Shown here piece by piece: positions 1 through 64,000 of a DNA stretch of 64,000 nucleotides (positions within the stretch are counted from its first letter, which is position 1; each line of letters opens with the position of its first letter). The DNA lies in contig NZ_CP129236.1 in assembly GCF_030413615.1 (NCBI RefSeq), positions 3,766,001 through 3,830,000 of the forward strand, read 5' to 3'. Source of the stretch: Planococcus shixiaomingii (GTDB lineage: Bacteria; Bacillota; Bacilli; Bacillales_A; Planococcaceae). A program made the position numbers and the translations under genes. Below the pieces are notes generated by a model. That model saw nothing but the letters and a program-made list of their open reading frames with translations. It was not told the origin of the DNA and ran no database searches.

Positions 1-151
1 CTATAAATACGGTAATGCTGGCCAGCAAAATGCGCAGGGAAGTCATAGTCACTGGCCCCATTTGAACGGTCAGGTACTTCAAGGCTGGAAGATTCATTCC
101 CCATATAAACATGACAACAACCAAAATGATATAAAGTCTTAGATGCTTCAC
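1..151 (-). CDS. EamA/DMT-family transporter, N-terminal fragment
   Basis: Only the first 50 codons are present; the gene runs off the left edge. The start is GTG at 151-149, behind GGGAGAGG on the minus strand. The product begins with a basic stretch (KHLRLY), then a hydrophobic helix containing a WGMNLPALKY-type motif and a second segment (TSLRILLASITVF). This is the classic first half-repeat of EamA (drug/metabolite) transporters, inner-membrane carriers with about 10 helices. The substrate cannot be inferred. Confidence 0.7.
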   Translation of the reverse strand, partial: MKHLRLYIILVVVMFIWGMNLPALKYLTVQMGPVTMTSLRILLASITVFI

Positions 152-471
152 TTGACCGCTTCCTCTCCCGTCAGTTGCCTTCACATTATAATAAGCGTAC
201 CGGCACCTGTACAACGAAGTGCTGCTACGCTTGCTCTAGGGTTATCGAAGTTCACAACCTTACAATACCACCACAATAAAATACCAAACCAGGAGTGCCT
301 TATTAAAAGCTGAAGCTCCTTTAGGGAATTTCCAGTAATTTTTTTTATCTCCCAAAGTGACTGACCTAAAACCTCTTGCATTTTCTCTTTAACAAAAAAA
401 AGCATTTCATCCATTCGTTCTTGGATGAAATGCTTTCGATATAGTATGAGGCACAAGCAAAGAAAGCCTTT
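152..471. other. Intergenic stretch
   Basis: No supportable gene. Short open frames here lack ribosome binding sites and family features. It holds the terminator at 400-435. Confidence 0.5.
400..435 (-). terminator. Intrinsic terminator
   Basis: AAGCATTTCATCCA (400-413) pairs with TGGATGAAATGCTT (422-435). On the minus strand it is followed by a U-run (A-run at 393-400 on the plus strand). It ends the small basic gene at 472-657. Confidence 0.85.
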
Positions 472-657
472 TTAGCCATCCACCCATTCGCCGGTTTTTT
501 CCTTATTTTTTTCATCACCTTTTGGTTCTTCTTGTCTTTTGTTGGCTTTACTTGTATAAGGTTTGGCGCTTTTAGCTTTGTTGGCGCCAACTTTCCATCG
601 GTTCCAGCCTTTTTTCCCTGTCCCTTGGCCTACTCCGCTTTTCTTCTTTTTCACCAT
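472..657 (-). CDS. Small lysine-rich protein, possibly DUF3934
   Basis: 61 residues, very basic, starting MVKKKKSGVGQGTGKKGW and rich in K, G and W, with an acidic-basic tail. The start is backed by GGAGTGA 6 nt upstream, and a dedicated terminator follows at 400-435. The GTGKKGWNRW and KAKSAKPY segments resemble from memory the short DUF3934 proteins of Bacillales, which have no known function. Nucleic-acid binding is plausible from charge alone. No enzymatic motif is present. Confidence 0.65.
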   Translation of the reverse strand: MVKKKKSGVGQGTGKKGWNRWKVGANKAKSAKPYTSKANKRQEEPKGDEKNKEKTGEWVDG

Positions 658-744
658 TTTTAATCACTCCGTCATTTATACAGACTTATCGCATGAAAAC
701 CTACTTTATCACATCAGGCACCTTTATAGGTAGAGAACTTTCCC

Positions 745-792
745 GTGGCGATGTTTATTCGCCACAAAAAGCCATTCCGAAAAGAATGGCTT
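745..792 (-). terminator. Tandem hairpin terminator
   Basis: AAGCCATTC (769-777) pairs with GAATGGCTT (784-792), followed on the minus strand by TTTTT. A second hairpin, GTGGCG (745-750) with CGCCAC (760-765), lies directly after the U-run. It ends the stress protein gene. Confidence 0.8.
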
Positions 793-805
793 CCGTTTCT
801 TTCTA

Positions 806-1492
806 TTACAAGCCGGCAGGCCCTCTTTTTCGGATTTCATCGGTGTCGCTTCCAAGGCTCGTATCTTTTCTAGGACGGTCGTTTTCCAGAATGGTATCCG
901 GGCCAGTAGAATCCCTGTCATTGCCGCCAAATAAGCCGCTCCCGTCGGTATCACGGTCACGTCCGCCGAATAAACCTGTGCCTGCGGCGTCCTGGTCATT
1001 ATCACCGCGTGCATCTTTATGGAATTCGTCGCGGGAATTCCGGTCTAAAAGAGAACTGCCCCGGTCTTCCACCAGCACTAAAATTCGACCTTCATCAACA
1101 TGCCGTCCATATTCCTCAGCTTCGTCGTCGGGAATACCCATGCCGATCAACGCTCCTGCAAGCCCGCCTGCACCGGCTCCGGCTGCTGCTCCCATCAAGC
1201 CGGCAGCAATCGGCCCGGCGGCCACCAGTGGGCCAATTCCGGGAATTGCGAGAGCTCCTATACCAGCCAAAACGCCGCCTAATCCTCCAAGCGCCCCGCC
1301 CGTCACTGCTCCTGTTGCAGCTCCTTCAACAAAATTAGCATCCGTCTCACCCGCTACAGTCTCGGTTTCCCGTTTGTCTTTGCTGAGAACCGAGATGTCT
1401 CCGGAATCATACCCTTGCCTCTTCAGATCTTCAATTGCATTGATCGCTTCGTTCTCGGTCTCATAGGAACCTACTACTCTTTTGTGTGACAT
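806..1492 (-). CDS. General stress protein 17M-like (YflT domain)
   Basis: 228 residues. Residues 1-60 carry the YflT/GSP17M signature (KRVVGSYETENEAINAIEDL, then GYDSGDISVLSKD). Residues 60-125 are a glycine/alanine-rich hydrophobic stretch able to insert in a membrane. Residues 126-145 (IPDDEAEEYGRHVDEGRILVLV) match the usual C-terminal part of the family. An unusual hydrophilic tail follows with repeats of the form GLFGGRDRDTD. AGGAGG precedes the ATG. A sigma-B-type promoter lies upstream (1548-1572), in line with general stress induction. The molecular role is unknown in the family. Confidence 0.85.
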   Translation of the reverse strand: MSHKRVVGSYETENEAINAIEDLKRQGYDSGDISVLSKDKRETETVAGETDANFVEGAATGAVTGGALGGLGGVLAGIGALAIPGIGPLVAAGPIAAGLMGAAAGAGAGGLAGALIGMGIPDDEAEEYGRHVDEGRILVLVEDRGSSLLDRNSRDEFHKDARGDNDQDAAGTGLFGGRDRDTDGSGLFGGNDRDSTGPDTILENDRPRKDTSLGSDTDEIRKRGPAGL

Positions 1493-1507
1493 TCTTCAAC
1501 GCCTCCT

Positions 1508-1544
1508 GAGTACAAAAGTTATTTCAGCGCACAGTTTTGTACTC
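1508..1544 (-). promoter_or_regulatory. 5'UTR hairpin just upstream of the ribosome binding site
   Basis: GAGTACAAAA (1508-1517) and TTTTGTACTC (1535-1544) form a perfect 10-bp inverted repeat with a 17-nt loop. It begins near the predicted transcription start and ends next to the AGGAGG of the stress gene, so it could stabilise the mRNA 5' end or modulate initiation. Confidence 0.6.
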
Positions 1545-1547
1545 TTT

Positions 1548-1572
1548 TTACCCGCTATATTTCAATTCAAAC
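1548..1572 (-). promoter_or_regulatory. Sigma-B-type promoter
   Basis: On the minus strand, GTTTGA (1567-1572) and GGGTAA (1548-1553) are separated by 13 nt. This matches the Bacillus sigma-B consensus GTTTAA-N12-15-GGGTAT closely and drives the GSP17M-like gene. Confidence 0.85.
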
Positions 1573-1948
1573 ATTACACATTTTTGATAATTATGCTGTA
1601 AAAACATAAATTTTTAAAAACTATTTGCTGTATAACTAAAGATTAAATAGGCATTTAATCATAAAGTTATTTAAAAATAAGTTAATTATACCTATTCTGT
1701 TATCGTCCTGAAGTTAAATTGATATGTAACTGTAATAAAAGTAAAGGTTTTAGCTGTTATAATACTACTTGTGGCTTTTAACAGAAGTTTTTTTAAAAAA
1801 GTATTTACATGAAAATTTGTGAGAGCGAAAGTTTTGCTCATTAGTAGAAGATCAACTGTTTATATATATTTTCTTCTCTGGCCAAATTGGCGGAGAGCAG
1901 ACGCAAGATACCATACATAATTACTGAATAGAGATTTGAAAGGGGAAC
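1573..1948. other. AT-rich intergenic region with M23 gene promoter
   Basis: No gene. An extended -10 (TGT followed by TATAAT at 1758-1763) gives a leader of about 180 nt before the M23 gene. A weak hairpin (TCTC..GCC / GGC..GAGA, about 1871-1895) lies in that leader. No known riboswitch was recognised. Confidence 0.5.
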
Positions 1949-3454
1949 ATGAAATTGAAATTGAAATCGAAATGGATGTTGTCCGGTATTTCTTCTGTAC
2001 TGGCATTAACAATTTTCTTGCCAACAGCAGCAAATGCGGACAAATTAAGCGAATTAGAACAACAAAAGAGAGAAGCACAGCAACAACAAAGTGAACTGAA
2101 CTCCGGCATCAACGAGAAATCAGAGAAAATGACTCAAAATGCTTCTACATTAGAAGAACTATCAAAGAAAATCGATAAGCTAAATACGAAAATTCAAGAT
2201 ACAGAAACAAAAATCAATGACGTACAAAGCAAAATTGACCAAACTGTAGCGGAAATTGATGAACTTAGAAAATCCATCGTAGAACTTGAACGCAAAATCG
2301 CAGAGCGCGAAGAATTGCTTCAGGAACGTGCGCGTGCCATCCAACTGAGCGGTGGCTCTGTTGACTACGTAGACGTGCTTCTTGGCGCGAACAACTTCGG
2401 CGATTTCATCGACCGTTTTTCAGCTGTCAACACATTAATCGAAGCGGACCGTGACATCATGCGCGAACAAGCGGAAGATAAAAAATTGTTGGCTGAACAA
2501 AAAGCGGCAGTAGAAACGAAGCTTGCTGAGCAAGAAGACCGCCGTGCGGAACTTGTCGGGCTAAAATCTTCTTTAGACAGCCAGAAACAAGAACAGGCTG
2601 GTCTTGTTAAAGAATTAGAAGCGGAACAACAACGCTTGCAAGAAGAAAAAGCTACTCTAGAAGAACAACGCAATGATTCAATCGAAGTTAGCTCAAAGCT
2701 TGAAAAGGAAATTGCACAAGAGCAAGAACGCCTTGCTGAAATAGCTCGCAAAGCGGAAGAAGAACGCCAACGCAAATTAGCTGCTGAACGAAAAGCGGCT
2801 CAAGAACGTGCAGCGGCTGAACGTGCTGAAGCTGAACGAAAAGCGGCAGCTGAAATAGCAGCGGCTCAAAACGAAGCTGATCGAAAAGCAGCTGAACGGA
2901 GAGCGGCCGAAGAACGCGCGGCAGCCCAAAAGAAAGAAGCTTCATCCAACAGTGTTACACCTGCAAGTGCAAGTGCAAGCTCAAGTGCTAACAGCCCGGC
3001 TCCAGCAGCAGCACCAGCGGCAACGGTAGCACCAGCAGCCAGCAGTTCAGGCTTTATCACACCAGCATCTGGACGTTACACTTCTAAATTCGGATGGCGC
3101 AATATCGGAGCAGGCCAAGAATTCCACCAAGGCGTAGACATTGCAAACGGTGTCGGCACAACTATTATGGCATCTGCCAGCGGTTATGTGTCATTCGCAG
3201 GAAGCATGGGCGGCTACGGTAACGTAATTATCCTTACTCACTCAATCAACGGACAAACACATGCAACTGTTTATGCGCATTTGAGCTCTATTGGAGTATC
3301 AAAAGGTCAAGCTGTTTCTCAAGGACAACGAATTGGCGGCATGGGTAATACTGGACGCTCGTTCGGTTCTCACTTGCACTTTGAAATTCATGTTGGCCCG
3401 TGGAACGGATCTCGCTCGAACGCAGTTAACCCTGCATCGTACGTTTCGTTATAA
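1949..3454 (+). CDS. Secreted M23 peptidoglycan hydrolase with coiled-coil domain
   Basis: 501 residues. It has a basic N-terminus and signal peptide (about 1-31, cleavage near ANA-DK), then a long coiled coil (about 32-240) of the PcsB/EnvC type. An Ala/Glu/Arg-rich helix follows (about 250-335, AAERKAA-type repeats), then a Ser/Ala/Pro linker (about 336-372). The C-terminal LytM/M23 domain carries the zinc ligands HxxxD in FHQGVDIAN and the HLHFE motif. Expected role: a metalloendopeptidase cutting peptide cross-links, probably controlled through the coiled coil by the division or elongation machinery. AAAGGGG precedes the ATG. Confidence 0.9.
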   Translation: MKLKLKSKWMLSGISSVLALTIFLPTAANADKLSELEQQKREAQQQQSELNSGINEKSEKMTQNASTLEELSKKIDKLNTKIQDTETKINDVQSKIDQTVAEIDELRKSIVELERKIAEREELLQERARAIQLSGGSVDYVDVLLGANNFGDFIDRFSAVNTLIEADRDIMREQAEDKKLLAEQKAAVETKLAEQEDRRAELVGLKSSLDSQKQEQAGLVKELEAEQQRLQEEKATLEEQRNDSIEVSSKLEKEIAQEQERLAEIARKAEEERQRKLAAERKAAQERAAAERAEAERKAAAEIAAAQNEADRKAAERRAAEERAAAQKKEASSNSVTPASASASSSANSPAPAAAPAATVAPAASSSGFITPASGRYTSKFGWRNIGAGQEFHQGVDIANGVGTTIMASASGYVSFAGSMGGYGNVIILTHSINGQTHATVYAHLSSIGVSKGQAVSQGQRIGGMGNTGRSFGSHLHFEIHVGPWNGSRSNAVNPASYVSL

Positions 3455-3460
3455 TATTCA

Positions 3461-3497
3461 ACAACCGGCGTCTTTCAAGACGCCGGTTGTTTTTTTC
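3461..3497 (+). terminator. Intrinsic terminator
   Basis: ACAACCGGCGTCT (3461-3473) pairs with AGACGCCGGTTGT (3478-3490) and is followed by seven Ts. It ends the M23 gene. Confidence 0.95.
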
Positions 3498-3636
3498 TTT
3501 TTGATGAGCTTGCCCAAAAGATTATTCTCTGTACATTTTAGATGAAAGTGATTAAAATGAACTTAATCGAGAACAACAAGCGCTTTCAAAACCAAGACAC
3601 CTATCGTTTAGTGTTTGATTGCCAATACAGATTTCC

Positions 3637-3716
3637 TAGGTTAGGTGTTGCAGACAATAGCGCTGTAAACAAAGCCGGAAAGAATCCCAACGCTAGGGTC
3701 TCTTTTCGGCTTTTTG
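3637..3716 (+). ncRNA. Conserved leader element with terminator, copy 1 (upstream of ribT-like)
   Basis: Positions 3637-3685 align without gaps to 29132-29180 (36 of 49 identical), including CAGACAATAGCGCTG at 3651-3665. It leads directly into a U-tailed hairpin (AAAGCCGGAAAGA 3671-3683 with TCTTTTCGGCTTT 3701-3713). Both copies sit 150-220 nt upstream of a RibT-like gene. It may be a cis-regulatory leader (attenuator) or a short terminated RNA; the ligand is unknown. Confidence 0.5.
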
Positions 3717-3819
3717 TCTCTTTAGAAAACAAATATACAGTTACCCAATATACCGTTCCTTTGCCTCAGACTTTTTACGGTTTACAGTAGTGATCAATCA
3801 AGGGAAAGAGGAGTTTACT

Positions 3820-4218
3820 ATGCTATTTAGATACAAGAAATCTTGTGAAAAAATTGCAATGGGGATGCTGGCCTTTATGCCTGAAGAACGTGATTTGAAA
3901 AAATTGCGGCATACGATGCAAGTCTACCAGGAAAATCCGGATTGGCAGCTCTTTCTTTGGAAAGAAGGAGAAGATTTTGTCGGATTGATCGGCGCGGAAG
4001 TTAAGGAGGATCATTTCACTGTTCATCACTTGTCCTTGTGCCCTTCCTTCCGCGGAGAAGGAATCGGCCACCAAATGGTTTATAAACTTCAGAAAATCCT
4101 GCAGCCGCGTGTAATGCGTGGTACTCAGGAAACTCAAAGATTCTTAGATAAATGCTTGAATAACCCATCAGAAGTTGTTGTCGAGGACTTGCAGCCTTCC
4201 GCCAAACACATTTCATAA
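3820..4218 (+). CDS. ribT: RibT-like GNAT acetyltransferase (copy 1)
   Basis: 132 residues from the ATG at 3820, chosen because AAGAGGAG lies 6 nt upstream; an in-frame GTG at 3790 has no such site. The protein follows Bacillus RibT closely: MLFRYKKSCEKIAMGMLAFM at the N-terminus, then WQLFLWKEGEDFVGLIG, HHLSLCPSFRGEGIGHQM (the GNAT acetyl-CoA loop R/QxxGxG/A) and a C-terminal QRFLDKC. RibT normally lies at the end of the riboflavin operon with unknown substrate; here it stands alone. A paralogue lies at 29364-29723 with a matching leader. Confidence 0.75.
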   Translation: MLFRYKKSCEKIAMGMLAFMPEERDLKKLRHTMQVYQENPDWQLFLWKEGEDFVGLIGAEVKEDHFTVHHLSLCPSFRGEGIGHQMVYKLQKILQPRVMRGTQETQRFLDKCLNNPSEVVVEDLQPSAKHIS

Positions 4219-4220
4219 AA

Positions 4221-4252
4221 AAAGGCGAATCCCTTAGCGGATTCGCCTTTTT
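4221..4252. terminator. Bidirectional terminator
   Basis: AAAGGCGAATC (4221-4231) pairs with GATTCGCCTTT (4240-4250), with A and T runs on both sides. It serves the convergent ribT-like and GGDEF-EAL genes. Confidence 0.9.
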
Positions 4253-4279
4253 CATGTTTCGGATAATTCTTCTTATTGA

Positions 4280-6565
4280 TTAAACAGGTATTTTCCAAAT
4301 TTCTTGGATTTCCTTTAATTGTTCAAACAAAACTGGCCTGCTGAAATAGTAGCCTTGCAGATGAGTCTGTTCTGCCATTAAAAACTCCCGCTGTTCTGCT
4401 GTTTCCACCCCTTCTGTAACTACTTGAATGTTCAACTCTTTCAAGGTCCGGTAAATTCCCGTCAAAAGAATGGTGTCTTTTTTGCTTGCCGGCACCTTTT
4501 GGAGAAAGCTTCGATCAATTTTCACAACATCCACATCCATTGTGATCAAATGGAAAAGCGAAGAGGTGCCGACACCGAAATCGTCCATTGCCACACAAAT
4601 ATTTCGCGACTTTAATCCATGAATCAAAGCTCCGATTTCCTGATGTCCTGTTACCGTATCACTTTCCGTTATTTCCACTTGCAGCAAATGCGCAGGGAAA
4701 TTATTTTCAAACAAGGCGCTATCAATGGCCCGGAGCAATTCTTTCTTGTTTTGCAATTGTGATTTTGAAACATTCACAGCTACCATTAAGGATTGTCCGT
4801 ATCTGTTATTCCACTCTCCGATATCTTTTATCGCTTTTCTGATTACCCATTCCCCAATATCTTTTATTGCTCCGATTTCTTCAGCTAGAGGGATAAAGTG
4901 CAATGGTGCAATTCTTCCTTTTTCCGGATGATTCCATCGAACCAACGCTTCTACTCCAACTACCTGATTTCCGGTGCGATCCATGATCGGCTGGTATTCA
5001 AGGAAAAGTTGCTCTTTAGCTGTGGCATGCATTAAGTTGTTTTTAAAGTTCAGCATATTTTTATAGTGATTTTTATTGCTTAAGTCTTTATAAAAAACAT
5101 AGTTGTCTCTTCCATTTTTTTTCGCTTCATACATGGCACTGTCTGCGTATTGAAGGAGATCATCCAGTGTGTCTGCATCTTGAGGGTAAAAGCTGATGCC
5201 GACACTTGAAGAGATAGAGACTGTCGCTTTGCTTAACACAAATTCCTGCCGCAGCGCTTCCAACAGGTTTTCCGCTTCATAACACAACACTTTACGCTCT
5301 ATGGAACAACTCAAAAGAATAAATTCATCACCGCCTATCCGGAACAACTGGCTTTTGGTTTTCTCAGTAATTTTTGCCAGACGCTCGCTGATTTTCTTTA
5401 ATAATTCATCGCCACTGCTATGGCCATGCAAATCGTTCACCTGTTTAAAACCATCCAAATCAAAGAACAAAACAGCAAATGATGAATCGTTTATCTCAAT
5501 GCGCTTTTCAAATTCTTTGTATAGGTTAAAACGGTTTGGCAAGCTTGTTAATTGATCATAGAAAGCGAGATTGGACATTTTCCCATGAGCTTTTTCGAGG
5601 CTCCCCAGCATTTCCTGAATAGAATTTTCAAGATCCGTAATCTCATCTTTCGCTTTTTTAGACTTTTTAATATTCAGTGAAAGTTGCTCGTCAAAATTAA
5701 CCCCTTTCATTTGAATGGAGAGATGAGAAATACGCGAAAGAACAAACAAGTCCATTAAATAGTAAACCAGGAAAACAAGCAGGAGTGTGGCTATCGATAA
5801 AGTTAAAAATAAGTCATTGGTGCTTTTCAATTTTTCTATATAATATTTCCGTTCTTTATGAACTTCCAAGCTTAAATCCTTCCCAAATGATACCGTAGCG
5901 CTCAAAAGATGACTATTTACTTCTTTAATTTCCGGTACTTTTTCTCCAATTGGGTCTACTATCTGCAAATCGACAGCCAAACTGCTTTTCATTATCTCAA
6001 AAAAGGAAGTATCTAATATCTTACCCAAAATTAAATAACTGGCTTCAGACCCTTCCTGTTCATTTGTTAAAACTGGTTCAATGGAGATTAAAAAATGACC
6101 GTATTTCTCATTTCTTACTATGAACGTTCTTTCAGGGACAATCGAACGGCCCACTCTGTCAGATACCGACTCGAAATCATTTTCTAAATCGAGCCGTGAA
6201 GCGTTCGTTAAATCATAGCCTTCCGAATAGACAATTTCACCCTCATCATCCACGAACATCATAAAATTTATGCCGGTGTTCGAAAATGTCTCGGGCCTTA
6301 AATTGGAATTGATATAGCCCGTTTTTTGGTCTTTGACGGCTTGGTAACTATCATCCCAATAAGCCCAGTCACGGGTGGTTCTTTGCAAATCTCCCGCTTC
6401 TGCACCAATGTACCTTTCCACTCGGCTTAGATCAATCATAAGTGATTCCCTGTCTATCAACTGGGCATCATTAATAAGGAGCGGACGAATGAACAAAAAA
6501 AGCACAATAATAAAAGCTCCCATAGTTATTCCAATCATTCCTGCTGTTTTCATTTTGAGCTTCAT
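4280..6565 (-). CDS. CHASE4-GGDEF-EAL membrane c-di-GMP protein
   Basis: 761 residues. A transmembrane helix (about 7-28) is followed by an extracellular CHASE4 sensor (about 40-245, with RDWAYWDDSYQAV), a second helix (about 255-280) and a linker. The GGDEF domain (about 335-495) has an intact FRIGGDEF and DLDGFKQVND. The EAL domain (about 510-755) has GVEALVRWNHP, VEITESD, DDFGVGTSS, VKIDRSF and TEGVE. Both catalytic signatures are complete, but no RxxD inhibitory site precedes GGDEF. It may make or degrade c-di-GMP depending on the signal. Start: AGGGG 7 nt before the ATG. Confidence 0.93.
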   Translation of the reverse strand: MKLKMKTAGMIGITMGAFIIVLFLFIRPLLINDAQLIDRESLMIDLSRVERYIGAEAGDLQRTTRDWAYWDDSYQAVKDQKTGYINSNLRPETFSNTGINFMMFVDDEGEIVYSEGYDLTNASRLDLENDFESVSDRVGRSIVPERTFIVRNEKYGHFLISIEPVLTNEQEGSEASYLILGKILDTSFFEIMKSSLAVDLQIVDPIGEKVPEIKEVNSHLLSATVSFGKDLSLEVHKERKYYIEKLKSTNDLFLTLSIATLLLVFLVYYLMDLFVLSRISHLSIQMKGVNFDEQLSLNIKKSKKAKDEITDLENSIQEMLGSLEKAHGKMSNLAFYDQLTSLPNRFNLYKEFEKRIEINDSSFAVLFFDLDGFKQVNDLHGHSSGDELLKKISERLAKITEKTKSQLFRIGGDEFILLSCSIERKVLCYEAENLLEALRQEFVLSKATVSISSSVGISFYPQDADTLDDLLQYADSAMYEAKKNGRDNYVFYKDLSNKNHYKNMLNFKNNLMHATAKEQLFLEYQPIMDRTGNQVVGVEALVRWNHPEKGRIAPLHFIPLAEEIGAIKDIGEWVIRKAIKDIGEWNNRYGQSLMVAVNVSKSQLQNKKELLRAIDSALFENNFPAHLLQVEITESDTVTGHQEIGALIHGLKSRNICVAMDDFGVGTSSLFHLITMDVDVVKIDRSFLQKVPASKKDTILLTGIYRTLKELNIQVVTEGVETAEQREFLMAEQTHLQGYYFSRPVLFEQLKEIQEIWKIPV

Positions 6566-6730
6566 GTTGCATCCCCTATGCCGTTTGAAATAAATGGTAA
6601 TATTTTATTACTATTTTCTTTTTTCACTTGATTTTAACAGATAATTGTCCCTTCTCCTATTACAAATTGAAAATCTGTATGGATTGAGATGAAAATTAAG
6701 TAGCCATAACAATTTCTCCTTAAAACATTA

Positions 6731-6760
6731 AAAGGCGCATTCAGTTGAATGCGCCTTTTT
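6731..6760 (-). terminator. Intrinsic terminator overlapping a stop codon
   Basis: AAAGGCGCATTC (6731-6742) pairs with GAATGCGCCTTT (6747-6758). The TGA of the GNAT gene (6741-6743) lies in the loop side. U-tails on both strands. Confidence 0.9.
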
Positions 6761-7217
6761 GATAATGAACTAGTGTTGCCCGGTCCGTTAATTTTTGGGT
6801 TCCTCCTATTTGAACATATCCCACTTTTTCATACAGGTAGCAATTCCCCTGTTCTTCGAGCAACGTGGAAAGCTCCCACACTTTGGCTTCCGAAAACAAC
6901 AGTTCCACTTTTCGAATGGTTTCTTGGGCGATGCCAAGCCCCTGGTACTCCGGAAGAACAAATAGCGGGCTGATTCGGCACCGCATCGCCCCTTTTTGTC
7001 TTATGCATATTGCTCCAGCCAGCTTGCCATCTGCCAAAATCTTATAAAACTTATTGCGGCGATCGGTCATTTTAGATGTCAGCCGTTCAATCGTTTCCGT
7101 TGCCGGGCTCGTTTCAACGTCCTGGTACTTTTCAAGCAGCGGCAAAAAGGCCATTTTTTGCATATCCAAAAGAACAGGCGCCTCCGCTGCTGCAGCCAAT
7201 TCTAAGGTCACTTCCAC
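6741..7217 (-). CDS. GNAT-family N-acetyltransferase
   Basis: 158 residues, GTG start. The acetyl-CoA loop is VLPEYQGLGIAQETI, preceded by a beta-bulge segment ISPLFVLP, with the usual C-terminal YEKVGYVQIG. The substrate is unknown. It is the last gene of a minus-strand run (DinB, GNAT, GNAT, nucleotidyltransferase, GNAT), with 13 nt to the gene upstream. Confidence 0.85.
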   Translation of the reverse strand: MEVTLELAAAAEAPVLLDMQKMAFLPLLEKYQDVETSPATETIERLTSKMTDRRNKFYKILADGKLAGAICIRQKGAMRCRISPLFVLPEYQGLGIAQETIRKVELLFSEAKVWELSTLLEEQGNCYLYEKVGYVQIGGTQKLTDRATLVHYQKGAFN

Positions 7218-7230
7218 TTTTCCTCACTCC

Positions 7231-7809
7231 TTATTCTTGTTTCATTAACAAATTCGCCCACGGGTGCTCAGGTTTATGCATCTTAATGGATTCGTATAGC
7301 CACCGCTTTTTTTCTTCATTCAAAAAATCTAAGACTGCGAAGAAATCACTTTCATCTTTCTCCTGTGTGTTTTTAACTTTATATAGAAGAACAATTTCAG
7401 GACTTAAATATGGAATCCCAGACGCCGTAAAACTCCAAACGGATTGAAGCGAACGGGTTATTGCCCTGTCACGTCTGAACTTCCAGTGCTCCGCTTCTCT
7501 TTCATTCAAAAGTATCTCGAGGCTTAGCTCTTCTTTCTGGTTCCACCCATGAATTTCGTGGATAGGCAAAGCCAAAAATCCGTCATCCCATTCTTCCAGC
7601 TGTCCTTTCACTGCTTTTTTGAGAGACCAGCCAGACAAGTATGCTTTTAGTGTCTCTTGGTCATCACGAAAAATACCGATTTCAATATCTGAATGGCTTC
7701 TCGTTTCTTTCCCTAAAAAAAGGTCGATGGCCCATCCTCCAGCAATAAACCACGGAGAATGGAAATCGGACATACAGGCATGAATTTGCTGGCATTGCTC
7801 AAAAGCCAT
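7231..7809 (-). CDS. Nucleotidyltransferase, ANT(2'')/LinB-like fold
   Basis: 192 residues. The N-terminal part has GGWAIDLFLG followed by HSDIEIGIFR, the pol-beta-type G[GS]WxxD...hDxE pattern seen in ANT(2'') and lincosamide nucleotidyltransferases. A C-terminal helical part follows (ALL-VKNTQEKDESDF). It could nucleotidylate a small molecule such as an aminoglycoside or lincosamide, but many chromosomal members have no proven substrate. It lies between two GNAT genes in a compact run. Confidence 0.75.
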   Translation of the reverse strand: MAFEQCQQIHACMSDFHSPWFIAGGWAIDLFLGKETRSHSDIEIGIFRDDQETLKAYLSGWSLKKAVKGQLEEWDDGFLALPIHEIHGWNQKEELSLEILLNEREAEHWKFRRDRAITRSLQSVWSFTASGIPYLSPEIVLLYKVKNTQEKDESDFFAVLDFLNEEKKRWLYESIKMHKPEHPWANLLMKQE

Positions 7810-7836
7810 AACGGATTCCTCTCCTATTCCCGATAG

Positions 7837-8337
7837 TTACCGTTCTTCTTGTACCATGGTAATAAATTTTGTCGAACTGGTACTGAACTCGCTTTCTTTC
7901 TCAAATCCTAATTTCTCGTATAAACGAATCGCCCGTTCGTTAAAAGCCGCTACGGTCAATCGAAGCGGCAATTCGTTCTTCTTTTCGCCAACCAGTTCAA
8001 GTATTCTGGAAAAGAAAGAAGAACCATGGCCTCTGCCAGTCAACTCCGGTTTCATCCCGAGTCCGATATCGATTCCATCCCCATCATAGGCGCCGACTTC
8101 AATTCCAATCGGCACTTGAGCAGAGAAGCCTGTACAAAAGAAGCCGATCAATTTGCCGTTGTCGTCTACCAATACTGAATAAGAGCCATCCAGCATTTCT
8201 CGAAGTCTCTCTTCCGTAACGTCATTGTTATAAAAGTCATAGGGTTTGGCGTATTTCCAACCCAGAATTTCCTTTGCAAACTCTTCGTTCATTTCATTAC
8301 GCCAAAGCTGCATTTTTTGCACTTCTTTTCTACTCAT
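7837..8337 (-). CDS. GNAT-family N-acetyltransferase
   Basis: 166 residues from the ATG at 8337, chosen over an upstream in-frame start because GGAGAG lies 9 nt before it. The start overlaps the end of the upstream GNAT gene (ATGAGTAG), which implies translational coupling. Motifs: GLGMKPELTGRGHGSSFF (acetyl-CoA loop) and NERAIRLYEKLGFEKE. The substrate is unknown. Confidence 0.85.
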   Translation of the reverse strand: MSRKEVQKMQLWRNEMNEEFAKEILGWKYAKPYDFYNNDVTEERLREMLDGSYSVLVDDNGKLIGFFCTGFSAQVPIGIEVGAYDGDGIDIGLGMKPELTGRGHGSSFFSRILELVGEKKNELPLRLTVAAFNERAIRLYEKLGFEKESEFSTSSTKFITMVQEER

Positions 8338-8884
8338 TAAAGATTTCTCTCCACTCCTGCTCAAGCAGAGCATACAACAAAGAATCTCTCCAGCCTTCTT
8401 TTAATAATAGGTTCTCGCGCATCATGCCTTCTTTTAGCATTCCGATTTTCTCCAAAACTGTTCGAGAAGCGGTGTTGCGCGGATCACATTTCGCGTATAT
8501 CCGGTGAAGGTTCAATTCACTAAACCCATATTGGAGCAGCAATTTTGCCGTTTCGGTAGCGAATCCCTGTCCCCAGAATGCCGGATTGATGATATAGCCT
8601 ATTTCCCCGCCCTTGTTGGCAGCGTCCCGTACGTTGATTTCTCCCGCACCAATCACTTTTCCAGTTTCTTTTAACACAACAGCAAATACAAAACGCGTTC
8701 TTGGGTTCTTCTTGGCGTCCGTAAGAACATCGTTAACGTATACTTGGGATTCTTGCGGCAAGTTGGGTCCCCAAGGCTGATATTGGCTGACAGCTGCCTG
8801 TGAAGCGTACTCATGGATATCTGTCCAATCACTCTCTAGAAATTCCCGAAAATAAAAGCGTTCACTTTCTGGTTTCCTATTCAT
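8330..8884 (-). CDS. RimJ/RimL-type GNAT acetyltransferase
   Basis: 184 residues. It carries FYFREFLESDWTDIHEYAS at the N-terminus, IGYIINPAFWGQGFATETAKLLL (acetyl-CoA loop) and NTASRTVLEKIGMLKEG, the layout of RimJ/RimL-like N-acetyltransferases that act on protein N-termini or small amines. AGGAG precedes the ATG. The start overlaps the stop of the DinB gene by 8 nt (ATGAATAG). Confidence 0.88.
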   Translation of the reverse strand: MNRKPESERFYFREFLESDWTDIHEYASQAAVSQYQPWGPNLPQESQVYVNDVLTDAKKNPRTRFVFAVVLKETGKVIGAGEINVRDAANKGGEIGYIINPAFWGQGFATETAKLLLQYGFSELNLHRIYAKCDPRNTASRTVLEKIGMLKEGMMRENLLLKEGWRDSLLYALLEQEWREIFNE

Positions 8885-9419
8885 GTCCCATCTCCTGCTC
8901 TTTGGCGTTCGTTATTCTCCGCTTCATTGCTCTTATTTGGCCACGATGATTAATTTCATCTTCCAGCACATGAAACCACAAATAATAATTGTTATAAGCC
9001 GTTCCATTTGGCCAGACGTTTTCCTCAAAAAGCCATTCGTCATTGCGTAAGCTTAGTTGCTTCAATGTCTCTTTTCTAACATCAGAAAGCTGCTGAATAT
9101 AAAAGTCCACGCTTTTTCCATTAATTTTTTCACGGGCACCTTCACTGATGAGCTCAATCGCCGCTCCCCATTGCATGTATTCAAAAGCATTAAAATCCCT
9201 TTTTTCGAATGAAATCAACTGATGGGCTTTTTCAATTGCCGCGATATGAGATAGCAGGGCGCCGATTGAATTGCCGTCGTGCTCTGGCTCATCCAGGTGA
9301 CTTTGGCTAAATTCGGCAATTTCGCTTAAGGTTACCGCTCTTGTATGTTCCAGCAAGAAAACCAATTCTCCTATTTTGTCCGTAAACCCCTTAATTGATG
9401 CCACGCGATAATCAACCAT
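8877..9419 (-). CDS. DinB-superfamily protein (DUF664-like)
   Basis: 180 residues from the ATG at 9419, with GGGAGG 7 nt upstream; a longer reading adds an unlikely hydrophobic leader. It is a four-helix-bundle protein with LLSHIAAIEKAHQ and WFHVLEDEINHRGQI, whose histidines fit the DinB metal triad (H in helix 2, HxxxH-like in helix 4). These act as metal- and often thiol-dependent enzymes of unknown substrate. First gene of the 9.4-6.7 kb run. Confidence 0.82.
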   Translation of the reverse strand: MVDYRVASIKGFTDKIGELVFLLEHTRAVTLSEIAEFSQSHLDEPEHDGNSIGALLSHIAAIEKAHQLISFEKRDFNAFEYMQWGAAIELISEGAREKINGKSVDFYIQQLSDVRKETLKQLSLRNDEWLFEENVWPNGTAYNNYYLWFHVLEDEINHRGQIRAMKRRITNAKEQEMGHE

Positions 9420-9521
9420 GATAAACCTCCCTAAATCCTCTCCTTTAACTCTAACAAAAAATGGAAGAAATAAAAGACTGAACATTCTTATTGATCGATG
9501 TTATAATCCGGACGATAAAAA

Positions 9522-9550
9522 AAGGCGGATTCAGCAATCGAATCCACCTT
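9522..9550 (-). terminator. Intrinsic terminator of the oxidase operon
   Basis: AAGGCGGATTC (9522-9532) pairs with GAATCCACCTT (9540-9550), with one G-U pair on the minus-strand transcript and a U-run after it. Confidence 0.8.
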
Positions 9551-9570
9551 CTCTTCTATATGATATCCCC

Positions 9571-9657
9571 TTACTCTTCTTCCGGTGTGCTGACTTCCAC
9601 CAGCATCACCGTAAAGACGATAAAAACAACCATTAACGACAACGACATAACGAACAT
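9571..9657 (-). CDS. 28-residue membrane microprotein in the ba3 oxidase operon
   Basis: A very short frame with a good AGGAG 9 nt upstream. It starts 12 nt after the subunit I stop and lies before the operon terminator. It encodes one hydrophobic helix (MSLSLMVVFIVFTVMLV) and an acidic tail ending TPEEE. Size and position suggest an accessory single-helix subunit of the oxidase. I do not recognise a family. Confidence 0.6.
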   Translation of the reverse strand: MFVMSLSLMVVFIVFTVMLVEVSTPEEE

Positions 9658-9669
9658 TTCACTCAACTC

Positions 9670-11322
9670 CTACCATGTTTTGAATCCTTTTGAACCTGGA
9701 GGTGCATGTTGGATCATATCACCAAGCGGAATGGCATAAGCGACAAAGATGAGGGCGAATGCAATGCCAATCCAAATCCACCAATTTTCAAGAAACATCG
9801 GCGTGTGTGTTTTGACACTGTCCGCCATCGGGAACTCGACAAAATCTTTTTCCTTAACGGCTTTCGGAGACAGGAACATCGTCATCACCACAATGTAAAT
9901 CAACAGCATCGCAGATAAGAACAAGATGCTTCCGCCAATGGCCATCGTCAAATGGCTGGATAGCACACCATCAAACCAATCCAGTGTCGAAGCATGGCTG
10001 TTGTAACTGGAGTAAGCCGTGCGCCGCGGTGCACCGAGAAGGCCAAGGACGTGCTGCGCTGTCGACATCAGCAGCATACCGACTGACCAGGTGATAATTT
10101 GGACAAAGCCCAATTTTTGCATGGATTTTGTAAACTTGCGGCCTGTCAAATATGGAATGAGCCAAAACGTCAAGCCCATGAACGTCATCGCGACCGGTGT
10201 CCCCACCGTGATGTGGAAATGTCCGACGATCCATAACGTATTGTGCACCACTTCGTTCAATTGGAAGCTTGCGTTGATAATGCCGCCCGCTCCCCCTGGA
10301 ATGAAGAACGCCATCGCCACAAAAATCGACGTGAAGCGGACATCTTTCCAAGGAAGTTTCGTAAACCAGCCAAACAGTCCTTTTCCTCCATTTTTCCGGC
10401 CTGCAGTTTCAAATGTTGCGAACATCGAGAACGCAGTCATCAAAGAAGGAATGATGACCATAAACGTCAAGACTACTTGCAGGAACTTCCAGAAGTTCGA
10501 GATTCCCGGCTCTGTCAACTGATGGTGGAAACCGACAGGAATGGAGAATAGGATGAATAAGACAAAAGACAAGCGGGCCAGCGAATCGCTGAATACCGTC
10601 GTGCCGACCAATTTCGGCACAATCACATACCAGGCCATGTAAGCCGGCAACAGCCAGAAATACACCAACGGATGGCCGAAGTACCAGAACAGCGAGCGGC
10701 TCAACTCGACGTTTATTGTATCCACCCAGCCAAATGCCCAAGGAATGTATTGAAATAAAACCGTAGCCACTACACCAAGACAAGCGATAAGCCACATAAT
10801 GACAGTGGTGACGGTCATGAAAGCGAAGAGCGGGCTGAGCTGCCCTTTGTTTTGCCTGCGCCAAACCATGTAATGGCCAATCAGCGCGAAGCTGCTGAGC
10901 CACGTTCCGACTACGAATAAGGCGAGCCCGACGTAATACCAGCCGCTCGCTTTCAGCGGCGCATAGAATGTATAAAGGACAGAAGCTTCACCGGAAACGA
11001 TCATTGCAGTGGCTAAAATCGTACCGATCAAGGTGACATAAAAGCCGAGCCAGGAAACGAGCCGCACTTTCGGGCCGAAACTTCCTAAACTTTTGCTCAT
11101 GCCTGTAACAAAGAAACCGAATATAAAAAATGTCGTAAAAATAAGGGCGAGCAGCACACCGTGTGCCGTTAAAATTTGATAATAATCGAGCCATGCCGGC
11201 AATTGGATGGCGTCATTCCGGATGAACACCTGGAGCAACCCGCACAATGTACCGATTAAAAAAGCCGTATAAGCAACTGCGATATTTGATAATGCGAGTT
11301 TGCGGTCTTTCTCAGCAATCAT
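9670..11322 (-). CDS. ba3-type cytochrome c oxidase subunit I
   Basis: 550 residues from the ATG at 11322, with GAGGTG 7 nt upstream; the start overlaps the subunit II stop region (TGACATG). About 13 membrane helices. Haem-copper signatures include HGVLLALIFTTFF (low-spin haem His), WYFGHPLVYFWLLP (CuB His-Tyr region) and VGHFHITVG (haem ligands). The B-family (ba3/bo3) assignment rests on length and on the small subunit II and IIa partners. It reduces O2 to water and pumps protons. Confidence 0.93.
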   Translation of the reverse strand: MIAEKDRKLALSNIAVAYTAFLIGTLCGLLQVFIRNDAIQLPAWLDYYQILTAHGVLLALIFTTFFIFGFFVTGMSKSLGSFGPKVRLVSWLGFYVTLIGTILATAMIVSGEASVLYTFYAPLKASGWYYVGLALFVVGTWLSSFALIGHYMVWRRQNKGQLSPLFAFMTVTTVIMWLIACLGVVATVLFQYIPWAFGWVDTINVELSRSLFWYFGHPLVYFWLLPAYMAWYVIVPKLVGTTVFSDSLARLSFVLFILFSIPVGFHHQLTEPGISNFWKFLQVVLTFMVIIPSLMTAFSMFATFETAGRKNGGKGLFGWFTKLPWKDVRFTSIFVAMAFFIPGGAGGIINASFQLNEVVHNTLWIVGHFHITVGTPVAMTFMGLTFWLIPYLTGRKFTKSMQKLGFVQIITWSVGMLLMSTAQHVLGLLGAPRRTAYSSYNSHASTLDWFDGVLSSHLTMAIGGSILFLSAMLLIYIVVMTMFLSPKAVKEKDFVEFPMADSVKTHTPMFLENWWIWIGIAFALIFVAYAIPLGDMIQHAPPGSKGFKTW

Positions 11323-11323
11323 G

Positions 11324-11791
11324 TCAGTACACCTCAATTTCGTTGAACATCATGTGGTGGCCGGTTCCGCAATATTCATTGCAAAGAATCAAGTACTTGC
11401 CAGGCTTATCGAACGTGTAAGATTTTGTAGTGATTTGCCCGGGCACCACCATCATATTGACTTTTGTGTTATCGATCGTAAAACTGTGGACGACGTCCGT
11501 GCTCGTCACATGGAAAATGATTTCTTTTCCGGCAGGCACTTTCAGTTCTGGCGCAGTATAGCCGAATGCCATGGCGACAATCGCCACTTGGTACGTATCA
11601 TCATCAATTTGCGTGACGCCAGGCTTGTCGAACGGCGCTGTTTCATTGACTTTTTCCGGATCGATTGTGTGCATGCCGCCTGCCGGTGTATGGTCGTGCG
11701 AAAAAGCACTTACCCCTACTACTCCCAAAAAGATGGCGAGTGCAATAATGCCAAAAACGAGCCAGATTTTTTCATATTTATGAAGATGCAT
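11324..11791 (-). CDS. ba3-type cytochrome c oxidase subunit II (CuA)
   Basis: 155 residues. One N-terminal helix (about 9-28), then a cupredoxin domain. CuA ligands are visible: H102 (VVHSFTI), C137 and C141 (CNEYC), H145 and M148 (GHHMM). It accepts electrons from cytochrome c and passes them to subunit I. The single-helix layout is typical of ba3 rather than aa3 enzymes. 23 nt after subunit IIa. Confidence 0.93.
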   Translation of the reverse strand: MHLHKYEKIWLVFGIIALAIFLGVVGVSAFSHDHTPAGGMHTIDPEKVNETAPFDKPGVTQIDDDTYQVAIVAMAFGYTAPELKVPAGKEIIFHVTSTDVVHSFTIDNTKVNMMVVPGQITTKSYTFDKPGKYLILCNEYCGTGHHMMFNEIEVY

Positions 11792-11814
11792 TTTTCTCTA
11801 CTCCTTTTCACTTC

Positions 11815-11937
11815 TTATCTTCCAATGTATAACACATAAACAGCTAGCCACATTGCGATAATCACGAGTCCGACCATAAATACACTCACTAACGTTCCTT
11901 TCAAATCCACTTCTGGCGCTTCATTGTTCTTCGCCAT
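11815..11937 (-). CDS. Cytochrome c oxidase subunit IIa
   Basis: 40 residues: an acidic N-terminus (AKNNEAPEVDLKG), one membrane helix (TLVSVFMVGLVIIAMWLAVYV) and the end LYIGR. GAGGTGAGGG precedes the ATG. This is the short IIa subunit found with ba3 oxidases; in Thermus it replaces a helix missing from subunit II. First gene of the operon. Confidence 0.88.
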   Translation of the reverse strand: MAKNNEAPEVDLKGTLVSVFMVGLVIIAMWLAVYVLYIGR

Positions 11938-11998
11938 TTCCCTCACCTCTTTTGTTGTTCTTCTTACCTTCAGCGTAAGTTATTGCGGACACAGACAT

Positions 11999-12014
11999 TG
12001 TGATAAATATCACA
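11999..12014. promoter_or_regulatory. Fnr/Crp-type operator in front of the ba3 oxidase operon
   Basis: TGTGA-TAAATA-TCACA is a perfect palindrome matching the Bacillus Fnr box TGTGA-N6-TCACA. Its centre is about 41 bp from a start point expected near 11965, which fits direct activation. The cognate regulator is plausibly the fnr gene at 12964-13665. Confidence 0.75.
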
Positions 12015-12052
12015 CTTGCCGTATTTTTTCGTAAGCTGTCGAATTTTAGACA

Positions 12053-12085
12053 AAAAAAGCCTGCCAGGAATCCTGGCAGGCTTTT
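12053..12085 (-). terminator. Orphan terminator between divergent genes
   Basis: AAGCCTGCCAG pairs with CTGGCAGGCTT around a GAATC loop. The U-run is on the minus strand (seven As at 12052-12058). No annotated minus-strand gene lies upstream of it; it may end a short RNA or antisense transcript. Confidence 0.75.
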
Positions 12086-12206
12086 GAATTTTGAAAAGTA
12101 GTGTAGAATTGTTTAATAGTTAGAAAAGTTAAACTATTCATCAGAAGAAGTACGCCTGTTGCAAAAACGCGACCGGACGCTATAGCATATGCGAGGAGGA
12201 ATAAGG

Positions 12207-12812
12207 GTGCATCTCAGAAAAAGAAACAACTGTCTTTCAATGAAAAGAATGACCGGCATACTGTTTTTGATTTTGTTGTGTTTTTTTATGGTTGGCTGTT
12301 CACCAAAAGGAACGGAAAATACGGACGCTATTCAGGCTGTCATAAAAAAAGAATTCAACGGTCCCGACAATAAATTCAGGGAATTATCGGATGCAGTTGC
12401 AGAAGCGCAAAAAGCCAATTGGAGCCAGGAAGAATACGACGCTTTTTTTGAGACATCCGAATATAAAGAGTTTACCAACTACCAAAAAGATACCTACGCT
12501 TCTTATTTCACGGAGAATGGATATGACATGTTCATAAACGCAGCACCTGCTTTTCTTTACAGCAACTTCAAAGGCGACTTTAAGCTAAGCACCTCTGATA
12601 TCAAGATCACACAGAGCGAAAATGAACCAACTTCATACACCTTCACTTTCAAAGTAGCCTATGAACACAAGGATGAGGAAACCGCTCATTACAATTTTGA
12701 AGGCACAGCTATAGTTCCGGAAAAAGGAAAAATCGGAAAGATTGAATTTATGGATAAGGACGGATTGCAGCAGAAATTGAATGACGTAAATTTCGAAGAA
12801 TTGACAACCTAA
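12207..12812 (+). CDS. Hypothetical lipoprotein
   Basis: 201 residues from the GTG at 12207, chosen because AGGAGG sits 7 nt upstream. A lipoprotein signal peptide ends in the lipobox MVGC (C31). The mature part is hydrophilic, with an N-terminal helical half and a beta-rich half (SYTFTFKVAYEHKDEET). No family was recognised with confidence; an NTF2-like fold is possible. Anchored on the outer face of the membrane. Confidence 0.75.
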   Translation: MHLRKRNNCLSMKRMTGILFLILLCFFMVGCSPKGTENTDAIQAVIKKEFNGPDNKFRELSDAVAEAQKANWSQEEYDAFFETSEYKEFTNYQKDTYASYFTENGYDMFINAAPAFLYSNFKGDFKLSTSDIKITQSENEPTSYTFTFKVAYEHKDEETAHYNFEGTAIVPEKGKIGKIEFMDKDGLQQKLNDVNFEELTT

Positions 12813-12886
12813 AATTGCTTTCTGACAGCATTTTTCTTTTCTTTTTCACCGCTTTATCCATCGCTTTGCGCATAAAAAATATCAAT

Positions 12887-12930
12887 AAAATAGACATCCA
12901 ATGCCATGCAGGCTGGATGTCTATTTTTAG
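12887..12930. terminator. Bidirectional terminator
   Basis: AAAATAGACATCCA (12887-12900) pairs with TGGATGTCTATTTT (12914-12927), between the convergent lipoprotein and fnr genes. Confidence 0.9.
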
Positions 12931-12963
12931 AGTTTTAATTCACCTAAACGGCGCAAAGAAATT

Positions 12964-13665
12964 TCAATCGATTTTACATATTGAGATCGGACAGTTTTCG
13001 CAATTGATTTCAATTTTTAAATGACCGATGTCATGGAGGGTTATTTTACCATCCGCCACGGTTATCACTTCTTGTTTTTTCAAATCGCTCAGCATTCGGT
13101 TGACTACTTCGCGTGTCATCCCGCAAAAATTGGCAAGTTCCTGGTTCGTCAAATGCAGATCGATGAGAACACCATCTTTCTTTTGGACACCATAGCTGTT
13201 GCTCAAGCGGATCAACGTGGAATACAACGCGCCTTTTTTGCCGTGAAGCAAAAGGTCCCGGAATTTCGTCTGCGTTTTTTGCTGATCGATGCCCATCCAC
13301 TTCATGAACGCGACGGCTAACTTCGCATTGTGGAGAAGCGCTTCCTCCAAATCTTTAATGGCGATTTTTACGCAACGTACATCTTCTATCGCTTTAGCAT
13401 CCAACATGTATTTGGAGTCTTGAGAAAAGACGGTGACTTCTCCAACAAGCTGGTTCGGGCCGCATATTTTCAATGTCAATTCCTTGCCATCCGGCGTCAC
13501 TTTTCCAATTTGAACTTTTCCTGTTTGAATCAAGTAAATTCCTTTAATGGCATCGCCGTCTTGAAATAAATAAGTATCTTTTTTGTAATCTTTTACCGTG
13601 TGGCGGATTGAGAGCAATTCTTTCAATTCGGAGGACAGTTCCAGGCTTACTGTTTCTTCGTTCAT
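12964..13665 (-). CDS. fnr: Fnr-type oxygen-responsive regulator (Crp/Fnr family)
   Basis: 233 residues. A cyclic-nucleotide-binding-like fold (about 15-130), a dimer helix, and a winged HTH (about 165-215) with recognition helix MTREVVNRMLSDL. The C-terminus has C222-x2-C225-x4-C230, the spacing used by Bacillus subtilis Fnr to hold a 4Fe-4S cluster, unlike enteric Fnr with N-terminal cysteines. Expected to activate anaerobic or low-oxygen genes through TGTGA-N6-TCACA; such a box lies in front of the ba3 operon at 11999. AGGTGG precedes the ATG. Confidence 0.87.
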   Translation of the reverse strand: MNEETVSLELSSELKELLSIRHTVKDYKKDTYLFQDGDAIKGIYLIQTGKVQIGKVTPDGKELTLKICGPNQLVGEVTVFSQDSKYMLDAKAIEDVRCVKIAIKDLEEALLHNAKLAVAFMKWMGIDQQKTQTKFRDLLLHGKKGALYSTLIRLSNSYGVQKKDGVLIDLHLTNQELANFCGMTREVVNRMLSDLKKQEVITVADGKITLHDIGHLKIEINCENCPISICKID

Positions 13666-13922
13666 AGCAAGGCCACCTTTCTCATCCGACTGCCAGCTTC
13701 TTTATCGTAAAGATTACCATATTTTTGTTTTTTCCGCTTCATAATTAATGGATCAACTGCATGCCAAAATAGTTGAACACGGCATTCGACCAAGTGAATA
13801 AGCAATATACATGAAGATTGCCAGCAACATCGAAGTTTATATTTTGTGAAATTTCCGAAAAAGCAGGACTTGGAAAAGATAAATTGAATTATATATATAT
13901 GTTAGCGAAGGAGGAAGACTCA

Positions 13923-14402
13923 ATGACTTTGAAGTATTCACAAATTATCGCTGCAGTAGACGGTTCTGAACCAGCCGCTATCGCTTTTAAAAAAGCGGTC
14001 GACATCGCGGTGCGCAATCACGCTACCTTAAATTTGGTCAGCATTGTAGACAACCGTTCTTTCGGATCCATCGAAGCCTACGGTCAAGCTTTTGCTAAAG
14101 GAGCAAAAATAGCGGCAGAAGGATTGTTGACTACTTATAAGGAAGTTGCAACCGAAGCCGGAGTTCCAGAAGTGAACACCATCGTGGAATATGGTTCGCC
14201 TAAAACCATGATTCCAGTAGAATTGGTCAAAAGATTAAACGCGGACTTGATCATCTGCGGTGCTACCGGTTTGAATTCCGCTGAACGCATCCTTATGGGA
14301 AGCGTCTCTGAACGAATTGTCCGTTCAGCACGATGCGACGTATTGATTGTTCGCACAGACTTGAATATGGACGAAATACCTGCTGAAAAACCGGTTGAAT
14401 AA
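13923..14402 (+). CDS. Universal stress protein (UspA family)
   Basis: 159 residues from the ATG at 13923, with AAGGAGGAAG upstream. Single Usp domain: QIIAAVDGSEPAAIAFKKAV at the N-terminus and the ATP-binding GATG-x9-GS motif (GATGLNSAERILMGS) followed by VSERIVRSARCDVLIVR. The ATP-binding type is therefore predicted. Divergent from fnr with a 257-nt gap. Confidence 0.92.
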   Translation: MTLKYSQIIAAVDGSEPAAIAFKKAVDIAVRNHATLNLVSIVDNRSFGSIEAYGQAFAKGAKIAAEGLLTTYKEVATEAGVPEVNTIVEYGSPKTMIPVELVKRLNADLIICGATGLNSAERILMGSVSERIVRSARCDVLIVRTDLNMDEIPAEKPVE

Positions 14403-14412
14403 CCACCAGCAG

Positions 14413-14448
14413 AAGCCCTTCCCTGTTCTAACGGGAAAGGCTTTTTTT
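14413..14448 (+). terminator. Intrinsic terminator
   Basis: AAGCCCTTCCC (14413-14423) pairs with GGGAAAGGCTT (14433-14443), one mismatch, followed by Ts. It ends the Usp gene. Confidence 0.85.
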
Positions 14449-14553
14449 ATTTTTATCGCTGGTCAGAAAAATAGGAATTCTTGTTATAAGGTTGTAGAAC
14501 TCGGAAGAGAAGCCCATAATTAATAGTGATAAAAATTATGGGAGTCCTCGAAT

Positions 14554-15684
14554 ATGACATTAGCTACTACTTTTTCTAAACAAATCACACCGGATTACGA
14601 TCCGTGGGAAGCTTATATGGATGTTAAAGAACATGGAAAACTGACATTATCCAGCATTGAATTCACCACTACCTATTTATGCAATATGCGCTGCGAACAT
14701 TGCGCAGTTGGCTATATGCTGGCGCAGAAAGATCCGGACGGCTTGCCGATCGAATTGTTGTTATCACGCCTTGATGAGATTCCGCATCTTCGGACCATCA
14801 GCCTGACCGGCGGCGAACCGATGTTTTCCAAAAAATCGATTGAGCGCTATGTGCTGCCTTTATTGAAATACGCCCATGCCCGAGGGGTGCGGACACAGAT
14901 GAACTCGAATTTGACCATGCCGCTTGATCGGTACATGCTCATCGCACCATATCTGGACGTTCTGCACATTTCACATAACTGGGGCACCGTCGATGATTTT
15001 GTCACTGGCGGATTCGCCAACATGGAGCGCAAGCCTTCAGAAGAGCGCCGGGCCGATCAATTCCAGCGGATGATCGACAATAGCCGGGCTCTTTCAGAAG
15101 CCGGCGTAATGGTTTCAGCAGAGACTATGCTGAACAAACGGACTTTGCCGCATCTTGCAAACATACATAAGCAAATCATCGAAGAAATGAAATGCGCACG
15201 GCATGAAGTGCACCCGATGTATCCGAGCGACTTTGCATCCCAACTGGAAGTTTTATCTTTAGATGAAACTCGAAAAGCGATTCATGACCTGCTCGATCAC
15301 CGTGATGAAAACGTCTGGATGCTTTTCGGCACGCTGCCGTTTTATGCATGCAGCTCGAATGAAGAAGACGTCGCTTTGCTTCAGCGCATCCGGTCGAGCA
15401 AAAACGTTACGGTTCGCAATGACCCGGATGGCCGCTCGCGTTTGAACGTCAATATCTTTACAGGTGATGTCATCGTCACGGATTTCGGCGATACTCCGCC
15501 TATGGGCAACATTAAGACGGACTCGCTTCCTGCCATGCTCGACAACTGGCTCGGCCGGCCACTCGCAAAAACCATCGGTTGCCACTGCCCTGCCGTTTCA
15601 TGCCTAGGACCGAATCTGTTGGTGAAAGACGCCTATTATCCAGAATTGGACTTTACGAAAAGAAAAGCACACGCTTCACTATAA
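14554..15684 (+). CDS. yfkAB: Radical SAM protein YfkAB (CxCxxxxC type)
   Basis: 376 residues. The radical SAM cluster motif CNMRCEHC (about 43-50) is followed by SLTGGEPMF and the usual barrel. The C-terminus has the second motif CHCPAVSC (CxCxxxxC), diagnostic of the Bacillales YfkAB family. It probably holds an auxiliary cluster. The reaction and substrate are unknown. It stands as a single transcription unit with its own terminator. Confidence 0.9.
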   Translation: MTLATTFSKQITPDYDPWEAYMDVKEHGKLTLSSIEFTTTYLCNMRCEHCAVGYMLAQKDPDGLPIELLLSRLDEIPHLRTISLTGGEPMFSKKSIERYVLPLLKYAHARGVRTQMNSNLTMPLDRYMLIAPYLDVLHISHNWGTVDDFVTGGFANMERKPSEERRADQFQRMIDNSRALSEAGVMVSAETMLNKRTLPHLANIHKQIIEEMKCARHEVHPMYPSDFASQLEVLSLDETRKAIHDLLDHRDENVWMLFGTLPFYACSSNEEDVALLQRIRSSKNVTVRNDPDGRSRLNVNIFTGDVIVTDFGDTPPMGNIKTDSLPAMLDNWLGRPLAKTIGCHCPAVSCLGPNLLVKDAYYPELDFTKRKAHASL

Positions 15685-15690
15685 ATTGAA

Positions 15691-15724
15691 AAGCCTTTCC
15701 CACTTTATATGGGAAAGGCTTTTG
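15691..15724 (+). terminator. Intrinsic terminator
   Basis: AAGCCTTTCCC (15691-15701) pairs with GGGAAAGGCTT (15711-15721), followed by Ts. Confidence 0.9.
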
Positions 15725-15878
15725 TTTATCGGGCATTATTAATATCACAGCAGAGGCATATAATGAAATTACAAAGAAGGAAAGTTTCACGGATGGATAA
15801 ATGTTCTTCCTTCTTGAGTTTCATCGCAGGTAATCAAAACCGTTTGAATATCTCGCAGACCCAAACAAGTAATGTATC

Positions 15879-16631
15879 TTAGACTGAATTACTCCATTGA
15901 TCGCCATGAAAGACCTTTAATATAAACTCACGCTCCGGCACTTTCAGTTTTTCATAGGACAACAAGAACTCCCTATTGTCGTACGCCGCTTCTTCTATGG
16001 CGACATTGATTCCCTGTTCTCCAACACTGACGATAGCGTAGGGCGCCGCTGGTTTAGCACTACAGCCTAATGCGCCTGGATTAAGGTAGATCGTGCGGCC
16101 ATTGGCAAAAAAATGCGATGGATGATGATGCCCAAAACAAATTAAGTCTTCTTTAGAATTGGCAAATAATTTCTTCATGTTTTGAAGCGTCGGTTCCACA
16201 ATCGGTTCAAACGGATCTGTGCTGATCGGAGCCTGTAATTTCGCATCATTTATCCGATAATGTGTGAATAATGCTGAATGGCCGTTGAATCTTTTTCTAA
16301 TGGTTCTAGGCAGTTTTGCTAATTTAGAAACAAAATCCGGATCGATTCGCTTGGCAATCCATTGGTGGTGGTGTTTCACGTGAAAGTGGCTGCGCGGATG
16401 CTGTTGCCCTTGCACTAACGCCAAAACTGCTTCATCGTGATTGCCGGTGACCATCGAGATGTCGTCCCGGGAAAACAGCATTTCCAGTACTTCGTTCGTG
16501 TCAGGCCCGATGCCGATCATATCCCCTAAGCAAAAAATATGCTCGACCTCTCCTGTCCTTTCAATTTCACCCAAGACTGCCTGCAAGGCCGGTGCATTGC
16601 CATGGACATCCGTTATTACCGCAAATTTCAT
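15879..16631 (-). CDS. Metallophosphoesterase family protein
   Basis: 250 residues from the ATG at 16631, with AAGGAG upstream. Calcineurin-like motifs: AVITDVHGN (DxH), CLGDMIGIGPD (GDxxxxG), GNHDEA (GNHD), and later LFTHYR and CFGHHHPSHF (GHTH-like). A dinuclear metal phosphodiesterase of the YfcE/MJ0936 type; substrate unknown. 14 nt downstream of the methyltransferase gene, so probably co-transcribed. Confidence 0.88.
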   Translation of the reverse strand: MKFAVITDVHGNAPALQAVLGEIERTGEVEHIFCLGDMIGIGPDTNEVLEMLFSRDDISMVTGNHDEAVLALVQGQQHPRSHFHVKHHHQWIAKRIDPDFVSKLAKLPRTIRKRFNGHSALFTHYRINDAKLQAPISTDPFEPIVEPTLQNMKKLFANSKEDLICFGHHHPSHFFANGRTIYLNPGALGCSAKPAAPYAIVSVGEQGINVAIEEAAYDNREFLLSYEKLKVPEREFILKVFHGDQWSNSV

Positions 16632-16645
16632 AACCGCCATCTCCT

Positions 16646-17272
16646 TTACCGCGAAATTACAATTACACCGCCGCAATGCGAGAGCGGATAAAATTCACAT
16701 TTGGCAATCTCTTTCAACTTCACTTTAATTTCATCAAAGACAAAATAAAATTCATCTTCATCCCAGTACTTGATGCTGGCATTCCGGCAGCTCTCTAAAT
16801 CCTCTCTGGTTCGGAACGCGATATCCCCGATGTATATTTTTCCGTTGTCCGCCAGCAAAGGCAGTAATTCTTGAATAAACACTATTTTGTTGCCATCCGG
16901 CAAGTGATGGAGCGCATAAGTGCTGATGATAGAGCCATATCTTTTTTCTTTCAAAAGATCGGGTAACCCGTTTGCAATATCCCACTCGATAAGGGTTGCT
17001 TCCGGCATTTTAGGTTGCGCAATCTCAATCATTTCTGGAGAAAAGTCGACTCCGTTTATGCGGTGTCCATTTTCATAGAGCTTGCTTGCCAATATTCCTG
17101 TTCCGAATCCGATATCCAGGACATCTGATTGCCCCTTTTGCATAGCTTCATTAAAAATAAAATTTAAAATCCCCTTATACCCCGCAAATGGATACAAGTT
17201 GTTTTCTTCGCTTATCTGCACCGTCTGGTCGTAATCATTCGCCCATAAATCAAAGCCTTGCTTGTTAAGCAT
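16646..17272 (-). CDS. Class I SAM-dependent methyltransferase
   Basis: 208 residues. Motif I VLDIGFGTGILASKLY, then INGVDFSPEMIEIA (acidic ribose ligand), IEWDIANGLP and ISTYALHHLPD. A Rossmann-type methyltransferase related to YrrT/UbiE-like enzymes; substrate unknown. Upstream of the metallophosphoesterase on the same strand. Confidence 0.85.
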   Translation of the reverse strand: MLNKQGFDLWANDYDQTVQISEENNLYPFAGYKGILNFIFNEAMQKGQSDVLDIGFGTGILASKLYENGHRINGVDFSPEMIEIAQPKMPEATLIEWDIANGLPDLLKEKRYGSIISTYALHHLPDGNKIVFIQELLPLLADNGKIYIGDIAFRTREDLESCRNASIKYWDEDEFYFVFDEIKVKLKEIAKCEFYPLSHCGGVIVISR

Positions 17273-17392
17273 TCCTGTTCCTCCAGTTTTCCATATGTGA
17301 CCTTTCTAATTATCCGTTTGCCCACCTTAAAGAAATGGTATATTTCCTGGGAAATAATAAAAACCGGTGAATAAGAAGAACCATTCGAAAGT

Positions 17393-17968
17393 TTACTGTT
17401 TTACCTTCTCCCATGTTGCTTGCCAATTCTTTCTTTTGACCCGCTCCTCATATATAGCAAGAAGCCGCTTGTCATTCGCAAAATGCGGCGTCGGTCTTAT
17501 CTTCATTTTAATAACATCATCGATTCCGCATGGGGCGGTTAAAAGGAGCGTGCCTTGTTCATCCAATTTCAATCCCAGCGCAGTGGCGGTTTCGGGGAAT
17601 TTGGAAACAGCGTCCGTTGATGAAATATAAGGATCCAACCTATTGAGGACGTGCATCCGCGCCTGATTTTTTACCGACCACGGCAAGCCTGGCATGAGTT
17701 GACCCAGCTTCTTTTCCAGCTCCTTCTCTTCTCTCTCCGTCAGATTTTCAGGATCAAAATAAATCACGTCGATATCCGCAAGGCTCGTTCTTACATGGAA
17801 TCCATGCAGGGTGTCCCATATTTTAGAGCGAACGAATCCAGCACATACCCACCAATCCGGCAATTTTAGCGATTGCGCAGCCCTTAATACTTCTATCATC
17901 CATACATCTTCTTCGATTAACACCAATAGATCCTTTTCACTTTGCACAACTGAGTACTCCTTTAACAT
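17393..17968 (-). CDS. Nucleotidyltransferase-like protein (NTP_transf_6, DUF925)
   Basis: 191 residues. WWVCAGFVRSKIWD followed by LADIDVIYFDPENL gives the GxVRxxxW...DxDVxYFD signature of this nucleotidyltransferase-like family. A C-terminal GIDDVIKMKIRPTPHF element is also typical. The function is uncharacterised. The ATG directly abuts the TGA of the DinB gene, so the two are coupled. Confidence 0.85.
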   Translation of the reverse strand: MLKEYSVVQSEKDLLVLIEEDVWMIEVLRAAQSLKLPDWWVCAGFVRSKIWDTLHGFHVRTSLADIDVIYFDPENLTEREEKELEKKLGQLMPGLPWSVKNQARMHVLNRLDPYISSTDAVSKFPETATALGLKLDEQGTLLLTAPCGIDDVIKMKIRPTPHFANDKRLLAIYEERVKRKNWQATWEKVKQ

Positions 17969-18472
17969 TCACTCTTCGACAAAAAATATATAGTCCGTCG
18001 ACGCCCCTTTTTCCCCTTGCTGATGCGACATCGCCGAAATATGCCCACGGTGGTATGTGCCGTGATTAGCCAAATGATGAATAATATCTGCAAGCGCAAA
18101 CTTTGAGCGGCCATAGTGGGGATGTTCGACTTCAATTACCCGTTCCAAATCCTCTTCTCCAGCTAAAAAGCGGTGAAAATCTTCCGCCAGCGTTTCAAAA
18201 GCCGCTTCAACCACTTCAAGTGGCTGCCCGTTCAATTCAACCGTTTTCTGCTTGATCTTTTGGCTGATGGCCTCGTACAGATTCCCTTTCATCGTTTCGA
18301 GCCAAGCCATTTCGACCATATACATATGCACCAACACTGCTGAAATTGACGGGAAAACGCCTTGGATCTGATTGTTGAAAATTTTTTCCGGCTGCTGCTT
18401 CAAGTGATTGAATACTCTACGATTGGCCCAAACATGGTAGTCATACATTTTCACCGCTCTGTGTATACTCAT
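17969..18472 (-). CDS. DinB-family protein
   Basis: 167 residues, four-helix bundle. Helix 2 has VLVHMYMVEMAWL and helix 4 has HHLANHGTYHRGHI, giving the three-histidine metal site of DinB/YfiT-like proteins. Probably a metal-dependent transferase using a low-molecular-weight thiol such as bacillithiol, inferred from family members. Between the peptidase E and NTP_transf_6 genes. Confidence 0.87.
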   Translation of the reverse strand: MSIHRAVKMYDYHVWANRRVFNHLKQQPEKIFNNQIQGVFPSISAVLVHMYMVEMAWLETMKGNLYEAISQKIKQKTVELNGQPLEVVEAAFETLAEDFHRFLAGEEDLERVIEVEHPHYGRSKFALADIIHHLANHGTYHRGHISAMSHQQGEKGASTDYIFFVEE

Positions 18473-18498
18473 TTTGTCCGCTCCTTTATCAATAGATA

Positions 18499-19197
18499 TT
18501 AGTCAGCACCTAAAAAGGTCGTTGGCAGTTCGGTTTCATTTACTTTTCCGTCAAAAACAACCTGATAAGCTTTTGCATTCGGCCGTGAGCTGACGATGTT
18601 CGCTATTTCCTGGCCTATATAATGGATTGCTACCCCATCATCCGCCGCAACCCCCGCTTTAAGCGTTTGCGCTCCTACAAGCTGACGATACGTCGGTCTT
18701 CTGTCTTCTTCTCCGTCATAATGCGGACAGTTGCTGCCTTGAAGGAAACCCAGCGCTTGGAGCGGTTCAAGTCCTTCTCCGAACGAATCCGTCACGCCTT
18801 CTTCAAACCAGCAAATCGAGCCGGCGCTGATTCCAGCAAGGACGATGCCTTGATCCCATGCTTTCCTTAAAATACCGTCCAGCCCCCAGTCTTTCCAAAT
18901 AGCCAACAAGTTTTTGGTGTTGCCGCCGCCGACGTAGATGATGTCTTTATCCAGCACAAAACCTTCTATATCCTTTGTGGGCGGCTTGAACAAGGAAAGA
19001 TGCGACGGCTGGCAATTGTGCCGAGCGAAGAATTCATAGAATTTCAAAGTCATGCTTTCCGAATCACCGCTTGCCGTCGGTATAAAACAGATTTTCGGCT
19101 TTTCTTTTGTTGATTGTGCCAGTATATACAAATCCAAAAGCGGATTTTTCGGTTCCATCAAAAACCCTCCGCCGCCAAGCGCAATAATCTGTTTCAT
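18499..19197 (-). CDS. Peptidase E family protein (S51)
   Basis: 232 residues. IIALGGGGFL at the start, IYVGGGNTKNLLAIW, and the nucleophile elbow GISAGSICWFEEGV with the catalytic serine. This is the S51 (aspartyl dipeptidase) subgroup of class I glutamine amidotransferase-like proteins. Probably a cytoplasmic serine peptidase, first gene of the cluster running down to 17393. Confidence 0.87.
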   Translation of the reverse strand: MKQIIALGGGGFLMEPKNPLLDLYILAQSTKEKPKICFIPTASGDSESMTLKFYEFFARHNCQPSHLSLFKPPTKDIEGFVLDKDIIYVGGGNTKNLLAIWKDWGLDGILRKAWDQGIVLAGISAGSICWFEEGVTDSFGEGLEPLQALGFLQGSNCPHYDGEEDRRPTYRQLVGAQTLKAGVAADDGVAIHYIGQEIANIVSSRPNAKAYQVVFDGKVNETELPTTFLGAD

Positions 19198-19270
19198 TTC
19201 GATTCCCCCTATTCAAACCATCAGCTTACTAGTTCTTCAATTAACCAGAAAAACCCTTCTCCTTACCAAG

Positions 19271-19354
19271 AAGTTATAACTCGTGAACGATAAGTTGTAA
19301 CTCGTCCGCTAAAAGTTGTAACTCACTCCGAAAAAGTTGCAACTCATCCCCAAC
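19271..19354. repeat. 21-bp-period intergenic repeat array A (4 units)
   Basis: Four units start at 19271, 19292, 19313 and 19334, exactly 21 bp apart. Each carries AGTT-RY-AACT (AGTTATAACT, AGTTGTAACT twice, AGTTGCAACT) followed by C and about 10 variable bases. It lies between the terminator of the UvrA2-type gene and the peptidase E gene. Related arrays are at 50726 and 58306. Confidence 0.8.
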
Positions 19355-19363
19355 TCCAATAAA

Positions 19364-19391
19364 AAAAGCAGGAAGCTCATCGCTCCCCGCC
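19364..19391 (-). terminator. Intrinsic terminator
   Basis: On the minus strand GCGGGGAGC pairs with GCTTCCTGC (two G-U pairs), followed by seven Us. It ends the UvrA2-type gene. Confidence 0.75.
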
Positions 19392-19401
19392 CTTTTCCAA
19401 C

Positions 19402-21852
19402 TCACAAATTTAAATAAGCACCTGTATAGGATTTTTTATTCAATGCGATTTGTTCCGGGGTCCCTTCGGCAACCAGATAGCCACCCGTTTCCCCGCCTTC
19501 CGGCCCCAAGTCGATGACCCAGTCAGAGGCCCGGATAATATCGGTATTGTGTTCAACGATGATAACGGTATTGCCGGCGTCCACCAACTTGTTGATCAAC
19601 AACAACAAAGTTTTTACATCATTCGGATGCAAACCGGTGGACGGTTCATCCAATATATATAACGTATGGCCTTTCGCCGGCTTGCTCAGTTCCCGCGCCA
19701 GCTTCAAACGCTGGCCTTCACCGCCTGACAAGGTCGTAACGGTCTGCCCCCATTTCAGATAGCCGAGGCCCACTTCGCATAACAATCCGATAATCGCCGT
19801 TATTTTCTTATGGCCTTCAAACAACGGCAAGCTTTCCTCGATGCTCAAATCGAGAATGTCGGAAATCGAATGTTCGCGATACGTAACTGCCAAAACTTCT
19901 TCTTTAAAGCGCTTGCCGTGGCACACCGGGCATTCCACTTCAAAATCCGGCAAAAAATACATTTTCGCCAGCACATACCCCAGCCCCTGGCAGTTTTCAC
20001 AGCGTCCGCCCTCTGTGTTGAAAGAGAAATGCTTGGCGCTCAAACCGTTTTCCACAGATGCCGGAAGCTTCGCAAATAAAGTCCGCAGCAGCGTGAACAC
20101 TTCCGTATACGTTGCCACATTGGATCGCTGCATGCGGCTCAGTGCGGATTGGTCGACCGTTACCATCTTGTCGACCCCATCAAATCCCGTTATCTGGTCA
20201 TAGCCTTCTTGACTGGCTTCGTCCGAACCGCTTGCCGCTACGATATCAAACAGCAGCGACGATTTCCCTGAACCCGAAACCCCGGTGACCGTCACAAAAC
20301 AGCCGAACGGAAAAGAGACGGTCAAGTTCTTCAAATTGTTCTTATGCGCGTTGTGCACGGTGATGTGCTCGCCAGTGCCGGCCCTTCTTTTCGCCGGCGG
20401 TGCATACGGCTCTTTCACAAAAGCGCCCGTCACCGACCTCGGCTGCTCCTGCAAATCATGCAAGGTGCCTTCCCCGACAACTTCGCCGCCCATATTTCCG
20501 GCGCCTGGACCCAAGTCAATGATGTGGTCTGCCTGTTCCATGACTGATACGTCGTGTTCAATCACTAACACGGTGTTGCCGATATCCCGCAGCTGTTTGA
20601 TGATGGTGACCAGCCCTTGCGTATCCTTCGGATGCAGCCCCGCTGTCGGTTCGTCCAAAATATAAAGAACGCCTGTAAGCCCCGACCCAAGAATCGTCGC
20701 CAAGCGGAGCCGCTGCGATTCTCCCCCCGATAAAGTGACCGCTTCACGCTCCATCGATAAATAAGCGAGCCCCACATTGACAATTCGCGTAATTTTGGAC
20801 GTCAAATCCTCCAAAATCATAGCCGTCAAAGAATCGTTCATTTCTTCCGCTTGCTGTTCCAGCCCTTTGATCCACTCCAATACTTCATCCAGCGGCCATT
20901 TGGACACTTCTGTAATCGGGTAGCCTCCGACCTTGGCAAGGCGGCTTTCTTTTTTCAGCTTTTCGCCGCTGCATTCGGGGCATGTATGGCTAAAGAAAAA
21001 TTTAGATTCCACCGAATTCCCGCCGTTTTCCTTATACCTTCTCCACAATCCGGTGAGCACACCTTCAAACCTGCCCCGCGAAACAGTTTTAGGGGGCTGA
21101 GTATCAGGAAAATGGCGTTTAAACTCTTCGCTTTCCGCTCCGTAAAATAAAAAATCGCGCTGCACTTCGTTGTAGTCCTTCAATCGCACATCCATATCGA
21201 GATCAAACCCGTAATACTTGGCTCCCGTTTCCACAATTCTGCCGTAGTACTCCCGAACAGTAGGAAACCAAAATGTTACAGCCCCGTCCCTCAAGCTCAG
21301 TTCGGAATTAAAAACTTGATCCTGGTGAATATCGACGGTCTTTCCAAGCCCTGAACAAACCGGGCAAGCGCCTTCAAGCGTATTGAAGGAAAAGTGCGCC
21401 CGTGTTAAGTTTTCCAACTCGTGCCCACAATTTCCGCAAGCGACGGTTTCGCTCATTTCGTCTGTCGCCATCGATTGCCTGACGGTTGCCTGACAGTTCG
21501 GGCATTGCCGCTCGCCCAGCTTTTCATAGATTACACGCATATACGTATACATATCGGTCACGGTTCCTACAGTGGAGCGCGGATTGCGGTTCGTGACATG
21601 CTGGCCGACGCCGATAGACGGCGATAAGCCGACCACCGATCCCACTTTCGGCTTGTTGACCAAACTCGAGATGATGCCGTTCGCTTCCATGTACTGGCGC
21701 TGGCTTTCTCGCTGCAGAATATCCAATGCCAGCGTCGACTTTCCTGAACCGGAAGGGCCGGTAATGACGACAAACTGGTTTTTCGGAATATCGACGGATA
21801 CATTTTTCAAGTTGTTTTCAGTTGCATTGGTGATTCGGATAAATTGATTCAT
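19402..21852 (-). CDS. UvrA2-type excinuclease ABC subunit A paralogue
   Basis: 816 residues from the ATG at 21852, with GGAGGTG 7 nt before it. Two ABC ATPase modules: Walker A GPSGSGKSTL and GVSGSGKSSLL, signatures LSGGESQRLRLA and LSGGEGQRLKLA, and zinc-finger CxxC pairs (CPNC, CGNC, CPVC, CPEC, CENC, CPVC). It is about 120-140 residues shorter than housekeeping UvrA, consistent with the UvrA2/DrrC group that lacks most of the UvrB-binding region. Members are linked to tolerance of DNA-binding drugs. No uvrB or uvrC nearby. Confidence 0.88.
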   Translation of the reverse strand: MNQFIRITNATENNLKNVSVDIPKNQFVVITGPSGSGKSTLALDILQRESQRQYMEANGIISSLVNKPKVGSVVGLSPSIGVGQHVTNRNPRSTVGTVTDMYTYMRVIYEKLGERQCPNCQATVRQSMATDEMSETVACGNCGHELENLTRAHFSFNTLEGACPVCSGLGKTVDIHQDQVFNSELSLRDGAVTFWFPTVREYYGRIVETGAKYYGFDLDMDVRLKDYNEVQRDFLFYGAESEEFKRHFPDTQPPKTVSRGRFEGVLTGLWRRYKENGGNSVESKFFFSHTCPECSGEKLKKESRLAKVGGYPITEVSKWPLDEVLEWIKGLEQQAEEMNDSLTAMILEDLTSKITRIVNVGLAYLSMEREAVTLSGGESQRLRLATILGSGLTGVLYILDEPTAGLHPKDTQGLVTIIKQLRDIGNTVLVIEHDVSVMEQADHIIDLGPGAGNMGGEVVGEGTLHDLQEQPRSVTGAFVKEPYAPPAKRRAGTGEHITVHNAHKNNLKNLTVSFPFGCFVTVTGVSGSGKSSLLFDIVAASGSDEASQEGYDQITGFDGVDKMVTVDQSALSRMQRSNVATYTEVFTLLRTLFAKLPASVENGLSAKHFSFNTEGGRCENCQGLGYVLAKMYFLPDFEVECPVCHGKRFKEEVLAVTYREHSISDILDLSIEESLPLFEGHKKITAIIGLLCEVGLGYLKWGQTVTTLSGGEGQRLKLARELSKPAKGHTLYILDEPSTGLHPNDVKTLLLLINKLVDAGNTVIIVEHNTDIIRASDWVIDLGPEGGETGGYLVAEGTPEQIALNKKSYTGAYLNL

Positions 21853-22020
21853 CGCTAACACCTCCATACCCCCATCTTACAACATTTCGAGTAGGACGAA
21901 TCTAAAGATTTCACACCGCTTTTTCCCTTAATTTTAAATAAAAGAAATTTGGCCCCCAACTGAAACCTTTTATTGAAAGCGTGCCTGCCGCTTCTGTTTT
22001 TAACACACCAAAGAACTTTT

Positions 22021-22446
22021 CTAGTTAGGCGCCTTCTCTTTTTCTGCACTGAAAAGCTCATCGATATATCCGTCATCAACGCTATTATTTTCGGACTCGT
22101 AAAAGAACCCGTTATACCTGATTGTATCGCTGCTATTGATGATCAATTCTTTGTATTCTTCTTCATCGGCATCGTAAATTGTCAGGCGATAGTTATAACC
22201 CATGTACCCGATACTTAACCCCTTCTTTTTAAAGGTAGTTTCATTAAGATTTGAAATAATATGCTTTATTTGATCTTTTTCAGTCAAGTTAATCAAAGTG
22301 CCGCTGTTTCCATCAAAAACCTCAATTTTCGAGACTTCGGCGGGCTCGATCGTTATCATTTTTTTCGGAATATATGTAGCAGTATATAAAAGCACAATTA
22401 TTATGACAGCCGTTAACATCCCAACCAGAATTCTTTTTTTCTGCAT
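22021..22446 (-). CDS. Membrane-anchored hypothetical protein (DUF5301-like)
   Basis: 141 residues. A basic N-terminus and one helix (about 5-25) precede an extracellular beta-rich domain with VSKIEVFDGNSGT, DQIKHIISNLNETTF and YNYRLTIYDADEEEYKELII. The layout resembles DUF5301 proteins of Bacillales, with no known role. AGGAGGGTGG precedes the ATG. Confidence 0.72.
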   Translation of the reverse strand: MQKKRILVGMLTAVIIIVLLYTATYIPKKMITIEPAEVSKIEVFDGNSGTLINLTEKDQIKHIISNLNETTFKKKGLSIGYMGYNYRLTIYDADEEEYKELIINSSDTIRYNGFFYESENNSVDDGYIDELFSAEKEKAPN

Positions 22447-22868
22447 AATCCACCCTCCTGAAGTTTATTCCAGCACAAGACAAAACCCGTATCGTTTTTG
22501 TAATGAACTGTCACCCTCTTAAACAATAGCAACCTTTTATTAACAATCCCATATTTTCTGGAAAATATGACCGTTTTTTTAATCCAATTTAAACATTCCC
22601 TCTGAATTTACTTTTATGCTATAGTAGTTTCACGTCTTTTTAAAAAATCTAATCTATTTGAATCTTTGAACTTGGCACATTTCTTTTTTAAATTTCAAGC
22701 TTTAGTAAGGCGTTAGGAATTTTAGAATGGGGGAATTGGATTCCAAGAGTTTTGTGGATTATTATTTTGAAATAAAAATTCAAAAAAGTGTATGTATATG
22801 CAAAAATTTTTTACCAAAACATTAAGCGCTTACATATTTATGGGATTTCAACATTGGGGGTTAACTGG
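22447..22868. other. Intergenic leader of the LysP-like gene
   Basis: No gene. An extended -10 (TGCTATAGT, about 22616-22624) suggests a leader of about 240 nt. A 10-bp palindrome TAAGCGCTTA lies at 22823-22832. No known lysine riboswitch or T-box core was recognised. Confidence 0.45.
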
Positions 22869-24290
22869 ATGATGCAGACACAAGAATTAAAAAGGGAATT
22901 AAAAGGCCGCCATTTATCCATGATCGCCCTAGGCGGAGTTATTGGAACAGGGTTATTTTTAGGCTCAGGTTTTACAATTGGCCAAGCTGGGCCTGGCGGA
23001 GCCATAACAGCCTATCTATTTGGCGGATTTGTCATGTATTTAACGATGCTTTGTTTGGGTGAATTGGCGGTTTCATTGCCCGATGCCGGATCTTATCAGA
23101 CTTATGCTACAAAGTACATATCTCCTTCGACCGGCTACATGATCGGCTGGATGTCTTGGCTTAACTGGTCTGTTACGATCGGTTTGGAGTTAATCACGGT
23201 TAGTATTTTGATGAAGCGATGGTTCCCGGATGTCTCTGCTTGGATCTGGTGTGTCCTTTTCGCGGTTTTACTTTTTGCTATCAATGCTTTATCTACAAAA
23301 AGCTTTGCCGAAGTGGAATTTTGGTTTGCAGGAATAAAAGTAGTTACAATAATCGCGTTTATTCTTTTAGGCGGCGCAGCCATGTTCGGTTTCTTGCAAA
23401 TGGATGGCGGTTCTGCTGCCCCAATGCTTTCTAACTTTACCGATCACGGAGGATTGTTCCCAAATGGCATGATCGCCATACTCATTACGATGATAGGGGT
23501 TAACTTCTCATTCCAGGGCACCGAATTGGTCGGAATTGCAGCCGGGGAAAGCGAAGATCCTGAAAAGAACATCCCGAAAGCGATCAACAGTACAATTTGG
23601 CGCATTCTGATATTCTTCGTGCTTGCGATGTTTGTTCTTGCCGGGTTATTCCCATGGAAAGAAGCAGGTTTGGTTGAAAGCCCGTTCGTCGTTGTATTTG
23701 ATAAAATCGGCATTCCTTACGCTGCTGATATTATGAATTTCGTCATCATTACCGCGGTGTTATCGGTAGCTAACTCTGGGCTTTACGCAACATCCCGTAT
23801 GCTGTGGTCGATGTCTAACAAAGGCATGATCAGCAAACACTTTGGCAAACTATCGAAAAGAGGTGTTCCTTTGAACGCATTGATCGTTAGTATGCTTGTA
23901 GGCTGCTTGTCTTTACTGTGCGGAGTGTTTGCCGAAGATACGGTTTACCTCTGGCTCCTGTCTATCGCAGGTTTCGGATGTGTAGTGGTATGGGCATCAA
24001 TCGCCTTGTCAGCATATATGGGACGCAGAGCTTTTCTAAAACAAGGCGGGCAGGTAAAAGATTTGAAATTCAAAATGCCTCTTTACCCGATTGTTCCGCT
24101 TTTAGCTTTCGGATTAAACACATTGATCCTTATAAGCTTGGCGTTTATTCCTGAACAGAGAATCGCTTTGTACTGCGGCGTACCGTTCATGCTGGCGTGT
24201 TATGCGTTCTATCATTTTGTGGCGAAACACAAAATGGCGGAAGAACTTGCTCTCGGCCAAAAGAATGTTGCTAAATTAGAAAAAGCGTAA
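22869..24290 (+). CDS. Amino acid permease, LysP-like (APC/AAT family)
   Basis: 473 residues from the ATG at 22869, with GGGGG 8 nt upstream; an earlier in-frame start lacks a site. Twelve helices. Conserved motifs include LKGRHLSMIALGGVIGTGLF, QAGPGGAITAYL and FQGTELVGIAAGESEDPEK, plus a late YLWLLS segment, all close to E. coli LysP. Predicted proton-coupled uptake of a cationic amino acid, most likely lysine; specificity is inferred only. Confidence 0.82.
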   Translation: MMQTQELKRELKGRHLSMIALGGVIGTGLFLGSGFTIGQAGPGGAITAYLFGGFVMYLTMLCLGELAVSLPDAGSYQTYATKYISPSTGYMIGWMSWLNWSVTIGLELITVSILMKRWFPDVSAWIWCVLFAVLLFAINALSTKSFAEVEFWFAGIKVVTIIAFILLGGAAMFGFLQMDGGSAAPMLSNFTDHGGLFPNGMIAILITMIGVNFSFQGTELVGIAAGESEDPEKNIPKAINSTIWRILIFFVLAMFVLAGLFPWKEAGLVESPFVVVFDKIGIPYAADIMNFVIITAVLSVANSGLYATSRMLWSMSNKGMISKHFGKLSKRGVPLNALIVSMLVGCLSLLCGVFAEDTVYLWLLSIAGFGCVVVWASIALSAYMGRRAFLKQGGQVKDLKFKMPLYPIVPLLAFGLNTLILISLAFIPEQRIALYCGVPFMLACYAFYHFVAKHKMAEELALGQKNVAKLEKA

Positions 24291-24312
24291 TCAAACTATA
24301 AAGCTAACAAAG

Positions 24313-24368
24313 AAAAAAGGAAGACTGGCAGCTAATGCACAATTAGCCGTTCAGTCTTCCTTTTTTTG
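24313..24368. terminator. Bidirectional terminator
   Basis: AAAAAAGGAAGACTG pairs with CAGTCTTCCTTTTTT around an inner GCTAAT/ATTAGC hairpin, between the convergent lysP-like and copA genes. Confidence 0.92.
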
Positions 24369-24383
24369 CTTGCCTCTATATTA

Positions 24384-26810
24384 TCAGCTGTTTTGCTTTG
24401 CCAATTTCACGCGTTGCAGCCGCAATGCATTCAAGACGACGGACACGGAACTGAATGCCATCGCAGCACCTGCCAGCCACGGGGCCAGCAAGCCGATTGC
24501 CGCAATCGGAATTCCCATCGTATTATAGGCAAACGCCCAGAATAGGTTTTGTTTGATGTTGCGCATCGTTTTGCGGCTCATGATGATGGCATCAGCGATA
24601 CTGTTCAGATCGCCTCGAATCAATGTGATATCCGCAGCTTCCATAGCCACATCGGTGCCTGTACCGATGGCCATGCCGATATCTGCTGTAGCGAGTGCAG
24701 GCGCATCATTAATGCCGTCACCGACCATCGCCACTTTTTTGCCTTGCTGCTGCAATTTTTTCACTTCTTCCGCCTTGCCTTCAGGCAGCACTTCTGCCAG
24801 AACCGCATCGACCCCTACCTCTTTGCCGATTGCTTCGGCTGTCCGCTGATTATCGCCTGTCATCATAATGACGCGGATGTTCATTTCCTGCAAGCGGCGT
24901 ATCGCTTCCCGGGAAGTGTCCTTGATCGTATCTGCCACAGCCACTAGTCCTGCGTACTCGCCGTTAATCGCAGCGAGCATTGCTGTTTTCCCCTTGCCTT
25001 CCAATGCTTCCATCTCCGGGAGAACCGGCGCAATATCAATGCCATATTGCTGCATGAGTTTACGTGTGCCAATGACTACCCCCTGGCCTGAAACAGTGGC
25101 TTGGATGCCGTAGCCCGGTACAGCCTCGAAAAATTGGACGTTGCCAAGTTCGATTCCTTTATCCTGAATCCCTTTCACGATTGCCTGGGCCAATGGATGT
25201 TCAGACTGTTTTTCCGCAGCGCCGACAAGCGATAGAAATTTCGCTTCATCTTGCCCATCTGCCAATAAAACGTCTGTTAACACCGGTGTACCATGTGTGA
25301 TGGTGCCGGTTTTATCGACTACCACCGTGTCAATGCTTTGCGTCTGCTCTAAATGCTCGCCGCCTTTGAATAAAACCCCGAATTCAGCTGCACGGCCTGA
25401 TCCTGCCATAATGGACGTCGGCGTAGCTAGACCCAGCGCACACGGACAAGCAATCACCAGGACGGCGATCAGCACTTCAAGTGCCGGTGTGAAATTTCCT
25501 GGGTCTACCCAGAAGAACCATACCAGGAAGGTGACAATGGCGATTCCGACAACAATCGGCACAAAAATACCGGAAATTTTATCGGCCAGTCGCTGGATTG
25601 GCGCTTTCGTGCCCTGCGCATCTTCTACTACTTTAATGATATGGGCCAGTGCTGTGTCACGCCCGACTTTTGTGGCAATCATTTTAATAAAGCCGTTGCT
25701 GTTGATCGTTGATCCGTATAATACGTCCCCCGCTGTTTTATCCACCGGCAGACTTTCGCCCGTCAGCATGGATTCATCAACAGCTGTTGCTCCTTCGACC
25801 ACTTCACCGTCGACCGGGATTTTCTCTCCTGGTTTCACCAAGATGGCGTCGCCGATCACGACTTCTTCCAACGGCACTTCTCTTTCAATTCCTGCACGAA
25901 TAACAACTGCAGTTTTCGCTTGAAGGCCCATCAGTTTTTTGATTGCTTCTGATGAACGGCCTTTTGCTTTTGCTTCAAATAATTTACCAAGAATAATAAG
26001 GGTAATCAAAACTGCACTGGTTTCGAAATACAGATGAGCTGCATGAGGTGAACCGGCGTGTGTAATCGCCTGATAAACGCTGTAGAAATAAGCTGCCGAT
26101 GTCCCCATAACGACGAGTACATCCATATTGGCACTGCCGTTACGTAATGCTTTGTAAGCTCCAACGTAAAACTGCTTGCCGACATAAAATTGAACCGGTG
26201 TCGCCAGCAGCATCTGTACCCAAGGATTCATCAAGAAATCCGGAACATACAAGAACGATGTGAATGAAAAGTGGCCGACCATCGTCCATAAAAGGGGCAA
26301 CGATAAAAGAGCAGAAATCAGAAACTTGCGCTTCTGGTCCTGGATGGCCTTTTCACGGTAATCCACCCGTTCGGCATCTTCTTGCTTTTGGTGAGCACCG
26401 TAGCCCAGTTTTTCTACCTTTGCAATAATGTCGCCAACTGCAACTTCCGATGGGTTAAACTCGATAGTCGCTTTTTCGAGTGCTAAATTGACGTTCGCGG
26501 AAGCAACACCCGCTAATTTATTTACCCCTTTTTCAATCCGGGTCGCACATGCCGCACACGTCATTCCGGTAATATCAAACTCCGCTTTTTGTTTCACAAC
26601 GCCATAACCGAGTGCTTCGATTTTCTTTTCAAAATCTGCTTCGCTGAGTTTGGACGGATCGTATTGAATGGATGACTTTTCAAGTGCCAGATTGACGTTC
26701 GCCTGCTCAACGCCTTCCATTTTATTGATCCCTTTTTCAATCCGGGTTGCACATGCCGCACACGTCATTCCCGTGATTTGAAAACTAGCCTCTTTTAAGC
26801 CTGTTGCCAT
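24384..26810 (-). CDS. copA: Copper-exporting P1B-type ATPase CopA
   Basis: 808 residues from the ATG at 26810, with GGGAGGAGG upstream. Two heavy-metal-binding domains each with [14 protein letters not shown], eight helices, [10 protein letters not shown] in helix 6, phosphorylation DKTGTIT, SEHPLAQ and hinge [10 protein letters not shown]. Exports Cu(I) from the cytoplasm. Last gene of csoR-copZ-copA, with its own CsoR-like site just before the ribosome binding site. Confidence 0.97.
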
Positions 26811-26828
26811 GATTCTGCCTCCTCCCAA

Positions 26829-26845
26829 ATACCACCTAGGGGTAT
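26829..26845. promoter_or_regulatory. CsoR-like operator before copA
   Basis: ATACCACCTAGGGGTAT, a pseudo-palindrome of the ATACC-N7-GGTAT type used by CsoR, between copZ and copA. Confidence 0.7.
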
Positions 26846-26882
26846 ATTTTAAGTAAAAGTAGAGAGTGCTATAAAAGCACTC

Positions 26883-27086
26883 TTATACTACTTCATATCC
26901 TTGCTCTTCGATTGTTTCTTGAATTTCATTCAATGAAGTTTTGCTAGTGTCATATTCAACTGCCACTTCGCCTTTGCCTAGATCGACTTTTACACTGGAG
27001 ACGCCTTGAAGTTCGCTGACGCTTGTTTCAACCGCATTCACACAGTGGCTGCAAGACATGCCTTGTACTTTCAATGTTTCATTCAT
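26883..27086 (-). CDS. copZ: Copper chaperone CopZ
   Basis: 67 residues, a single HMA domain with the Cu(I)-binding GMSCSHCVNAVE motif and SSVKVDLGKGEVAVEYD. Delivers Cu(I) to CopA. AGGAGG precedes the ATG. Between csoR and copA. Confidence 0.97.
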   Translation of the reverse strand: MNETLKVQGMSCSHCVNAVETSVSELQGVSSVKVDLGKGEVAVEYDTSKTSLNEIQETIEEQGYEVV

Positions 27087-27125
27087 ACTTTTCTCCTCCT
27101 AGCATAAGATTACTTTAAAGTTACC

Positions 27126-27142
27126 ATACCCCATTAGGGTAT
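27126..27142. promoter_or_regulatory. CsoR-like operator before copZ
   Basis: ATACCCCATTAGGGTAT: TACCC and GGGTA arms in inverted orientation, the canonical CsoR operator form, in the csoR-copZ gap. Confidence 0.8.
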
Positions 27143-27164
27143 TACAACTCTTTTGTTTTACTTT

Positions 27165-27452
27165 TTATTTTGTCATGGTTCTCATAACATCCATCAATTC
27201 ATTAATCGCTTCTTCGCCTTTGTTTTCCTTGATAGCTTTCGAGACACAGTGGTGGGTATGATCTTCTAATAAAGCAAGCGATACTTTATTCATCGCTGAT
27301 TGGATGGCGCTTACTTGGTGCAGAATATCTACACAGTAGCGATCGTTTTCCACCATTTGATGAACGCCGCGAACCTGTCCCTCAATCCGCTTCAACCGGT
27401 TTAAAAGCTGCTGTTTGTTAGGCTGTATTGTTGTTTTCATCGTTTTTTCCAT
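27165..27452 (-). CDS. csoR: Copper-sensing repressor CsoR
   Basis: 95 residues, all-helical. RLKRIEGQVRGVHQMVEND, then YCVDILHQ and LLEDHTHHCVSKAI provide the Cys, His, Cys copper ligands of the family. Represses the operon and releases DNA on Cu(I) binding. GGGAGG precedes the ATG. Confidence 0.95.
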   Translation of the reverse strand: MEKTMKTTIQPNKQQLLNRLKRIEGQVRGVHQMVENDRYCVDILHQVSAIQSAMNKVSLALLEDHTHHCVSKAIKENKGEEAINELMDVMRTMTK

Positions 27453-27473
27453 AGCTGAACCTCCCGGATCAAT

Positions 27474-27490
27474 ATACCCTATACCCGTAT
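27474..27490. promoter_or_regulatory. CsoR-like operator before csoR
   Basis: ATACCCTATACCCGTAT with inverted ATAC/GTAT ends and TACCC cores, placed in the promoter region 22 nt ahead of the csoR start. Confidence 0.6.
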
Positions 27491-27695
27491 CATAATAAAA
27501 ATATCGCTGTTTGTCAAAGATACAACCTCGATACTTCCTTCTAAAAGAAGGAATGGAATTAGAGCCGCTTATTGCGAAACTTAGCGCTCATAAAAACGTA
27601 TCAGCATTATTAGTAATTTATTCAACCAAATGAAAGAGTTATATTGCAAAGGAACGGGTGATAATTCGGTTAAATTGATAATAGGAGGTTAAAAA

Positions 27696-27908
27696 ATGAA
27701 AAAACACGCGTTATTGTTCGGCGGAATTATAATCATACTTTTTTCATCGCTTGCCTTATACAGTTTACTGGCTCCAAGAGTCGGTCCGATTGGCAATGGA
27801 GTACCTATAAATTTCATTGGGATTTTCTTTTCCATTCAGGTGTTAATCGGATTCTCATTTGTAATACTATCTATTATTAAATTTTTGAATGAAAGCAACA
27901 GGATTTGA
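27696..27908 (+). CDS. Small two-helix membrane protein
   Basis: 70 residues with helices at about 5-25 and 42-63. TAGGAGG lies 7 nt before the ATG. The loop contains LLAPRVGPIGNGVPINF. No family was recognised. Monocistronic, ending at the terminator at 27942-27997. Confidence 0.65.
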   Translation: MKKHALLFGGIIIILFSSLALYSLLAPRVGPIGNGVPINFIGIFFSIQVLIGFSFVILSIIKFLNESNRI

Positions 27909-27941
27909 GTTCGTTCAAAAGCGCTTCTTAAGTCAAAGTAA

Positions 27942-27997
27942 GAAGCGAAATAAATCAGGCTATCGAGAAACTCCCGATAGCTTTTTCATTTCGCTTC
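27942..27997. terminator. Nested bidirectional terminator
   Basis: Inner stem GCTATCG (27959-27965) with CGATAGC (27975-27981) followed by Ts; outer stem GAAGCGAAAT (27942-27951) with ATTTCGCTTC (27988-27997). It overlaps the stop of the MpsC-domain gene. Confidence 0.8.
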
Positions 27998-28706
27998 AGA
28001 CTTCCATATCCTGTTTGTTTGGTTCCAAAAGAAAAACGACATACCCCAGGTCAGTATCAAAATTCCAATCCAGGAAAGTTTCGCTGATCTTGCGCTTTAA
28101 AACGGTTTCTAACTGGACCTCCTTTAACACTTCATGCTCCAGTGGCCGTTTGGCAATTTTCAGTTCTTCTGTAAATCCATTTCGAATCAATGCTTTTTCA
28201 ATTCGAATGAGAATCTCTGTGCGCCGGACCAATATTGTCCGGTCGCTTAGCCAATACGTTTCTGTCCGTGCGGGTACTTTTTCGGCTTTGTCGCTGGCCT
28301 GCTCAATTTTTTTCCGGAAGGCCTCTTTGTCCACATCATCTGGCCATGGCAAAGAAATTTCATCCGATTCATCCTCTAAAACGCAGATGATTAGCCCAGT
28401 TTCCTTCGCGAGGTTCCAATCTGCATAGAGTTCTTTTACCTCCAGGCGATCAATTTGCTTTAATCCCTGAATAATTTCTACCCTAAGATCGTTCATCAAA
28501 ATATCTCTCGTTTCCAGCACACGTTTTATTTCGTTTTGCTTTATTAAATTTGCTTCCATGGGAGATAAAAACCCCTGGAAATGAATAGTAATGAACGGCT
28601 GATTGATGGTGACGTAGACAGAGGTTGGGCCTTTGCCAAAATGACGGCGCAGCATGGTGGAGATATAACCGCCAATTTCTGCTTGAAGTGTTTTATCTTT
28701 TGACAT
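27996..28706 (-). CDS. Tandem MpsC-domain protein (DUF2294)
   Basis: 236 residues made of two copies of the roughly 110-residue DUF2294 fold. The first (about 5-115) has ISTMLRRHFGKGPTSVYV and the second (about 125-230) has RTILVRRTEILIRIEKALI. DUF2294 is listed as MpsC, a component of a Na+-translocating membrane-potential-generating system, but this soluble protein has no visible membrane helix and no MpsA/B genes beside it. Function unproven. Confidence 0.75.
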   Translation of the reverse strand: MSKDKTLQAEIGGYISTMLRRHFGKGPTSVYVTINQPFITIHFQGFLSPMEANLIKQNEIKRVLETRDILMNDLRVEIIQGLKQIDRLEVKELYADWNLAKETGLIICVLEDESDEISLPWPDDVDKEAFRKKIEQASDKAEKVPARTETYWLSDRTILVRRTEILIRIEKALIRNGFTEELKIAKRPLEHEVLKEVQLETVLKRKISETFLDWNFDTDLGYVVFLLEPNKQDMEV

Positions 28707-29131
28707 CCAATAACCTCCTTGACAAAGCTTTAATTTTTTTAATTGTACGGTCAGTATAGGGGAACAAAAGGCAAATAGATAGGAAACATTAAAGAACTGA
28801 TTGCCTTAATAATGACTGCTGTTCCTACATTCCATTCAGATTATAAGGTCGCTAAAGACAACCACCATAAAATAATGCGGACTAATCCGATGCCCTACTT
28901 AGAAAATAGGTCATAAGATTCATTTTAAAAGACAAAATGGGTATTAACCCTCTTTTATTAAAATTCCTCATCCTTTATGCTAAAGGTATACAAAAATGAT
29001 ACATGAAGCTGGCGGTTAAAGAAAGTTTAGAAATACCCGCTTTCTAACACGTAACAGCGGAATTTTTTTACATTCACTTTCTCTTAGTTAACTATTGCCC
29101 CCACCCAGGTCTTTGACCGTAAAATATCGCT
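28707..29131. other. Long intergenic stretch
   Basis: About 420 nt of AT-rich DNA with no supportable gene or hairpin; the conserved leader begins at 29132. Confidence 0.5.
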
Positions 29132-29207
29132 CAGGTTGAGTATTCCAGACTATAGTGCTGGCAATAACGCCAAAAAGAATTCACCATTCTTTTTGGCGTC
29201 TTTTTTT
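29132..29207 (+). ncRNA. Conserved leader element with terminator, copy 2 (upstream of ribT-like)
   Basis: Second copy of the element at 3637. CAGACTATAGTGCTG (29146-29160) is followed by hairpin ACGCCAAAAAGAAT (29167-29180) with ATTCTTTTTGGCGT (29186-29199) and a U-run. CCAG-ACTATAGT-G-CTGG can also fold on itself. Confidence 0.5.
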
Positions 29208-29363
29208 ATTGTGTGGTAAGAAGTTTTATTTGTGATGCTGTACAAATGGCGTACGTATATTCTTTTCAATACCATTCGATTAGTTGGTTCTTTTTGTATT
29301 GTTTAAACTATTCGAGTGTAAAAGAATTCAGTACTTATATTAATTTAGGAGGAGGACTTGTCT

Positions 29364-29723
29364 ATGCTAATTAAATATAAGAAAGCGCTAGAAAAAATCA
29401 CAATGGGCTTATTGTCTTTTATACCGGCTGACCTCCAGTTAAGCACTTTGCAAAAAACGGTACAGCAATATGAAGATAATCCGGACTGGCAGCTCTACCT
29501 CTGGAAATGTGAAGAGGATTTTGTTGGGGTGATCGGCATTGAAATCCAGGAGCTCACGTTCGCTGTACACCATATCTCGGTCAATCCTTCTTTCCGCGGA
29601 GAAGGCATCGGCCATGCCATGGTAGAGAAAGTTCAGGAACTTCAAGATCCGCGCGCTATGCAAGCAACCGAAAGAACCAAAGACTTTCTCGAGAAATGCT
29701 GGAAAACAACCTACTCCATCTAA
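29364..29723 (+). CDS. ribT: RibT-like GNAT acetyltransferase (copy 2)
   Basis: 119 residues from the ATG at 29364, with AGGAGGAGG 8 nt upstream. Same layout as the gene at 3820: MLIKYKKALEKITMGLLSF, WQLYLWKCEEDFVGVIG, HHISVNPSFRGEGIGHAM and KDFLEKC. Length is close to Bacillus RibT (about 124 residues). No rib genes nearby. The substrate is unknown in the family. Confidence 0.78.
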   Translation: MLIKYKKALEKITMGLLSFIPADLQLSTLQKTVQQYEDNPDWQLYLWKCEEDFVGVIGIEIQELTFAVHHISVNPSFRGEGIGHAMVEKVQELQDPRAMQATERTKDFLEKCWKTTYSI

Positions 29724-30050
29724 CGAATAGTCTTTTGAGAAAAGAAACAGTCTTTGCCCTTTACACAACTATGATTATTTACCTTTACGGTAAAGTTAGA
29801 TTTAATATTGAGAGTACTACCAATTACAGATGCTTATTCATATCAAAAAAGGAAACTTCCAATAACATTGGAGTTTCCTTTTTATCTTATTCAGCGTTTG
29901 AAAATTTATAAGACGCAAACCCGAAATTCTCATCTTTCATCTTTGTTTGAACTTAAAAACTTGGTTTAGCTTCTTCCATTGAACCAATTTCCCAATATAA
30001 GAAGCTCATTATGAAAAAGACAGCCCCGAATGCAGTTTCAAACCTTCTCC
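29724..30050. other. Intergenic stretch with terminator
   Basis: Holds the strong hairpin at 29846-29883; otherwise nothing recognised. Confidence 0.5.
29846..29885. terminator. Intrinsic terminator
   Basis: AAAAAGGAAACTTCCAAT pairs with ATTGGAGTTTCCTTTTT with a single bulge, and A/T runs on both sides. It ends the ribT-like gene and may act on the minus strand too. Confidence 0.85.
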
Positions 30051-30566
30051 TTATTTATCAGAAAGCTTATTGTATTCCTCATTGATTTTGTCCATCGTTT
30101 GAGTTAGTTCTTCGCCCCAACGATCGTTAGCTACATTAAATACAACTGTGCCATCCGTATTTAACATTCCATATCCTCTATATGCTACATCCCCATTTTT
30201 CATGTTGAGCAGGTCAACAATTTTCAGGTCAGGATCTGAGATGAAAGGAAGAACTTCAGCGTATTCCTCTTTTAAAGCTGTATACAATTGAAGTTGTTGT
30301 TCAGGTGTATCCCCACTAATAATGTACGTATTAACATCCAACCCTTTTAAGACATCAATATTTTCATGCAACTGAACCAGTTGCTGCTGACAATGACTTC
30401 AGGTGTATGTGGTGATAAAGAAAAACAGAGTTGGTTTCTCTTGCGGGAAAGTTACTTCTTCTCCATTTTGATTTAATAATGTTGTGGGTTCGCTCATTTT
30501 ATCGGATCCGCAGCCAGAAATGACTACAACGGAAATCAGTAAAAGCAGAAGCATTTTGAATTTCAC
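30051..30566 (-). CDS. Thioredoxin-like lipoprotein with in-frame TGA (UxxC candidate selenoprotein or nonsense mutant)
   Basis: 171 codons from the GTG at 30566 (AGAGG 8 nt upstream) to the TAA at 30051, broken once by TGA at 30401-30399 (codon 56). Lipoprotein signal with lipobox ISGC (C19), then TTLLNQNGEEVTFPQEKPTL and FFFITTYT-[TGA]-SHCQQQLVQLHENID. The rest (NTYIISGDTPEQQLQLY, then GYGMLNTDGTVVF) is an AhpC/TSA-type thioredoxin fold. The TGA sits exactly where the first Cys of a CxxC active site belongs (xSHC59). All other codons are open and a SECIS-like hairpin follows. If it is not recoded, the product is a dead 55-residue lipopeptide. Confidence 0.75.
30368..30384 (-). promoter_or_regulatory. 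Candidate bacterial SECIS hairpin
   Basis: On the minus strand GCAACTG and CAGTTGC form a perfect 7-bp stem with loop GTT. There are 21 nt between the TGA and the loop, and the loop starts with G then T. This fits the known bacterial SECIS requirements (loop 16-37 nt after UGA, G among the first loop bases). Confidence 0.45.
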
Positions 30567-30698
30567 TTGCACTACCTCTTTTCTTTGTGGCCTATCAGCC
30601 CTTAATTTACTTGATTATACCATCTCCACTTCACAAAATGGCTCATACAGTTTCTCAAAAGAATTCACATCTTAAATTTGGATTCATTGAAAAATTGT

Positions 30699-30787
30699 AT
30701 TTGCAAATTAATAAAACAGTAAAATTTTATTGCAAATGCAACTATTTTAGAGTAGATTTTAATATATACTATTTTATTTTATCTACT
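30699..30787. promoter_or_regulatory. Promoter/operator region of marR-paiA-paiB
   Basis: Palindromes ATTTGCAAAT (30699-30708) and TTGCA-AA-TGCAA (30730-30741) and an inverted pair AGTAGAT (30751-30757)/ATCTACT (30781-30787) lie just upstream of the MarR gene. They are candidate autoregulatory sites. Confidence 0.45.
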
Positions 30788-30813
30788 ACTGAAATATACT
30801 GAGGAGTTTTATT

Positions 30814-31266
30814 ATGAAGGAAATTCTGCGCGAAATCGGCATGATAGCCAGGGCATTAGATTCAATCAGCAATATCGAATTCAAAGAATTCGACCTTACC
30901 AAGGGGCAGTATTTATATGTAGTAAGAATCTGTGAAAACCCCGGGATCATCCAGGAACAGCTAGTGGACATGATTAAAGTGGACCGGTCTACGGCAACCC
31001 GCGCTCTCCAGAAACTCGAAATCAGCGGTTTCATTGAAAAGAAAGAAGATCCACACAACAAAAAAATCCGAAGACTTTTTCCAACGGAGAAAGGGAAAGC
31101 GGTGTATCCTTTCATCAAAAAAGAAAATGATCATTCCAATCTTGTGGCATTAGAAGGCTTTTCCGAAAAAGAAGCAGCAACTGCTTTCGATCTGCTGCAG
31201 CGAATCCGAAAAAACGTCGAAAAGGACTGGGAATCTGTAAAAAAAGGAAACAAGAGAACCTATTAA
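30814..31266 (+). CDS. MarR-family regulator
   Basis: 150 residues. Winged HTH with LTKGQYLYVVRICENPGIIQEQL, DRSTATRALQKLEISGFIEKKEDP (recognition helix and wing) and LFPTEKGKAVYP. A dimeric repressor of the MarR/SlyA type; ligand unknown. 25 nt upstream of paiA, so probably the regulator of the paiA-paiB unit. AGGAG precedes the ATG. Confidence 0.87.
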   Translation: MKEILREIGMIARALDSISNIEFKEFDLTKGQYLYVVRICENPGIIQEQLVDMIKVDRSTATRALQKLEISGFIEKKEDPHNKKIRRLFPTEKGKAVYPFIKKENDHSNLVALEGFSEKEAATAFDLLQRIRKNVEKDWESVKKGNKRTY

Positions 31267-31291
31267 CCAATCAAAGGAGCGACTTGCATAA

Positions 31292-31810
<519 letters not shown>

Positions 31811-31823
31811 ATGGAGGAACATC

Positions 31824-32447
31824 ATGTACATCCCAAAGTATTTTAAGGTCAACAATGTTGATGAAATCCGGGAGTTTGTCCAACAAAATTCTTTCGGAAC
31901 GCTCGTTACCACAAAAAAAGGAAAACCCATTGCGACGCACCTTCCCCTGCAATTAGTGAAAGAAGAAGATGCCTACTATATAACCGGGCATATGGCTTAC
32001 GGCAATCCACAGTGGCGGACATTCGAAACCAGTGAAGATGTACTGGTCATGTTCCAGGGACCGCACGCTTATATCTCTTCTTCCTGGTACGAGCAGGAAA
32101 ACGTTCCGACATGGAACTACCAGGCTGTCCATCTTTATGGAACGGCTCAACTTTTGGACGTAGAAGAATTGAAACAAGACCTGGCCAGGCTGATGCAGAA
32201 ATACGAGAAGCACCGCGAGAATCCCATTCTCTGGGATAAGCTCTCCCCTTCGTTATTGGAACGAGAATTGAAGGGGATTGTCGGATTCAAGATTAAGGTT
32301 AAAGAAATTCAGGCTGCCTATAAAATGAGCCAGAACCGGAATGATACGGATTATGCGAACATCGTGGAGCAATTGCAGAAAGAAGGAAATCCAGATTCGA
32401 AACAGATGGCCGAATTGATGGAAAAGAAATTAAAAAACCCTATGTAG
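31824..32447 (+). CDS. paiB: PaiB, FMN-binding split-barrel regulator
   Basis: 207 residues, the same length as Bacillus PaiB. IPKYFKVNNVDEIREFVQQNSFG, THLPL, GHMAYGNPQW, VMFQGPHAYISSSWYEQENVPTWNYQ and the C-terminal KGIVGFKIKV are family signatures. PaiB is reported to affect sporulation and degradative-enzyme genes with PaiA. 13 nt after paiA. Confidence 0.9.
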   Translation: MYIPKYFKVNNVDEIREFVQQNSFGTLVTTKKGKPIATHLPLQLVKEEDAYYITGHMAYGNPQWRTFETSEDVLVMFQGPHAYISSSWYEQENVPTWNYQAVHLYGTAQLLDVEELKQDLARLMQKYEKHRENPILWDKLSPSLLERELKGIVGFKIKVKEIQAAYKMSQNRNDTDYANIVEQLQKEGNPDSKQMAELMEKKLKNPM

Positions 32448-32582
32448 CCCTTCTTTAGTCAATGCTCCAAGAATCCTTGCCGGTTGCATAATTCTCTGTT
32501 CCACGTTGGACTTCTTATAAGCGGTTTAGTTTGAAGTGGTCTTATAAAATTGCTAGAATATAAATTAATTAGATATCGAAAA

Positions 32583-32705
32583 TGTTTTCTAGGGTTCCGC
32601 AGCTTTGCTGGTCTGGTCCGAGAGAAAACTCACAGCTTTGCTGTGTCACGGAAGGATAAAAGCCTGGGAGAACTGTAAATGCAGTTTCTCTTGGGCTTTT
32701 TTTAT
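32583..32705 (+). promoter_or_regulatory. Guanidine-I (ykkC) riboswitch with attenuator
   Basis: The conserved core is visible: TAGGGTTCCG, CTGGTCCGAGAG, then TCACGGAAGGATAAAAGCC and GGGAGA. It is followed by an attenuator hairpin (about 32660-32698) and a T-run before the SMR pair. This is the ykkC class that senses guanidinium and allows read-through when ligand is bound. Confidence 0.93.
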
Positions 32706-32730
32706 TTTCTAGAAATAGGAGGAAGTTGAA

Positions 32731-33072
32731 ATGAATTCAAACTGGGTGAAAGTCATCATTGCGGCTGTTTTTGAGGTAGGCTGGGTCATCGGCTTGAAGC
32801 ATTCGGATAGTTTGTTGGATTGGGCTCTTACGGTTGTAGCGATTGTCATCAGTTTTTATGTGATGATCATGGCCGGGCGCGAATTGCCGGTCGGAACCGT
32901 CTATGCAGTCTTTGTCGGGCTTGGGACAGGGGGCACTGTTCTCGCAGAAATCGTCCTATTCAACGAGCCGTTCAGTGTTGCAAAATTGGTAATGGTCGGC
33001 ATTCTTCTAGCCGGGGTCATCGGGTTGAAATTAGTAACAAATGATACACCTTCTGAAGGGAGAGAAGCCTAA
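32731..33072 (+). CDS. ykkC: SMR guanidinium exporter subunit YkkC
   Basis: 113 residues, four helices. [12 protein letters not shown] has the essential membrane-embedded Glu of SMR proteins; [21 protein letters not shown] is the second family motif. Paired with YkkD as a heterodimer. The guanidine-I riboswitch upstream points to guanidinium export. TAGGAGG precedes the ATG; the stop overlaps the next start by 1 nt (TAATG). Confidence 0.93.
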
Positions 33073-33386
33073 TGGCATGGACGGCATTGGTTTTTGCAGG
33101 GATTTTTGAAATGTTCGGGGTCGCAATGATCAATAAACTGCACCAGGACCGCAACTGGCAATCGCTTACGCTGCTAATTTTAGGATTCGGAGCAAGCTTT
33201 GTTCTTTTGGCCTACGCCATGGAAACATTGGCCATGGGGACAGCCTATGCCGTCTGGACCGGAATCGGTGCATCCGGCGGCGCCATCATCGGCATGCTTT
33301 TTTACAATGAATCGAAAGACTGGAAGAGAATTCTCTTCATCGCGATGGTACTTGGTGCGGCAGTGGGATTGAAACTGGTTTCTTGA
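33072..33386 (+). CDS. ykkD: SMR guanidinium exporter subunit YkkD
   Basis: 104 residues, four helices: FAGIFEMFGVAMINKLH with the conserved Glu, LAMGTAYAVWTGIGASGGAIIGM and a C-terminal VLGAAVGLKLVS. Translationally coupled to ykkC. Opposite topology to YkkC is expected for the heterodimer. Confidence 0.93.
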   Translation: MAWTALVFAGIFEMFGVAMINKLHQDRNWQSLTLLILGFGASFVLLAYAMETLAMGTAYAVWTGIGASGGAIIGMLFYNESKDWKRILFIAMVLGAAVGLKLVS

Positions 33387-33480
33387 TTCCACAGGAACCC
33401 ATTCATAGAGAAAAAGAAAGACAGAAGATACGCCAATACAGCCTTGACCTCCCTTTAAGTTCTTAAATTTTTATAACGCA

Positions 33481-33511
33481 AAAATGCCATTCTATTTGAA
33501 TGGCATTTTTG
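33481..33511. terminator. Bidirectional terminator
   Basis: AAAATGCCATTC pairs with GAATGGCATTTT between ykkD and the convergent HIT gene. Confidence 0.9.
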
Positions 33512-33523
33512 TTATTTCACAAT

Positions 33524-33976
33524 CTAAATAAGGTCTTCAAGAACGTTAGACATCTCGCTGCGCGTGATTGAAACTTTGTTTTTTATGTGTTCATTTTCCC
33601 AAAGCTCTTCGGTAAAAAAACTGGCGAATGGTTGGTTCTTTTCCCTTGGCACCACATGCATATGGTAATGAGTTAATTCATCTATCGCTCCACCGTTTTG
33701 GCAAATAGTTATGCCGTGAGGACGGTAAAGCTTTTTGATTGCTTTTGAAAGCAATTGAGAAGCTTTCATGACGGACCGCGCCGTTTCTGCATCAAATTCA
33801 TCTACATACCGAAAATGTTTCTTCGGCAATATTAAAGTATGTCCTTCGTTGAAAGGATCGTGATCCAGTATACAAGTGACAAAGTCATCCTCATAAACAA
33901 CATTTACCGGTATCTTTTTATTTGCTAACAAGCAGCCTAGACATTCTATTTCATTATGTATTGGAAGATTGTTCAC
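33524..33976 (-). CDS. HIT-family nucleotide hydrolase/transferase
   Basis: 150 residues from the GTG at 33976 (AAGGGG 8 nt upstream; a GTG at 33985 touches the ribosome binding site). ECLGCLL near the N-terminus gives a possible zinc Cys pair. DHDPFNEGHTLILPKKH and the catalytic triad motif HYHMHVVPR follow. Binds purine nucleotides and hydrolyses or transfers adenylyl groups; physiological substrate unknown. Confidence 0.88.
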   Translation of the reverse strand: MNNLPIHNEIECLGCLLANKKIPVNVVYEDDFVTCILDHDPFNEGHTLILPKKHFRYVDEFDAETARSVMKASQLLSKAIKKLYRPHGITICQNGGAIDELTHYHMHVVPREKNQPFASFFTEELWENEHIKNKVSITRSEMSNVLEDLI

Positions 33977-34184
33977 TTCATACACCCCTTCTGAAAGAAT
34001 TCGTATCTCTTCATAAATGAAACTTTTAAATATATGTATAACTACCTCTCCTGAAAAGCATTTTGGATTCGAATATTTTCAGCAGTGCCTCGCCTTTACT
34101 TCCAACTTGGCCACTAAAACATCATTCGATAACCGTTATTTCAAGTGCTGTCATTTCCTTTTTTACGTCCATTGCTTCATCCAT

Positions 34185-34409
34185 TCACTCCTTCCCCGGC
34201 TCGACAATGCTTCTATTCTTCTCGAGTTTGCCGTTAATTCCGGCTAGTTGGTTGATGATGACAATAAGTAAGGCCACAATGACAACCCCAAAAGTATAGA
34301 GAAGTATTTCATCACTGTCCCCCACGGTAAAAAGTAAAAGTATTGAAATCATATAAAATCCAAGGATAGTTAATAATGTGGCTATGGTTGCCCGTAAGAG
34401 ATAGATCAC
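34185..34409 (-). CDS. Small two-helix membrane protein
   Basis: 74 residues, GTG start with AGGAGGGGG 7 nt upstream. Two helices (about 3-28 and 37-56) and a charged C-terminus (GKLEKNRSIVEPGKE). No family recognised. Confidence 0.62.
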   Translation of the reverse strand: MIYLLRATIATLLTILGFYMISILLLFTVGDSDEILLYTFGVVIVALLIVIINQLAGINGKLEKNRSIVEPGKE

Positions 34410-35084
34410 GGAAAAACCCCCTCCTTTACTTTTCGTCTATCTTAAAAGACGTATTGATGAAGAATAAAAGCTATAACATACTTTCTCTAACATTCAGTAT
34501 TCTGGCTTTTGTCTATAATATACCAAATAAAACCATTTGATACATGAATTAATTAACTATTCTTTTTTCAACCCACAGCCTTAAAGAACATATAAAAAAC
34601 AAAAAGATAAGAAAAACTTAACGCTAAGTTTTTCCTTTTTAAAGAGGAAAGTACTTACCGAATTTGTCATCAAAAACAGAAAGTTATTAAGATAATGGAA
34701 AAATTAAAACATTCACATCCCTTTTTAGAAATATAAGAGAAGCTACTATCTTACTTTTGATGAATCAATTAAACTAAAGTAACATGGCAATTAATTCCTG
34801 TTTACTAGACACGAGATGCGGCATGCTGACATATTCGCTTGCTCCTCTGAACCTTAATTCATAAAAGACAATTTGATGAGGACCGATGTGTTTTTATCGG
34901 AACTCCGATAGCAATTTAAAATCCTCCATTGAAACTCGTAATATCCAAGTGGATGATTAGACATAACACCTGTTTTTTTTCAGTTCGATTGATATGACAT
35001 CAAAGAAAGCGATCTCCTTCTTGGCAACGATAAGAACATAGCTATCGGAGATGCGGATTATTTACCGAAGGGAGATCACTATTT
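34410..35084. other. Long intergenic region before the PAS-GGDEF gene
   Basis: No gene found. It contains an AT-rich hairpin GAAAAACTTA/TAAGTTTTTC (34611-34634) with U-tails on both strands. It also has a set of mutually exclusive pairings: CCGAT 34883-34887, ATCGG 34896-34900, CTCCGATAGC 34903-34912 and GCTATCGGAG 35041-35050. Confidence 0.5.
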
Positions 35085-37505
35085 ATGAAGTACTTTTCAG
35101 AAAAAATAGGACCGGATAATTTAGCCTCTACCATTCTTTTTGATTTGATCAAGGACCCGGTTTTTTTGATGGAGGAAGATCGTGAGTCCTTCCGTTATAT
35201 CTATGCAAATCCATCAGCCTTAGCCATGCTGCCTCTTCACGAAGTTATTGGAAGCCGAATCGAAGAGGTGCTTTCACCGGAAATAAGCCGTAAATTAATC
35301 CAACAGTACAAACACGTGCAATCTACTCAAAAGCCTATGGAGTTTACCGAAAGAATCGAATTAGATAACAGCGAATTCATCGGAGAAACCATGCTCAATC
35401 CGATAGTGGCAGAGGACGGCCGCTGCCACTATATATTAGCTATCGTAAGAGACGTCACAGAAAGAGAGCGTAAAAAACAAGATCTTCAAAAGACACAAAG
35501 AGAAATAGAAATAGAACGAAAGAGATTGAACTCTCTGGTAGAAAACAATGCAAATGCGGTATTTGAGTTTGACCATCAAAAAAACTTCATCAGCATTAAT
35601 AAAAAGGTCACAGAAGTCACTGGTTTTAGTGAAGAAGAACTGCTCGGCCAATCTATTGTTTCCTTAGTTGTCGATAGCTGCTTGGAGGAAGCCCTCTCGT
35701 ACTTCGAGAAGGCATTAGAGGGGAATGCCGTTGAATTTGAAACCATCATCTATACAAAAAACCAAGAGATGGCCATATTTCATGTGAACACGGTTCCCAT
35801 AATTGTCGAAGAAAAAGTAATAGGAATCTACGCCATTGCCAAGGAAATTACCGAACAGAAAAAGATGGAGCGGCTGTTGCGAGAAAGCGAACAGCGTTAT
35901 AAGTCAATTTTTGATAACCATCCACACGGCATACTGACTTTCGATCGAACCGGCAATCTGGAGAGCATCAATGCCGGAACAGAGACTATTACAGGCTACT
36001 CAATGAATGAATTACTGGCCGCTTCCTTACTGTCGATTATCCTTCCCGAAGAAACAGAAAAAGTGCAGCACCACTTTTATAAAGCCATAAATGAAAAACA
36101 GCCTGAACGTTACGAATTAGCTTTCCGCCATAAAAACGGGCAGCTAATCGACCTTCAGACAATAAATATACCCATTATCGTAGACGAACAAGTGGTTGGC
36201 ATCCACAGTATTGTAACCGATATCACTGAAGTATATCGGGCACAGAAAGCTTTGACTGAAACGAAAGAAGAGCTTGAAGTTTTCTGGGAAAATTCCACCG
36301 ACCCCATCTTTTACATAGATACTAAAGGTGACATCCTGAAAGTGAACCCTGCATTTGAGGAAACGTTTGAATATACCGAAGAAGAAATGGTGACTGGGCA
36401 AGGCACTATCATTCCGCAGCACATGAAATCGGATCAAATCCATATCGTGGAAAGAATTCTGAAGGGTGAAACTGTAAATTCCCATGACACTATCCGCATA
36501 ACCAAGACAGGAAAACCGCTAAATATCATTTCCTCCTATTCACCGGTTAGAAATGCGGATAAAGAAATCGTCGGTGCAACCATCATCTACAAAAACGTGA
36601 CGGAACTTAAAAAAGCCGAAAAGGAACTGCAAAAAAGCCAAGATAAATATAAGATTATTACCGAAAGCACTTTTGATATCATTACATTGATCAATCTTTC
36701 GGGCCTAATCGAATACGTATCACCTGCAAACAAAAAAATTCTGGGATATCCCGATCACGCTTATATCGGAAGCCCTTTTACTACAAATGTTCATCCTGAA
36801 GATGCATTTGATTTAATGGAAAGTGTAACTTCGCTCATTCATGGAGGCCAACCGGCCACTATAGAAATTCGTTTTTTGCATCAAAACGGCCATTATATCT
36901 GGATGGAAGTTTCCCCCACTCCTGTTTTAGTAGACGGAGAAGTGAAGCAATTATTTACGATTGCCAGAGATATTACGGAACGCAGAAGGCTGCAGGATAA
37001 AATTGCGAAAATGGCTTTTTATGACCATCTATCAGGAATACCGAATCGGCGGACTTTTGATGATAAGCTGAATAAAGCCATTCATCAAGCCAACCAATCC
37101 GGCAAGAAAGTGGCCATTTTGATGCTCGACGGGCGTAAATTCAAACAAATAAACGATCAATTTGGGCATGATGCAGGGGACGCTGTCATTAAGGAAATGG
37201 CTACCCGCCTTCAGTCCTGTGTACGCCCCATTGATACAGCGGCACGTTTAGGCGGCGATGAAATGGGAGTAATCTTACCAGAACTGGATTCACTGGAAAC
37301 GGCAGAAAACATGGCTCAACAGATTTTAAAATCGTTTGAAGTGCCTCTAACCTTCAATGGCTTTGAGATAAAAATCGGCGCAGGGATCGGCATTTCCCTT
37401 TACCCTGACGACACTGTCAATGAAAAGCAGCTGATAAAGTACGCCGATATGGCGCTGTATGAAGCAAAAAAATCGCATCAGGACGAATATAGAGTGTATA
37501 AATAG
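35085..37505 (+). CDS. Multi-PAS diguanylate cyclase-like protein (GGDEM variant)
   Basis: 806 residues, no membrane helix. About five PAS domains in series (roughly 15-130, 145-260, 270-385, 395-510 and 520-640), several ending in the DIT[EV] hinge, then a GGDEF domain (about 645-806). The I-site RPID sits five residues before the active-site motif, which reads GGDEM instead of GGDEF. The upstream DxD segment reads LDGRKFKQIND, keeping the first Asp but not the second. It may be an active, weak or c-di-GMP-binding-only cyclase. Cytosolic sensing through PAS is inferred. Confidence 0.9.
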   Translation: MKYFSEKIGPDNLASTILFDLIKDPVFLMEEDRESFRYIYANPSALAMLPLHEVIGSRIEEVLSPEISRKLIQQYKHVQSTQKPMEFTERIELDNSEFIGETMLNPIVAEDGRCHYILAIVRDVTERERKKQDLQKTQREIEIERKRLNSLVENNANAVFEFDHQKNFISINKKVTEVTGFSEEELLGQSIVSLVVDSCLEEALSYFEKALEGNAVEFETIIYTKNQEMAIFHVNTVPIIVEEKVIGIYAIAKEITEQKKMERLLRESEQRYKSIFDNHPHGILTFDRTGNLESINAGTETITGYSMNELLAASLLSIILPEETEKVQHHFYKAINEKQPERYELAFRHKNGQLIDLQTINIPIIVDEQVVGIHSIVTDITEVYRAQKALTETKEELEVFWENSTDPIFYIDTKGDILKVNPAFEETFEYTEEEMVTGQGTIIPQHMKSDQIHIVERILKGETVNSHDTIRITKTGKPLNIISSYSPVRNADKEIVGATIIYKNVTELKKAEKELQKSQDKYKIITESTFDIITLINLSGLIEYVSPANKKILGYPDHAYIGSPFTTNVHPEDAFDLMESVTSLIHGGQPATIEIRFLHQNGHYIWMEVSPTPVLVDGEVKQLFTIARDITERRRLQDKIAKMAFYDHLSGIPNRRTFDDKLNKAIHQANQSGKKVAILMLDGRKFKQINDQFGHDAGDAVIKEMATRLQSCVRPIDTAARLGGDEMGVILPELDSLETAENMAQQILKSFEVPLTFNGFEIKIGAGIGISLYPDDTVNEKQLIKYADMALYEAKKSHQDEYRVYK

Positions 37506-37532
37506 CACCCTTTGCACTTTACAGGCAAAAAT

Positions 37533-37578
37533 AAAAGCCAGAAGGAAAACCGTTTAACGGTTTTCCTTCTGGCTTTTT
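37533..37578. terminator. Bidirectional terminator
   Basis: A 20-bp perfect stem, 37533-37552 with 37558-37577, loop TTTAA, between the PAS-GGDEF and sstT genes. Confidence 0.95.
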
Positions 37579-37583
37579 TAAAC

Positions 37584-38855
37584 TTAACTATTCACCAAAT
37601 CTTTGGCAGGTTTCTTAATATCAAATGCTTGATTGACTTTCACTGTTTCCCCTTCTTTTAAACGCTTTCTATATTCAGCTGTTGCTGTGAAAAGAACGTC
37701 TGTTGAAGAGTTAAGAGCTGTTTCAAATGAATCTTGCAAAACACCAATAACGAAACCAACAGCCACTACTTGCATAGCTACATCATTAGGGATTCCAAAT
37801 AAGCTGCACGCTAAAGGAATCAGCAAAAGTGAACCGCCGGCAACGCCAGAAGCACCACATGCACAGACAGCTGCCAACACACTAAGGATAACAGCAGTTG
37901 GGATGTCCACTTGGATGCCAAGCGTATGCACCGCAGCCAGTGTCAGAACAGAAATCGTAACTGCCGCCCCAGCCATATTAACTGTTGCGCCTAACGGAAT
38001 AGATACAGAATAAGTGTCTTTATCCAAGCCTAGCTTTTCAGATAACTTCATATTTACAGGAATATTTGCAGCGGAGCTGCGTGTAAAGAATGCCGTGATA
38101 CCGCTTTCTCGTAAACATCTAAATACAAGTGGGTACGGGTTTCTTCGGATGTTTATATAGACAATCAGTGGATTGACCACAAGTGCCACAAAGAGCATGC
38201 ATCCTATTAATAGTACAAGCAATTCTAAATAGCTTAGCAACGACGCAAGTCCGTTTGTAGTAATCGATTCGATCACGAGACCCATAATACCGAATGGCGC
38301 GAACTTAATGACCCAGCCAACCATTTTGGCAACAGCATCCGAGAAATTAGATACCAGTGTTTTTGTAGAATCAGCGGCATTTCTTAACGCCAATCCAAGA
38401 ACAATCGCCCAAGCTAAAATACCGATATAGTTTGCATTGATCAAAGCGTTGACTGGATTATCGACAACGTTCATTACTAACGTTTTAATAACTTCAATTG
38501 CGCTTCCAGGAGCTGCCAAATCCTCTGCCCCTTTAGTAAGCGTTATACCGACAGGGAAAATGAAACTAGCAATTACTGCTATCAATCCCGCTAAAAATGT
38601 CCCTAACAGATATAGGAAGACGATCGATTTCATATTTGTTTGCTGGCCTTTTTTATGCTGAGCAATCGATGCCATTACTAGGAACAGGACTAATACAGGA
38701 GCGATCGCTTTTAGTGCCCCTACAAATAAAGATCCTAAAATAGTCAAAGATTTTGCTGCTTCCGGAATCGAAACAGCGAGTATGATACCAACGATCAAGC
38801 CAACTAAAATTTGTTTCACGATACTTATCTGGTTCCACTTTTTAAATAAATTCAA
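37584..38855 (-). CDS. sstT: Serine/threonine:Na+ symporter SstT
   Basis: 423 residues, multi-helix dicarboxylate/amino acid:cation symporter family. [32 protein letters not shown] and [24 protein letters not shown] match SstT. Imports serine and threonine with sodium. Monocistronic. Confidence 0.92.
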
Positions 38856-39349
38856 TGTTATTCCCCCTGTGTTTTCTCATGATGCTACACCCCAACATCC
38901 GACAGTTATTCTACAAATTATTTCTTTTAACAAATAACCTCCTATAACGGCAGGAATTATAAAGCTATTTCTTATTCTATACAAAAAGAAGCACGAATAA
39001 AACAAATTTTTTATAAAATCAATTTTTAATTCAGAAACACTCACTCCATTCGCCTACTCTTCAGCCCTTTATTACTGACGGAATTTGATTTTTCGAGAAA
39101 TTTTTGCGAAAAAATTTAATTTTATTTTTATCATTCCCTTCTCTTTTATTCTCTTCTCTGTTGAGGTTTCCTTAGTTTTGACTACTCCGGCTGTCCATTT
39201 TGATGGATTTCTTTCTTCCATTCCCAACTCTTGCTTTGAGTGCTTTAAAGTCTTTCATGAATGATTAGGCCGTCAGCAGAACCTAAAGGCCCTTCAAAAT
39301 ACTTTATCGGCAACACCAATTAAAAATTCTTTGCTCTCTTTCGCCATAT
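38856..39349. other. Long AT-rich intergenic region
   Basis: No supportable gene, RNA or repeat was seen in about 490 nt. Confidence 0.5.
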
Positions 39350-39408
39350 AAAAAACACCCCAAAAGTGAGTCTTAGCTCTAACTTTCAGGGTGCAGTACG
39401 GCACTGCT
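39350..39408 (-). terminator. Intrinsic terminator
   Basis: On the minus strand CACCCTGAAAGT pairs with ACTTTTGGGGTG (imperfect), followed by a U-run, ahead of the convergent gap. It ends the YciI-type gene. Confidence 0.7.
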
Positions 39409-39434
39409 TCTTTTTTAATCAGACGTAATTCTGC

Positions 39435-39827
39435 TTAGCCAGAAGAAATTTCTGGATTCTCGGCCTCCACCGGCCCCTCAAATACTTGGCGCAATTCAAT
39501 TTGCCCTTCCCCACGCCCCATTGGGTCCGGCATCCGCATGGCCCAATCGATTGCTTCTTCTTTTGACTTCACATCAATCAAAATAAATCCGGCAATCAAT
39601 TCTCTCGGTTCTGTAAATGGGCCCTCCGAAACCACAGGCTCCTCCCCTGGTTTTGGATAAGAAATGCGAAGCCCATTTGAACTTGGGTGAAGCCCTTCAG
39701 CCATAATCCGCACACCTGCATCCACTAATTCTTCGTTGTACCTCGACATGGCCTCAATAAGATCAGAGCTCGGGAATTCTCCAGCTTCCGAATGATTCGA
39801 AGCTTTGACAATCAGCATAAACCGCAT
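39435..39827 (-). CDS. YciI/DGPF-domain protein
   Basis: 130 residues: MRFMLIVKASNHSEAGE, GLRISYPKPGEEPVVSEGPFTEPRELIAGF and DWAMRMPDPMGRGEGQIELRQVFE. A ferredoxin-like dimeric fold of the YCII-related (PhnB-type DGPF) family, often found with extracytoplasmic sigma factors or detoxification genes. Biochemical role unknown. Stand-alone. Confidence 0.87.
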   Translation of the reverse strand: MRFMLIVKASNHSEAGEFPSSDLIEAMSRYNEELVDAGVRIMAEGLHPSSNGLRISYPKPGEEPVVSEGPFTEPRELIAGFILIDVKSKEEAIDWAMRMPDPMGRGEGQIELRQVFEGPVEAENPEISSG

Positions 39828-39989
39828 AATAATTTCCTCCTTATTTTGAGATGAATCCCCTCTTGTTTTTTCTCCGACTAGCCTCTCGTTTATTGAACAA
39901 TATTAAAATTCAAGAAGCATGTAGCCAATTCCTTTTTCATTTCGCAATCGCTTCGCATCTTTTTTTGTAAACATCATCAGTAAATTTAA

Positions 39990-40021
39990 TTAAAGAGCGA
40001 TGCTGAATCAGCACCGCTTTT
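39990..40021 (-). terminator. Intrinsic terminator
   Basis: On the minus strand AGCGGTGCTGA pairs with TCAGCATCGCT, U-tailed, after the LysR gene. Confidence 0.7.
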
Positions 40022-40057
40022 CTACCATTTTCAATAGTTATTAAAGTAACGTTCATC

Positions 40058-40957
40058 TTAATAATCTTTTACATCGTATGTTTTCATATTATTTCGAAGC
40101 TGTTTCAAAAATTGATTAGCAGCATTGGAAAACACCTGGTGTTTTTTCCAGATCATATTTAAATTAGCTTCTAATTTCGGCGTAATGGGTTTGAAGCACA
40201 GGTTGCTGTTGCCAGATGTGTTAATGAGTTTATCCAAACACAAGGCATAGCCAATATTTTCTTCAACCATTAGCGCAGCATTATAAATCAGATTATACGT
40301 TGCGACGATATGAAGATCCTCGATATTTTGTCCAAACCATCCTGTTAGTTCATTGCTGACAGCAGTTTGGCGCGAAATCAATAGCGGCTTATCAATCAAA
40401 TCTTCTGGCTGAATAAACTGTTTGTGTGCTAAAGGGCTGTCTTTACGCATCAATACTCCCCAAATATCTGTAGCCGGTAACTTTATATAATCATATTTTT
40501 GCTTATCTGCCGGTTCTATGACTACTCCAAAGTCTAATAATCCACTATCCAATCTGTTGGTGATGTCATCAGCATTTCCGCTGTATAGGTGAAATCGAAT
40601 GCCCGGATGGTTTTCGAGCAGCTCTTTTAACGTCCTGGCAATAAAATGCATTGCATCCGTTTCACCGCCGCCAATGTAAATTTCCCCGCCTATAACTTCT
40701 TTTGATTCTTTAAAACTAGCTTCTGTTTTGTCTGTTAACTCAATAATTTCCTTAGCTTTTTTCAGTAAGAACATTCCTTCTTCTGTTAAAGTGGTTTTGC
40801 GATTTCCTCGGACAAATAAAGCTGTTCCTAATTCCAATTCCAAATCTCTCAATTGTCTTGATAGGGTTGGTTGAGACAAATGAAGCTGTTTTGCAGCAGC
40901 CGAAATATTCTCTTCATTTGCTACGGCGATGAAATAACGTAAAACGCGGATTTCCAT
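40058..40957 (-). CDS. LysR-family regulator
   Basis: 299 residues from the ATG at 40957 (AAAGGAG upstream). N-terminal winged HTH: LRYFIAVANEENISAAAKQLHLSQPTLSRQLRDLE. Substrate-binding domain about 90-295 with GGEIYIGGGETDAMHF. Divergent from the SDR gene at 41083, which is its likely target. Confidence 0.92.
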   Translation of the reverse strand: MEIRVLRYFIAVANEENISAAAKQLHLSQPTLSRQLRDLELELGTALFVRGNRKTTLTEEGMFLLKKAKEIIELTDKTEASFKESKEVIGGEIYIGGGETDAMHFIARTLKELLENHPGIRFHLYSGNADDITNRLDSGLLDFGVVIEPADKQKYDYIKLPATDIWGVLMRKDSPLAHKQFIQPEDLIDKPLLISRQTAVSNELTGWFGQNIEDLHIVATYNLIYNAALMVEENIGYALCLDKLINTSGNSNLCFKPITPKLEANLNMIWKKHQVFSNAANQFLKQLRNNMKTYDVKDY

Positions 40958-40997
40958 AGCGAGCTCCTTTCTACTATGCCTAAAAAGCATGAATTAT

Positions 40998-41020
40998 TAT
41001 TTGATATAGGTATTTGATAT
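40998..41020. promoter_or_regulatory. Candidate LysR operator
   Basis: Direct repeat TATTTGATAT at 40998-41007 and 41011-41020 in the lysR-SDR divergent gap, containing ATAT half-sites typical of LysR boxes. Confidence 0.45.
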
Positions 41021-41082
41021 GCGTATTATATCGCCTTATGATGAAACGGAAAAGATTATGGATTTTAAAGGAGGACATTAAA

Positions 41083-41817
41083 ATGGGAATTAAAGATAAA
41101 GTGGTTGTCGTTATGGGTGCATCAAGTGGAATTGGAGAAGCAACCACAAGAATTTTAGCGGAAAAAGGAGCGAAATTAGTATTGGCAGCGCGTAGAGAAG
41201 ATAACTTGAAGAAAATCAAAGAATCTCTTCCTGATGCTCAAATCGTCTACAGAAAAGCCGATGTTTCCGATTATGATGAAGTGCAGAAAGTCATTGATCT
41301 GGCTATCACTGAATATGGACAAGTAGATGTCCTCTTTAATAACGCTGGAATCATGCCGACGTCACCACTAGCTGAAGCAAAACGTGATGAATGGCAAAAG
41401 ATGCTGGATATAAATGTTATGGGAGTTTTAAACGGAATTGCAGCTGCGCTTCCTAAAATGGTGGAACAAAAGTCAGGGCATATTATTTCAACCGATTCAG
41501 TAGCCGGCCATGTTGTCTATCCAGATTCTGCCGTTTATTGTGGAACAAAATTTGCAGTCAGAGCGATCATGGAAGGACTTAGACAAGAACAGAGAGAAAA
41601 CAACATCAAATCGACCATTATATCGCCTGGAGCAGTCCAGACAGAACTATATAAGACAATAAGCGATAAAAAAGTATCTGATGACCTCCATCAAGCACAA
41701 AAAGAGTGGGGCCTATCTGCAGAAGACATCGCTCAAGCGGTGGCTTATGTTATTGATACTCCTGAAAGAGTATCTGTCAGTGACATGATTATTCGGCCGA
41801 CCCTGCAATCAATGTAA
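41083..41817 (+). CDS. Short-chain dehydrogenase/reductase
   Basis: 244 residues from the ATG at 41083 (AAAGGAGG upstream). Classical SDR: GASSGIGEATTRIL (cofactor), ADVSD, NNAGIMP, a serine in STDSVAGH and YCGTKFA (catalytic YxxxK), ISPGAVQTEL. NAD(P)-dependent oxidoreductase of unknown substrate, probably controlled by the adjacent LysR. Confidence 0.9.
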   Translation: MGIKDKVVVVMGASSGIGEATTRILAEKGAKLVLAARREDNLKKIKESLPDAQIVYRKADVSDYDEVQKVIDLAITEYGQVDVLFNNAGIMPTSPLAEAKRDEWQKMLDINVMGVLNGIAAALPKMVEQKSGHIISTDSVAGHVVYPDSAVYCGTKFAVRAIMEGLRQEQRENNIKSTIISPGAVQTELYKTISDKKVSDDLHQAQKEWGLSAEDIAQAVAYVIDTPERVSVSDMIIRPTLQSM

Positions 41818-41851
41818 GGCAAACCAAAACAATGAGGCAGGTGAATCAATA

Positions 41852-42430
41852 ATGGATATAAAAGAGTTTATTGATTTTTGCAGGGCAGGCAATCCCATTT
41901 CAGGCGAAGACAAAGAATTGCACTCACTATTAATACAGTGCAGTTTTGAAGCCCAAAAGATTACAATGGATTTGAATACATCCTATCATTCGAGAGAAGA
42001 AATTGGTGAGATCTTCAGTGAGCTGACAGGCACTAAAATAGACCCGACTTTTCTCTGCTTTCCGCCCTTTCACACGGATTTCGGGAAAAATATCACTATT
42101 GGAAAAAATGTATTTTTCAACACCGGGTGTTCGTTTCAAGATCGAGGCGGAATTAGAATCGGGGACGGATCCATGCTTGGGATGAATGTTACGATAGCGA
42201 CACTCAATCATGGACTGTCTTTAGAAACACGGAACACAACAACTCCTGCTCCTGTGATAATTGGGAAAGATGTGTGGGTCGGGTCGAACGCCACCATACT
42301 TCCTGGTGTAACAATCGGCCACAACTCTGTCGTTGCGGCAGGGGCAGTAGTCACGAAAAACGTGCCGGAAAATACAGTTGTAGCTGGCGTACCGGCAAAA
42401 ATGATGAAAAGTATTAATGGCATCCTGTAA
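41852..42430 (+). CDS. Hexapeptide-repeat O-acetyltransferase
   Basis: 192 residues: a helical N-terminus (DIKEFIDFCRAGNPI), then left-handed beta-helix repeats (IGKNVFFNTGCSF, IGDGSMLGMNVTI), catalytic His in TLNHGLSLE, and IGKDVWVGSNATILPGVTIG. Maltose/galactoside acetyltransferase type. 34 nt after the SDR gene, likely in one unit. Confidence 0.88.
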   Translation: MDIKEFIDFCRAGNPISGEDKELHSLLIQCSFEAQKITMDLNTSYHSREEIGEIFSELTGTKIDPTFLCFPPFHTDFGKNITIGKNVFFNTGCSFQDRGGIRIGDGSMLGMNVTIATLNHGLSLETRNTTTPAPVIIGKDVWVGSNATILPGVTIGHNSVVAAGAVVTKNVPENTVVAGVPAKMMKSINGIL

Positions 42431-42503
42431 GCTTGTCGGAATAAACAAGTAAACACGACAAAACCTCTATCCATGTATGGAGCTTCAAATAAATTCCATG
42501 ACT

Positions 42504-42555
42504 AAAATAAACGAGAGCTGAGCGTTTCATATCCGCTCAGCTCTCGTTTATTTTA
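42504..42555. terminator. Long bidirectional terminator
   Basis: AAAATAAACGAGAGCTGAGC pairs perfectly with its complement to 42555 (about 21 bp) between the acetyltransferase and panB genes. Confidence 0.95.
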
Positions 42556-42588
42556 ATTTTGCTTATTTGCAGCTTACACAATGGATTG

Positions 42589-43425
42589 TTACGATTTGCC
42601 GCCGTACAACTGCTGCAGTTCTTCTTCTTTCATCGTGAAGCGGTGCTCTTCTGCCGGGAAGGCGCCGGATTTTACTTCGGCAACATATTCACTGAGCCCC
42701 GATTTCATCGATGCGCCGGTTTCTGCATAAGAACGGACAAATTTTGGTATATGATGCGATCCATATTTTAACGTGTCGTGATAGACCAGTACTTGGCCAT
42801 CCGTTTCACTGCCTGCCCCAATGCCAATTGTCGGAATAGAAACTGCAGCGGAAACTTCACGCGCTAACTGGTGAGGGATGCACTCAAGCACCAGCATGAA
42901 AGCTCCAGCAGCTTCACACGCTTTGGCGTCTTCAATCAATTTTTTCGCCGCATTCGCCGTTTTCCCTTGGACCTTATAGCCGCCGAGGACGCCAGCGCTT
43001 TGCGGCAGCAAGCCGAGATGCGAAACGACCGGGATGCCTGTACGGGTCAGCATGCGCGTTACTTCCACGACTTCGTCCGCGCCTTCCAGTTTCAAAGCTT
43101 CCGCTCCGGTTTCCTGGAAGATGCGTACGGCGTTGTCATGCGTCCGTTCCAAGCTGCCATGGAAAGAACCGAACGGCATATCCACGACTAGGAATGTATC
43201 CGGAGCTCCGCGGCGAGCCGCTTTTCCGTGATGGATCATGTCATCCACTGTTACTTTGACGGTCGAATCATAGCCCAGAACCACCATGCCAAGTGAATCT
43301 CCCACTAAAATAATATCCATGCCCGCTTCTTCAGCGAGTTTCGCCGACGGATAATCATACGCCGTCAGCATGGCGATTTTGTCACCTTCTGCTTTCATTT
43401 TCGAGAACGTTGCTGTGTTTTTCAT
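42589..43425 (-). CDS. panB: 3-methyl-2-oxobutanoate hydroxymethyltransferase PanB
   Basis: 278 residues. Family signatures [49 protein letters not shown] and IPTIGIGAG. First step of pantothenate synthesis, adding a hydroxymethyl group from methylene-THF to 2-oxoisovalerate. panC and panD, usually adjacent, are absent here. AGGAGG precedes the ATG, and a structured leader lies upstream. Confidence 0.96.
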
Positions 43426-43619
43426 TTTTTACTCCTCCTTTTGGGAAGAAAACCAATTGTAAAAGCCCTTCTGTTCGTAATTTGGACAGAAGGGCAGAAA
43501 TTTAAGTAAAAGGTTTCCTCCGTCCCTGTCGCTTTAAGATCAAGGCAGATCTATTCAATTGAAACGTTCAATTTTTACCGGTGCAGTTCTGTTGGGATAC
43601 TGCCCTCACTTTCACTATA
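43426..43619 (-). promoter_or_regulatory. panB promoter and structured leader
   Basis: Extended -10 TGC-TATAGT (-10 at 43614-43619) predicts a leader of about 180 nt. Near its end GCCCTTCTGT (43465-43474) pairs with ACAGAAGGGC (43486-43495), followed by UUUU, like an attenuator. Further up, GCAGT can pair with ACTGC (about 43582-43602). A pan-motif RNA is known upstream of panB in Firmicutes; I cannot confirm it here. Confidence 0.5.
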
Positions 43620-43692
43620 GCAGAATTGGAAATCGAGTGGAAACCTTCTGTTTTAGCTCTTAAATGTCTATTATGTATGTGCTTTCTATCCT

Positions 43693-44169
43693 CTATAACC
43701 GTTTCACGGATTGGTCTATCGCTATTTCTTTTTCGCCATCCCAATTTTGGTAAATTTCAAATGTTCCTTCTTCAAAAAACAGCGGAAAACGGCGCTTGAA
43801 CCAAGGCTGCATCGGCAAGTTCACTGCTTCTGCTACCGGCACCCAAGCGAGTTCCCCTTCCGGCGGCGCTTCTAGAAGCTCTCCTTCAAATTCAGTTGCC
43901 AAGTAGTTGAATACCATATACCTGTAATTTGAACCTGGATCAGTGTATTCGTCCAATCCTTTGTAAACCAACTTTTTCACAGTCAGTCCTGTTTCTTCAT
44001 AAACTTCGCGTGCAGCACCATTTGTTAAGCTTTCCGGAAAATCGACTTTTCCTCCTGGACCGATAAAACCGAGAAATCCCTTTTCAGGGGGCCGGTTGAC
44101 CAAAAGAACTTTATCACCGTCTTGCACTAGACACATGGTCATCAATTGGATAGTTACGTTCTGTGCCAT
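43693..44169 (-). CDS. Nudix hydrolase
   Basis: 158 residues. Nudix box GGKVDFPESLTNGAAREVYEETGL (GX5EX7REUXEEXGU complete), preceded by KVLLVNRPPEKGFLGFIGPG. Related to 8-oxo-dGTP diphosphatase-type enzymes. 4 nt downstream of a GNAT gene, so probably co-transcribed. Confidence 0.9.
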   Translation of the reverse strand: MAQNVTIQLMTMCLVQDGDKVLLVNRPPEKGFLGFIGPGGKVDFPESLTNGAAREVYEETGLTVKKLVYKGLDEYTDPGSNYRYMVFNYLATEFEGELLEAPPEGELAWVPVAEAVNLPMQPWFKRRFPLFFEEGTFEIYQNWDGEKEIAIDQSVKRL

Positions 44170-44173
44170 TTCG

Positions 44174-44737
44174 TTAAGCTCCTTCTTTACTTGTCCGCTC
44201 TAGCCACTCCGGTTTTAACAACGAAAATACCAAGGCGTCATGCGATTGATGGCGCTGGTATAAATAACCGCGCAAGCGCCCTTCCTCCATAAACCCAAGC
44301 TTTTTCAACAAACTGCTTGATGCCGTGTTGTCAGGGAACGTGACGGCCCCTATCCGGAAAAGGTCCAGTTCCGTAAACGCATATTCCATTACCGCTTCAT
44401 TAGCTTCCCGGATAAGCCCCTTCCCCCAATAATCGGGATGCAATTCATAGCCGACCTCCGCTTTTTTCCCGTGGATGTTCAGGTTATTCAACCCGATCGT
44501 TCCAGCAAACCGGCCATTTTCTTTTAAAACGATGCCCCAGCGGATCCCCCGGTTCAGCTCAAAAGTTGTCTGGAACGAACCGATTATCCGCACCGCTTCT
44601 TCCGGACTCATCAAACTGTCCATGCCATAGTATTTTGTCACTTCGTCCCTTGACATAATGTCAAAAAATGGTGCCACATGCTGCTGGCCTATTTGCACCA
44701 AATCGATCCGTTCCGTTTCAAGTGTTGGAAATTCCAT
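44174..44737 (-). CDS. RimJ/RimL-type GNAT acetyltransferase
   Basis: 187 residues from the ATG at 44737. FPTLETERIDLVQI, GYELHPDYWGKGLIREANEAVMEYAF and NTASSSLLKKLGFMEEGRLRGY. Its start lies inside the 3' end of the upstream GNAT gene (20-nt overlap), giving a coupled GNAT-GNAT-Nudix unit. Confidence 0.88.
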   Translation of the reverse strand: MEFPTLETERIDLVQIGQQHVAPFFDIMSRDEVTKYYGMDSLMSPEEAVRIIGSFQTTFELNRGIRWGIVLKENGRFAGTIGLNNLNIHGKKAEVGYELHPDYWGKGLIREANEAVMEYAFTELDLFRIGAVTFPDNTASSSLLKKLGFMEEGRLRGYLYQRHQSHDALVFSLLKPEWLERTSKEGA

Positions 44738-45251
44738 ATTCTTTCCCCCTCGCGTTTGAATACACACACACTTCTCTTCCGCCTAGTACGATTTCTTCTT
44801 CAAGCGCCAGGCCAATTCGTTCCGCCACTTTTCTCGACGCCACATTTTCCGGCTGAATCAGCGAAACGAACCGCTCTTTGCCGAGCTTATGGCTGCCATA
44901 CTCTTTTAACGCTTTCGCCGCTTCTGTGGCATAGCCTTGTCCCCAATGTTCACGCGCTATCCAGTAGCCGATTTCCAGCTCTTCGGCTCCATTGATTGTT
45001 TGAGGAACAAGCCCGGCATGTCCAACCAATTTTAAATCTTTTTTCCGGACCAAGACCCGCAGCCCGAGTTTTGGATCCGTTTTATAAGACCGGTAAATCC
45101 AATACAGAAACTGCATTGCACCGTCCCGGTCGCGCGTCTTTCCATCACCAATAAACCGGACCACTTCCGGATCAGAAAAAAGAGAACAGAGAAACTCAAA
45201 ATCTTCATCTTGGTAAGGACGCATTTCAAGCCGGGCGGTTTGGATGGACAT
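44718..45251 (-). CDS. RimJ/RimL-type GNAT acetyltransferase
   Basis: 177 residues from the ATG at 45251 (AGGAG 7 nt upstream; the ATG 6 nt earlier is too close). TARLEMRPYQDEDFEFL, IGYWIAREHWGQGYATEAAKALKEY and NVASRKVAERIGLALEEE. Substrate unknown. Confidence 0.88.
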   Translation of the reverse strand: MSIQTARLEMRPYQDEDFEFLCSLFSDPEVVRFIGDGKTRDRDGAMQFLYWIYRSYKTDPKLGLRVLVRKKDLKLVGHAGLVPQTINGAEELEIGYWIAREHWGQGYATEAAKALKEYGSHKLGKERFVSLIQPENVASRKVAERIGLALEEEIVLGGREVCVYSNARGKEYGISNT

Positions 45252-45358
45252 CAGCATTCTCCTTTGTTGTTCCGTTTTTTGGTCGACTAGACTTTATTGT
45301 TTGCTGTACCACCATTTCGTCATTCTTAAGCCGCTTTCCTGCTTTTATTGCCACAAAA

Positions 45359-45393
45359 AAGACCCGGCATGAATGGGAACATGCCGGGTCTTG
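45359..45393 (-). terminator. Intrinsic terminator
   Basis: AAGACCCGGCATG pairs with CATGCCGGGTCTT, U-run on the minus strand. It ends the nitroreductase gene. Confidence 0.92.
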
Positions 45394-45401
45394 CGGATAG
45401 A

Positions 45402-46031
45402 TTAGATAAAACGGGTAACTTCCTCAAGAGGAAGACGGGTTGTCCCAAATGCCGGTGCTGCCGCTTTTCCTACTGCAATTAATACGATCGGGAAAAGGTG
45501 TTCCGGAAGATCGAATCTTTCCGCGAACTTTGCCTTGTCGAAACCGCCCATCGGAATGGTATCATAGCCGCGTTCTTTGGCGATGAGCATCAATTGCATG
45601 GACACAAGGCCTGCATCATATGCCGCAATGTTCATGCGTGCTTCCACAGGTGCATTCGGATACATGGCATATGTATTGGCGATGGTCCGTTCTTTGATCG
45701 CCTCATCCATATAGCCCGCTTCCACGTTTTGCGTGTAGATTTTTTCGACGTTTTTATACGCGTCGACATTGCCAAGAACCGCAATGATCGCTGATGATTG
45801 CTCAACCTGTGCTTGGTTGTTTGCAATCGCGCGCAATTCTTTTTTTACTTCCTGGTCTTGGATAACGATAAAGTTCCAAGACTGCAAATTGCTTGATGAA
45901 GGTGCCGTTGTGGCAAGCTTCAGCATTTCTTCAATCTCTTCTTTTGAGATTTTGAAATTCGGGTCATACACCCGGACCGATTTTCTTTCAGTCATTACTT
46001 TGTAAAGGGACGATTCTGTTTTTACTGACAT
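45402..46031 (-). CDS. Nitroreductase-family FMN enzyme
   Basis: 209 residues from the ATG at 46031 (GAGGAGG upstream). MTERKSVRVYDPNFKI, APSSSNLQSWNFIVIQD and GYDTIPMGGFDKAKFAE are nitroreductase signatures (FMN, NAD(P)H). In Bacillus, YodC and HypO of this type are controlled by HxlR/DUF24 regulators and protect against quinones or hypochlorite. The divergent HxlR gene and the double operator support the same role. Confidence 0.9.
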   Translation of the reverse strand: MSVKTESSLYKVMTERKSVRVYDPNFKISKEEIEEMLKLATTAPSSSNLQSWNFIVIQDQEVKKELRAIANNQAQVEQSSAIIAVLGNVDAYKNVEKIYTQNVEAGYMDEAIKERTIANTYAMYPNAPVEARMNIAAYDAGLVSMQLMLIAKERGYDTIPMGGFDKAKFAERFDLPEHLFPIVLIAVGKAAAPAFGTTRLPLEEVTRFI

Positions 46032-46049
46032 GAAATTTCCTCCTCTTAT

Positions 46050-46097
46050 AAACTTACTAATGGTAAGTGATAAAACAAACTTACCATTAGTAAGTTT
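46050..46097. promoter_or_regulatory. Double palindromic operator for the HxlR regulator
   Basis: Two copies of ACTTAC-N5-GTAAGT (46052-46068 and 46079-46095), 27 bp centre to centre, together form a 19-bp perfect inverted repeat with a 10-bp spacer between the nitroreductase and HxlR genes. Confidence 0.8.
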
Positions 46098-46154
46098 AAG
46101 TGTCAACAGCGAAGAAGCATGTTATTATAAGGGAAAAGAAAGGAGGCTATTCTC

Positions 46155-46502
46155 ATGCATACACCAGAAAAACACGGAGAGATGACGCCGGTTTGCAGCA
46201 ACTTCCATAACACGATCGAGTTTATTGGCAGAAGGTGGATGGGCGTTATTGTCTATACACTGATGTCCGGCCCGAAACGGTTCCATGAAATTGCGGCAAG
46301 CATCCCCGGCATTTCCGACCGTCTTCTGACCGAACGATTGAATGAGCTTGTGAATGAAGGGTTGGTCACCAAAACACAACTGGCCTCTTCCTCCAAAAAA
46401 GTTGAATATGAACTGACGCAAAAAGGCTTGGCGCTAAAAGATGTCATCATAGCAATCCGAAACTGGACAGAACAATGCGGACGCTTTAATCATTCGGATT
46501 GA
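46155..46502 (+). CDS. HxlR/DUF24 redox regulator, HypR/YodB type
   Basis: 115 residues. VCSNFHNTIEFIGRRWMGVIVYTLMSGPKRFHEIAASIPGISDRLLTERL is the HxlR winged HTH. The N-terminal Cys14 occupies the position of the conserved thiol sensor of HypR and YodB; a second Cys lies near the C-terminus (EQCGRF). Probably senses electrophiles or disulfide stress and controls the divergent nitroreductase. Its 3' end overlaps the convergent GNAT gene by 17 nt. Confidence 0.88.
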   Translation: MHTPEKHGEMTPVCSNFHNTIEFIGRRWMGVIVYTLMSGPKRFHEIAASIPGISDRLLTERLNELVNEGLVTKTQLASSSKKVEYELTQKGLALKDVIIAIRNWTEQCGRFNHSD

Positions 46503-47022
46503 TAATCGCCAGCACTTGATGATCTTCCCATTTGCCATTGATCTTCACATTGCTTTTAGCGATTCCTTCTTTATGGAATCCCGCCTTTTCGAGCACGCGG
46601 ATGGACGGAATGTTATGCGGCATGACCCCTGCTTCAATGCGGTGCAAGTGCAGCTTTCGGAAAGCATAATCCACAATGAGCTTGACCGCTTCGGTGGTAT
46701 ATCCTTTGTTGTTATGATTTTTGTCCAATGCATAACCGAGAAACGCGCTTTGAAGCGGGCCGCGAAAAATTTGAAAAAGCGAAATCGTCCCGATTAACAT
46801 GTCGTCTTCATTCTTAAAAATCCCAAAGCTTTCTTCACGCCCTTCTTCCCGTTGCTCAATGCCGATTTCAATGATTTCTCTCTGAATCATCAATGTATAA
46901 AAGTCCGGATAGCGGGTCATCGAGTATTTCTCAAAAAATTGACGGTTGTCTTGTTCCAGCTTGAGCTTTATCTCAGCGTCTTGCGGTTTAAATGCCCTCA
47001 AGTAAATATGCTCGCCTCTCAT
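46486..47022 (-). CDS. RimJ/RimL-type GNAT acetyltransferase
   Basis: 178 residues: HIYLRAFKPQDAEIKLKLEQDN, FLGYALDKNHNNKGYTTEAVKLIVDYAF and NIPSIRVLEKAGFHKEGIAKS. GNAT of the ribosomal-protein-alanine acetyltransferase type; substrate unknown. Tail-to-tail overlap with the HxlR gene. Confidence 0.88.
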   Translation of the reverse strand: MRGEHIYLRAFKPQDAEIKLKLEQDNRQFFEKYSMTRYPDFYTLMIQREIIEIGIEQREEGREESFGIFKNEDDMLIGTISLFQIFRGPLQSAFLGYALDKNHNNKGYTTEAVKLIVDYAFRKLHLHRIEAGVMPHNIPSIRVLEKAGFHKEGIAKSNVKINGKWEDHQVLAIINPND

Positions 47023-47096
47023 CGCATTTCCCTCCTTTCCCGTCTCTTTGTTTTGATGTAAATATTGTTCCCCATTCGCATCATCTTAAGCCAGCG

Positions 47097-47130
47097 AAAA
47101 ACCGCTCCATTAGAAAATGGGCGGTTTTTT
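47097..47130. terminator. Intrinsic terminator
   Basis: AAAAACCGCTCCAT pairs with ATGGGCGGTTTTT, A/T runs on both sides, after the GNAT gene at 47130. Confidence 0.88.
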
Positions 47131-47537
47131 CATTCTAAAATTGTTTTGCGGAAGCCGTAAAATGGCCGAAACCCTTCCGATTCGTAATACGTATGGGAAG
47201 TGCTGCTCGCAAGCAGTTCCAGCCGGGTTTTCGGATAAAGCTCATGCGCATGAGCCAGCAATCTTCTTCCTATGCCTTGACCTCGGCAGTCTTTGTGGAT
47301 CAATAATTCACATACGTAAAGTGTAATAAAACCATCGGTCAATCCTCGAAAGCAACCAACAATTTCGCCATTCGCTTCCGCTACAAAGGCAATCGCCGAA
47401 TTGTTCCATGCCTGCTTTGTGTCTTCTTGCTTGTCAACCAGATTGTTCCAGCCTTCCGCTTGGTTCAACACGTTTATTAGTTGGAAGTCTTTTTCCTCAT
47501 AAGGACGTATCATTACGGTGGTATGCTTTTTCGTCAT
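47130..47537 (-). CDS. GNAT-family N-acetyltransferase
   Basis: 135 residues: MIRPYEEKDFQLINVLN, LLIHKDCRGQGIGRRLLAHAH (acetyl-CoA loop) and SHTYYESEGFRPFYGF. The start overlaps the nucleotidyltransferase stop by 4 nt (ATGA), so the pair is coupled. Confidence 0.87.
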   Translation of the reverse strand: MTKKHTTVMIRPYEEKDFQLINVLNQAEGWNNLVDKQEDTKQAWNNSAIAFVAEANGEIVGCFRGLTDGFITLYVCELLIHKDCRGQGIGRRLLAHAHELYPKTRLELLASSTSHTYYESEGFRPFYGFRKTILE

Positions 47538-48415
47538 CGTCGTTTCCCCTTTTTATCTGCCTCGGTGTGCAAGATCTTCTCATCAAAAGCTTTTGGCGGC
47601 AATTGGTCCAAACCATACTGTGCAATTTCTGTATTCAGGTGCGGATGCTGCTGTTGGACAAGTGCCAAGGTCTCCGTTAATACTTCGTGTAATTGAACTG
47701 CCGCAACCGCGGGCGATTCCCGGTACATCTGCCGTAAGCGTACGCCAATGCTTTTTGGTGCTAAAGGCAGATCGTCCAAGCGTTTGAACATCCACTTAAA
47801 GGTGGGGAAATAAGAGCGGTTCAACGCCAGCAAAATGACAAATACACTTGTTTGGATAGAACTGAGCATACTGTATACAGCGTTCGGATTATCCCGCAAA
47901 ACGGCAAATTGCAATTGGCGGAGGTGAAAATTCGGCAGCTGCTCCTTCAAAAAACAAACCGCCAGTTCCGTCGGATACGCTTCGATCCGATTCTTCCATG
48001 GCTGGATCATTTCCCCTCCGTATAGCGGAACACCAAAACGCAGTGTGTCCAACACATTGCTTTCATCCAAACTGGTGCTGTAACCTCTTAAAACTTTGTT
48101 GATGCTTGCCTCTTCTGTGGCAAGCGGCCGATGCCAAATGTCTACCGGAAAGCCGTTGATGAGCAGCGCACTTTCATGGCCGTGGTCGATAACAGGATAA
48201 CGGTGCAAAGCATTTAAGTTTTTGGCGATGGAGCGCTGAGTTTCAACCGATGGCATTTCATCCCAATAAACAAGGATTTCCAAATCCGAATAAACATCGG
48301 AATATCCTCGCGCTACGGAACCGCCCACCATAACCGCCCGGACTCCCGCTACTCCCTCCAGCTTTCGGCTGATTTGCTGTGCAAAATCAAGCCGCCATTT
48401 TGAGTGGCTATTCAT
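47534..48415 (-). CDS. Nucleotidyltransferase-domain protein (DUF4037-like)
   Basis: 293 residues. Pol-beta-type N-terminus with VMVGGSVARGYSDVYSDLEILVYW (GS...DxE), then a helical C-terminal part (LPNFHLRQLQFAVLRDNPNAVY). Probably transfers a nucleotide to an unknown small molecule. Coupled with the downstream GNAT gene, a pairing like that at 7.2-7.8 kb. Confidence 0.82.
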   Translation of the reverse strand: MNSHSKWRLDFAQQISRKLEGVAGVRAVMVGGSVARGYSDVYSDLEILVYWDEMPSVETQRSIAKNLNALHRYPVIDHGHESALLINGFPVDIWHRPLATEEASINKVLRGYSTSLDESNVLDTLRFGVPLYGGEMIQPWKNRIEAYPTELAVCFLKEQLPNFHLRQLQFAVLRDNPNAVYSMLSSIQTSVFVILLALNRSYFPTFKWMFKRLDDLPLAPKSIGVRLRQMYRESPAVAAVQLHEVLTETLALVQQQHPHLNTEIAQYGLDQLPPKAFDEKILHTEADKKGKRR

Positions 48416-48558
48416 AGCAGCCTCTCCCTTCTATTTCACATTTGCTTACATACTGATTTAACGACTCCATACTCTTAATGCCGTTCTGACTGTTTTGAGT
48501 ATGTGGCTTGTAACTTAAGAGAACTAGTTCTTCTGATCGTGGAAGTCGATTGACGTTT

Positions 48559-48873
48559 TCAAATCTTCTCGCTGTTATCCAATTGCTTTGTCTCGATGCC
48601 AGCTTCTTCTGGTTGTCCTGTAAATAGAAAGTAAAAATAAGTTGAAATCGCCAGCAGCAAGCCCGCACCAAAAAGGATGCTTCCCACAATCATCGATTGA
48701 TTTGCTGCATTTCCCATGATGAGCAGATAGATTTCCGGGCTATATAGACCCTCTCTATCCGCCCAACCTTGAGCCCTCTCCATTCCAAACAGGGTACTTG
48801 ATAAAATTAAGATCAATCCTCCAAACACCGCGAATGCAGCAACCCAGAACATTCCTTTTACACGCTCTGCCAT
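48559..48873 (-). CDS. Two-helix membrane protein
   Basis: 104 residues. Helices at about 8-28 and 58-82, with a loop containing MERAQGWADREGLYSPEIY. No family was recognised. Its start shares one nucleotide with the stop of the FAD dehydrogenase gene, so the two are coupled; it may be its membrane partner. Confidence 0.7.
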   Translation of the reverse strand: MAERVKGMFWVAAFAVFGGLILILSSTLFGMERAQGWADREGLYSPEIYLLIMGNAANQSMIVGSILFGAGLLLAISTYFYFLFTGQPEEAGIETKQLDNSEKI

Positions 48874-50531
48874 TATTCCATCTCCCCTTCTGCCACTGCT
48901 CTGCCCGCAACTCTACCCGAGAACAGGCAACCGCCAAGAAACGTCCCTTCAAGCGACCGGTAGCCATGGACGCCGCCTCCGCCAAAACCGGCGACTTCTC
49001 CCGCAGCGTAAAGCCCCCGAACCGGCTGCCCCGCTTCGTTTAAGACGCGGGCGGATAAATCGGTCTGCAAGCCGCCCAGGGTTTTTCGGCTTACGATGTT
49101 CAAGCGCACGGCAATGAGCGGCCCTTTTTTAGGATCAAGCAGTTTATGGGGCGGCGCCACACGAATCAGCCGGTCCCCCCGGTAATTGCGTGCTCCGCGA
49201 AGCGCCGTGATTTGCAGGTCCTTAGTGAATGGATTGTCGAGCTGCCGATCGCGCGCTTTTATTTGCCGGTCGATATCGGTAAAATTCAACAAGTTTTCGC
49301 CGGTCAGTTTGTTCATTCCGTCGACCAATTCTTCAAGCGTCTTCGCGATGACAAAGTCTTCTCCTTTGTCCATGAATGCTTGGACCGGAGCCGTTGCACC
49401 CGCTCGGACACGTCCCAATACTTGCGGAATGCTTTTTCCAGTCAAATCAGGGTTCTGCTCAGAACCAGACAGCGCGAATTCCTTTTCAATAATTTTCTGC
49501 GTCAAAATAAACCATGAATAGCTATAGCCGGTTTTCTGGATGGTTTCCAGCGTGCCCAAGGTATCAAAGCCCGGGAAATTCGGAGCCGGGAACCGCTGGC
49601 CTTTGGCATCGAGCCAAAGAGAAGACGGTCCCGGCAAAATCCGGATGCCGTGCCGGCTCCACACCGGGTTCCAATTTTTTATCCCTTCGGTGTAATGCCA
49701 CATGCGGTCACGGTTGACGATGCGCCCGCCCGCTTTTTCCGCAATGGCAAGCATCCGGCCATCGACATGCGCCGGCACTCCTGACAGCATTTCTTCCGGC
49801 GCTTTGCCCAAACGGCTCGGCCAATTTTGCCGGATCAATTCGTGATTGCCGCCGATGCCGCCGCTGGTTACCACAACAGCTTTCGCCTCGTATGTAAATT
49901 GACCGACCACTTCCCTAGAACTTGCCTCTCCGCGTTCCGCATCACTCGGTGCCAGCACTGAACCCGTTACTCCCGTAACGGCAGAGTTCCCTCCAATCAA
50001 ACCATCTACACGGTGGCGAGAACGATATTCGACCAAGCCGTTTTTCATATGCTCCCGTACACGCCGTTCAAACGGGGCTACAATTCCAGGACCCGTTCCC
50101 CAGACAATGTGAAATCGCGGCACCGAATTGCCATGCCCTTCCGCTAAATAGCCGCCGCGTTCTGCCCATCCAACCACCGGAAAAAATTTAATCCCCATGG
50201 CTGCCAACCAGGCTCGTTTTTCCCCTGCCGCAAAATTTACGTAAGCCTCTGCCCATTTCTTGCCCCAGTAATCTTCATCCGCTTCTTTATCAAAACCGGC
50301 TGCCCCAAGCCAGTCCTGCCAAGCAAGATCTTTTGAATCTTTAATGCCCATCCTGCGCTGTTCTGGCGTATTGATCAGAAACAAGCCACCGAATGACCAC
50401 CAGGCCTGGCCGCCAAAAGAAGCTTCTGGTTCCTGATCCAGCAGCAGAACTCTCTTGCCCGCATCTGCAATTTCAGCAGTTGCCACTAGCCCCGCCAATC
50501 CCGCTCCCACTACGATTGCATCAAAACCCAT
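48873..50531 (-). CDS. FAD-binding dehydrogenase (KstD/FrdA-like flavoprotein)
   Basis: 552 residues. Dinucleotide-binding motif AIVVGAGLAGLVATAEIADAG and EPEASFGGQAWWSFGG at the N-terminus. C-terminal FAD contacts GLYAAGEVAGFGGGGVHGYRSLEGTFLGGCLFSGRVAG. This subgroup is annotated as putative oxidoreductases related to 3-ketosteroid dehydrogenases and fumarate reductase flavoproteins; substrate unknown. Confidence 0.87.
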   Translation of the reverse strand: MGFDAIVVGAGLAGLVATAEIADAGKRVLLLDQEPEASFGGQAWWSFGGLFLINTPEQRRMGIKDSKDLAWQDWLGAAGFDKEADEDYWGKKWAEAYVNFAAGEKRAWLAAMGIKFFPVVGWAERGGYLAEGHGNSVPRFHIVWGTGPGIVAPFERRVREHMKNGLVEYRSRHRVDGLIGGNSAVTGVTGSVLAPSDAERGEASSREVVGQFTYEAKAVVVTSGGIGGNHELIRQNWPSRLGKAPEEMLSGVPAHVDGRMLAIAEKAGGRIVNRDRMWHYTEGIKNWNPVWSRHGIRILPGPSSLWLDAKGQRFPAPNFPGFDTLGTLETIQKTGYSYSWFILTQKIIEKEFALSGSEQNPDLTGKSIPQVLGRVRAGATAPVQAFMDKGEDFVIAKTLEELVDGMNKLTGENLLNFTDIDRQIKARDRQLDNPFTKDLQITALRGARNYRGDRLIRVAPPHKLLDPKKGPLIAVRLNIVSRKTLGGLQTDLSARVLNEAGQPVRGLYAAGEVAGFGGGGVHGYRSLEGTFLGGCLFSGRVAGRAVAEGEME

Positions 50532-50649
50532 CCTTACATCCCCTTTTGTTTTGAATATTCATTCTTCTCACTTTATCCTAGCAGAAGGATTTGGAATATT
50601 ATAGGCATTTTTCTGCTATTCCAAAAACAGCTAGAAAAAAGTGCAGGCA

Positions 50650-50702
50650 AAATAAAAGCAGGTTCATTGCCATTTCGAGGCGGCCTGAACCAGCTTTTAT
50701 TT
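50650..50702 (-). terminator. Intrinsic terminator
   Basis: AAATAAAAGCAGGTTCA pairs with TGAACCAGCTTTTATTT (one mismatch). It ends the AraC/GyrI transcript after repeat array B. Confidence 0.85.
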
Positions 50703-50725
50703 AATAGAAATTGACGTGTTATTTT

Positions 50726-50830
50726 CTACACGCACTATTTTTGTTTCTACCTGCACTTTTTTGATTTCTACCTGCACACTTGAAAACCCTACCTGCATAT
50801 CCACACTTCCAACACGCGCTCGCTTACTTT
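50726..50830. repeat. 21-bp-period intergenic repeat array B (5 units)
   Basis: Units start at 50726, 50747, 50768, 50789 and 50810, exactly 21 bp apart, with core CTACCTGCAC (variants CTACACGCAC, CTACCTGCAT, CAACACGCGC). The last unit overlaps the stop codon of the AraC/GyrI gene. Core and spacing match array C and are related to array A. Confidence 0.82.
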
Positions 50831-51684
50831 TTCTTCAACGGAATCCAGATCTCCGAATAATAATCCGCACTGTAAGCATCACCAGGTGGATAAACTTCCA
50901 ACTCCGCAGTGCCTGCCGGTTCGTATGAGTTGGAAGGAAACCATTCCGCGTAAATTTGTTTCCAAACTTTTTGCATAGCTTGGGGCATAGCTCCTTGTAC
51001 TTCGAAAACCACCCATTTTGAAGCAGGAATTTCGAGTTTTGACAATCCTTCCGCAACTTCGCCTTCATGCGCTGCCGCAATCCAATAATCCATCGTTTTG
51101 CTGTCCTTGAAATCGGCACATACGCCCAACAACGCTTTCAATTCGCCATTATTTTGCTGAAGCAACAAATCGCTTGTGCCGTCTGAATTCGCATCCATCC
51201 ACATTTTTGGAATGCCTGCCTGATTTTCCTCCATAGCCATAGAGAAATTACGTTTAATCCCTACTACTTCAAACCCTTCTTTTTCGACAATTTTGTAATT
51301 CATCGGTTCTGCTCCTCTCAAATTCACCTGGATCGCCAGGCGGTTATAGGATTGCAACTTACCAATATTTTTTCGCGCTTCGCTCGGCGTAACTCCATGC
51401 TGCCTGCGAAACGCTTTCGTAAAAGCTTCGGGAGTGTCATAACCGTATTTGTAGGCAAGATTGATAACTTTAGCATTGCTGCTTACCAATTCATGGGCCG
51501 CCAGCGTCAATCGCCTTCTTCGAAGGTATTCTCCAACTGCCATGTCTGTCAGTATGGAAAATGTGCGCTGAAAATGGAACACCGACGAGTTCGCCTCTTT
51601 TGCAATATCTTCGATTGTCACTTTCTCCGTTAAATTTTCTTCCATATAGTCGATTGCCTGCTGCAACGATTCCACCCATCCCAT
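50824..51684 (-). CDS. AraC-family regulator with GyrI-like effector domain
   Basis: 286 residues. N-terminal double HTH (about 5-105): AIDYMEENLTEKVTIEDIAKEANSSVFHFQRTF and KYGYDTPEAFTKAFRRQHGVTPSEARK. C-terminal GyrI-like domain (about 125-286) with YKIVEKEGFEVVGIKRNF and SDYYSEIWIPLKK. Binds small hydrophobic or cationic ligands in relatives. Its target may be itself or the operon downstream. Confidence 0.9.
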   Translation of the reverse strand: MGWVESLQQAIDYMEENLTEKVTIEDIAKEANSSVFHFQRTFSILTDMAVGEYLRRRRLTLAAHELVSSNAKVINLAYKYGYDTPEAFTKAFRRQHGVTPSEARKNIGKLQSYNRLAIQVNLRGAEPMNYKIVEKEGFEVVGIKRNFSMAMEENQAGIPKMWMDANSDGTSDLLLQQNNGELKALLGVCADFKDSKTMDYWIAAAHEGEVAEGLSKLEIPASKWVVFEVQGAMPQAMQKVWKQIYAEWFPSNSYEPAGTAELEVYPPGDAYSADYYSEIWIPLKKK

Positions 51685-51978
51685 AGCTTTCCCTCCTCAG
51701 TTTCATCTTAAAGCGTTATTGCCGTTCAATCCTGTCTTTTTGTGCTTTATTCAGACTGTAAAAGCACTTTATTCTTTTTCCAGTTTTTCGCACATAAGCT
51801 ACCGCACTTAACTTTCCTTTATTAGGAAAAAATAAAGGTTTTTTTGAAAACTATACCAATTAAACAAGAACTTTAGTATGATAAAGATAGATAATTGTAC
51901 CCCTATAAATAAAATTATCCTTATATAATTAAGTATATCGAACTACAAAGCTGGCCTCGGGCGTAAGGTGTTGTAAAA
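51685..51978. other. Divergent gap
   Basis: AT-rich promoter region between the AraC/GyrI and DGC genes. No gene or clear operator seen. Confidence 0.5.
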
Positions 51979-53559
51979 ATGAGTTTACAAAGGAAAAATA
52001 TAATTTGGTTCTTTTTTCTAATAAGTTATGTGGCTCTCTATTACTTATGGCTATTAACCTGGAAATTTGGCGACAGCATTTTGACACTAGGAGGGAATCT
52101 TTTTTCCATTTTTGGAGGCGCAATTGCTACTAGCTGGCTGCTCTTAACTGCTCAAAGAAATTCTAACACCGACAAACCATTTTGGTTTCTTTTAGCAGCC
52201 GGCACTTATAACTTTTTTCTTGCTGAGTTCTTATGGCTGACTCACGAAAATCTTTTAAACATCGAAGTTCCTTTTCCAGGGCTTCCTGATTTGTTTTTCC
52301 TTTTACAAATTGGATTTTACCTTGCCGCTTTTATTTATAAAGTAATTAAAGAAAAGCAACAACTTGATTTCATCAAATTCATCTTCGATATTTTAATCGT
52401 TATGACTGTGGCGTCTACGTTCAGCTGGCATTTTCTTCTTCAGCCATTCATTTCTGTCAGCGAGGTTTCAGCTTTTTCCTTGGCAGTAACACTGGCATAT
52501 CCTATAGGGGATTTGGCTTTGTTATTTGGGGTCGGTGTCCTATTTTTAGGCATGCAGCAAGCCGGATTCAATAAAACCATTTTCTTTTTATTTGTAGGTT
52601 GGTTTATTCAAATTCTGGCAGACTCTTCTTTTTTGTATTTTGTTGCTAAAGACGATTATTCTTCAGGGGGTTTGATTGATCCACTGTTTACTTTAGCTGT
52701 TTTGCTGGTGGGATTTGCAGGTCTTGTCGAGAGGGAGAGAACAACAGAAAACCAAGCTTTGCCGATTCAAAAAAGCTCAAACCGAGTACTGAGTACTTTC
52801 CGCATCGTTTTTCCATACCTTAATGTAACGATTTTGTTTGTTTTAATGATTTCTCGCTCCGACGGCATTGACTCGCTTACCATCGGTTCAGGGATTTCTA
52901 TTCTTTTGATAGTTATTAGACAAATTTTTGTGTTAACAGAAAACCAAAAACTGCTTCATCAAGTTCACGCCAAAAAAGAGGCGCCAGAATTTCACATTTC
53001 TGAAACAAGACTTCAGTTTCTTGCCTATCATGATTCATTGACAGGACTCGCAAACCGGGCTTTATTTGAGGAAATGCTAAAACAAGCAGTGTCAGATGCC
53101 AAACTTTACGGCAGTTCTTTTGCCGTTATGTTTTTAGATCTTGATAATTTCAAAAAAATCAATGACACGATGGGGCATGATGCCGGAGATCAGTTATTGA
53201 TTTTAATTGCAGATAGACTCAAAGAAAGCACTCGCAAAAATGACGTAGTGGCACGTTTAGGCGGAGATGAATTTACGATATTAATCCGTGATGTTTCCAG
53301 CCCTCAAAATACAGCAGTAATTGCAGAGAAAATTCTTCGTTCTTTGTCGCTGCCACACCTTGTAAACGGAGAAAAAATTACAAGTTCTCCAAGTATCGGC
53401 ATTGCGCTGTATCCGCTGAATGGAACTACTCCAGCGGCTTTATTGAAAAAAGCCGACATGGCCATGTACCAGGTAAAAGATAATGGCAAAGGACATTATC
53501 AACTGTTTGAAGAAGATTCAGTTGTAGCGGTAAACAGAAAAACGACAGAGTGCAGGTGA
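51979..53559 (+). CDS. Membrane-bound diguanylate cyclase
   Basis: 526 residues. About nine to ten helices (about 8-340) of a MASE-like N-terminal membrane sensor, then a GGDEF domain (about 360-515) with LAYHDSLTGLANRALF, DLDNFKKINDTMGHDAGD and VARLGGDEF. The I-site RKND lies five residues before GGDEF, so product inhibition is predicted. No EAL domain. The start has only a weak ribosome binding site. Confidence 0.9.
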   Translation: MSLQRKNIIWFFFLISYVALYYLWLLTWKFGDSILTLGGNLFSIFGGAIATSWLLLTAQRNSNTDKPFWFLLAAGTYNFFLAEFLWLTHENLLNIEVPFPGLPDLFFLLQIGFYLAAFIYKVIKEKQQLDFIKFIFDILIVMTVASTFSWHFLLQPFISVSEVSAFSLAVTLAYPIGDLALLFGVGVLFLGMQQAGFNKTIFFLFVGWFIQILADSSFLYFVAKDDYSSGGLIDPLFTLAVLLVGFAGLVERERTTENQALPIQKSSNRVLSTFRIVFPYLNVTILFVLMISRSDGIDSLTIGSGISILLIVIRQIFVLTENQKLLHQVHAKKEAPEFHISETRLQFLAYHDSLTGLANRALFEEMLKQAVSDAKLYGSSFAVMFLDLDNFKKINDTMGHDAGDQLLILIADRLKESTRKNDVVARLGGDEFTILIRDVSSPQNTAVIAEKILRSLSLPHLVNGEKITSSPSIGIALYPLNGTTPAALLKKADMAMYQVKDNGKGHYQLFEEDSVVAVNRKTTECR

Positions 53560-53585
53560 TGAATCAATCACCTGCGCTCTTTTTA
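53547..53585. terminator. Terminator shared by convergent genes
   Basis: AGAGTGCAGGTGAT pairs with ATCACCTGCGCTCT (one G-U), followed by Ts. It overlaps the stop of the DGC gene. Confidence 0.88.
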
Positions 53586-53753
53586 ATTTCCGTTAACGTA
53601 ATCGCTTTTCAATACGGAAGACATCGCCAAGTTTTTATTTACCCGTTGGGATTGAAGACGGGCCAGTATGATCGACAATTCCGCTTTGTTCAAATCCATT
53701 TTACATGAAGTAATTTCAGGGTCCCTCAGCTTCTTTACAGACAAAGCCATCAT
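53583..53753 (-). CDS. Small 56-residue protein
   Basis: Not in any family I know. ATG at 53753 with TGGAG 7 nt upstream, ending at the bidirectional terminator. The sequence is helical and amphipathic: MALSVKKLRDPEITSCKM, then LNKAELSIILARLQSQRV. It fills an otherwise empty gap between the DGC and APC genes. Confidence 0.55.
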   Translation of the reverse strand: MMALSVKKLRDPEITSCKMDLNKAELSIILARLQSQRVNKNLAMSSVLKSDYVNGN

Positions 53754-53896
53754 AGCAATACTCCAACTAAAAACTGTCGAAAGAAAAATCGATAAATGTC
53801 TGAAACAGCAGATTACATGTCTAAGAGAGTATAATTCCGACTAAACTACTGGCATATTCATATTTCAGAAAAGATAGAGAAGTGAGAAATTTCATA

Positions 53897-54101
53897 TGTA
53901 CAAATTTTTTATTTTATTGTATGCTATCAAAATTACAAGCGATGAAGATAAAGATTGTTATCTAATCCGGTTGGAAATTCGCTGGAAATAACTTTCCGGT
54001 GGTTATCTTTGTAATCTCTGCCAGTAAGGGGAATGGCAGGTCATTGCGCCAGCATCATAGAGTTTCAGCAGACAAAATTTTGAAAATGGGAGAGTAATAA
54101 C
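53897..54101 (+). promoter_or_regulatory. Promoter and structured leader of the APC transporter
   Basis: TGTACA (53897-53902) and TATGCT (53920-53925) are 17 bp apart. The leader of about 170 nt can fold: AAGATAA with TTATCTT, CCGG with CCGG, GGAAA with TTTCC, and CTGCCA with TGGCAG. No known riboswitch class was recognised. Confidence 0.45.
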
Positions 54102-55511
54102 ATGGCTAACAGTCTATTTAGAAGAACAAGCATACCCGCTATGCAAGCAACTGCCGCAAAAGGAAGTGCACTTTCAAAAGAATTGGGAGCATTCGATTTA
54201 ACCATGCTTGGAATCGGAGCGATTATCGGAACAGGGATATTCGTTTTGACAGGAACCGGTGCCTTGACTGCCGGACCTGCTTTGACCATCTCGTTCATCA
54301 TTGCCGCCCTCGCTTGCTTTTTCGCAGCATTATCATATGCTGAATTTGCGTCAACCGTGCCTGTTTCAGGATCGGTTTATACGTATACCTATGCAACATT
54401 AGGCGAGTTTATCGCTTTTATCATCGGATGGGATTTAATACTTGAATACTTATTGGCCGTTAGTGCGGTCTCAGTTGGTTGGTCAGGTTATTTCCAATCA
54501 CTTCTAGGCGGTTTCGGCATCAATCTTCCTACAGCCTTATCTGCAGCTCCAGGAGCAGTCCAAGGCGCAACTACTTACTTCAATCTTCCGGCCTTTCTCA
54601 TTATCATGCTGATTACATTCTTGCTTTCAATCGGTGTTAAAGAGTCAAAACGCGTAAACAATGTCATGGTTGTCATCAAAGTTTCGGTCGTTTTGCTCTT
54701 TATTGCTGTTGCTGTTACTTATGTAAAGCCTGTAAATTGGCAGCCATTTACGCCTTTCGGTTTTGACGGTGTATTTGCTGCAGCTGCTCTTGTATTCTTT
54801 GCATTTATCGGTTTTGACGCTGTTGCGTCAGCTGCTGAAGAAACGAAAAATCCAAAACGCGACCTGCCGCGGGGCATTATTTTCTCATTGTTGATCTGTA
54901 CACTTCTTTATGTAATTGTGTCGGCTATTATGACCGGTGTAGTGCCATTCGCACAGTTTGCACAAGCGGTCGATCACCCGATTTCTCTGGTTCTGCAATT
55001 ATCGGGCCAAAACTGGGTTGCCGGACTTGTTGACTTGGGCGCTATTCTTGGTATGACCACAGTTATGCTGGTTATGCTTTATGGCCAAACTCGCGTCATG
55101 TTTGCCATGTCACGAGATGGGTTAATGCCGAAAATCTTTTCGAAAGTAAACTTGAAAACGCACACCCCACTCCGTGCAACATGGATTTTCGGCATTATTG
55201 CAGGTTTGCTCGGCGGATTGATTCGTCTGGATGAACTTGCTAAACTTGTAAACATTGGTACGTTATCAGCGTTTATCCTTGTTTCTGTTGCTGTTATTGT
55301 TCTTCGCGTAAAACAGCCGGACTTGCCGCGCGCTTTCCGCTGCCCAGCGGTTCCGTTTATACCAATCTTGGCCATTTTGTTCTGTGGATTCCTAATTTTC
55401 CAACTAGGCCAAGCAACAATTATCCGCTTTATCATTTGGTTATTGATCGGTGTAGTAATTTACTTTGTCTACTCGAGAAAGAATTCAAACTTAAACCCAG
55501 ATAAGAAATAA
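54102..55511 (+). CDS. Amino acid permease, cationic amino acid transporter-like (APC family)
   Basis: 469 residues, about 12 helices. LGAFDLTMLGIGAIIGTGIFVLTG, GSVYTYTYATLGEFIAFIIGWDLILEYLL and FFAFIGFDAVASAAEETKNPKRDLP define the CAT/YfnA-like branch of the APC superfamily. Predicted amino acid uptake; substrate not decided. GGGAGAG precedes the ATG. Confidence 0.88.
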   Translation: MANSLFRRTSIPAMQATAAKGSALSKELGAFDLTMLGIGAIIGTGIFVLTGTGALTAGPALTISFIIAALACFFAALSYAEFASTVPVSGSVYTYTYATLGEFIAFIIGWDLILEYLLAVSAVSVGWSGYFQSLLGGFGINLPTALSAAPGAVQGATTYFNLPAFLIIMLITFLLSIGVKESKRVNNVMVVIKVSVVLLFIAVAVTYVKPVNWQPFTPFGFDGVFAAAALVFFAFIGFDAVASAAEETKNPKRDLPRGIIFSLLICTLLYVIVSAIMTGVVPFAQFAQAVDHPISLVLQLSGQNWVAGLVDLGAILGMTTVMLVMLYGQTRVMFAMSRDGLMPKIFSKVNLKTHTPLRATWIFGIIAGLLGGLIRLDELAKLVNIGTLSAFILVSVAVIVLRVKQPDLPRAFRCPAVPFIPILAILFCGFLIFQLGQATIIRFIIWLLIGVVIYFVYSRKNSNLNPDKK

Positions 55512-55524
55512 TAAAACAAACGAA

Positions 55525-55559
55525 AACGCCGGAGCTGAAAATCAGCGCCGGCGTTTTTT
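55525..55559. terminator. Bidirectional terminator
   Basis: AACGCCGG pairs with CCGGCGTT around an inner GCTGA/TCAGC hairpin, then Ts, between the convergent APC and GNAT genes. Confidence 0.9.
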
Positions 55560-56130
55560 AACTTCCACTAACATATTCTCTTTTTAGTATAGAATACATG
55601 GCCAAATCGACAAATTCTCCGTTTATAATCATATGTTGCCGGGCTACCCCTTCACGCTGCATGCCAAGTTTTTCTACGACTCGCTGTGATTGAAAATTAT
55701 CCAACATGATCGGCGCTTCCACTTTGTTAAGCTCCATTTTTTGAAATCCATAATCCAATAAAGACTTAGCTGCTTCGAGTATCAGGCCGCTTCCCCAATA
55801 ATTATGCGATAAAATATAGGCAAGCTCCGCTTTATGCCTTTTCGGCAGCCAATTGATAAAATCAATCGTGCCTATCATTTTTCCCTCACTCTTCAACTCA
55901 ATTGCCCATGTCAGTTTTCTCTTCTTTCCATAGGACTCTGTCAGGAAAGCTAAAAACGCTTTCGTATCTTCTACAGATTTATGCACTTCCCATGGCACAA
56001 AACGGGATACCATCGGCTCAGATGCATACTCAAACATATCTTCAGCGTCAGCCAACGTCAGCTTCCGAAGAATCAAGCGCTCGGTTTCCAGAACAGGAAA
56101 GTGGTTATCGGTTTCGTATGTATCAGCCAT
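55558..56130 (-). CDS. RimJ/RimL-type GNAT acetyltransferase
   Basis: 190 residues: LETERLILRKLTLADAEDMFEYAS, LAYILSHNYWGSGLILEAAKSLLDYGF and NFQSQRVVEKLGMQREGVARQ. GGAGG precedes the ATG. Single gene. Confidence 0.9.
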   Translation of the reverse strand: MADTYETDNHFPVLETERLILRKLTLADAEDMFEYASEPMVSRFVPWEVHKSVEDTKAFLAFLTESYGKKRKLTWAIELKSEGKMIGTIDFINWLPKRHKAELAYILSHNYWGSGLILEAAKSLLDYGFQKMELNKVEAPIMLDNFQSQRVVEKLGMQREGVARQHMIINGEFVDLAMYSILKREYVSGS

Positions 56131-56257
56131 TCTTCCATTCCTCCAAAAATTTATTTTCTAATAAGTTCCATTAACTTCTGTTAAATCGGCTTAAATAGCG
56201 TTTCTATTTTTCTCAGTATTATTTACAATAGGAAAAGACGACAAGGAGATGAGCTTA

Positions 56258-56851
56258 ATGACTACAATCGGATTAGTTCGGCACGGCATCACTGAATGGA
56301 ATTTGCTTGGAATCGCTCAAGGCAGTTCCGATATTGCGTTGAATGAAACAGGGCGGCAGCAAGCGGTTGCGCTTGCGGAAAGGCTGGCGCTCGAATCCTG
56401 GGATATAATCGTTTCCAGCGATTTGGCACGTGCTAAAGAAACAGCCCAAATCATTTCGGACCGCCTTAACTTGCCCATCAGCTTTTTGGACCCGCGGCTC
56501 CGCGAAATGAACGGCGGGAAAATCGAAGGCACCACAGAAGAAGAACGCCTCGAAAAATGGGGTCAGAATTGGCGTGCTTTAGATCTTGGCATGGAAAGTT
56601 CAGAAGAAGTTGCTGCACGTGCAAGCAAATTTTTAGAAGAAATCCTCCAAAGCCATAAAGGCAAACGGGTCCTAATAGTAAGCCACGGCGGATTGATCGG
56701 CATAACGCTAAAGAGCCTGCTTCCTGAGCGCTTTACAAAAACCCATATGGGCAACACATCCATCACAATTCTCGAGAACTTGGAAAACCGGTGGGACTGC
56801 ACCTTGTACAATTGCACAAAACATCTACCTGTAAGCAGTCAAACAAATTAA
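56258..56851 (+). CDS. Histidine phosphatase family protein
   Basis: 197 residues from the ATG at 56258 (AAGGAG 9 nt upstream). LVRHGITEWNLLGIAQGSSDIALNETG carries the phospho-accepting His (RHG); the second His is in IVSHGGLIG. Phosphoglycerate-mutase-like phosphatase of unknown substrate. Confidence 0.92.
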   Translation: MTTIGLVRHGITEWNLLGIAQGSSDIALNETGRQQAVALAERLALESWDIIVSSDLARAKETAQIISDRLNLPISFLDPRLREMNGGKIEGTTEEERLEKWGQNWRALDLGMESSEEVAARASKFLEEILQSHKGKRVLIVSHGGLIGITLKSLLPERFTKTHMGNTSITILENLENRWDCTLYNCTKHLPVSSQTN

Positions 56852-56854
56852 AAT

Positions 56855-56888
56855 ACCCCCGGCCACTATCTCAGTTGCCGGGATTTTT
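56855..56888 (+). terminator. Intrinsic terminator
   Basis: CCCGGC (56858-56863) pairs with GCCGGG (56877-56882), followed by ATTTTT. Confidence 0.75.
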
Positions 56889-56945
56889 ATCGTTTTATAA
56901 AAGAGGGCTTCCCCTCCACATCCGATCGGTTTAGTCTTAGCTGAT

Positions 56946-57362
56946 TCAGGAAGTTTTTAAAATGCTTTTATGACATAAAAACCGTTCACGCCCGGGATAT
57001 TTTTCGCCTAAACTTTTTGTTCCAAATCCGCTTTTCCGGTAAAATACGACAGCGTCTTGATCAGTTTCAGCAAAAATATACGAAATCCTGTATTTTTCAC
57101 AAACAAACCCAATCATTTTGCCGCCAATCTGATTGCCTCTATGTTCAGGAAAGACTGCAATGTGTTTGATTTCAATGCTCGTTTCCGATTTAAATTCAAT
57201 GCCAATGCAACCGACAATTACTTGTTCTATTTTACAAACATAGAATTTCCGCTCTGTTGTATTTATGTAGGTTTTGTATGCTTCGCCTGCTCGTGAAGAG
57301 GCAAAAGACAAGAGTTCCATCATTTCCGGCTGGAAAGCAGACCGAACCTCGCTTATGTGCAT
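56946..57362 (-). CDS. GNAT-family N-acetyltransferase
   Basis: 138 residues: IEIKHIAVFPEHRGNQIGGKMIGFV (acetyl-CoA loop RGNQIG) and DAVVFYRKSGFGTKSLG. 18 nt downstream of the PP2C gene on the same strand. Substrate unknown. Confidence 0.85.
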   Translation of the reverse strand: MHISEVRSAFQPEMMELLSFASSRAGEAYKTYINTTERKFYVCKIEQVIVGCIGIEFKSETSIEIKHIAVFPEHRGNQIGGKMIGFVCEKYRISYIFAETDQDAVVFYRKSGFGTKSLGEKYPGRERFLCHKSILKTS

Positions 57363-57380
57363 TTTCCTGCTTCACTCCTT

Positions 57381-58193
57381 TTACTGATTACTAGCATAGG
57401 TTCCCGCTGTCGACACGTTCACTTTCCAGGAAACCATCGTTGTACTGTCCCTGACGCCGTTTTCCTGGATTGTCTTCAACAAAGTTTGAATACTGTCGGA
57501 ATGTGGAACATCCGCAAATGCTTCGGCTAAATCCTGCGGATTGGAATACGGTTTTCCCGGGCATTCAACCAAGCCATCTGTCGTGACAAACAAATGGTTC
57601 TCGCCTTTTCGCAGTTCTTTTGTGCCGCTGCTATAGCAAGGCACTTGCTGTTCAAATGTATTGACTTGTCCCACCCATTCATAAAAATGTCTCTGGTTCA
57701 GCTGGAACTGCCCCATTGCCGCCAGTTCCCGGTGAAACAAATACAAAATACAGTCACCGATTGAAAACCACCAGACAAATTTGCCTTTCCGTACGACAAT
57801 CATGCAGGCCGTTTCTCCTTGAATTTCCTGGCATGCTCTCCGGAATTTTTCGTTTTGAAAAACGGCTAAAATCCGTTCTTCCAAGTTTTTAAAATAGTTC
57901 AAGGCAAGCGATTCAACCAAGAGATTTTCCAGACTGGCCTTGTTTCGGTGAAATTCCTCCACCACCAGCTCTGCACTCTCGGCCGTATGATGGGCATCCA
58001 GAACCATGACAAATTCCCAGCCTTGCTCTTGGTTTGCCCACACTATGCATGCATCCTCATTTTTGTATTGGCCCGCTTTTGAATTTCCGCCGAAACGCCC
58101 GATGATGATTTCGTCTAACTGCTGCAGATCCGGCTCATCGACAAAATCTTGTTCGCTGCCAACCCATTTAAAATCCTTTAGCCCAACTTCCAT
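57381..58193 (-). CDS. PP2C-type protein phosphatase domain protein
   Basis: 270 residues. Motifs: GGNSKAGQYKNEDACIVW (NED), VLDAHHT (DAH in place of the usual DGH), FSIGDCILYLF, VTTDGLVE (TDG) and GVRDSTTMVSW (final metal Asp). All metal-binding Asp positions are present, so a Mg/Mn phosphatase is plausible despite the altered DGH. No membrane or sensor domain. GAGG precedes the ATG. Confidence 0.78.
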   Translation of the reverse strand: MEVGLKDFKWVGSEQDFVDEPDLQQLDEIIIGRFGGNSKAGQYKNEDACIVWANQEQGWEFVMVLDAHHTAESAELVVEEFHRNKASLENLLVESLALNYFKNLEERILAVFQNEKFRRACQEIQGETACMIVVRKGKFVWWFSIGDCILYLFHRELAAMGQFQLNQRHFYEWVGQVNTFEQQVPCYSSGTKELRKGENHLFVTTDGLVECPGKPYSNPQDLAEAFADVPHSDSIQTLLKTIQENGVRDSTTMVSWKVNVSTAGTYASNQ

Positions 58194-58305
58194 CGCCGCG
58201 TCCTCTTTTCATACATTTTAGAAAATTATAGTTTATCAACGACCCTTTTGGAAGTTTTTTCTATATCATCACAATAAATATTCGCATTCTTTTCTCTTCC
58301 AGTTC

Positions 58306-58368
58306 TTCATGAGCTTCCGCTCTTTCTACATGAACTTTTTGCTTCTATACATGAAAAATTATTTTTTC
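58306..58368. repeat. 21-bp-period intergenic repeat array C (3 units)
   Basis: Units start at 58306, 58327 and 58348, exactly 21 bp apart, with core TACATGAAC(TTTTT). The unit TTTCTACATGAACTTTTTGC resembles TTTCTACCTGCACTTTTTTG of array B. It lies between the HxlR terminator and the PP2C gene start. Confidence 0.75.
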
Positions 58369-58377
58369 AAAAGAAAA

Positions 58378-58402
58378 AGCCCTCCATATCCAGAGGGCTC
58401 TT
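58378..58402 (-). terminator. Intrinsic terminator
   Basis: AGCCCTC (58378-58384) pairs with GAGGGCT (58393-58399), U-run on the minus strand. It ends the HxlR gene. Confidence 0.82.
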
Positions 58403-58406
58403 GCCG

Positions 58407-58781
58407 TTATTTCAAATTGTCATTCAAGATGCCTTCTTCCAGCACCTCGGATTTATCTCCATATACTTTTGTCAAATGACTACTTCCCCACATGCATAAA
58501 GCATCCAAGATACCAGTCAGACTTGATCCGTATTCACTCAACTCATATTCCACTTTAGGCGGCACCTGGTTGTAAACGATGCGGTCAATAACGCCGTCCG
58601 CTTCCAGTTCACGCAGTTGCTGCGTCAACATCTTCTGTGTAATGTCCGGCATTAAGCGCTTGAGCTCGCTTGTTCGTTTTTTTCCGCGCATCAAATGGCA
58701 CAAAATAACACATTTCCATTTGCCCCCAATTACTTCTAACGTAGCCTCGACGGATATATTGTATTTCTTCTGTTTAATCAT
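58407..58781 (-). CDS. HxlR/DUF24-family regulator
   Basis: 124 residues: VEATLEVIGGKWKCVILCHLMRGKKRTSELKRLMPDITQKMLTQQLRELEADGVI is the HxlR winged HTH, with cysteines inside the HTH (KWKCVILC) rather than at the extreme N-terminus. Divergent from an MFS transporter and an aldo/keto reductase, its likely targets. GGAG precedes the ATG. Confidence 0.9.
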   Translation of the reverse strand: MIKQKKYNISVEATLEVIGGKWKCVILCHLMRGKKRTSELKRLMPDITQKMLTQQLRELEADGVIDRIVYNQVPPKVEYELSEYGSSLTGILDALCMWGSSHLTKVYGDKSEVLEEGILNDNLK

Positions 58782-58805
58782 ACTTGCTCCTTTTCCATAG
58801 GCACT

Positions 58806-58852
58806 AAAAAGTACCTATCGTACTTTTTGGTGTCTATAGCACTTTAAAGTGC
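58806..58852. promoter_or_regulatory. Operator region of HxlR / MFS-AKR divergent unit
   Basis: AAAAAGTAC-CTATC-GTACTTTTT (58806-58828) and the perfect palindrome GCACTTTAAAGTGC (58839-58852) lie in the divergent gap; the GTAC-centred palindrome has the usual HxlR/YodB form. Confidence 0.7.
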
Positions 58853-58938
58853 GTACTTTTCTTTTTTAACCCTGTCTCCCATACTAACATTTATCGATTG
58901 AAAATAATTGAAATTAATCTTTTGGGAGGAAAAATTCA

Positions 58939-60159
58939 TTGGATAAAAAAAGAAGTTATTACGCGCTATTGGCGCTTGCACTCAGTGCTTTTGCTATCGG
59001 AACCACTGAGTTTATCAGTGTCGGCCTGTTGCCGATGATTGCCGATGATTTAGACATACCTATCACAACTGCTGGTTTAACAGTGACGCTTTACGCGCTC
59101 GGCGTCATGTTTGGAGCGCCTGTCCTGACGTCACTTACCTCCAATATGTCCCGGAAATCGCTGTTGCTGTGGATTATGGTGGTCTTTATCATAGGCAACG
59201 GGATGGCCGCAAGTGCTTCGACTATTGGCTTTTTGCTGACAGCTCGCATCATTTCAGCATTTGCCCACGGAATTTTCATGTCCATCGGTGCAACAATTGC
59301 CGCTGACTTGGTTCCGGAAAATAAACGGGCGAGCGCCATCGCCATCATGTTCACCGGGTTGACTGTCGCCACTGTAACAGGTGTACCGTTCGGGACATTC
59401 CTTGGGCAACTTTTCGGTTGGCGTGCAGCATTCATCGCGATTTTCGCCATTGGCATCATCGCGCTCATTGGAAATGCGATTCTTGTACCACGCGATTTGC
59501 AAAAAGCCGCTCGCACAACGTTGCGTGACCAAGTAAAACTTCTAACAAATGGACGGCTTTTATTGGTTTTCGCCATCACTGCATTGGGGTATGGAGGAAC
59601 ATTCGTAGTTTTCACTTACCTGTCCCCGCTGCTTCAAGAGATAACAGGTTTCAAAGCCGGAACCGTAACGGTCATTTTATTGGTCTACGGCATTGCCATC
59701 GCTTTCGGCAATACCATCGGCGGCAAATTGGCCAACCGCAACCCAGTAAATGCATTGTTTTATATGTTTCTGATTCAAGCTGTCGTCCTCATGACCCTGA
59801 CGTTTACAGCGCCATTTAAAATCGCCGGTCTGATCACCATCATTTTAATGGGGCTATTCGCTTTTATGAACGTACCGGGCCTTCAAGTTTATGTGGTGAT
59901 TTTGGCGAAGCGCTATGTTCCAAGTGCCGTGGACGTAGCATCCGCCATTAATATCGCGGCATTTAACGCCGGTATTGCACTCGGTGCTTACTTAGGCGGC
60001 GCTATTGCCGACTCCATTGGCCTTATCCATACCGCTTGGGCTGGAAGCGCCATGGTGTTCGCTGCCGTCCTATTAACTGGACTTAGCCGAGCACTTGAGC
60101 AACGAGATCAAAAATCACATACATTAAGCATTAACAAGCAAAAGAGTGCAGCAATCTAA
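58939..60159 (+). CDS. MFS exporter (DHA1 type)
   Basis: 406 residues, TTG start with GGGAGG upstream. Twelve helices: FAIGTTEFISVGLLPMIADDLDI (motif D1), LTARIISAFAHGIFMSIGATIAADLVP and GVPFGTFLGQLFGWRAAF (antiporter motif C). Close to the YdhP/AraJ-like drug or sugar-efflux branch. Followed after 33 nt by an aldo/keto reductase, likely one unit under HxlR control. Confidence 0.9.
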   Translation: MDKKRSYYALLALALSAFAIGTTEFISVGLLPMIADDLDIPITTAGLTVTLYALGVMFGAPVLTSLTSNMSRKSLLLWIMVVFIIGNGMAASASTIGFLLTARIISAFAHGIFMSIGATIAADLVPENKRASAIAIMFTGLTVATVTGVPFGTFLGQLFGWRAAFIAIFAIGIIALIGNAILVPRDLQKAARTTLRDQVKLLTNGRLLLVFAITALGYGGTFVVFTYLSPLLQEITGFKAGTVTVILLVYGIAIAFGNTIGGKLANRNPVNALFYMFLIQAVVLMTLTFTAPFKIAGLITIILMGLFAFMNVPGLQVYVVILAKRYVPSAVDVASAINIAAFNAGIALGAYLGGAIADSIGLIHTAWAGSAMVFAAVLLTGLSRALEQRDQKSHTLSINKQKSAAI

Positions 60160-60192
60160 TCTCGTTATTTTTACCATCAAAGGAGGAGTAAA

Positions 60193-61035
60193 ATGAAAAA
60201 AAGTTTACAGGACACAACAACTTTGAATAATGGTGTTGAAATGCCATGGTTCGGCCTCGGTGTATTTAGAGTGGATCAAGGCCCTGACGCGGTAAATTCA
60301 GTCCGCTGGGCGATTAAGCACGGGTATCGCAGCATTGATACTGCCGCTATTTACGGCAACGAGGAAGCAGTCGGGCAAGGAATCCGTGAAGGTTTGGAAG
60401 AAACCGGATTGACTCGGGAAGACTTGTTCATCACATCGAAAGTATGGAATTCCGAATTGGCGTATGGCGATGCACTAGCCGCCTATGACGCCAGCCTGGA
60501 GCGCCTTGGCTTGGATTATTTGGATTTGTACCTCGTCCACTGGCCAAAGCCTGGAAAATACAAAGATGGCTGGAGAGCCCTTGAAACGCTTTATAAAGAG
60601 AAGCGGGTTAAAGCGATCGGTGTCAGCAACTTCCAGATTCATCACCTTAAAGATGTGCTGGAAGATGCAGAAATTGTTCCGATGGTGAACCAGATTGAAT
60701 ACCACCCGTACTTGACACAAACAGAGCTTCACGCCTTTTGCAAAGAACAGGATATTCAAGTCGAAGCTTGGTCGCCTTTAATGGCCGGCGCATTGCTTGA
60801 TCAGCCGGTGCTGCAGGAAATTGCAGATAAGCACAATAAAACGATTGCTCAAGTGATTTTACGCTGGGATCTTCAAAACGACGTGGTAACCATTCCTAAA
60901 TCGATAAAAGAACACCGCATTATTGAAAACGCAGATATCTTCGATTTCGAACTGTCTGAAGAAGAAGTCGACCGCATTTTTGATTTGAATCAAAATAGCC
61001 GTTGCGGTGCAGATCCAGATAATTTCGATTTTTAA
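60193..61035 (+). CDS. Aldo/keto reductase (YvgN-like)
   Basis: 280 residues. Catalytic tetrad D49, Y54, K83 and H116 (GYRSIDTAAIYGNE, ITSKVWN, DLYLVHWP), NADPH-binding region IPKSIKEHRIIENADIFDF. Similar to Bacillus YvgN/YtbE methylglyoxal and 2,5-diketogluconate reductases. With the HxlR-controlled MFS gene it suggests a reactive-carbonyl or electrophile response. AGGAGGAG precedes the ATG. Confidence 0.92.
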   Translation: MKKSLQDTTTLNNGVEMPWFGLGVFRVDQGPDAVNSVRWAIKHGYRSIDTAAIYGNEEAVGQGIREGLEETGLTREDLFITSKVWNSELAYGDALAAYDASLERLGLDYLDLYLVHWPKPGKYKDGWRALETLYKEKRVKAIGVSNFQIHHLKDVLEDAEIVPMVNQIEYHPYLTQTELHAFCKEQDIQVEAWSPLMAGALLDQPVLQEIADKHNKTIAQVILRWDLQNDVVTIPKSIKEHRIIENADIFDFELSEEEVDRIFDLNQNSRCGADPDNFDF

Positions 61036-61042
61036 CCAGCAG

Positions 61043-61080
61043 CAGGCGCTTTCCGTTAATCCGGAAAGCGCCTGTTTTTT
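61043..61080. terminator. Bidirectional terminator
   Basis: CAGGCGCTTTCCG pairs with CGGAAAGCGCCTG, followed by Ts, between convergent genes. Confidence 0.92.
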
Positions 61081-62354
61081 CAATATTGTATGGTTGAGTC
61101 TGCAGTTTTTTCTTTGGCCACTTCAACTCGGTTCTTCCCGCGAGATTTCGCTTCATAAAGTGCAAAATCGGCCTGTTCTTTTAACGCTTCAATTTGCACT
61201 TCATTTTCCACTTCTCCGGTCGCTATGCCGATACTGACCGTCACGTAATCTGCAACTGTAGAAAATTCATGGAGAATCTTCAGTTTCCCCATAGAAGACA
61301 CGATGCATTCTGCAAGTTCAAACACAGCTTCTGGCGCTTGATCGAAAACTGTTATAATAAATTCTTCTCCGCCAAAACGGGAGACGTGGCAATTTGCATC
61401 AGCAGTACAGCTTTTTATCTGTTGTGCGACCAGATGAAGCACTCTGTCCCCTTCGAAATGCCCATAGTTATCATTAAAAAGTTTGAAATCATCAATATCG
61501 AGCATAATAAAAGAAAGCGTTCTTTTCGAAGCGGGCAATTGCATGGCCTTGTCAATGTATTGCCGCATTCCTCTGCGGTTTGGAAGGTTTGTGAGCTCAT
61601 CCAACGTTGCCAACTTTTTAAGCTGGACGTTCGCTTCTTTCAGCTCACGATTTATTTCTTCCTTTTCGTTAATGATCTGTGCTAGATTTTCATTTGTTTC
61701 AGTCAAAAGCAAACTGTTATAGAAGCTTGTTATGCTGCTGTGATAAAGCATTCTGGACCCTAGCCAGCAAAAGAATAAAAAAAGAGAAAGATTGACGTAA
61801 TGGCCTATTAAGACGGCTTCGGAAAATTGGAAAAAAGGTAGTCCAATAACCAATAAAACGACAGGTACGGAATACACTTGCAGAAGTTTTTTATTGGAAG
61901 CATGAAAAAAAATGGCCACGCTCATGAAGTTCACAGCACAAGCCATAAGGCTGCCGTATTCTTCTTGTGCCCTCAATGTGACCACTACTCCCCAAATCAG
62001 AAAGAAAAAAATGAATCGCATCAGAGTTCTGCAAAACTCTCTTTCCTGTTTTGCAGCAGGTATTTTCTGTTTTTCATAATGCCGAATGTACAACAGCATC
62101 AATGCGCTTATAACCAGCAAAACAACACTCATGAAAAAATAGAAATCACTTGTTATGAAGAGTGTTGACGTATAACTTAAGAGGATATTGAATACAATAA
62201 GGACAGACTGAAAAAAGATCACAAGTTTCACCAAAAGCTTGCATCTTTGAATGTTGTCTATTAATAAATAATCTTCCAGCAAACTTTCTTTACCGAAAGA
62301 ATTTACCGATTGTTTTCCACTAAAAAAATAGGTCATTTTAGATGACTGATTCAT
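61080..62354 (-). CDS. Membrane-bound diguanylate cyclase (no I-site)
   Basis: 424 residues from the ATG at 62354. Six or so helices (about 35-215), a coiled coil (about 218-255), then a GGDEF domain with TLDELTNLPNRRGM, MLDIDDFKLFNDNYGH and SRFGGEEF. Active-site residues are intact (GGEEF), but the RxxD inhibitory site is replaced (DANC region). Predicted active cyclase without classical product inhibition. Confidence 0.88.
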   Translation of the reverse strand: MNQSSKMTYFFSGKQSVNSFGKESLLEDYLLIDNIQRCKLLVKLVIFFQSVLIVFNILLSYTSTLFITSDFYFFMSVVLLVISALMLLYIRHYEKQKIPAAKQEREFCRTLMRFIFFFLIWGVVVTLRAQEEYGSLMACAVNFMSVAIFFHASNKKLLQVYSVPVVLLVIGLPFFQFSEAVLIGHYVNLSLFLFFCWLGSRMLYHSSITSFYNSLLLTETNENLAQIINEKEEINRELKEANVQLKKLATLDELTNLPNRRGMRQYIDKAMQLPASKRTLSFIMLDIDDFKLFNDNYGHFEGDRVLHLVAQQIKSCTADANCHVSRFGGEEFIITVFDQAPEAVFELAECIVSSMGKLKILHEFSTVADYVTVSIGIATGEVENEVQIEALKEQADFALYEAKSRGKNRVEVAKEKTADSTIQY

Positions 62355-62544
62355 TTCCTTACCCCACATACATATTAAAATAAGCACAAAGTATTACATT
62401 AGTTTATCATTCCCCTTTCATTTATCCTAATAAACTTTTACTTTTTATTCCCAAAAACACTATCTATCTAATTAACAGGATTTTGTTATATTAATACAGT
62501 AAAATTATTAGTGGACCGAAATAAGTTAATAAGGAGAGCAGAAT

Positions 62545-63735
62545 GTGAGTAAACGCCATCCAAAACTATGGACTAAAGATTTTATTTTTGTTTCAGGAGT
62601 CAATTTTTTCTTAACCTTGGTCTTTTATTTGTTGATAGTTACTATTGCTGTCTATGCTGTGGATGAATACAATGCTTCAACGAGCCAAGCAGGATTAGCT
62701 GCAGGAATCGCGATTATCGGAACATTGTCAGGACGTCTGTTGATTGGCCGTTCAGTTGATCAAATTGGCAGTAAAAGAGTATTGGTTGGGGGTCTTATTT
62801 TATTCACTTTAACCACGCTTTTGTATTTTCTGAATTTAAATTTGCCATTTCTGCTGTTGACCCGTTTTCTCCATGGCCTGGCTTTGGGAATTGCCAGCAC
62901 TGCTTGCGGAACCATTGTGGCGCAAGTTATTCCAGCGGCCCGAAAAGGAGAAGGGATTGGCTATTTCAGTATGAGTAACACTCTTTCTGCGGCGCTCGGG
63001 CCATTCATCGGCATTTATATGAGCCAGCATGCCAGTTTCCAATTGATTTTCGTCCTTTGTTTGGTTTTAGGACTTTTCAGTTTAGTTGCCGCCTTTTTTG
63101 TAAAACAACCTTTGCTTGCCCCTCTACCAGCGAGTGAAGAAACAAAAGGATTTAAACTGTCCCAATTCGTGGAACCAAAAGCAGTGCCGATTGCAATCAT
63201 TACGTTGGCCATCTCTTTTTGTTATTCCAGCGTACTGTCGTTCATCAATTTTTATGCCAGTGAAATCGATTTGGTTAATGCAGCAAGTTTTTTCTTTATA
63301 GTTTATGCCGCAGTAATCTTAGTAACGCGCCCCATCACCGGCCGTTTGCTGGATGTGAAAGGCGCAAACTACGTTATGTATCCCGCTTTTCTTGCCTTAG
63401 CGGCGGGACTGTTGCTTCTTAGCACAGTGAACACTGGCGTAACGTTACTTTTGTCAGCCGCCCTCATCGGCCTTGGATTTGGTAATATGCAATCCTGTAC
63501 ACAGGCCATTGCGGTTAAATTGACGCCGCCGCACCGAATGGGACTTGCCACATCGACTTTCTTTATCTTTTTAGATGCCGGCATCGGATTTGGACCTTAC
63601 ATACTGGGACTCATCATTCCTTCCACTGGTTATCGTGAAATGTATGTCATTCTCAGCGTTTTCGCTTTGGCGACTGCTGTTTTATATTATTTCCTCCATG
63701 GCAAAAAAGAACAGGCAAAAATCGCCGCTGCTTAG
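62545..63735 (+). CDS. MFS transporter
   Basis: 396 residues, GTG start (AAGGAG 8 nt upstream; the overlapping ATG hits TGA). Twelve helices: GRLLIGRSVDQIGSKRVLVGG (motif A), LHGLALGIASTACGTIVAQVIP and SNTLSAALGPFIGIYM. YfcJ/YhhS-like exporter branch; substrate unknown. Confidence 0.9.
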   Translation: MSKRHPKLWTKDFIFVSGVNFFLTLVFYLLIVTIAVYAVDEYNASTSQAGLAAGIAIIGTLSGRLLIGRSVDQIGSKRVLVGGLILFTLTTLLYFLNLNLPFLLLTRFLHGLALGIASTACGTIVAQVIPAARKGEGIGYFSMSNTLSAALGPFIGIYMSQHASFQLIFVLCLVLGLFSLVAAFFVKQPLLAPLPASEETKGFKLSQFVEPKAVPIAIITLAISFCYSSVLSFINFYASEIDLVNAASFFFIVYAAVILVTRPITGRLLDVKGANYVMYPAFLALAAGLLLLSTVNTGVTLLLSAALIGLGFGNMQSCTQAIAVKLTPPHRMGLATSTFFIFLDAGIGFGPYILGLIIPSTGYREMYVILSVFALATAVLYYFLHGKKEQAKIAAA

Positions 63736-63762
63736 GTTTGTTAAAGGGAAAGCGCAACATAC

Positions 63763-63800
63763 AAAAAAGGGCTCTTCTTTTGAGAAGAAGCCCCTTTTTG
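63763..63800. terminator. Bidirectional terminator
   Basis: AAAAAAGGGCTCTTCT pairs with AGAAGAAGCCCCTTTTT (one bulge) between the MFS gene and the partial minus-strand gene. Confidence 0.85.
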
Positions 63801-63808
63801 TATGCTTT

Positions 63809-64000
63809 TTAACGTATCAGCTGTTTCACCAATTCTTGATTTCGTTTTTTAAATATTTCGTTATGTGAAGACACCATGGCGACGCCAAAAGCATCCGGCT
63901 GGATGTATTGTTTCGCTTTATTGACTGCATTGGCAGCGTCTTGGAAAGTGCCGGCAATCAAATTCAGCTTCCCCGGATGCTGCAAGATATCACCTGCCGC
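63809..64000 (-). CDS. Unrecognised protein, C-terminal fragment
   Basis: The last 63 codons of a gene entering from the right edge: AGDILQHPGKLNLIAGTFQ, DAANAVNKAKQYIQPDAFG, then NEIFKKRNQELVKQLIR and TAA at 63811-63809. It is a soluble mixed alpha/beta sequence. I cannot assign it; the remainder lies outside the window. Confidence 0.6.
   Translation of the reverse strand, partial: AAGDILQHPGKLNLIAGTFQDAANAVNKAKQYIQPDAFGVAMVSSHNEIFKKRNQELVKQLIR

Follow-up and report, generated by a model that had tools for sequence, protein, structure and literature searches.

We identified in Planococcus shixiaomingii a gene that almost certainly encodes a selenoprotein, a redoxin lipoprotein in which an in-frame TGA would be read as selenocysteine (Sec). 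The gene lies in a stretch of 64,000 nucleotides (contig NZ_CP129236.1, positions 3,766,001 to 3,830,000), hereafter called the window. Translation of the minus-strand frame 30566-30051 gave 171 codons ending at a TAA, with the TGA at codon 56 as the sole internal stop, exactly as in the original prediction, which had been made from the bare sequence. The ribosome binding site, signal peptide and lipobox announced there were also seen by eye, and the stop was recovered by translation (Table 1). As these features suggest, the product is probably lipidated. Pfam AhpC-TSA (PF00578) matches the read-through protein over residues 29-142 with 44.5 bits (cut-off 26; profile tools write Sec as Cys in this scoring). 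The match spans the TGA, in agreement with the earlier view that both sides form one AhpC-TSA protein. AlphaFold2, given an alignment of 32 rows and Cys in place of residue 56, produced a model with a mean pLDDT of 90.3, and we read the order of its alpha/beta elements as redoxin-type. A bulged inverted repeat followed by a T run was seen by eye about 170 nt past the stop. A simple scan returned no terminator and two promoter-like sites, below the number in shuffled sequence.

Table 1 Features of the probable selenoprotein gene in the window
Feature	Position	Strand	Basis or remark
Probable selenoprotein gene, 171-residue redoxin (AhpC-TSA-fold) lipoprotein if TGA is Sec	30054..30566	-	stop TAA at 30053-30051
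Putative Sec-TGA, codon 56, first position of U-S-H-C	30399..30401	-	translation; same column TGA in 63/63 loci
Cys59 (TGT), partner of Sec in UxxC	30390..30392	-	invariant in family alignments; column of the peroxiredoxin peroxidatic Cys (three alignments)
Bacterial SECIS-type hairpin GCAACT-GGTTC-AGTTGC, apical loop 20 nt 3' of TGA	30368..30384	-	folding, covariation, published model
Ribosome binding site AGAGG, 8 nt 5' of GTG	30575..30579	-	by eye
GTG start	30566-30564	-	by eye
Predicted signal peptide to lipobox ISGC; lipid-accepting Cys19 at 30512-30510	30510..30566	-	by eye; Cys19 invariant in the 32-row alignment
Arg130, column of the peroxiredoxin active-site Arg	30177..30179	-	invariant in the 32-row alignment; three alignments

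The TGA is conserved throughout the family. Contigs were scanned with two TGA-free patterns, which matched 198 stretches, 63 of them encoding a relative; both patterns were built from TGA-type sequences, and remote Cys forms could escape them. In the alignment of these 63 homologous loci (33-85% identity), for which no TGA pattern was used, codon 56 is TGA in every case and no close relative carries TGT or TGC. The loci come from Planococcus, Mesobacillus, Cytobacillus, Aquibacillus, Salinibacillus, Halalkalibacter and others, and in the family alignments residues are conserved without break across the TGA. A separate draw of 398 genomes from the class gave nine matches above 120 bits in eight genomes, each with exactly one TGA; the draw and the 63 loci share genomes, and their counts are not independent. 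Within the genus, 4 of 36 genomes carry the gene, again with one TGA each. One genome (G335) holds two TGA copies, C1:3593735-3594238 and C1:2060284-2060742, with 272 and 122 bits. Copies in three records labelled Pseudomonas, Sporosarcina and Paenibacillus (L051, L069 and L079) are nested within a Cytobacillus clade and probably reflect mislabelled assemblies, or transfer. None of the loci found is a plasmid copy.

The part of the gene past the TGA bears the mark of a coding sequence. Four same-genus sequences make six pairs. Over the 112 downstream codons, dS was finite in four of these, with dN/dS values of 0.03, 0.06, 0.07 and 0.03. Synonymous divergence was saturated in the other two pairs and near saturation (1.46-1.66) in three of the four, making the ratios of those three rough. 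The single close pair differs downstream by eight synonymous changes and one other. Judged from these comparisons, the downstream half is under purifying selection, and the codons on both sides of the TGA evolve as protein.

The gene also keeps company with the Sec machinery. SelA served as the marker, since 5 of 14 control genomes gave a tRNA-Sec score over the cut-off of the model, making a tRNA-Sec match alone unspecific, against 1 of 14 for SelA. All 63 locus-bearing genomes (50/50 and 13/13) have SelA over cut-off in a survey that covered SelA only. In the class draw, SelA was found in 86 of 398 genomes, and the eight carriers, including the window's own genome, are all among these 86. 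By simple arithmetic, uncorrected for kinship, independence would produce this in about 4 cases in a million. The distribution of the gene is patchy: SelA is over cut-off in 19 of the 36 same-genus genomes, among them the four carriers. In addition, two genomes with remote TGA members (G046, 32% identity; G054, 28%) have both SelA and tRNA-Sec over cut-off.

One explanation offered at the outset was a nonsense mutation of TGT or TGC in a CxxC protein, leaving a pseudogene; a sequencing error would look the same. Such a change takes one base only, and database copies of the protein do show up as fragments. However, the TGA is shared by 63 of 63 other loci, the downstream sequence is without decay, and SelA accompanies the gene in all 63 carrier genomes and in all eight class-draw genomes with strong matches. 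The conserved TGA and the downstream selection led us to reject the mutation, and conservation of the TGA likewise makes an error unlikely; together these explanations are exceedingly improbable.

The original prediction had proposed looking for selA, selB, selD and tRNA-Sec in the same genome. All four are present in the genome (4.02 Mb), clustered together some 20 kb ahead of the first position of the window, and all exceed curated cut-offs: 62.6 bits for tRNA-Sec (cut-off 47), 375 bits for SelB (242), 560 for SelA (268) and 415 for SelD (125). The selD gene has itself one in-frame TGA, in the context STKGG-U-GCKIGP, followed 12 nt later by a hairpin GGTCC-TGA-GGACC. Adjoining selA is a second selenoprotein candidate (L009:2263-3054, minus strand) with a ResA-like domain, an in-frame TGA (ASW-U-R-C) and a TPR stretch; against its nearest model, WAxxUGC_long, it scores 120 bits, below the cut-off of 300. 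At least three TGA-containing genes of this genome (the window gene, selD and the ResA-like gene) are compatible with Sec. A family 4 glycosyltransferase gene (L009:6897-7892) separates tRNA-Sec from selD; its product has weak SenB similarity (279 bits to NF038229, cut-off 400). PhnD/PhnE/PhnC-like ABC transporter genes follow 3' of selD (L009:9021-11544). The first of them somewhat resembles a protein of putative selenate-binding function (173 bits, cut-off 250), and the transporter may possibly serve selenium uptake.

Fourteen nucleotides past the TGA, the window gene can form a hairpin (positions +15 to +31) with a 6-bp stem and the loop GGTTC. The first 48 nt have a fold energy of -12.8. 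The hairpin, its apical loop lying 20 nt past the TGA, fits the published model of the bacterial SECIS element, whose constraints, in the passages of PMC13188914 concerned, include an energy threshold of -7.5 kcal/mol. We compared 65 distinct sequences gathered with a pattern that matched 68 of 69 tried; only L028 was missed, whose gene is that of L119 as well. This pattern includes the TGA together with conserved residues, so the TGA count in this set is not evidence. All six stem pairs are kept in 63 sequences and five of six in the other two, and the loop reads NGTNN in 65 of 65. When nt 9-38 only are folded, 46 of the 65 reach -7.5 kcal/mol and 19 are weaker.

The stem also covaries. At its most variable pair, a synonymous switch on both sides took place about 17 times on the tree. 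The codons for Q62 and L66 combine as CAA-TTG in 38 of the 65 sequences, CAG-CTG in 25 and CAG-TTG, a G-U pair, in two; CAA-CTG never occurs. On a tree built without these codons, their minimum changes are 17 and 16, and 18 jointly. Among 11 independent pairs, 9-11 go in the same direction and none in the opposite one (median p 0.001). A compositional cause of this pairing was considered and set aside, as six control traits (GC3, Q60, C59, L63, position -2 and position 68) gave no significant link (Fisher p 0.073 to 1); C59 gave a weak trend, with 4.6 pairs one way versus 0.8 the other (p 0.073). Leu66 is encoded only by TTG or CTG, and residue 65 only by CAG or GAG, in all 65 sequences. Compared with synonymous recoding, codons +4 to +16 have a mean z of -2.26, with p 0.05 in 68% of 63 sequences. 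Nine other segments gave -1.49 (an overlapping one, from codon 0), -0.94 (+26 to +38) and -0.10 to -0.23 (the remaining seven). Segment +26 to +38 likewise folds somewhat more stably than its recoded versions, at p 0.05 in 29% of cases. The conserved TGA, the sel genes and this SECIS-like hairpin all speak for the Sec codon that had been proposed.

Two protein searches, covering 5.8 billion proteins, returned 97 distinct relatives and showed how databases record the family. As many as 79 have fewer than 125 residues and are without the upstream half that holds the TGA column. Entries sourced from NCBI are fragments some 98-113 residues long, named redoxin, peroxiredoxin family, AhpC/TSA or hypothetical. 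Bacillales gene finding currently splits the protein in two at the TGA. The 18 full-length relatives all have Trp at the TGA column, and none has Cys; from the protein records, we take this Trp to reflect the use of code 4 by a gene finder at the TGA.

These records bear on two other accounts of the TGA. If UGA were a true stop, the gene would yield a 55-residue lipopeptide and a separate protein re-initiated at TTG (30371) or a later start. The frame 30051-30371 is indeed open, and many annotated fragments start just past the TGA. But their predicted starts vary from record to record, the first start past the TGA in the window sits within the hairpin, and conservation runs continuously across the TGA. 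Re-initiation would also leave the SelA of every carrier genome unexplained. We rejected it on account of the continuous conservation and the inconsistent fragment starts, and regard it as very improbable. Equally small, in our estimate, is the chance that an ordinary tRNA (Trp or another near-cognate) reads through the UGA in place of Sec. The Trp of the 18 full-length copies would agree with such readthrough, whereas the SelA of 63 out of 63 genomes, the covarying SECIS-type hairpin and the nearest stop-free relative found, in which Cys and no Trp stands here, argue for Sec.

That relative, L118:1483-1959, is a lipoprotein with Cys at the Sec column (FFFINSFT-C-SAC-RYQLIEL), 34% identical to a remote Sec form, L117; the idea that the family has no Cys form whatever was thus wrong. 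Its genome (98% complete) is without a SelA match, and its best tRNA-Sec score, 44.5, is below the cut-off of 47. A protein search named it Caldalkalibacillus mannanilyticus and returned no further relatives at E 1e-6. Perhaps L118 arose by Sec-to-Cys replacement following loss of the machinery. In the fixed hairpin geometry its DNA keeps five of six stem pairs, with the loop TATAG (loop G lost) and a different predicted fold. This remnant is weak evidence, since L137, taken as an unrelated Cys protein for comparison, keeps four of six pairs in the same geometry. Among the CxxC relatives L137 is more distant, at 28% over 112 residues, and has Cys at the position 56 column. Inspection of 20 stop-free loci in the class showed one Cys form, L118; the remaining 19 encode AhpC, in which Thr or Ser occupies the column. 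By our own reading, the stop-free L137, L138 and L139 are CxxC Prx-like, Bcp-like and SCO-like, respectively, and by eye two weak stop-free matches of the same genus are SCO1-like (L030) and Bcp-like (L031). Further Cys forms may exist among the remaining weak stop-free matches of the class. Near members being all TGA and Cys forms only remote, this is a type of family that Cys-homologue filters could drop, and others may be dropped too.

Three alignments with peroxiredoxins of solved structure place Cys59 in the column of the peroxidatic Cys and Arg130 in that of a conserved Arg, which we take to be the active-site one; Sec56 is paired with the Thr/Ser of the TxxC motif. In the CxxC relatives L118 and L137, the Sec56 column is the first Cys. 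The description of codon 56 as the first Cys of a CxxC motif stands for these relatives, and the peroxiredoxin alignments refine it. The protein combines a PF00578 score over cut-off with a UxxC motif (U-S-H-C), the two marks of Prx-like thiol:disulfide oxidoreductases; the peroxiredoxin TxxC/U motif with its catalytic Thr is absent, Sec standing in the Thr/Ser column. Being Prx-like without that motif, the protein is better read as a UxxC thiol-disulfide oxidoreductase. The product is likely an extracytoplasmic UxxC oxidoreductase, and we lean slightly towards thiol-disulfide reductase as its main activity. The selenoprotein could instead act mainly as a lipoprotein peroxidase, with Cys59 peroxidatic, Sec56 resolving and Arg130 activating. 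The AhpC-TSA match would suit this activity, as would the placement of Cys59 and Arg130 in the AhpC/Prx columns for the peroxidatic Cys and for Arg. On the other hand, Sec replaces the Thr of the Prx TxxC motif, and position 56 is Cys in L118 and L137, as in thiol-disulfide oxidoreductases. We hold a peroxidase to be a serious, if less favored, possibility.

A hint at the substrate comes from the gene neighborhood. In a clade of alkaliphilic Bacillaceae and kin (L092-L106), ctaG and SCO1/SenC stand directly upstream on the same strand at 14 of 15 loci (L092-L103, L105, L106); at L104, the upstream sequence is too short to judge. Both families were named on L093 (CtaG 319.7 bits, cut-off 279; SCO1-SenC 109.1, cut-off 22.8) and assigned by similarity at the other 13. 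Between the sco stop and the likely selenoprotein start, the choice of which was judged, lie gaps of 16 to 125 nt. This order, limited to one clade and absent from the window, hints at copper assembly of cytochrome oxidase. In the window, the gene neighbors a divergent MarR regulator gene and acetyltransferase genes. Also on its strand, 2.6-5.7 kb off, are genes for what we would name CopA, CopZ and CsoR: a P-ATPase of metal type, a small protein of HMA type and a repressor that senses metal. Elsewhere in the window, a Guanidine-I riboswitch (84.5 bits; 32578-33386, plus strand) precedes a pair of small membrane proteins that by eye look like EmrE-type exporters, and a pan motif RNA (62 bits) lies at 43516-43606 on the minus strand.

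In Bradyrhizobium, TlpA reduces Sco and COX II, according to the passages of PMC6696091 on these proteins. Because TlpA there reduces Sco and the CuA site, a similar task can be proposed for the selenoprotein. We consider a link to Sco/CuA tentative and less likely than not. Somewhat more doubtful still is the wider proposal of an undescribed, almost Sec-only subfamily, with a single Cys form in a genome without SelA match, whose role would be to maintain the reduced state of Sco and of the cytochrome c oxidase CuA site. If true, the subfamily would be a selenium-dependent factor of aerobic respiration; in any case, the ctaG-sco-selenoprotein order offers a way to test whether selenium and cytochrome oxidase assembly are connected.

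Overall, we propose that SelB carrying Sec-tRNA-Sec would be held at the hairpin +15 to +31 past the UGA, which would then be decoded as selenocysteine without a stop. The product, a lipoprotein, would be anchored outside the membrane and would combine a peroxiredoxin-like thioredoxin fold with an active site of the form U-x-x-C. U56 and C59 would be expected to cycle between selenol-thiol and selenenylsulfide. The protein could reduce extracytoplasmic protein thiols, possibly those of Sco copper chaperones and of the CuA site of cytochrome c oxidase.

The kind of protein is already known. Prx-like UxxC/UxxU thiol:disulfide oxidoreductase selenoproteins (PF00578) are listed in tables of PMC13188914 and PMC9312934, and Prx-like 1 (pfam00578, UxxC) in the relevant part of PMC2398784. 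Prx-like selenoproteins also occur in PMC1794560, where the table of selenoprotein-rich organisms names Deltaproteobacteria and Clostridia; the 2006 table of the same paper gives three families and three proteins for Bacillales, whose selenoproteins have received little attention so far. The relevant count in PMC5029168, 32 Prx-like proteins in 28 organisms, could include some members of the present family, unnamed. The authors of deep-Sep state, in the passage concerned of PMC12013277, that their method may miss selenoproteins without Cys homologues, and that all known ones now seem to have them. Our search of the open-licence literature, which left subscription journals and supplementary tables outside its scope, found no published description of the lipoprotein family or its Bacillales members, and none of the NCBIfam models (June 2026) reaches its cut-off on the window protein. 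The Bacillales lipoprotein family is hence probably a variant, without a published description found, of the Prx-like UxxC selenoproteins. It shares with them the PF00578 fold and UxxC, likened by description only. The organisms named for them in the table cited above are Deltaproteobacteria and Clostridia, whereas the window protein is a predicted lipoprotein of Bacillales. The best NCBIfam match, the SelL-related NF040769, covers the same part of the fold, but the window protein scores 27.4 bits against its cut-off of 120, has a single Sec and is a predicted lipoprotein. AhpC and Bcp have the fold and the Cys59 and Arg130 columns in common with it; they differ in the Thr of TxxC where the window protein has Sec, and its AhpC score is 25 against a cut-off of 272. 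TlpA and ResA are, as predicted for the window protein, membrane-anchored redox proteins outside the cell. They belong to another subfamily, with Cys where the window protein has Sec, and the link of the window family to Sco comes from the gene neighborhood of one clade.
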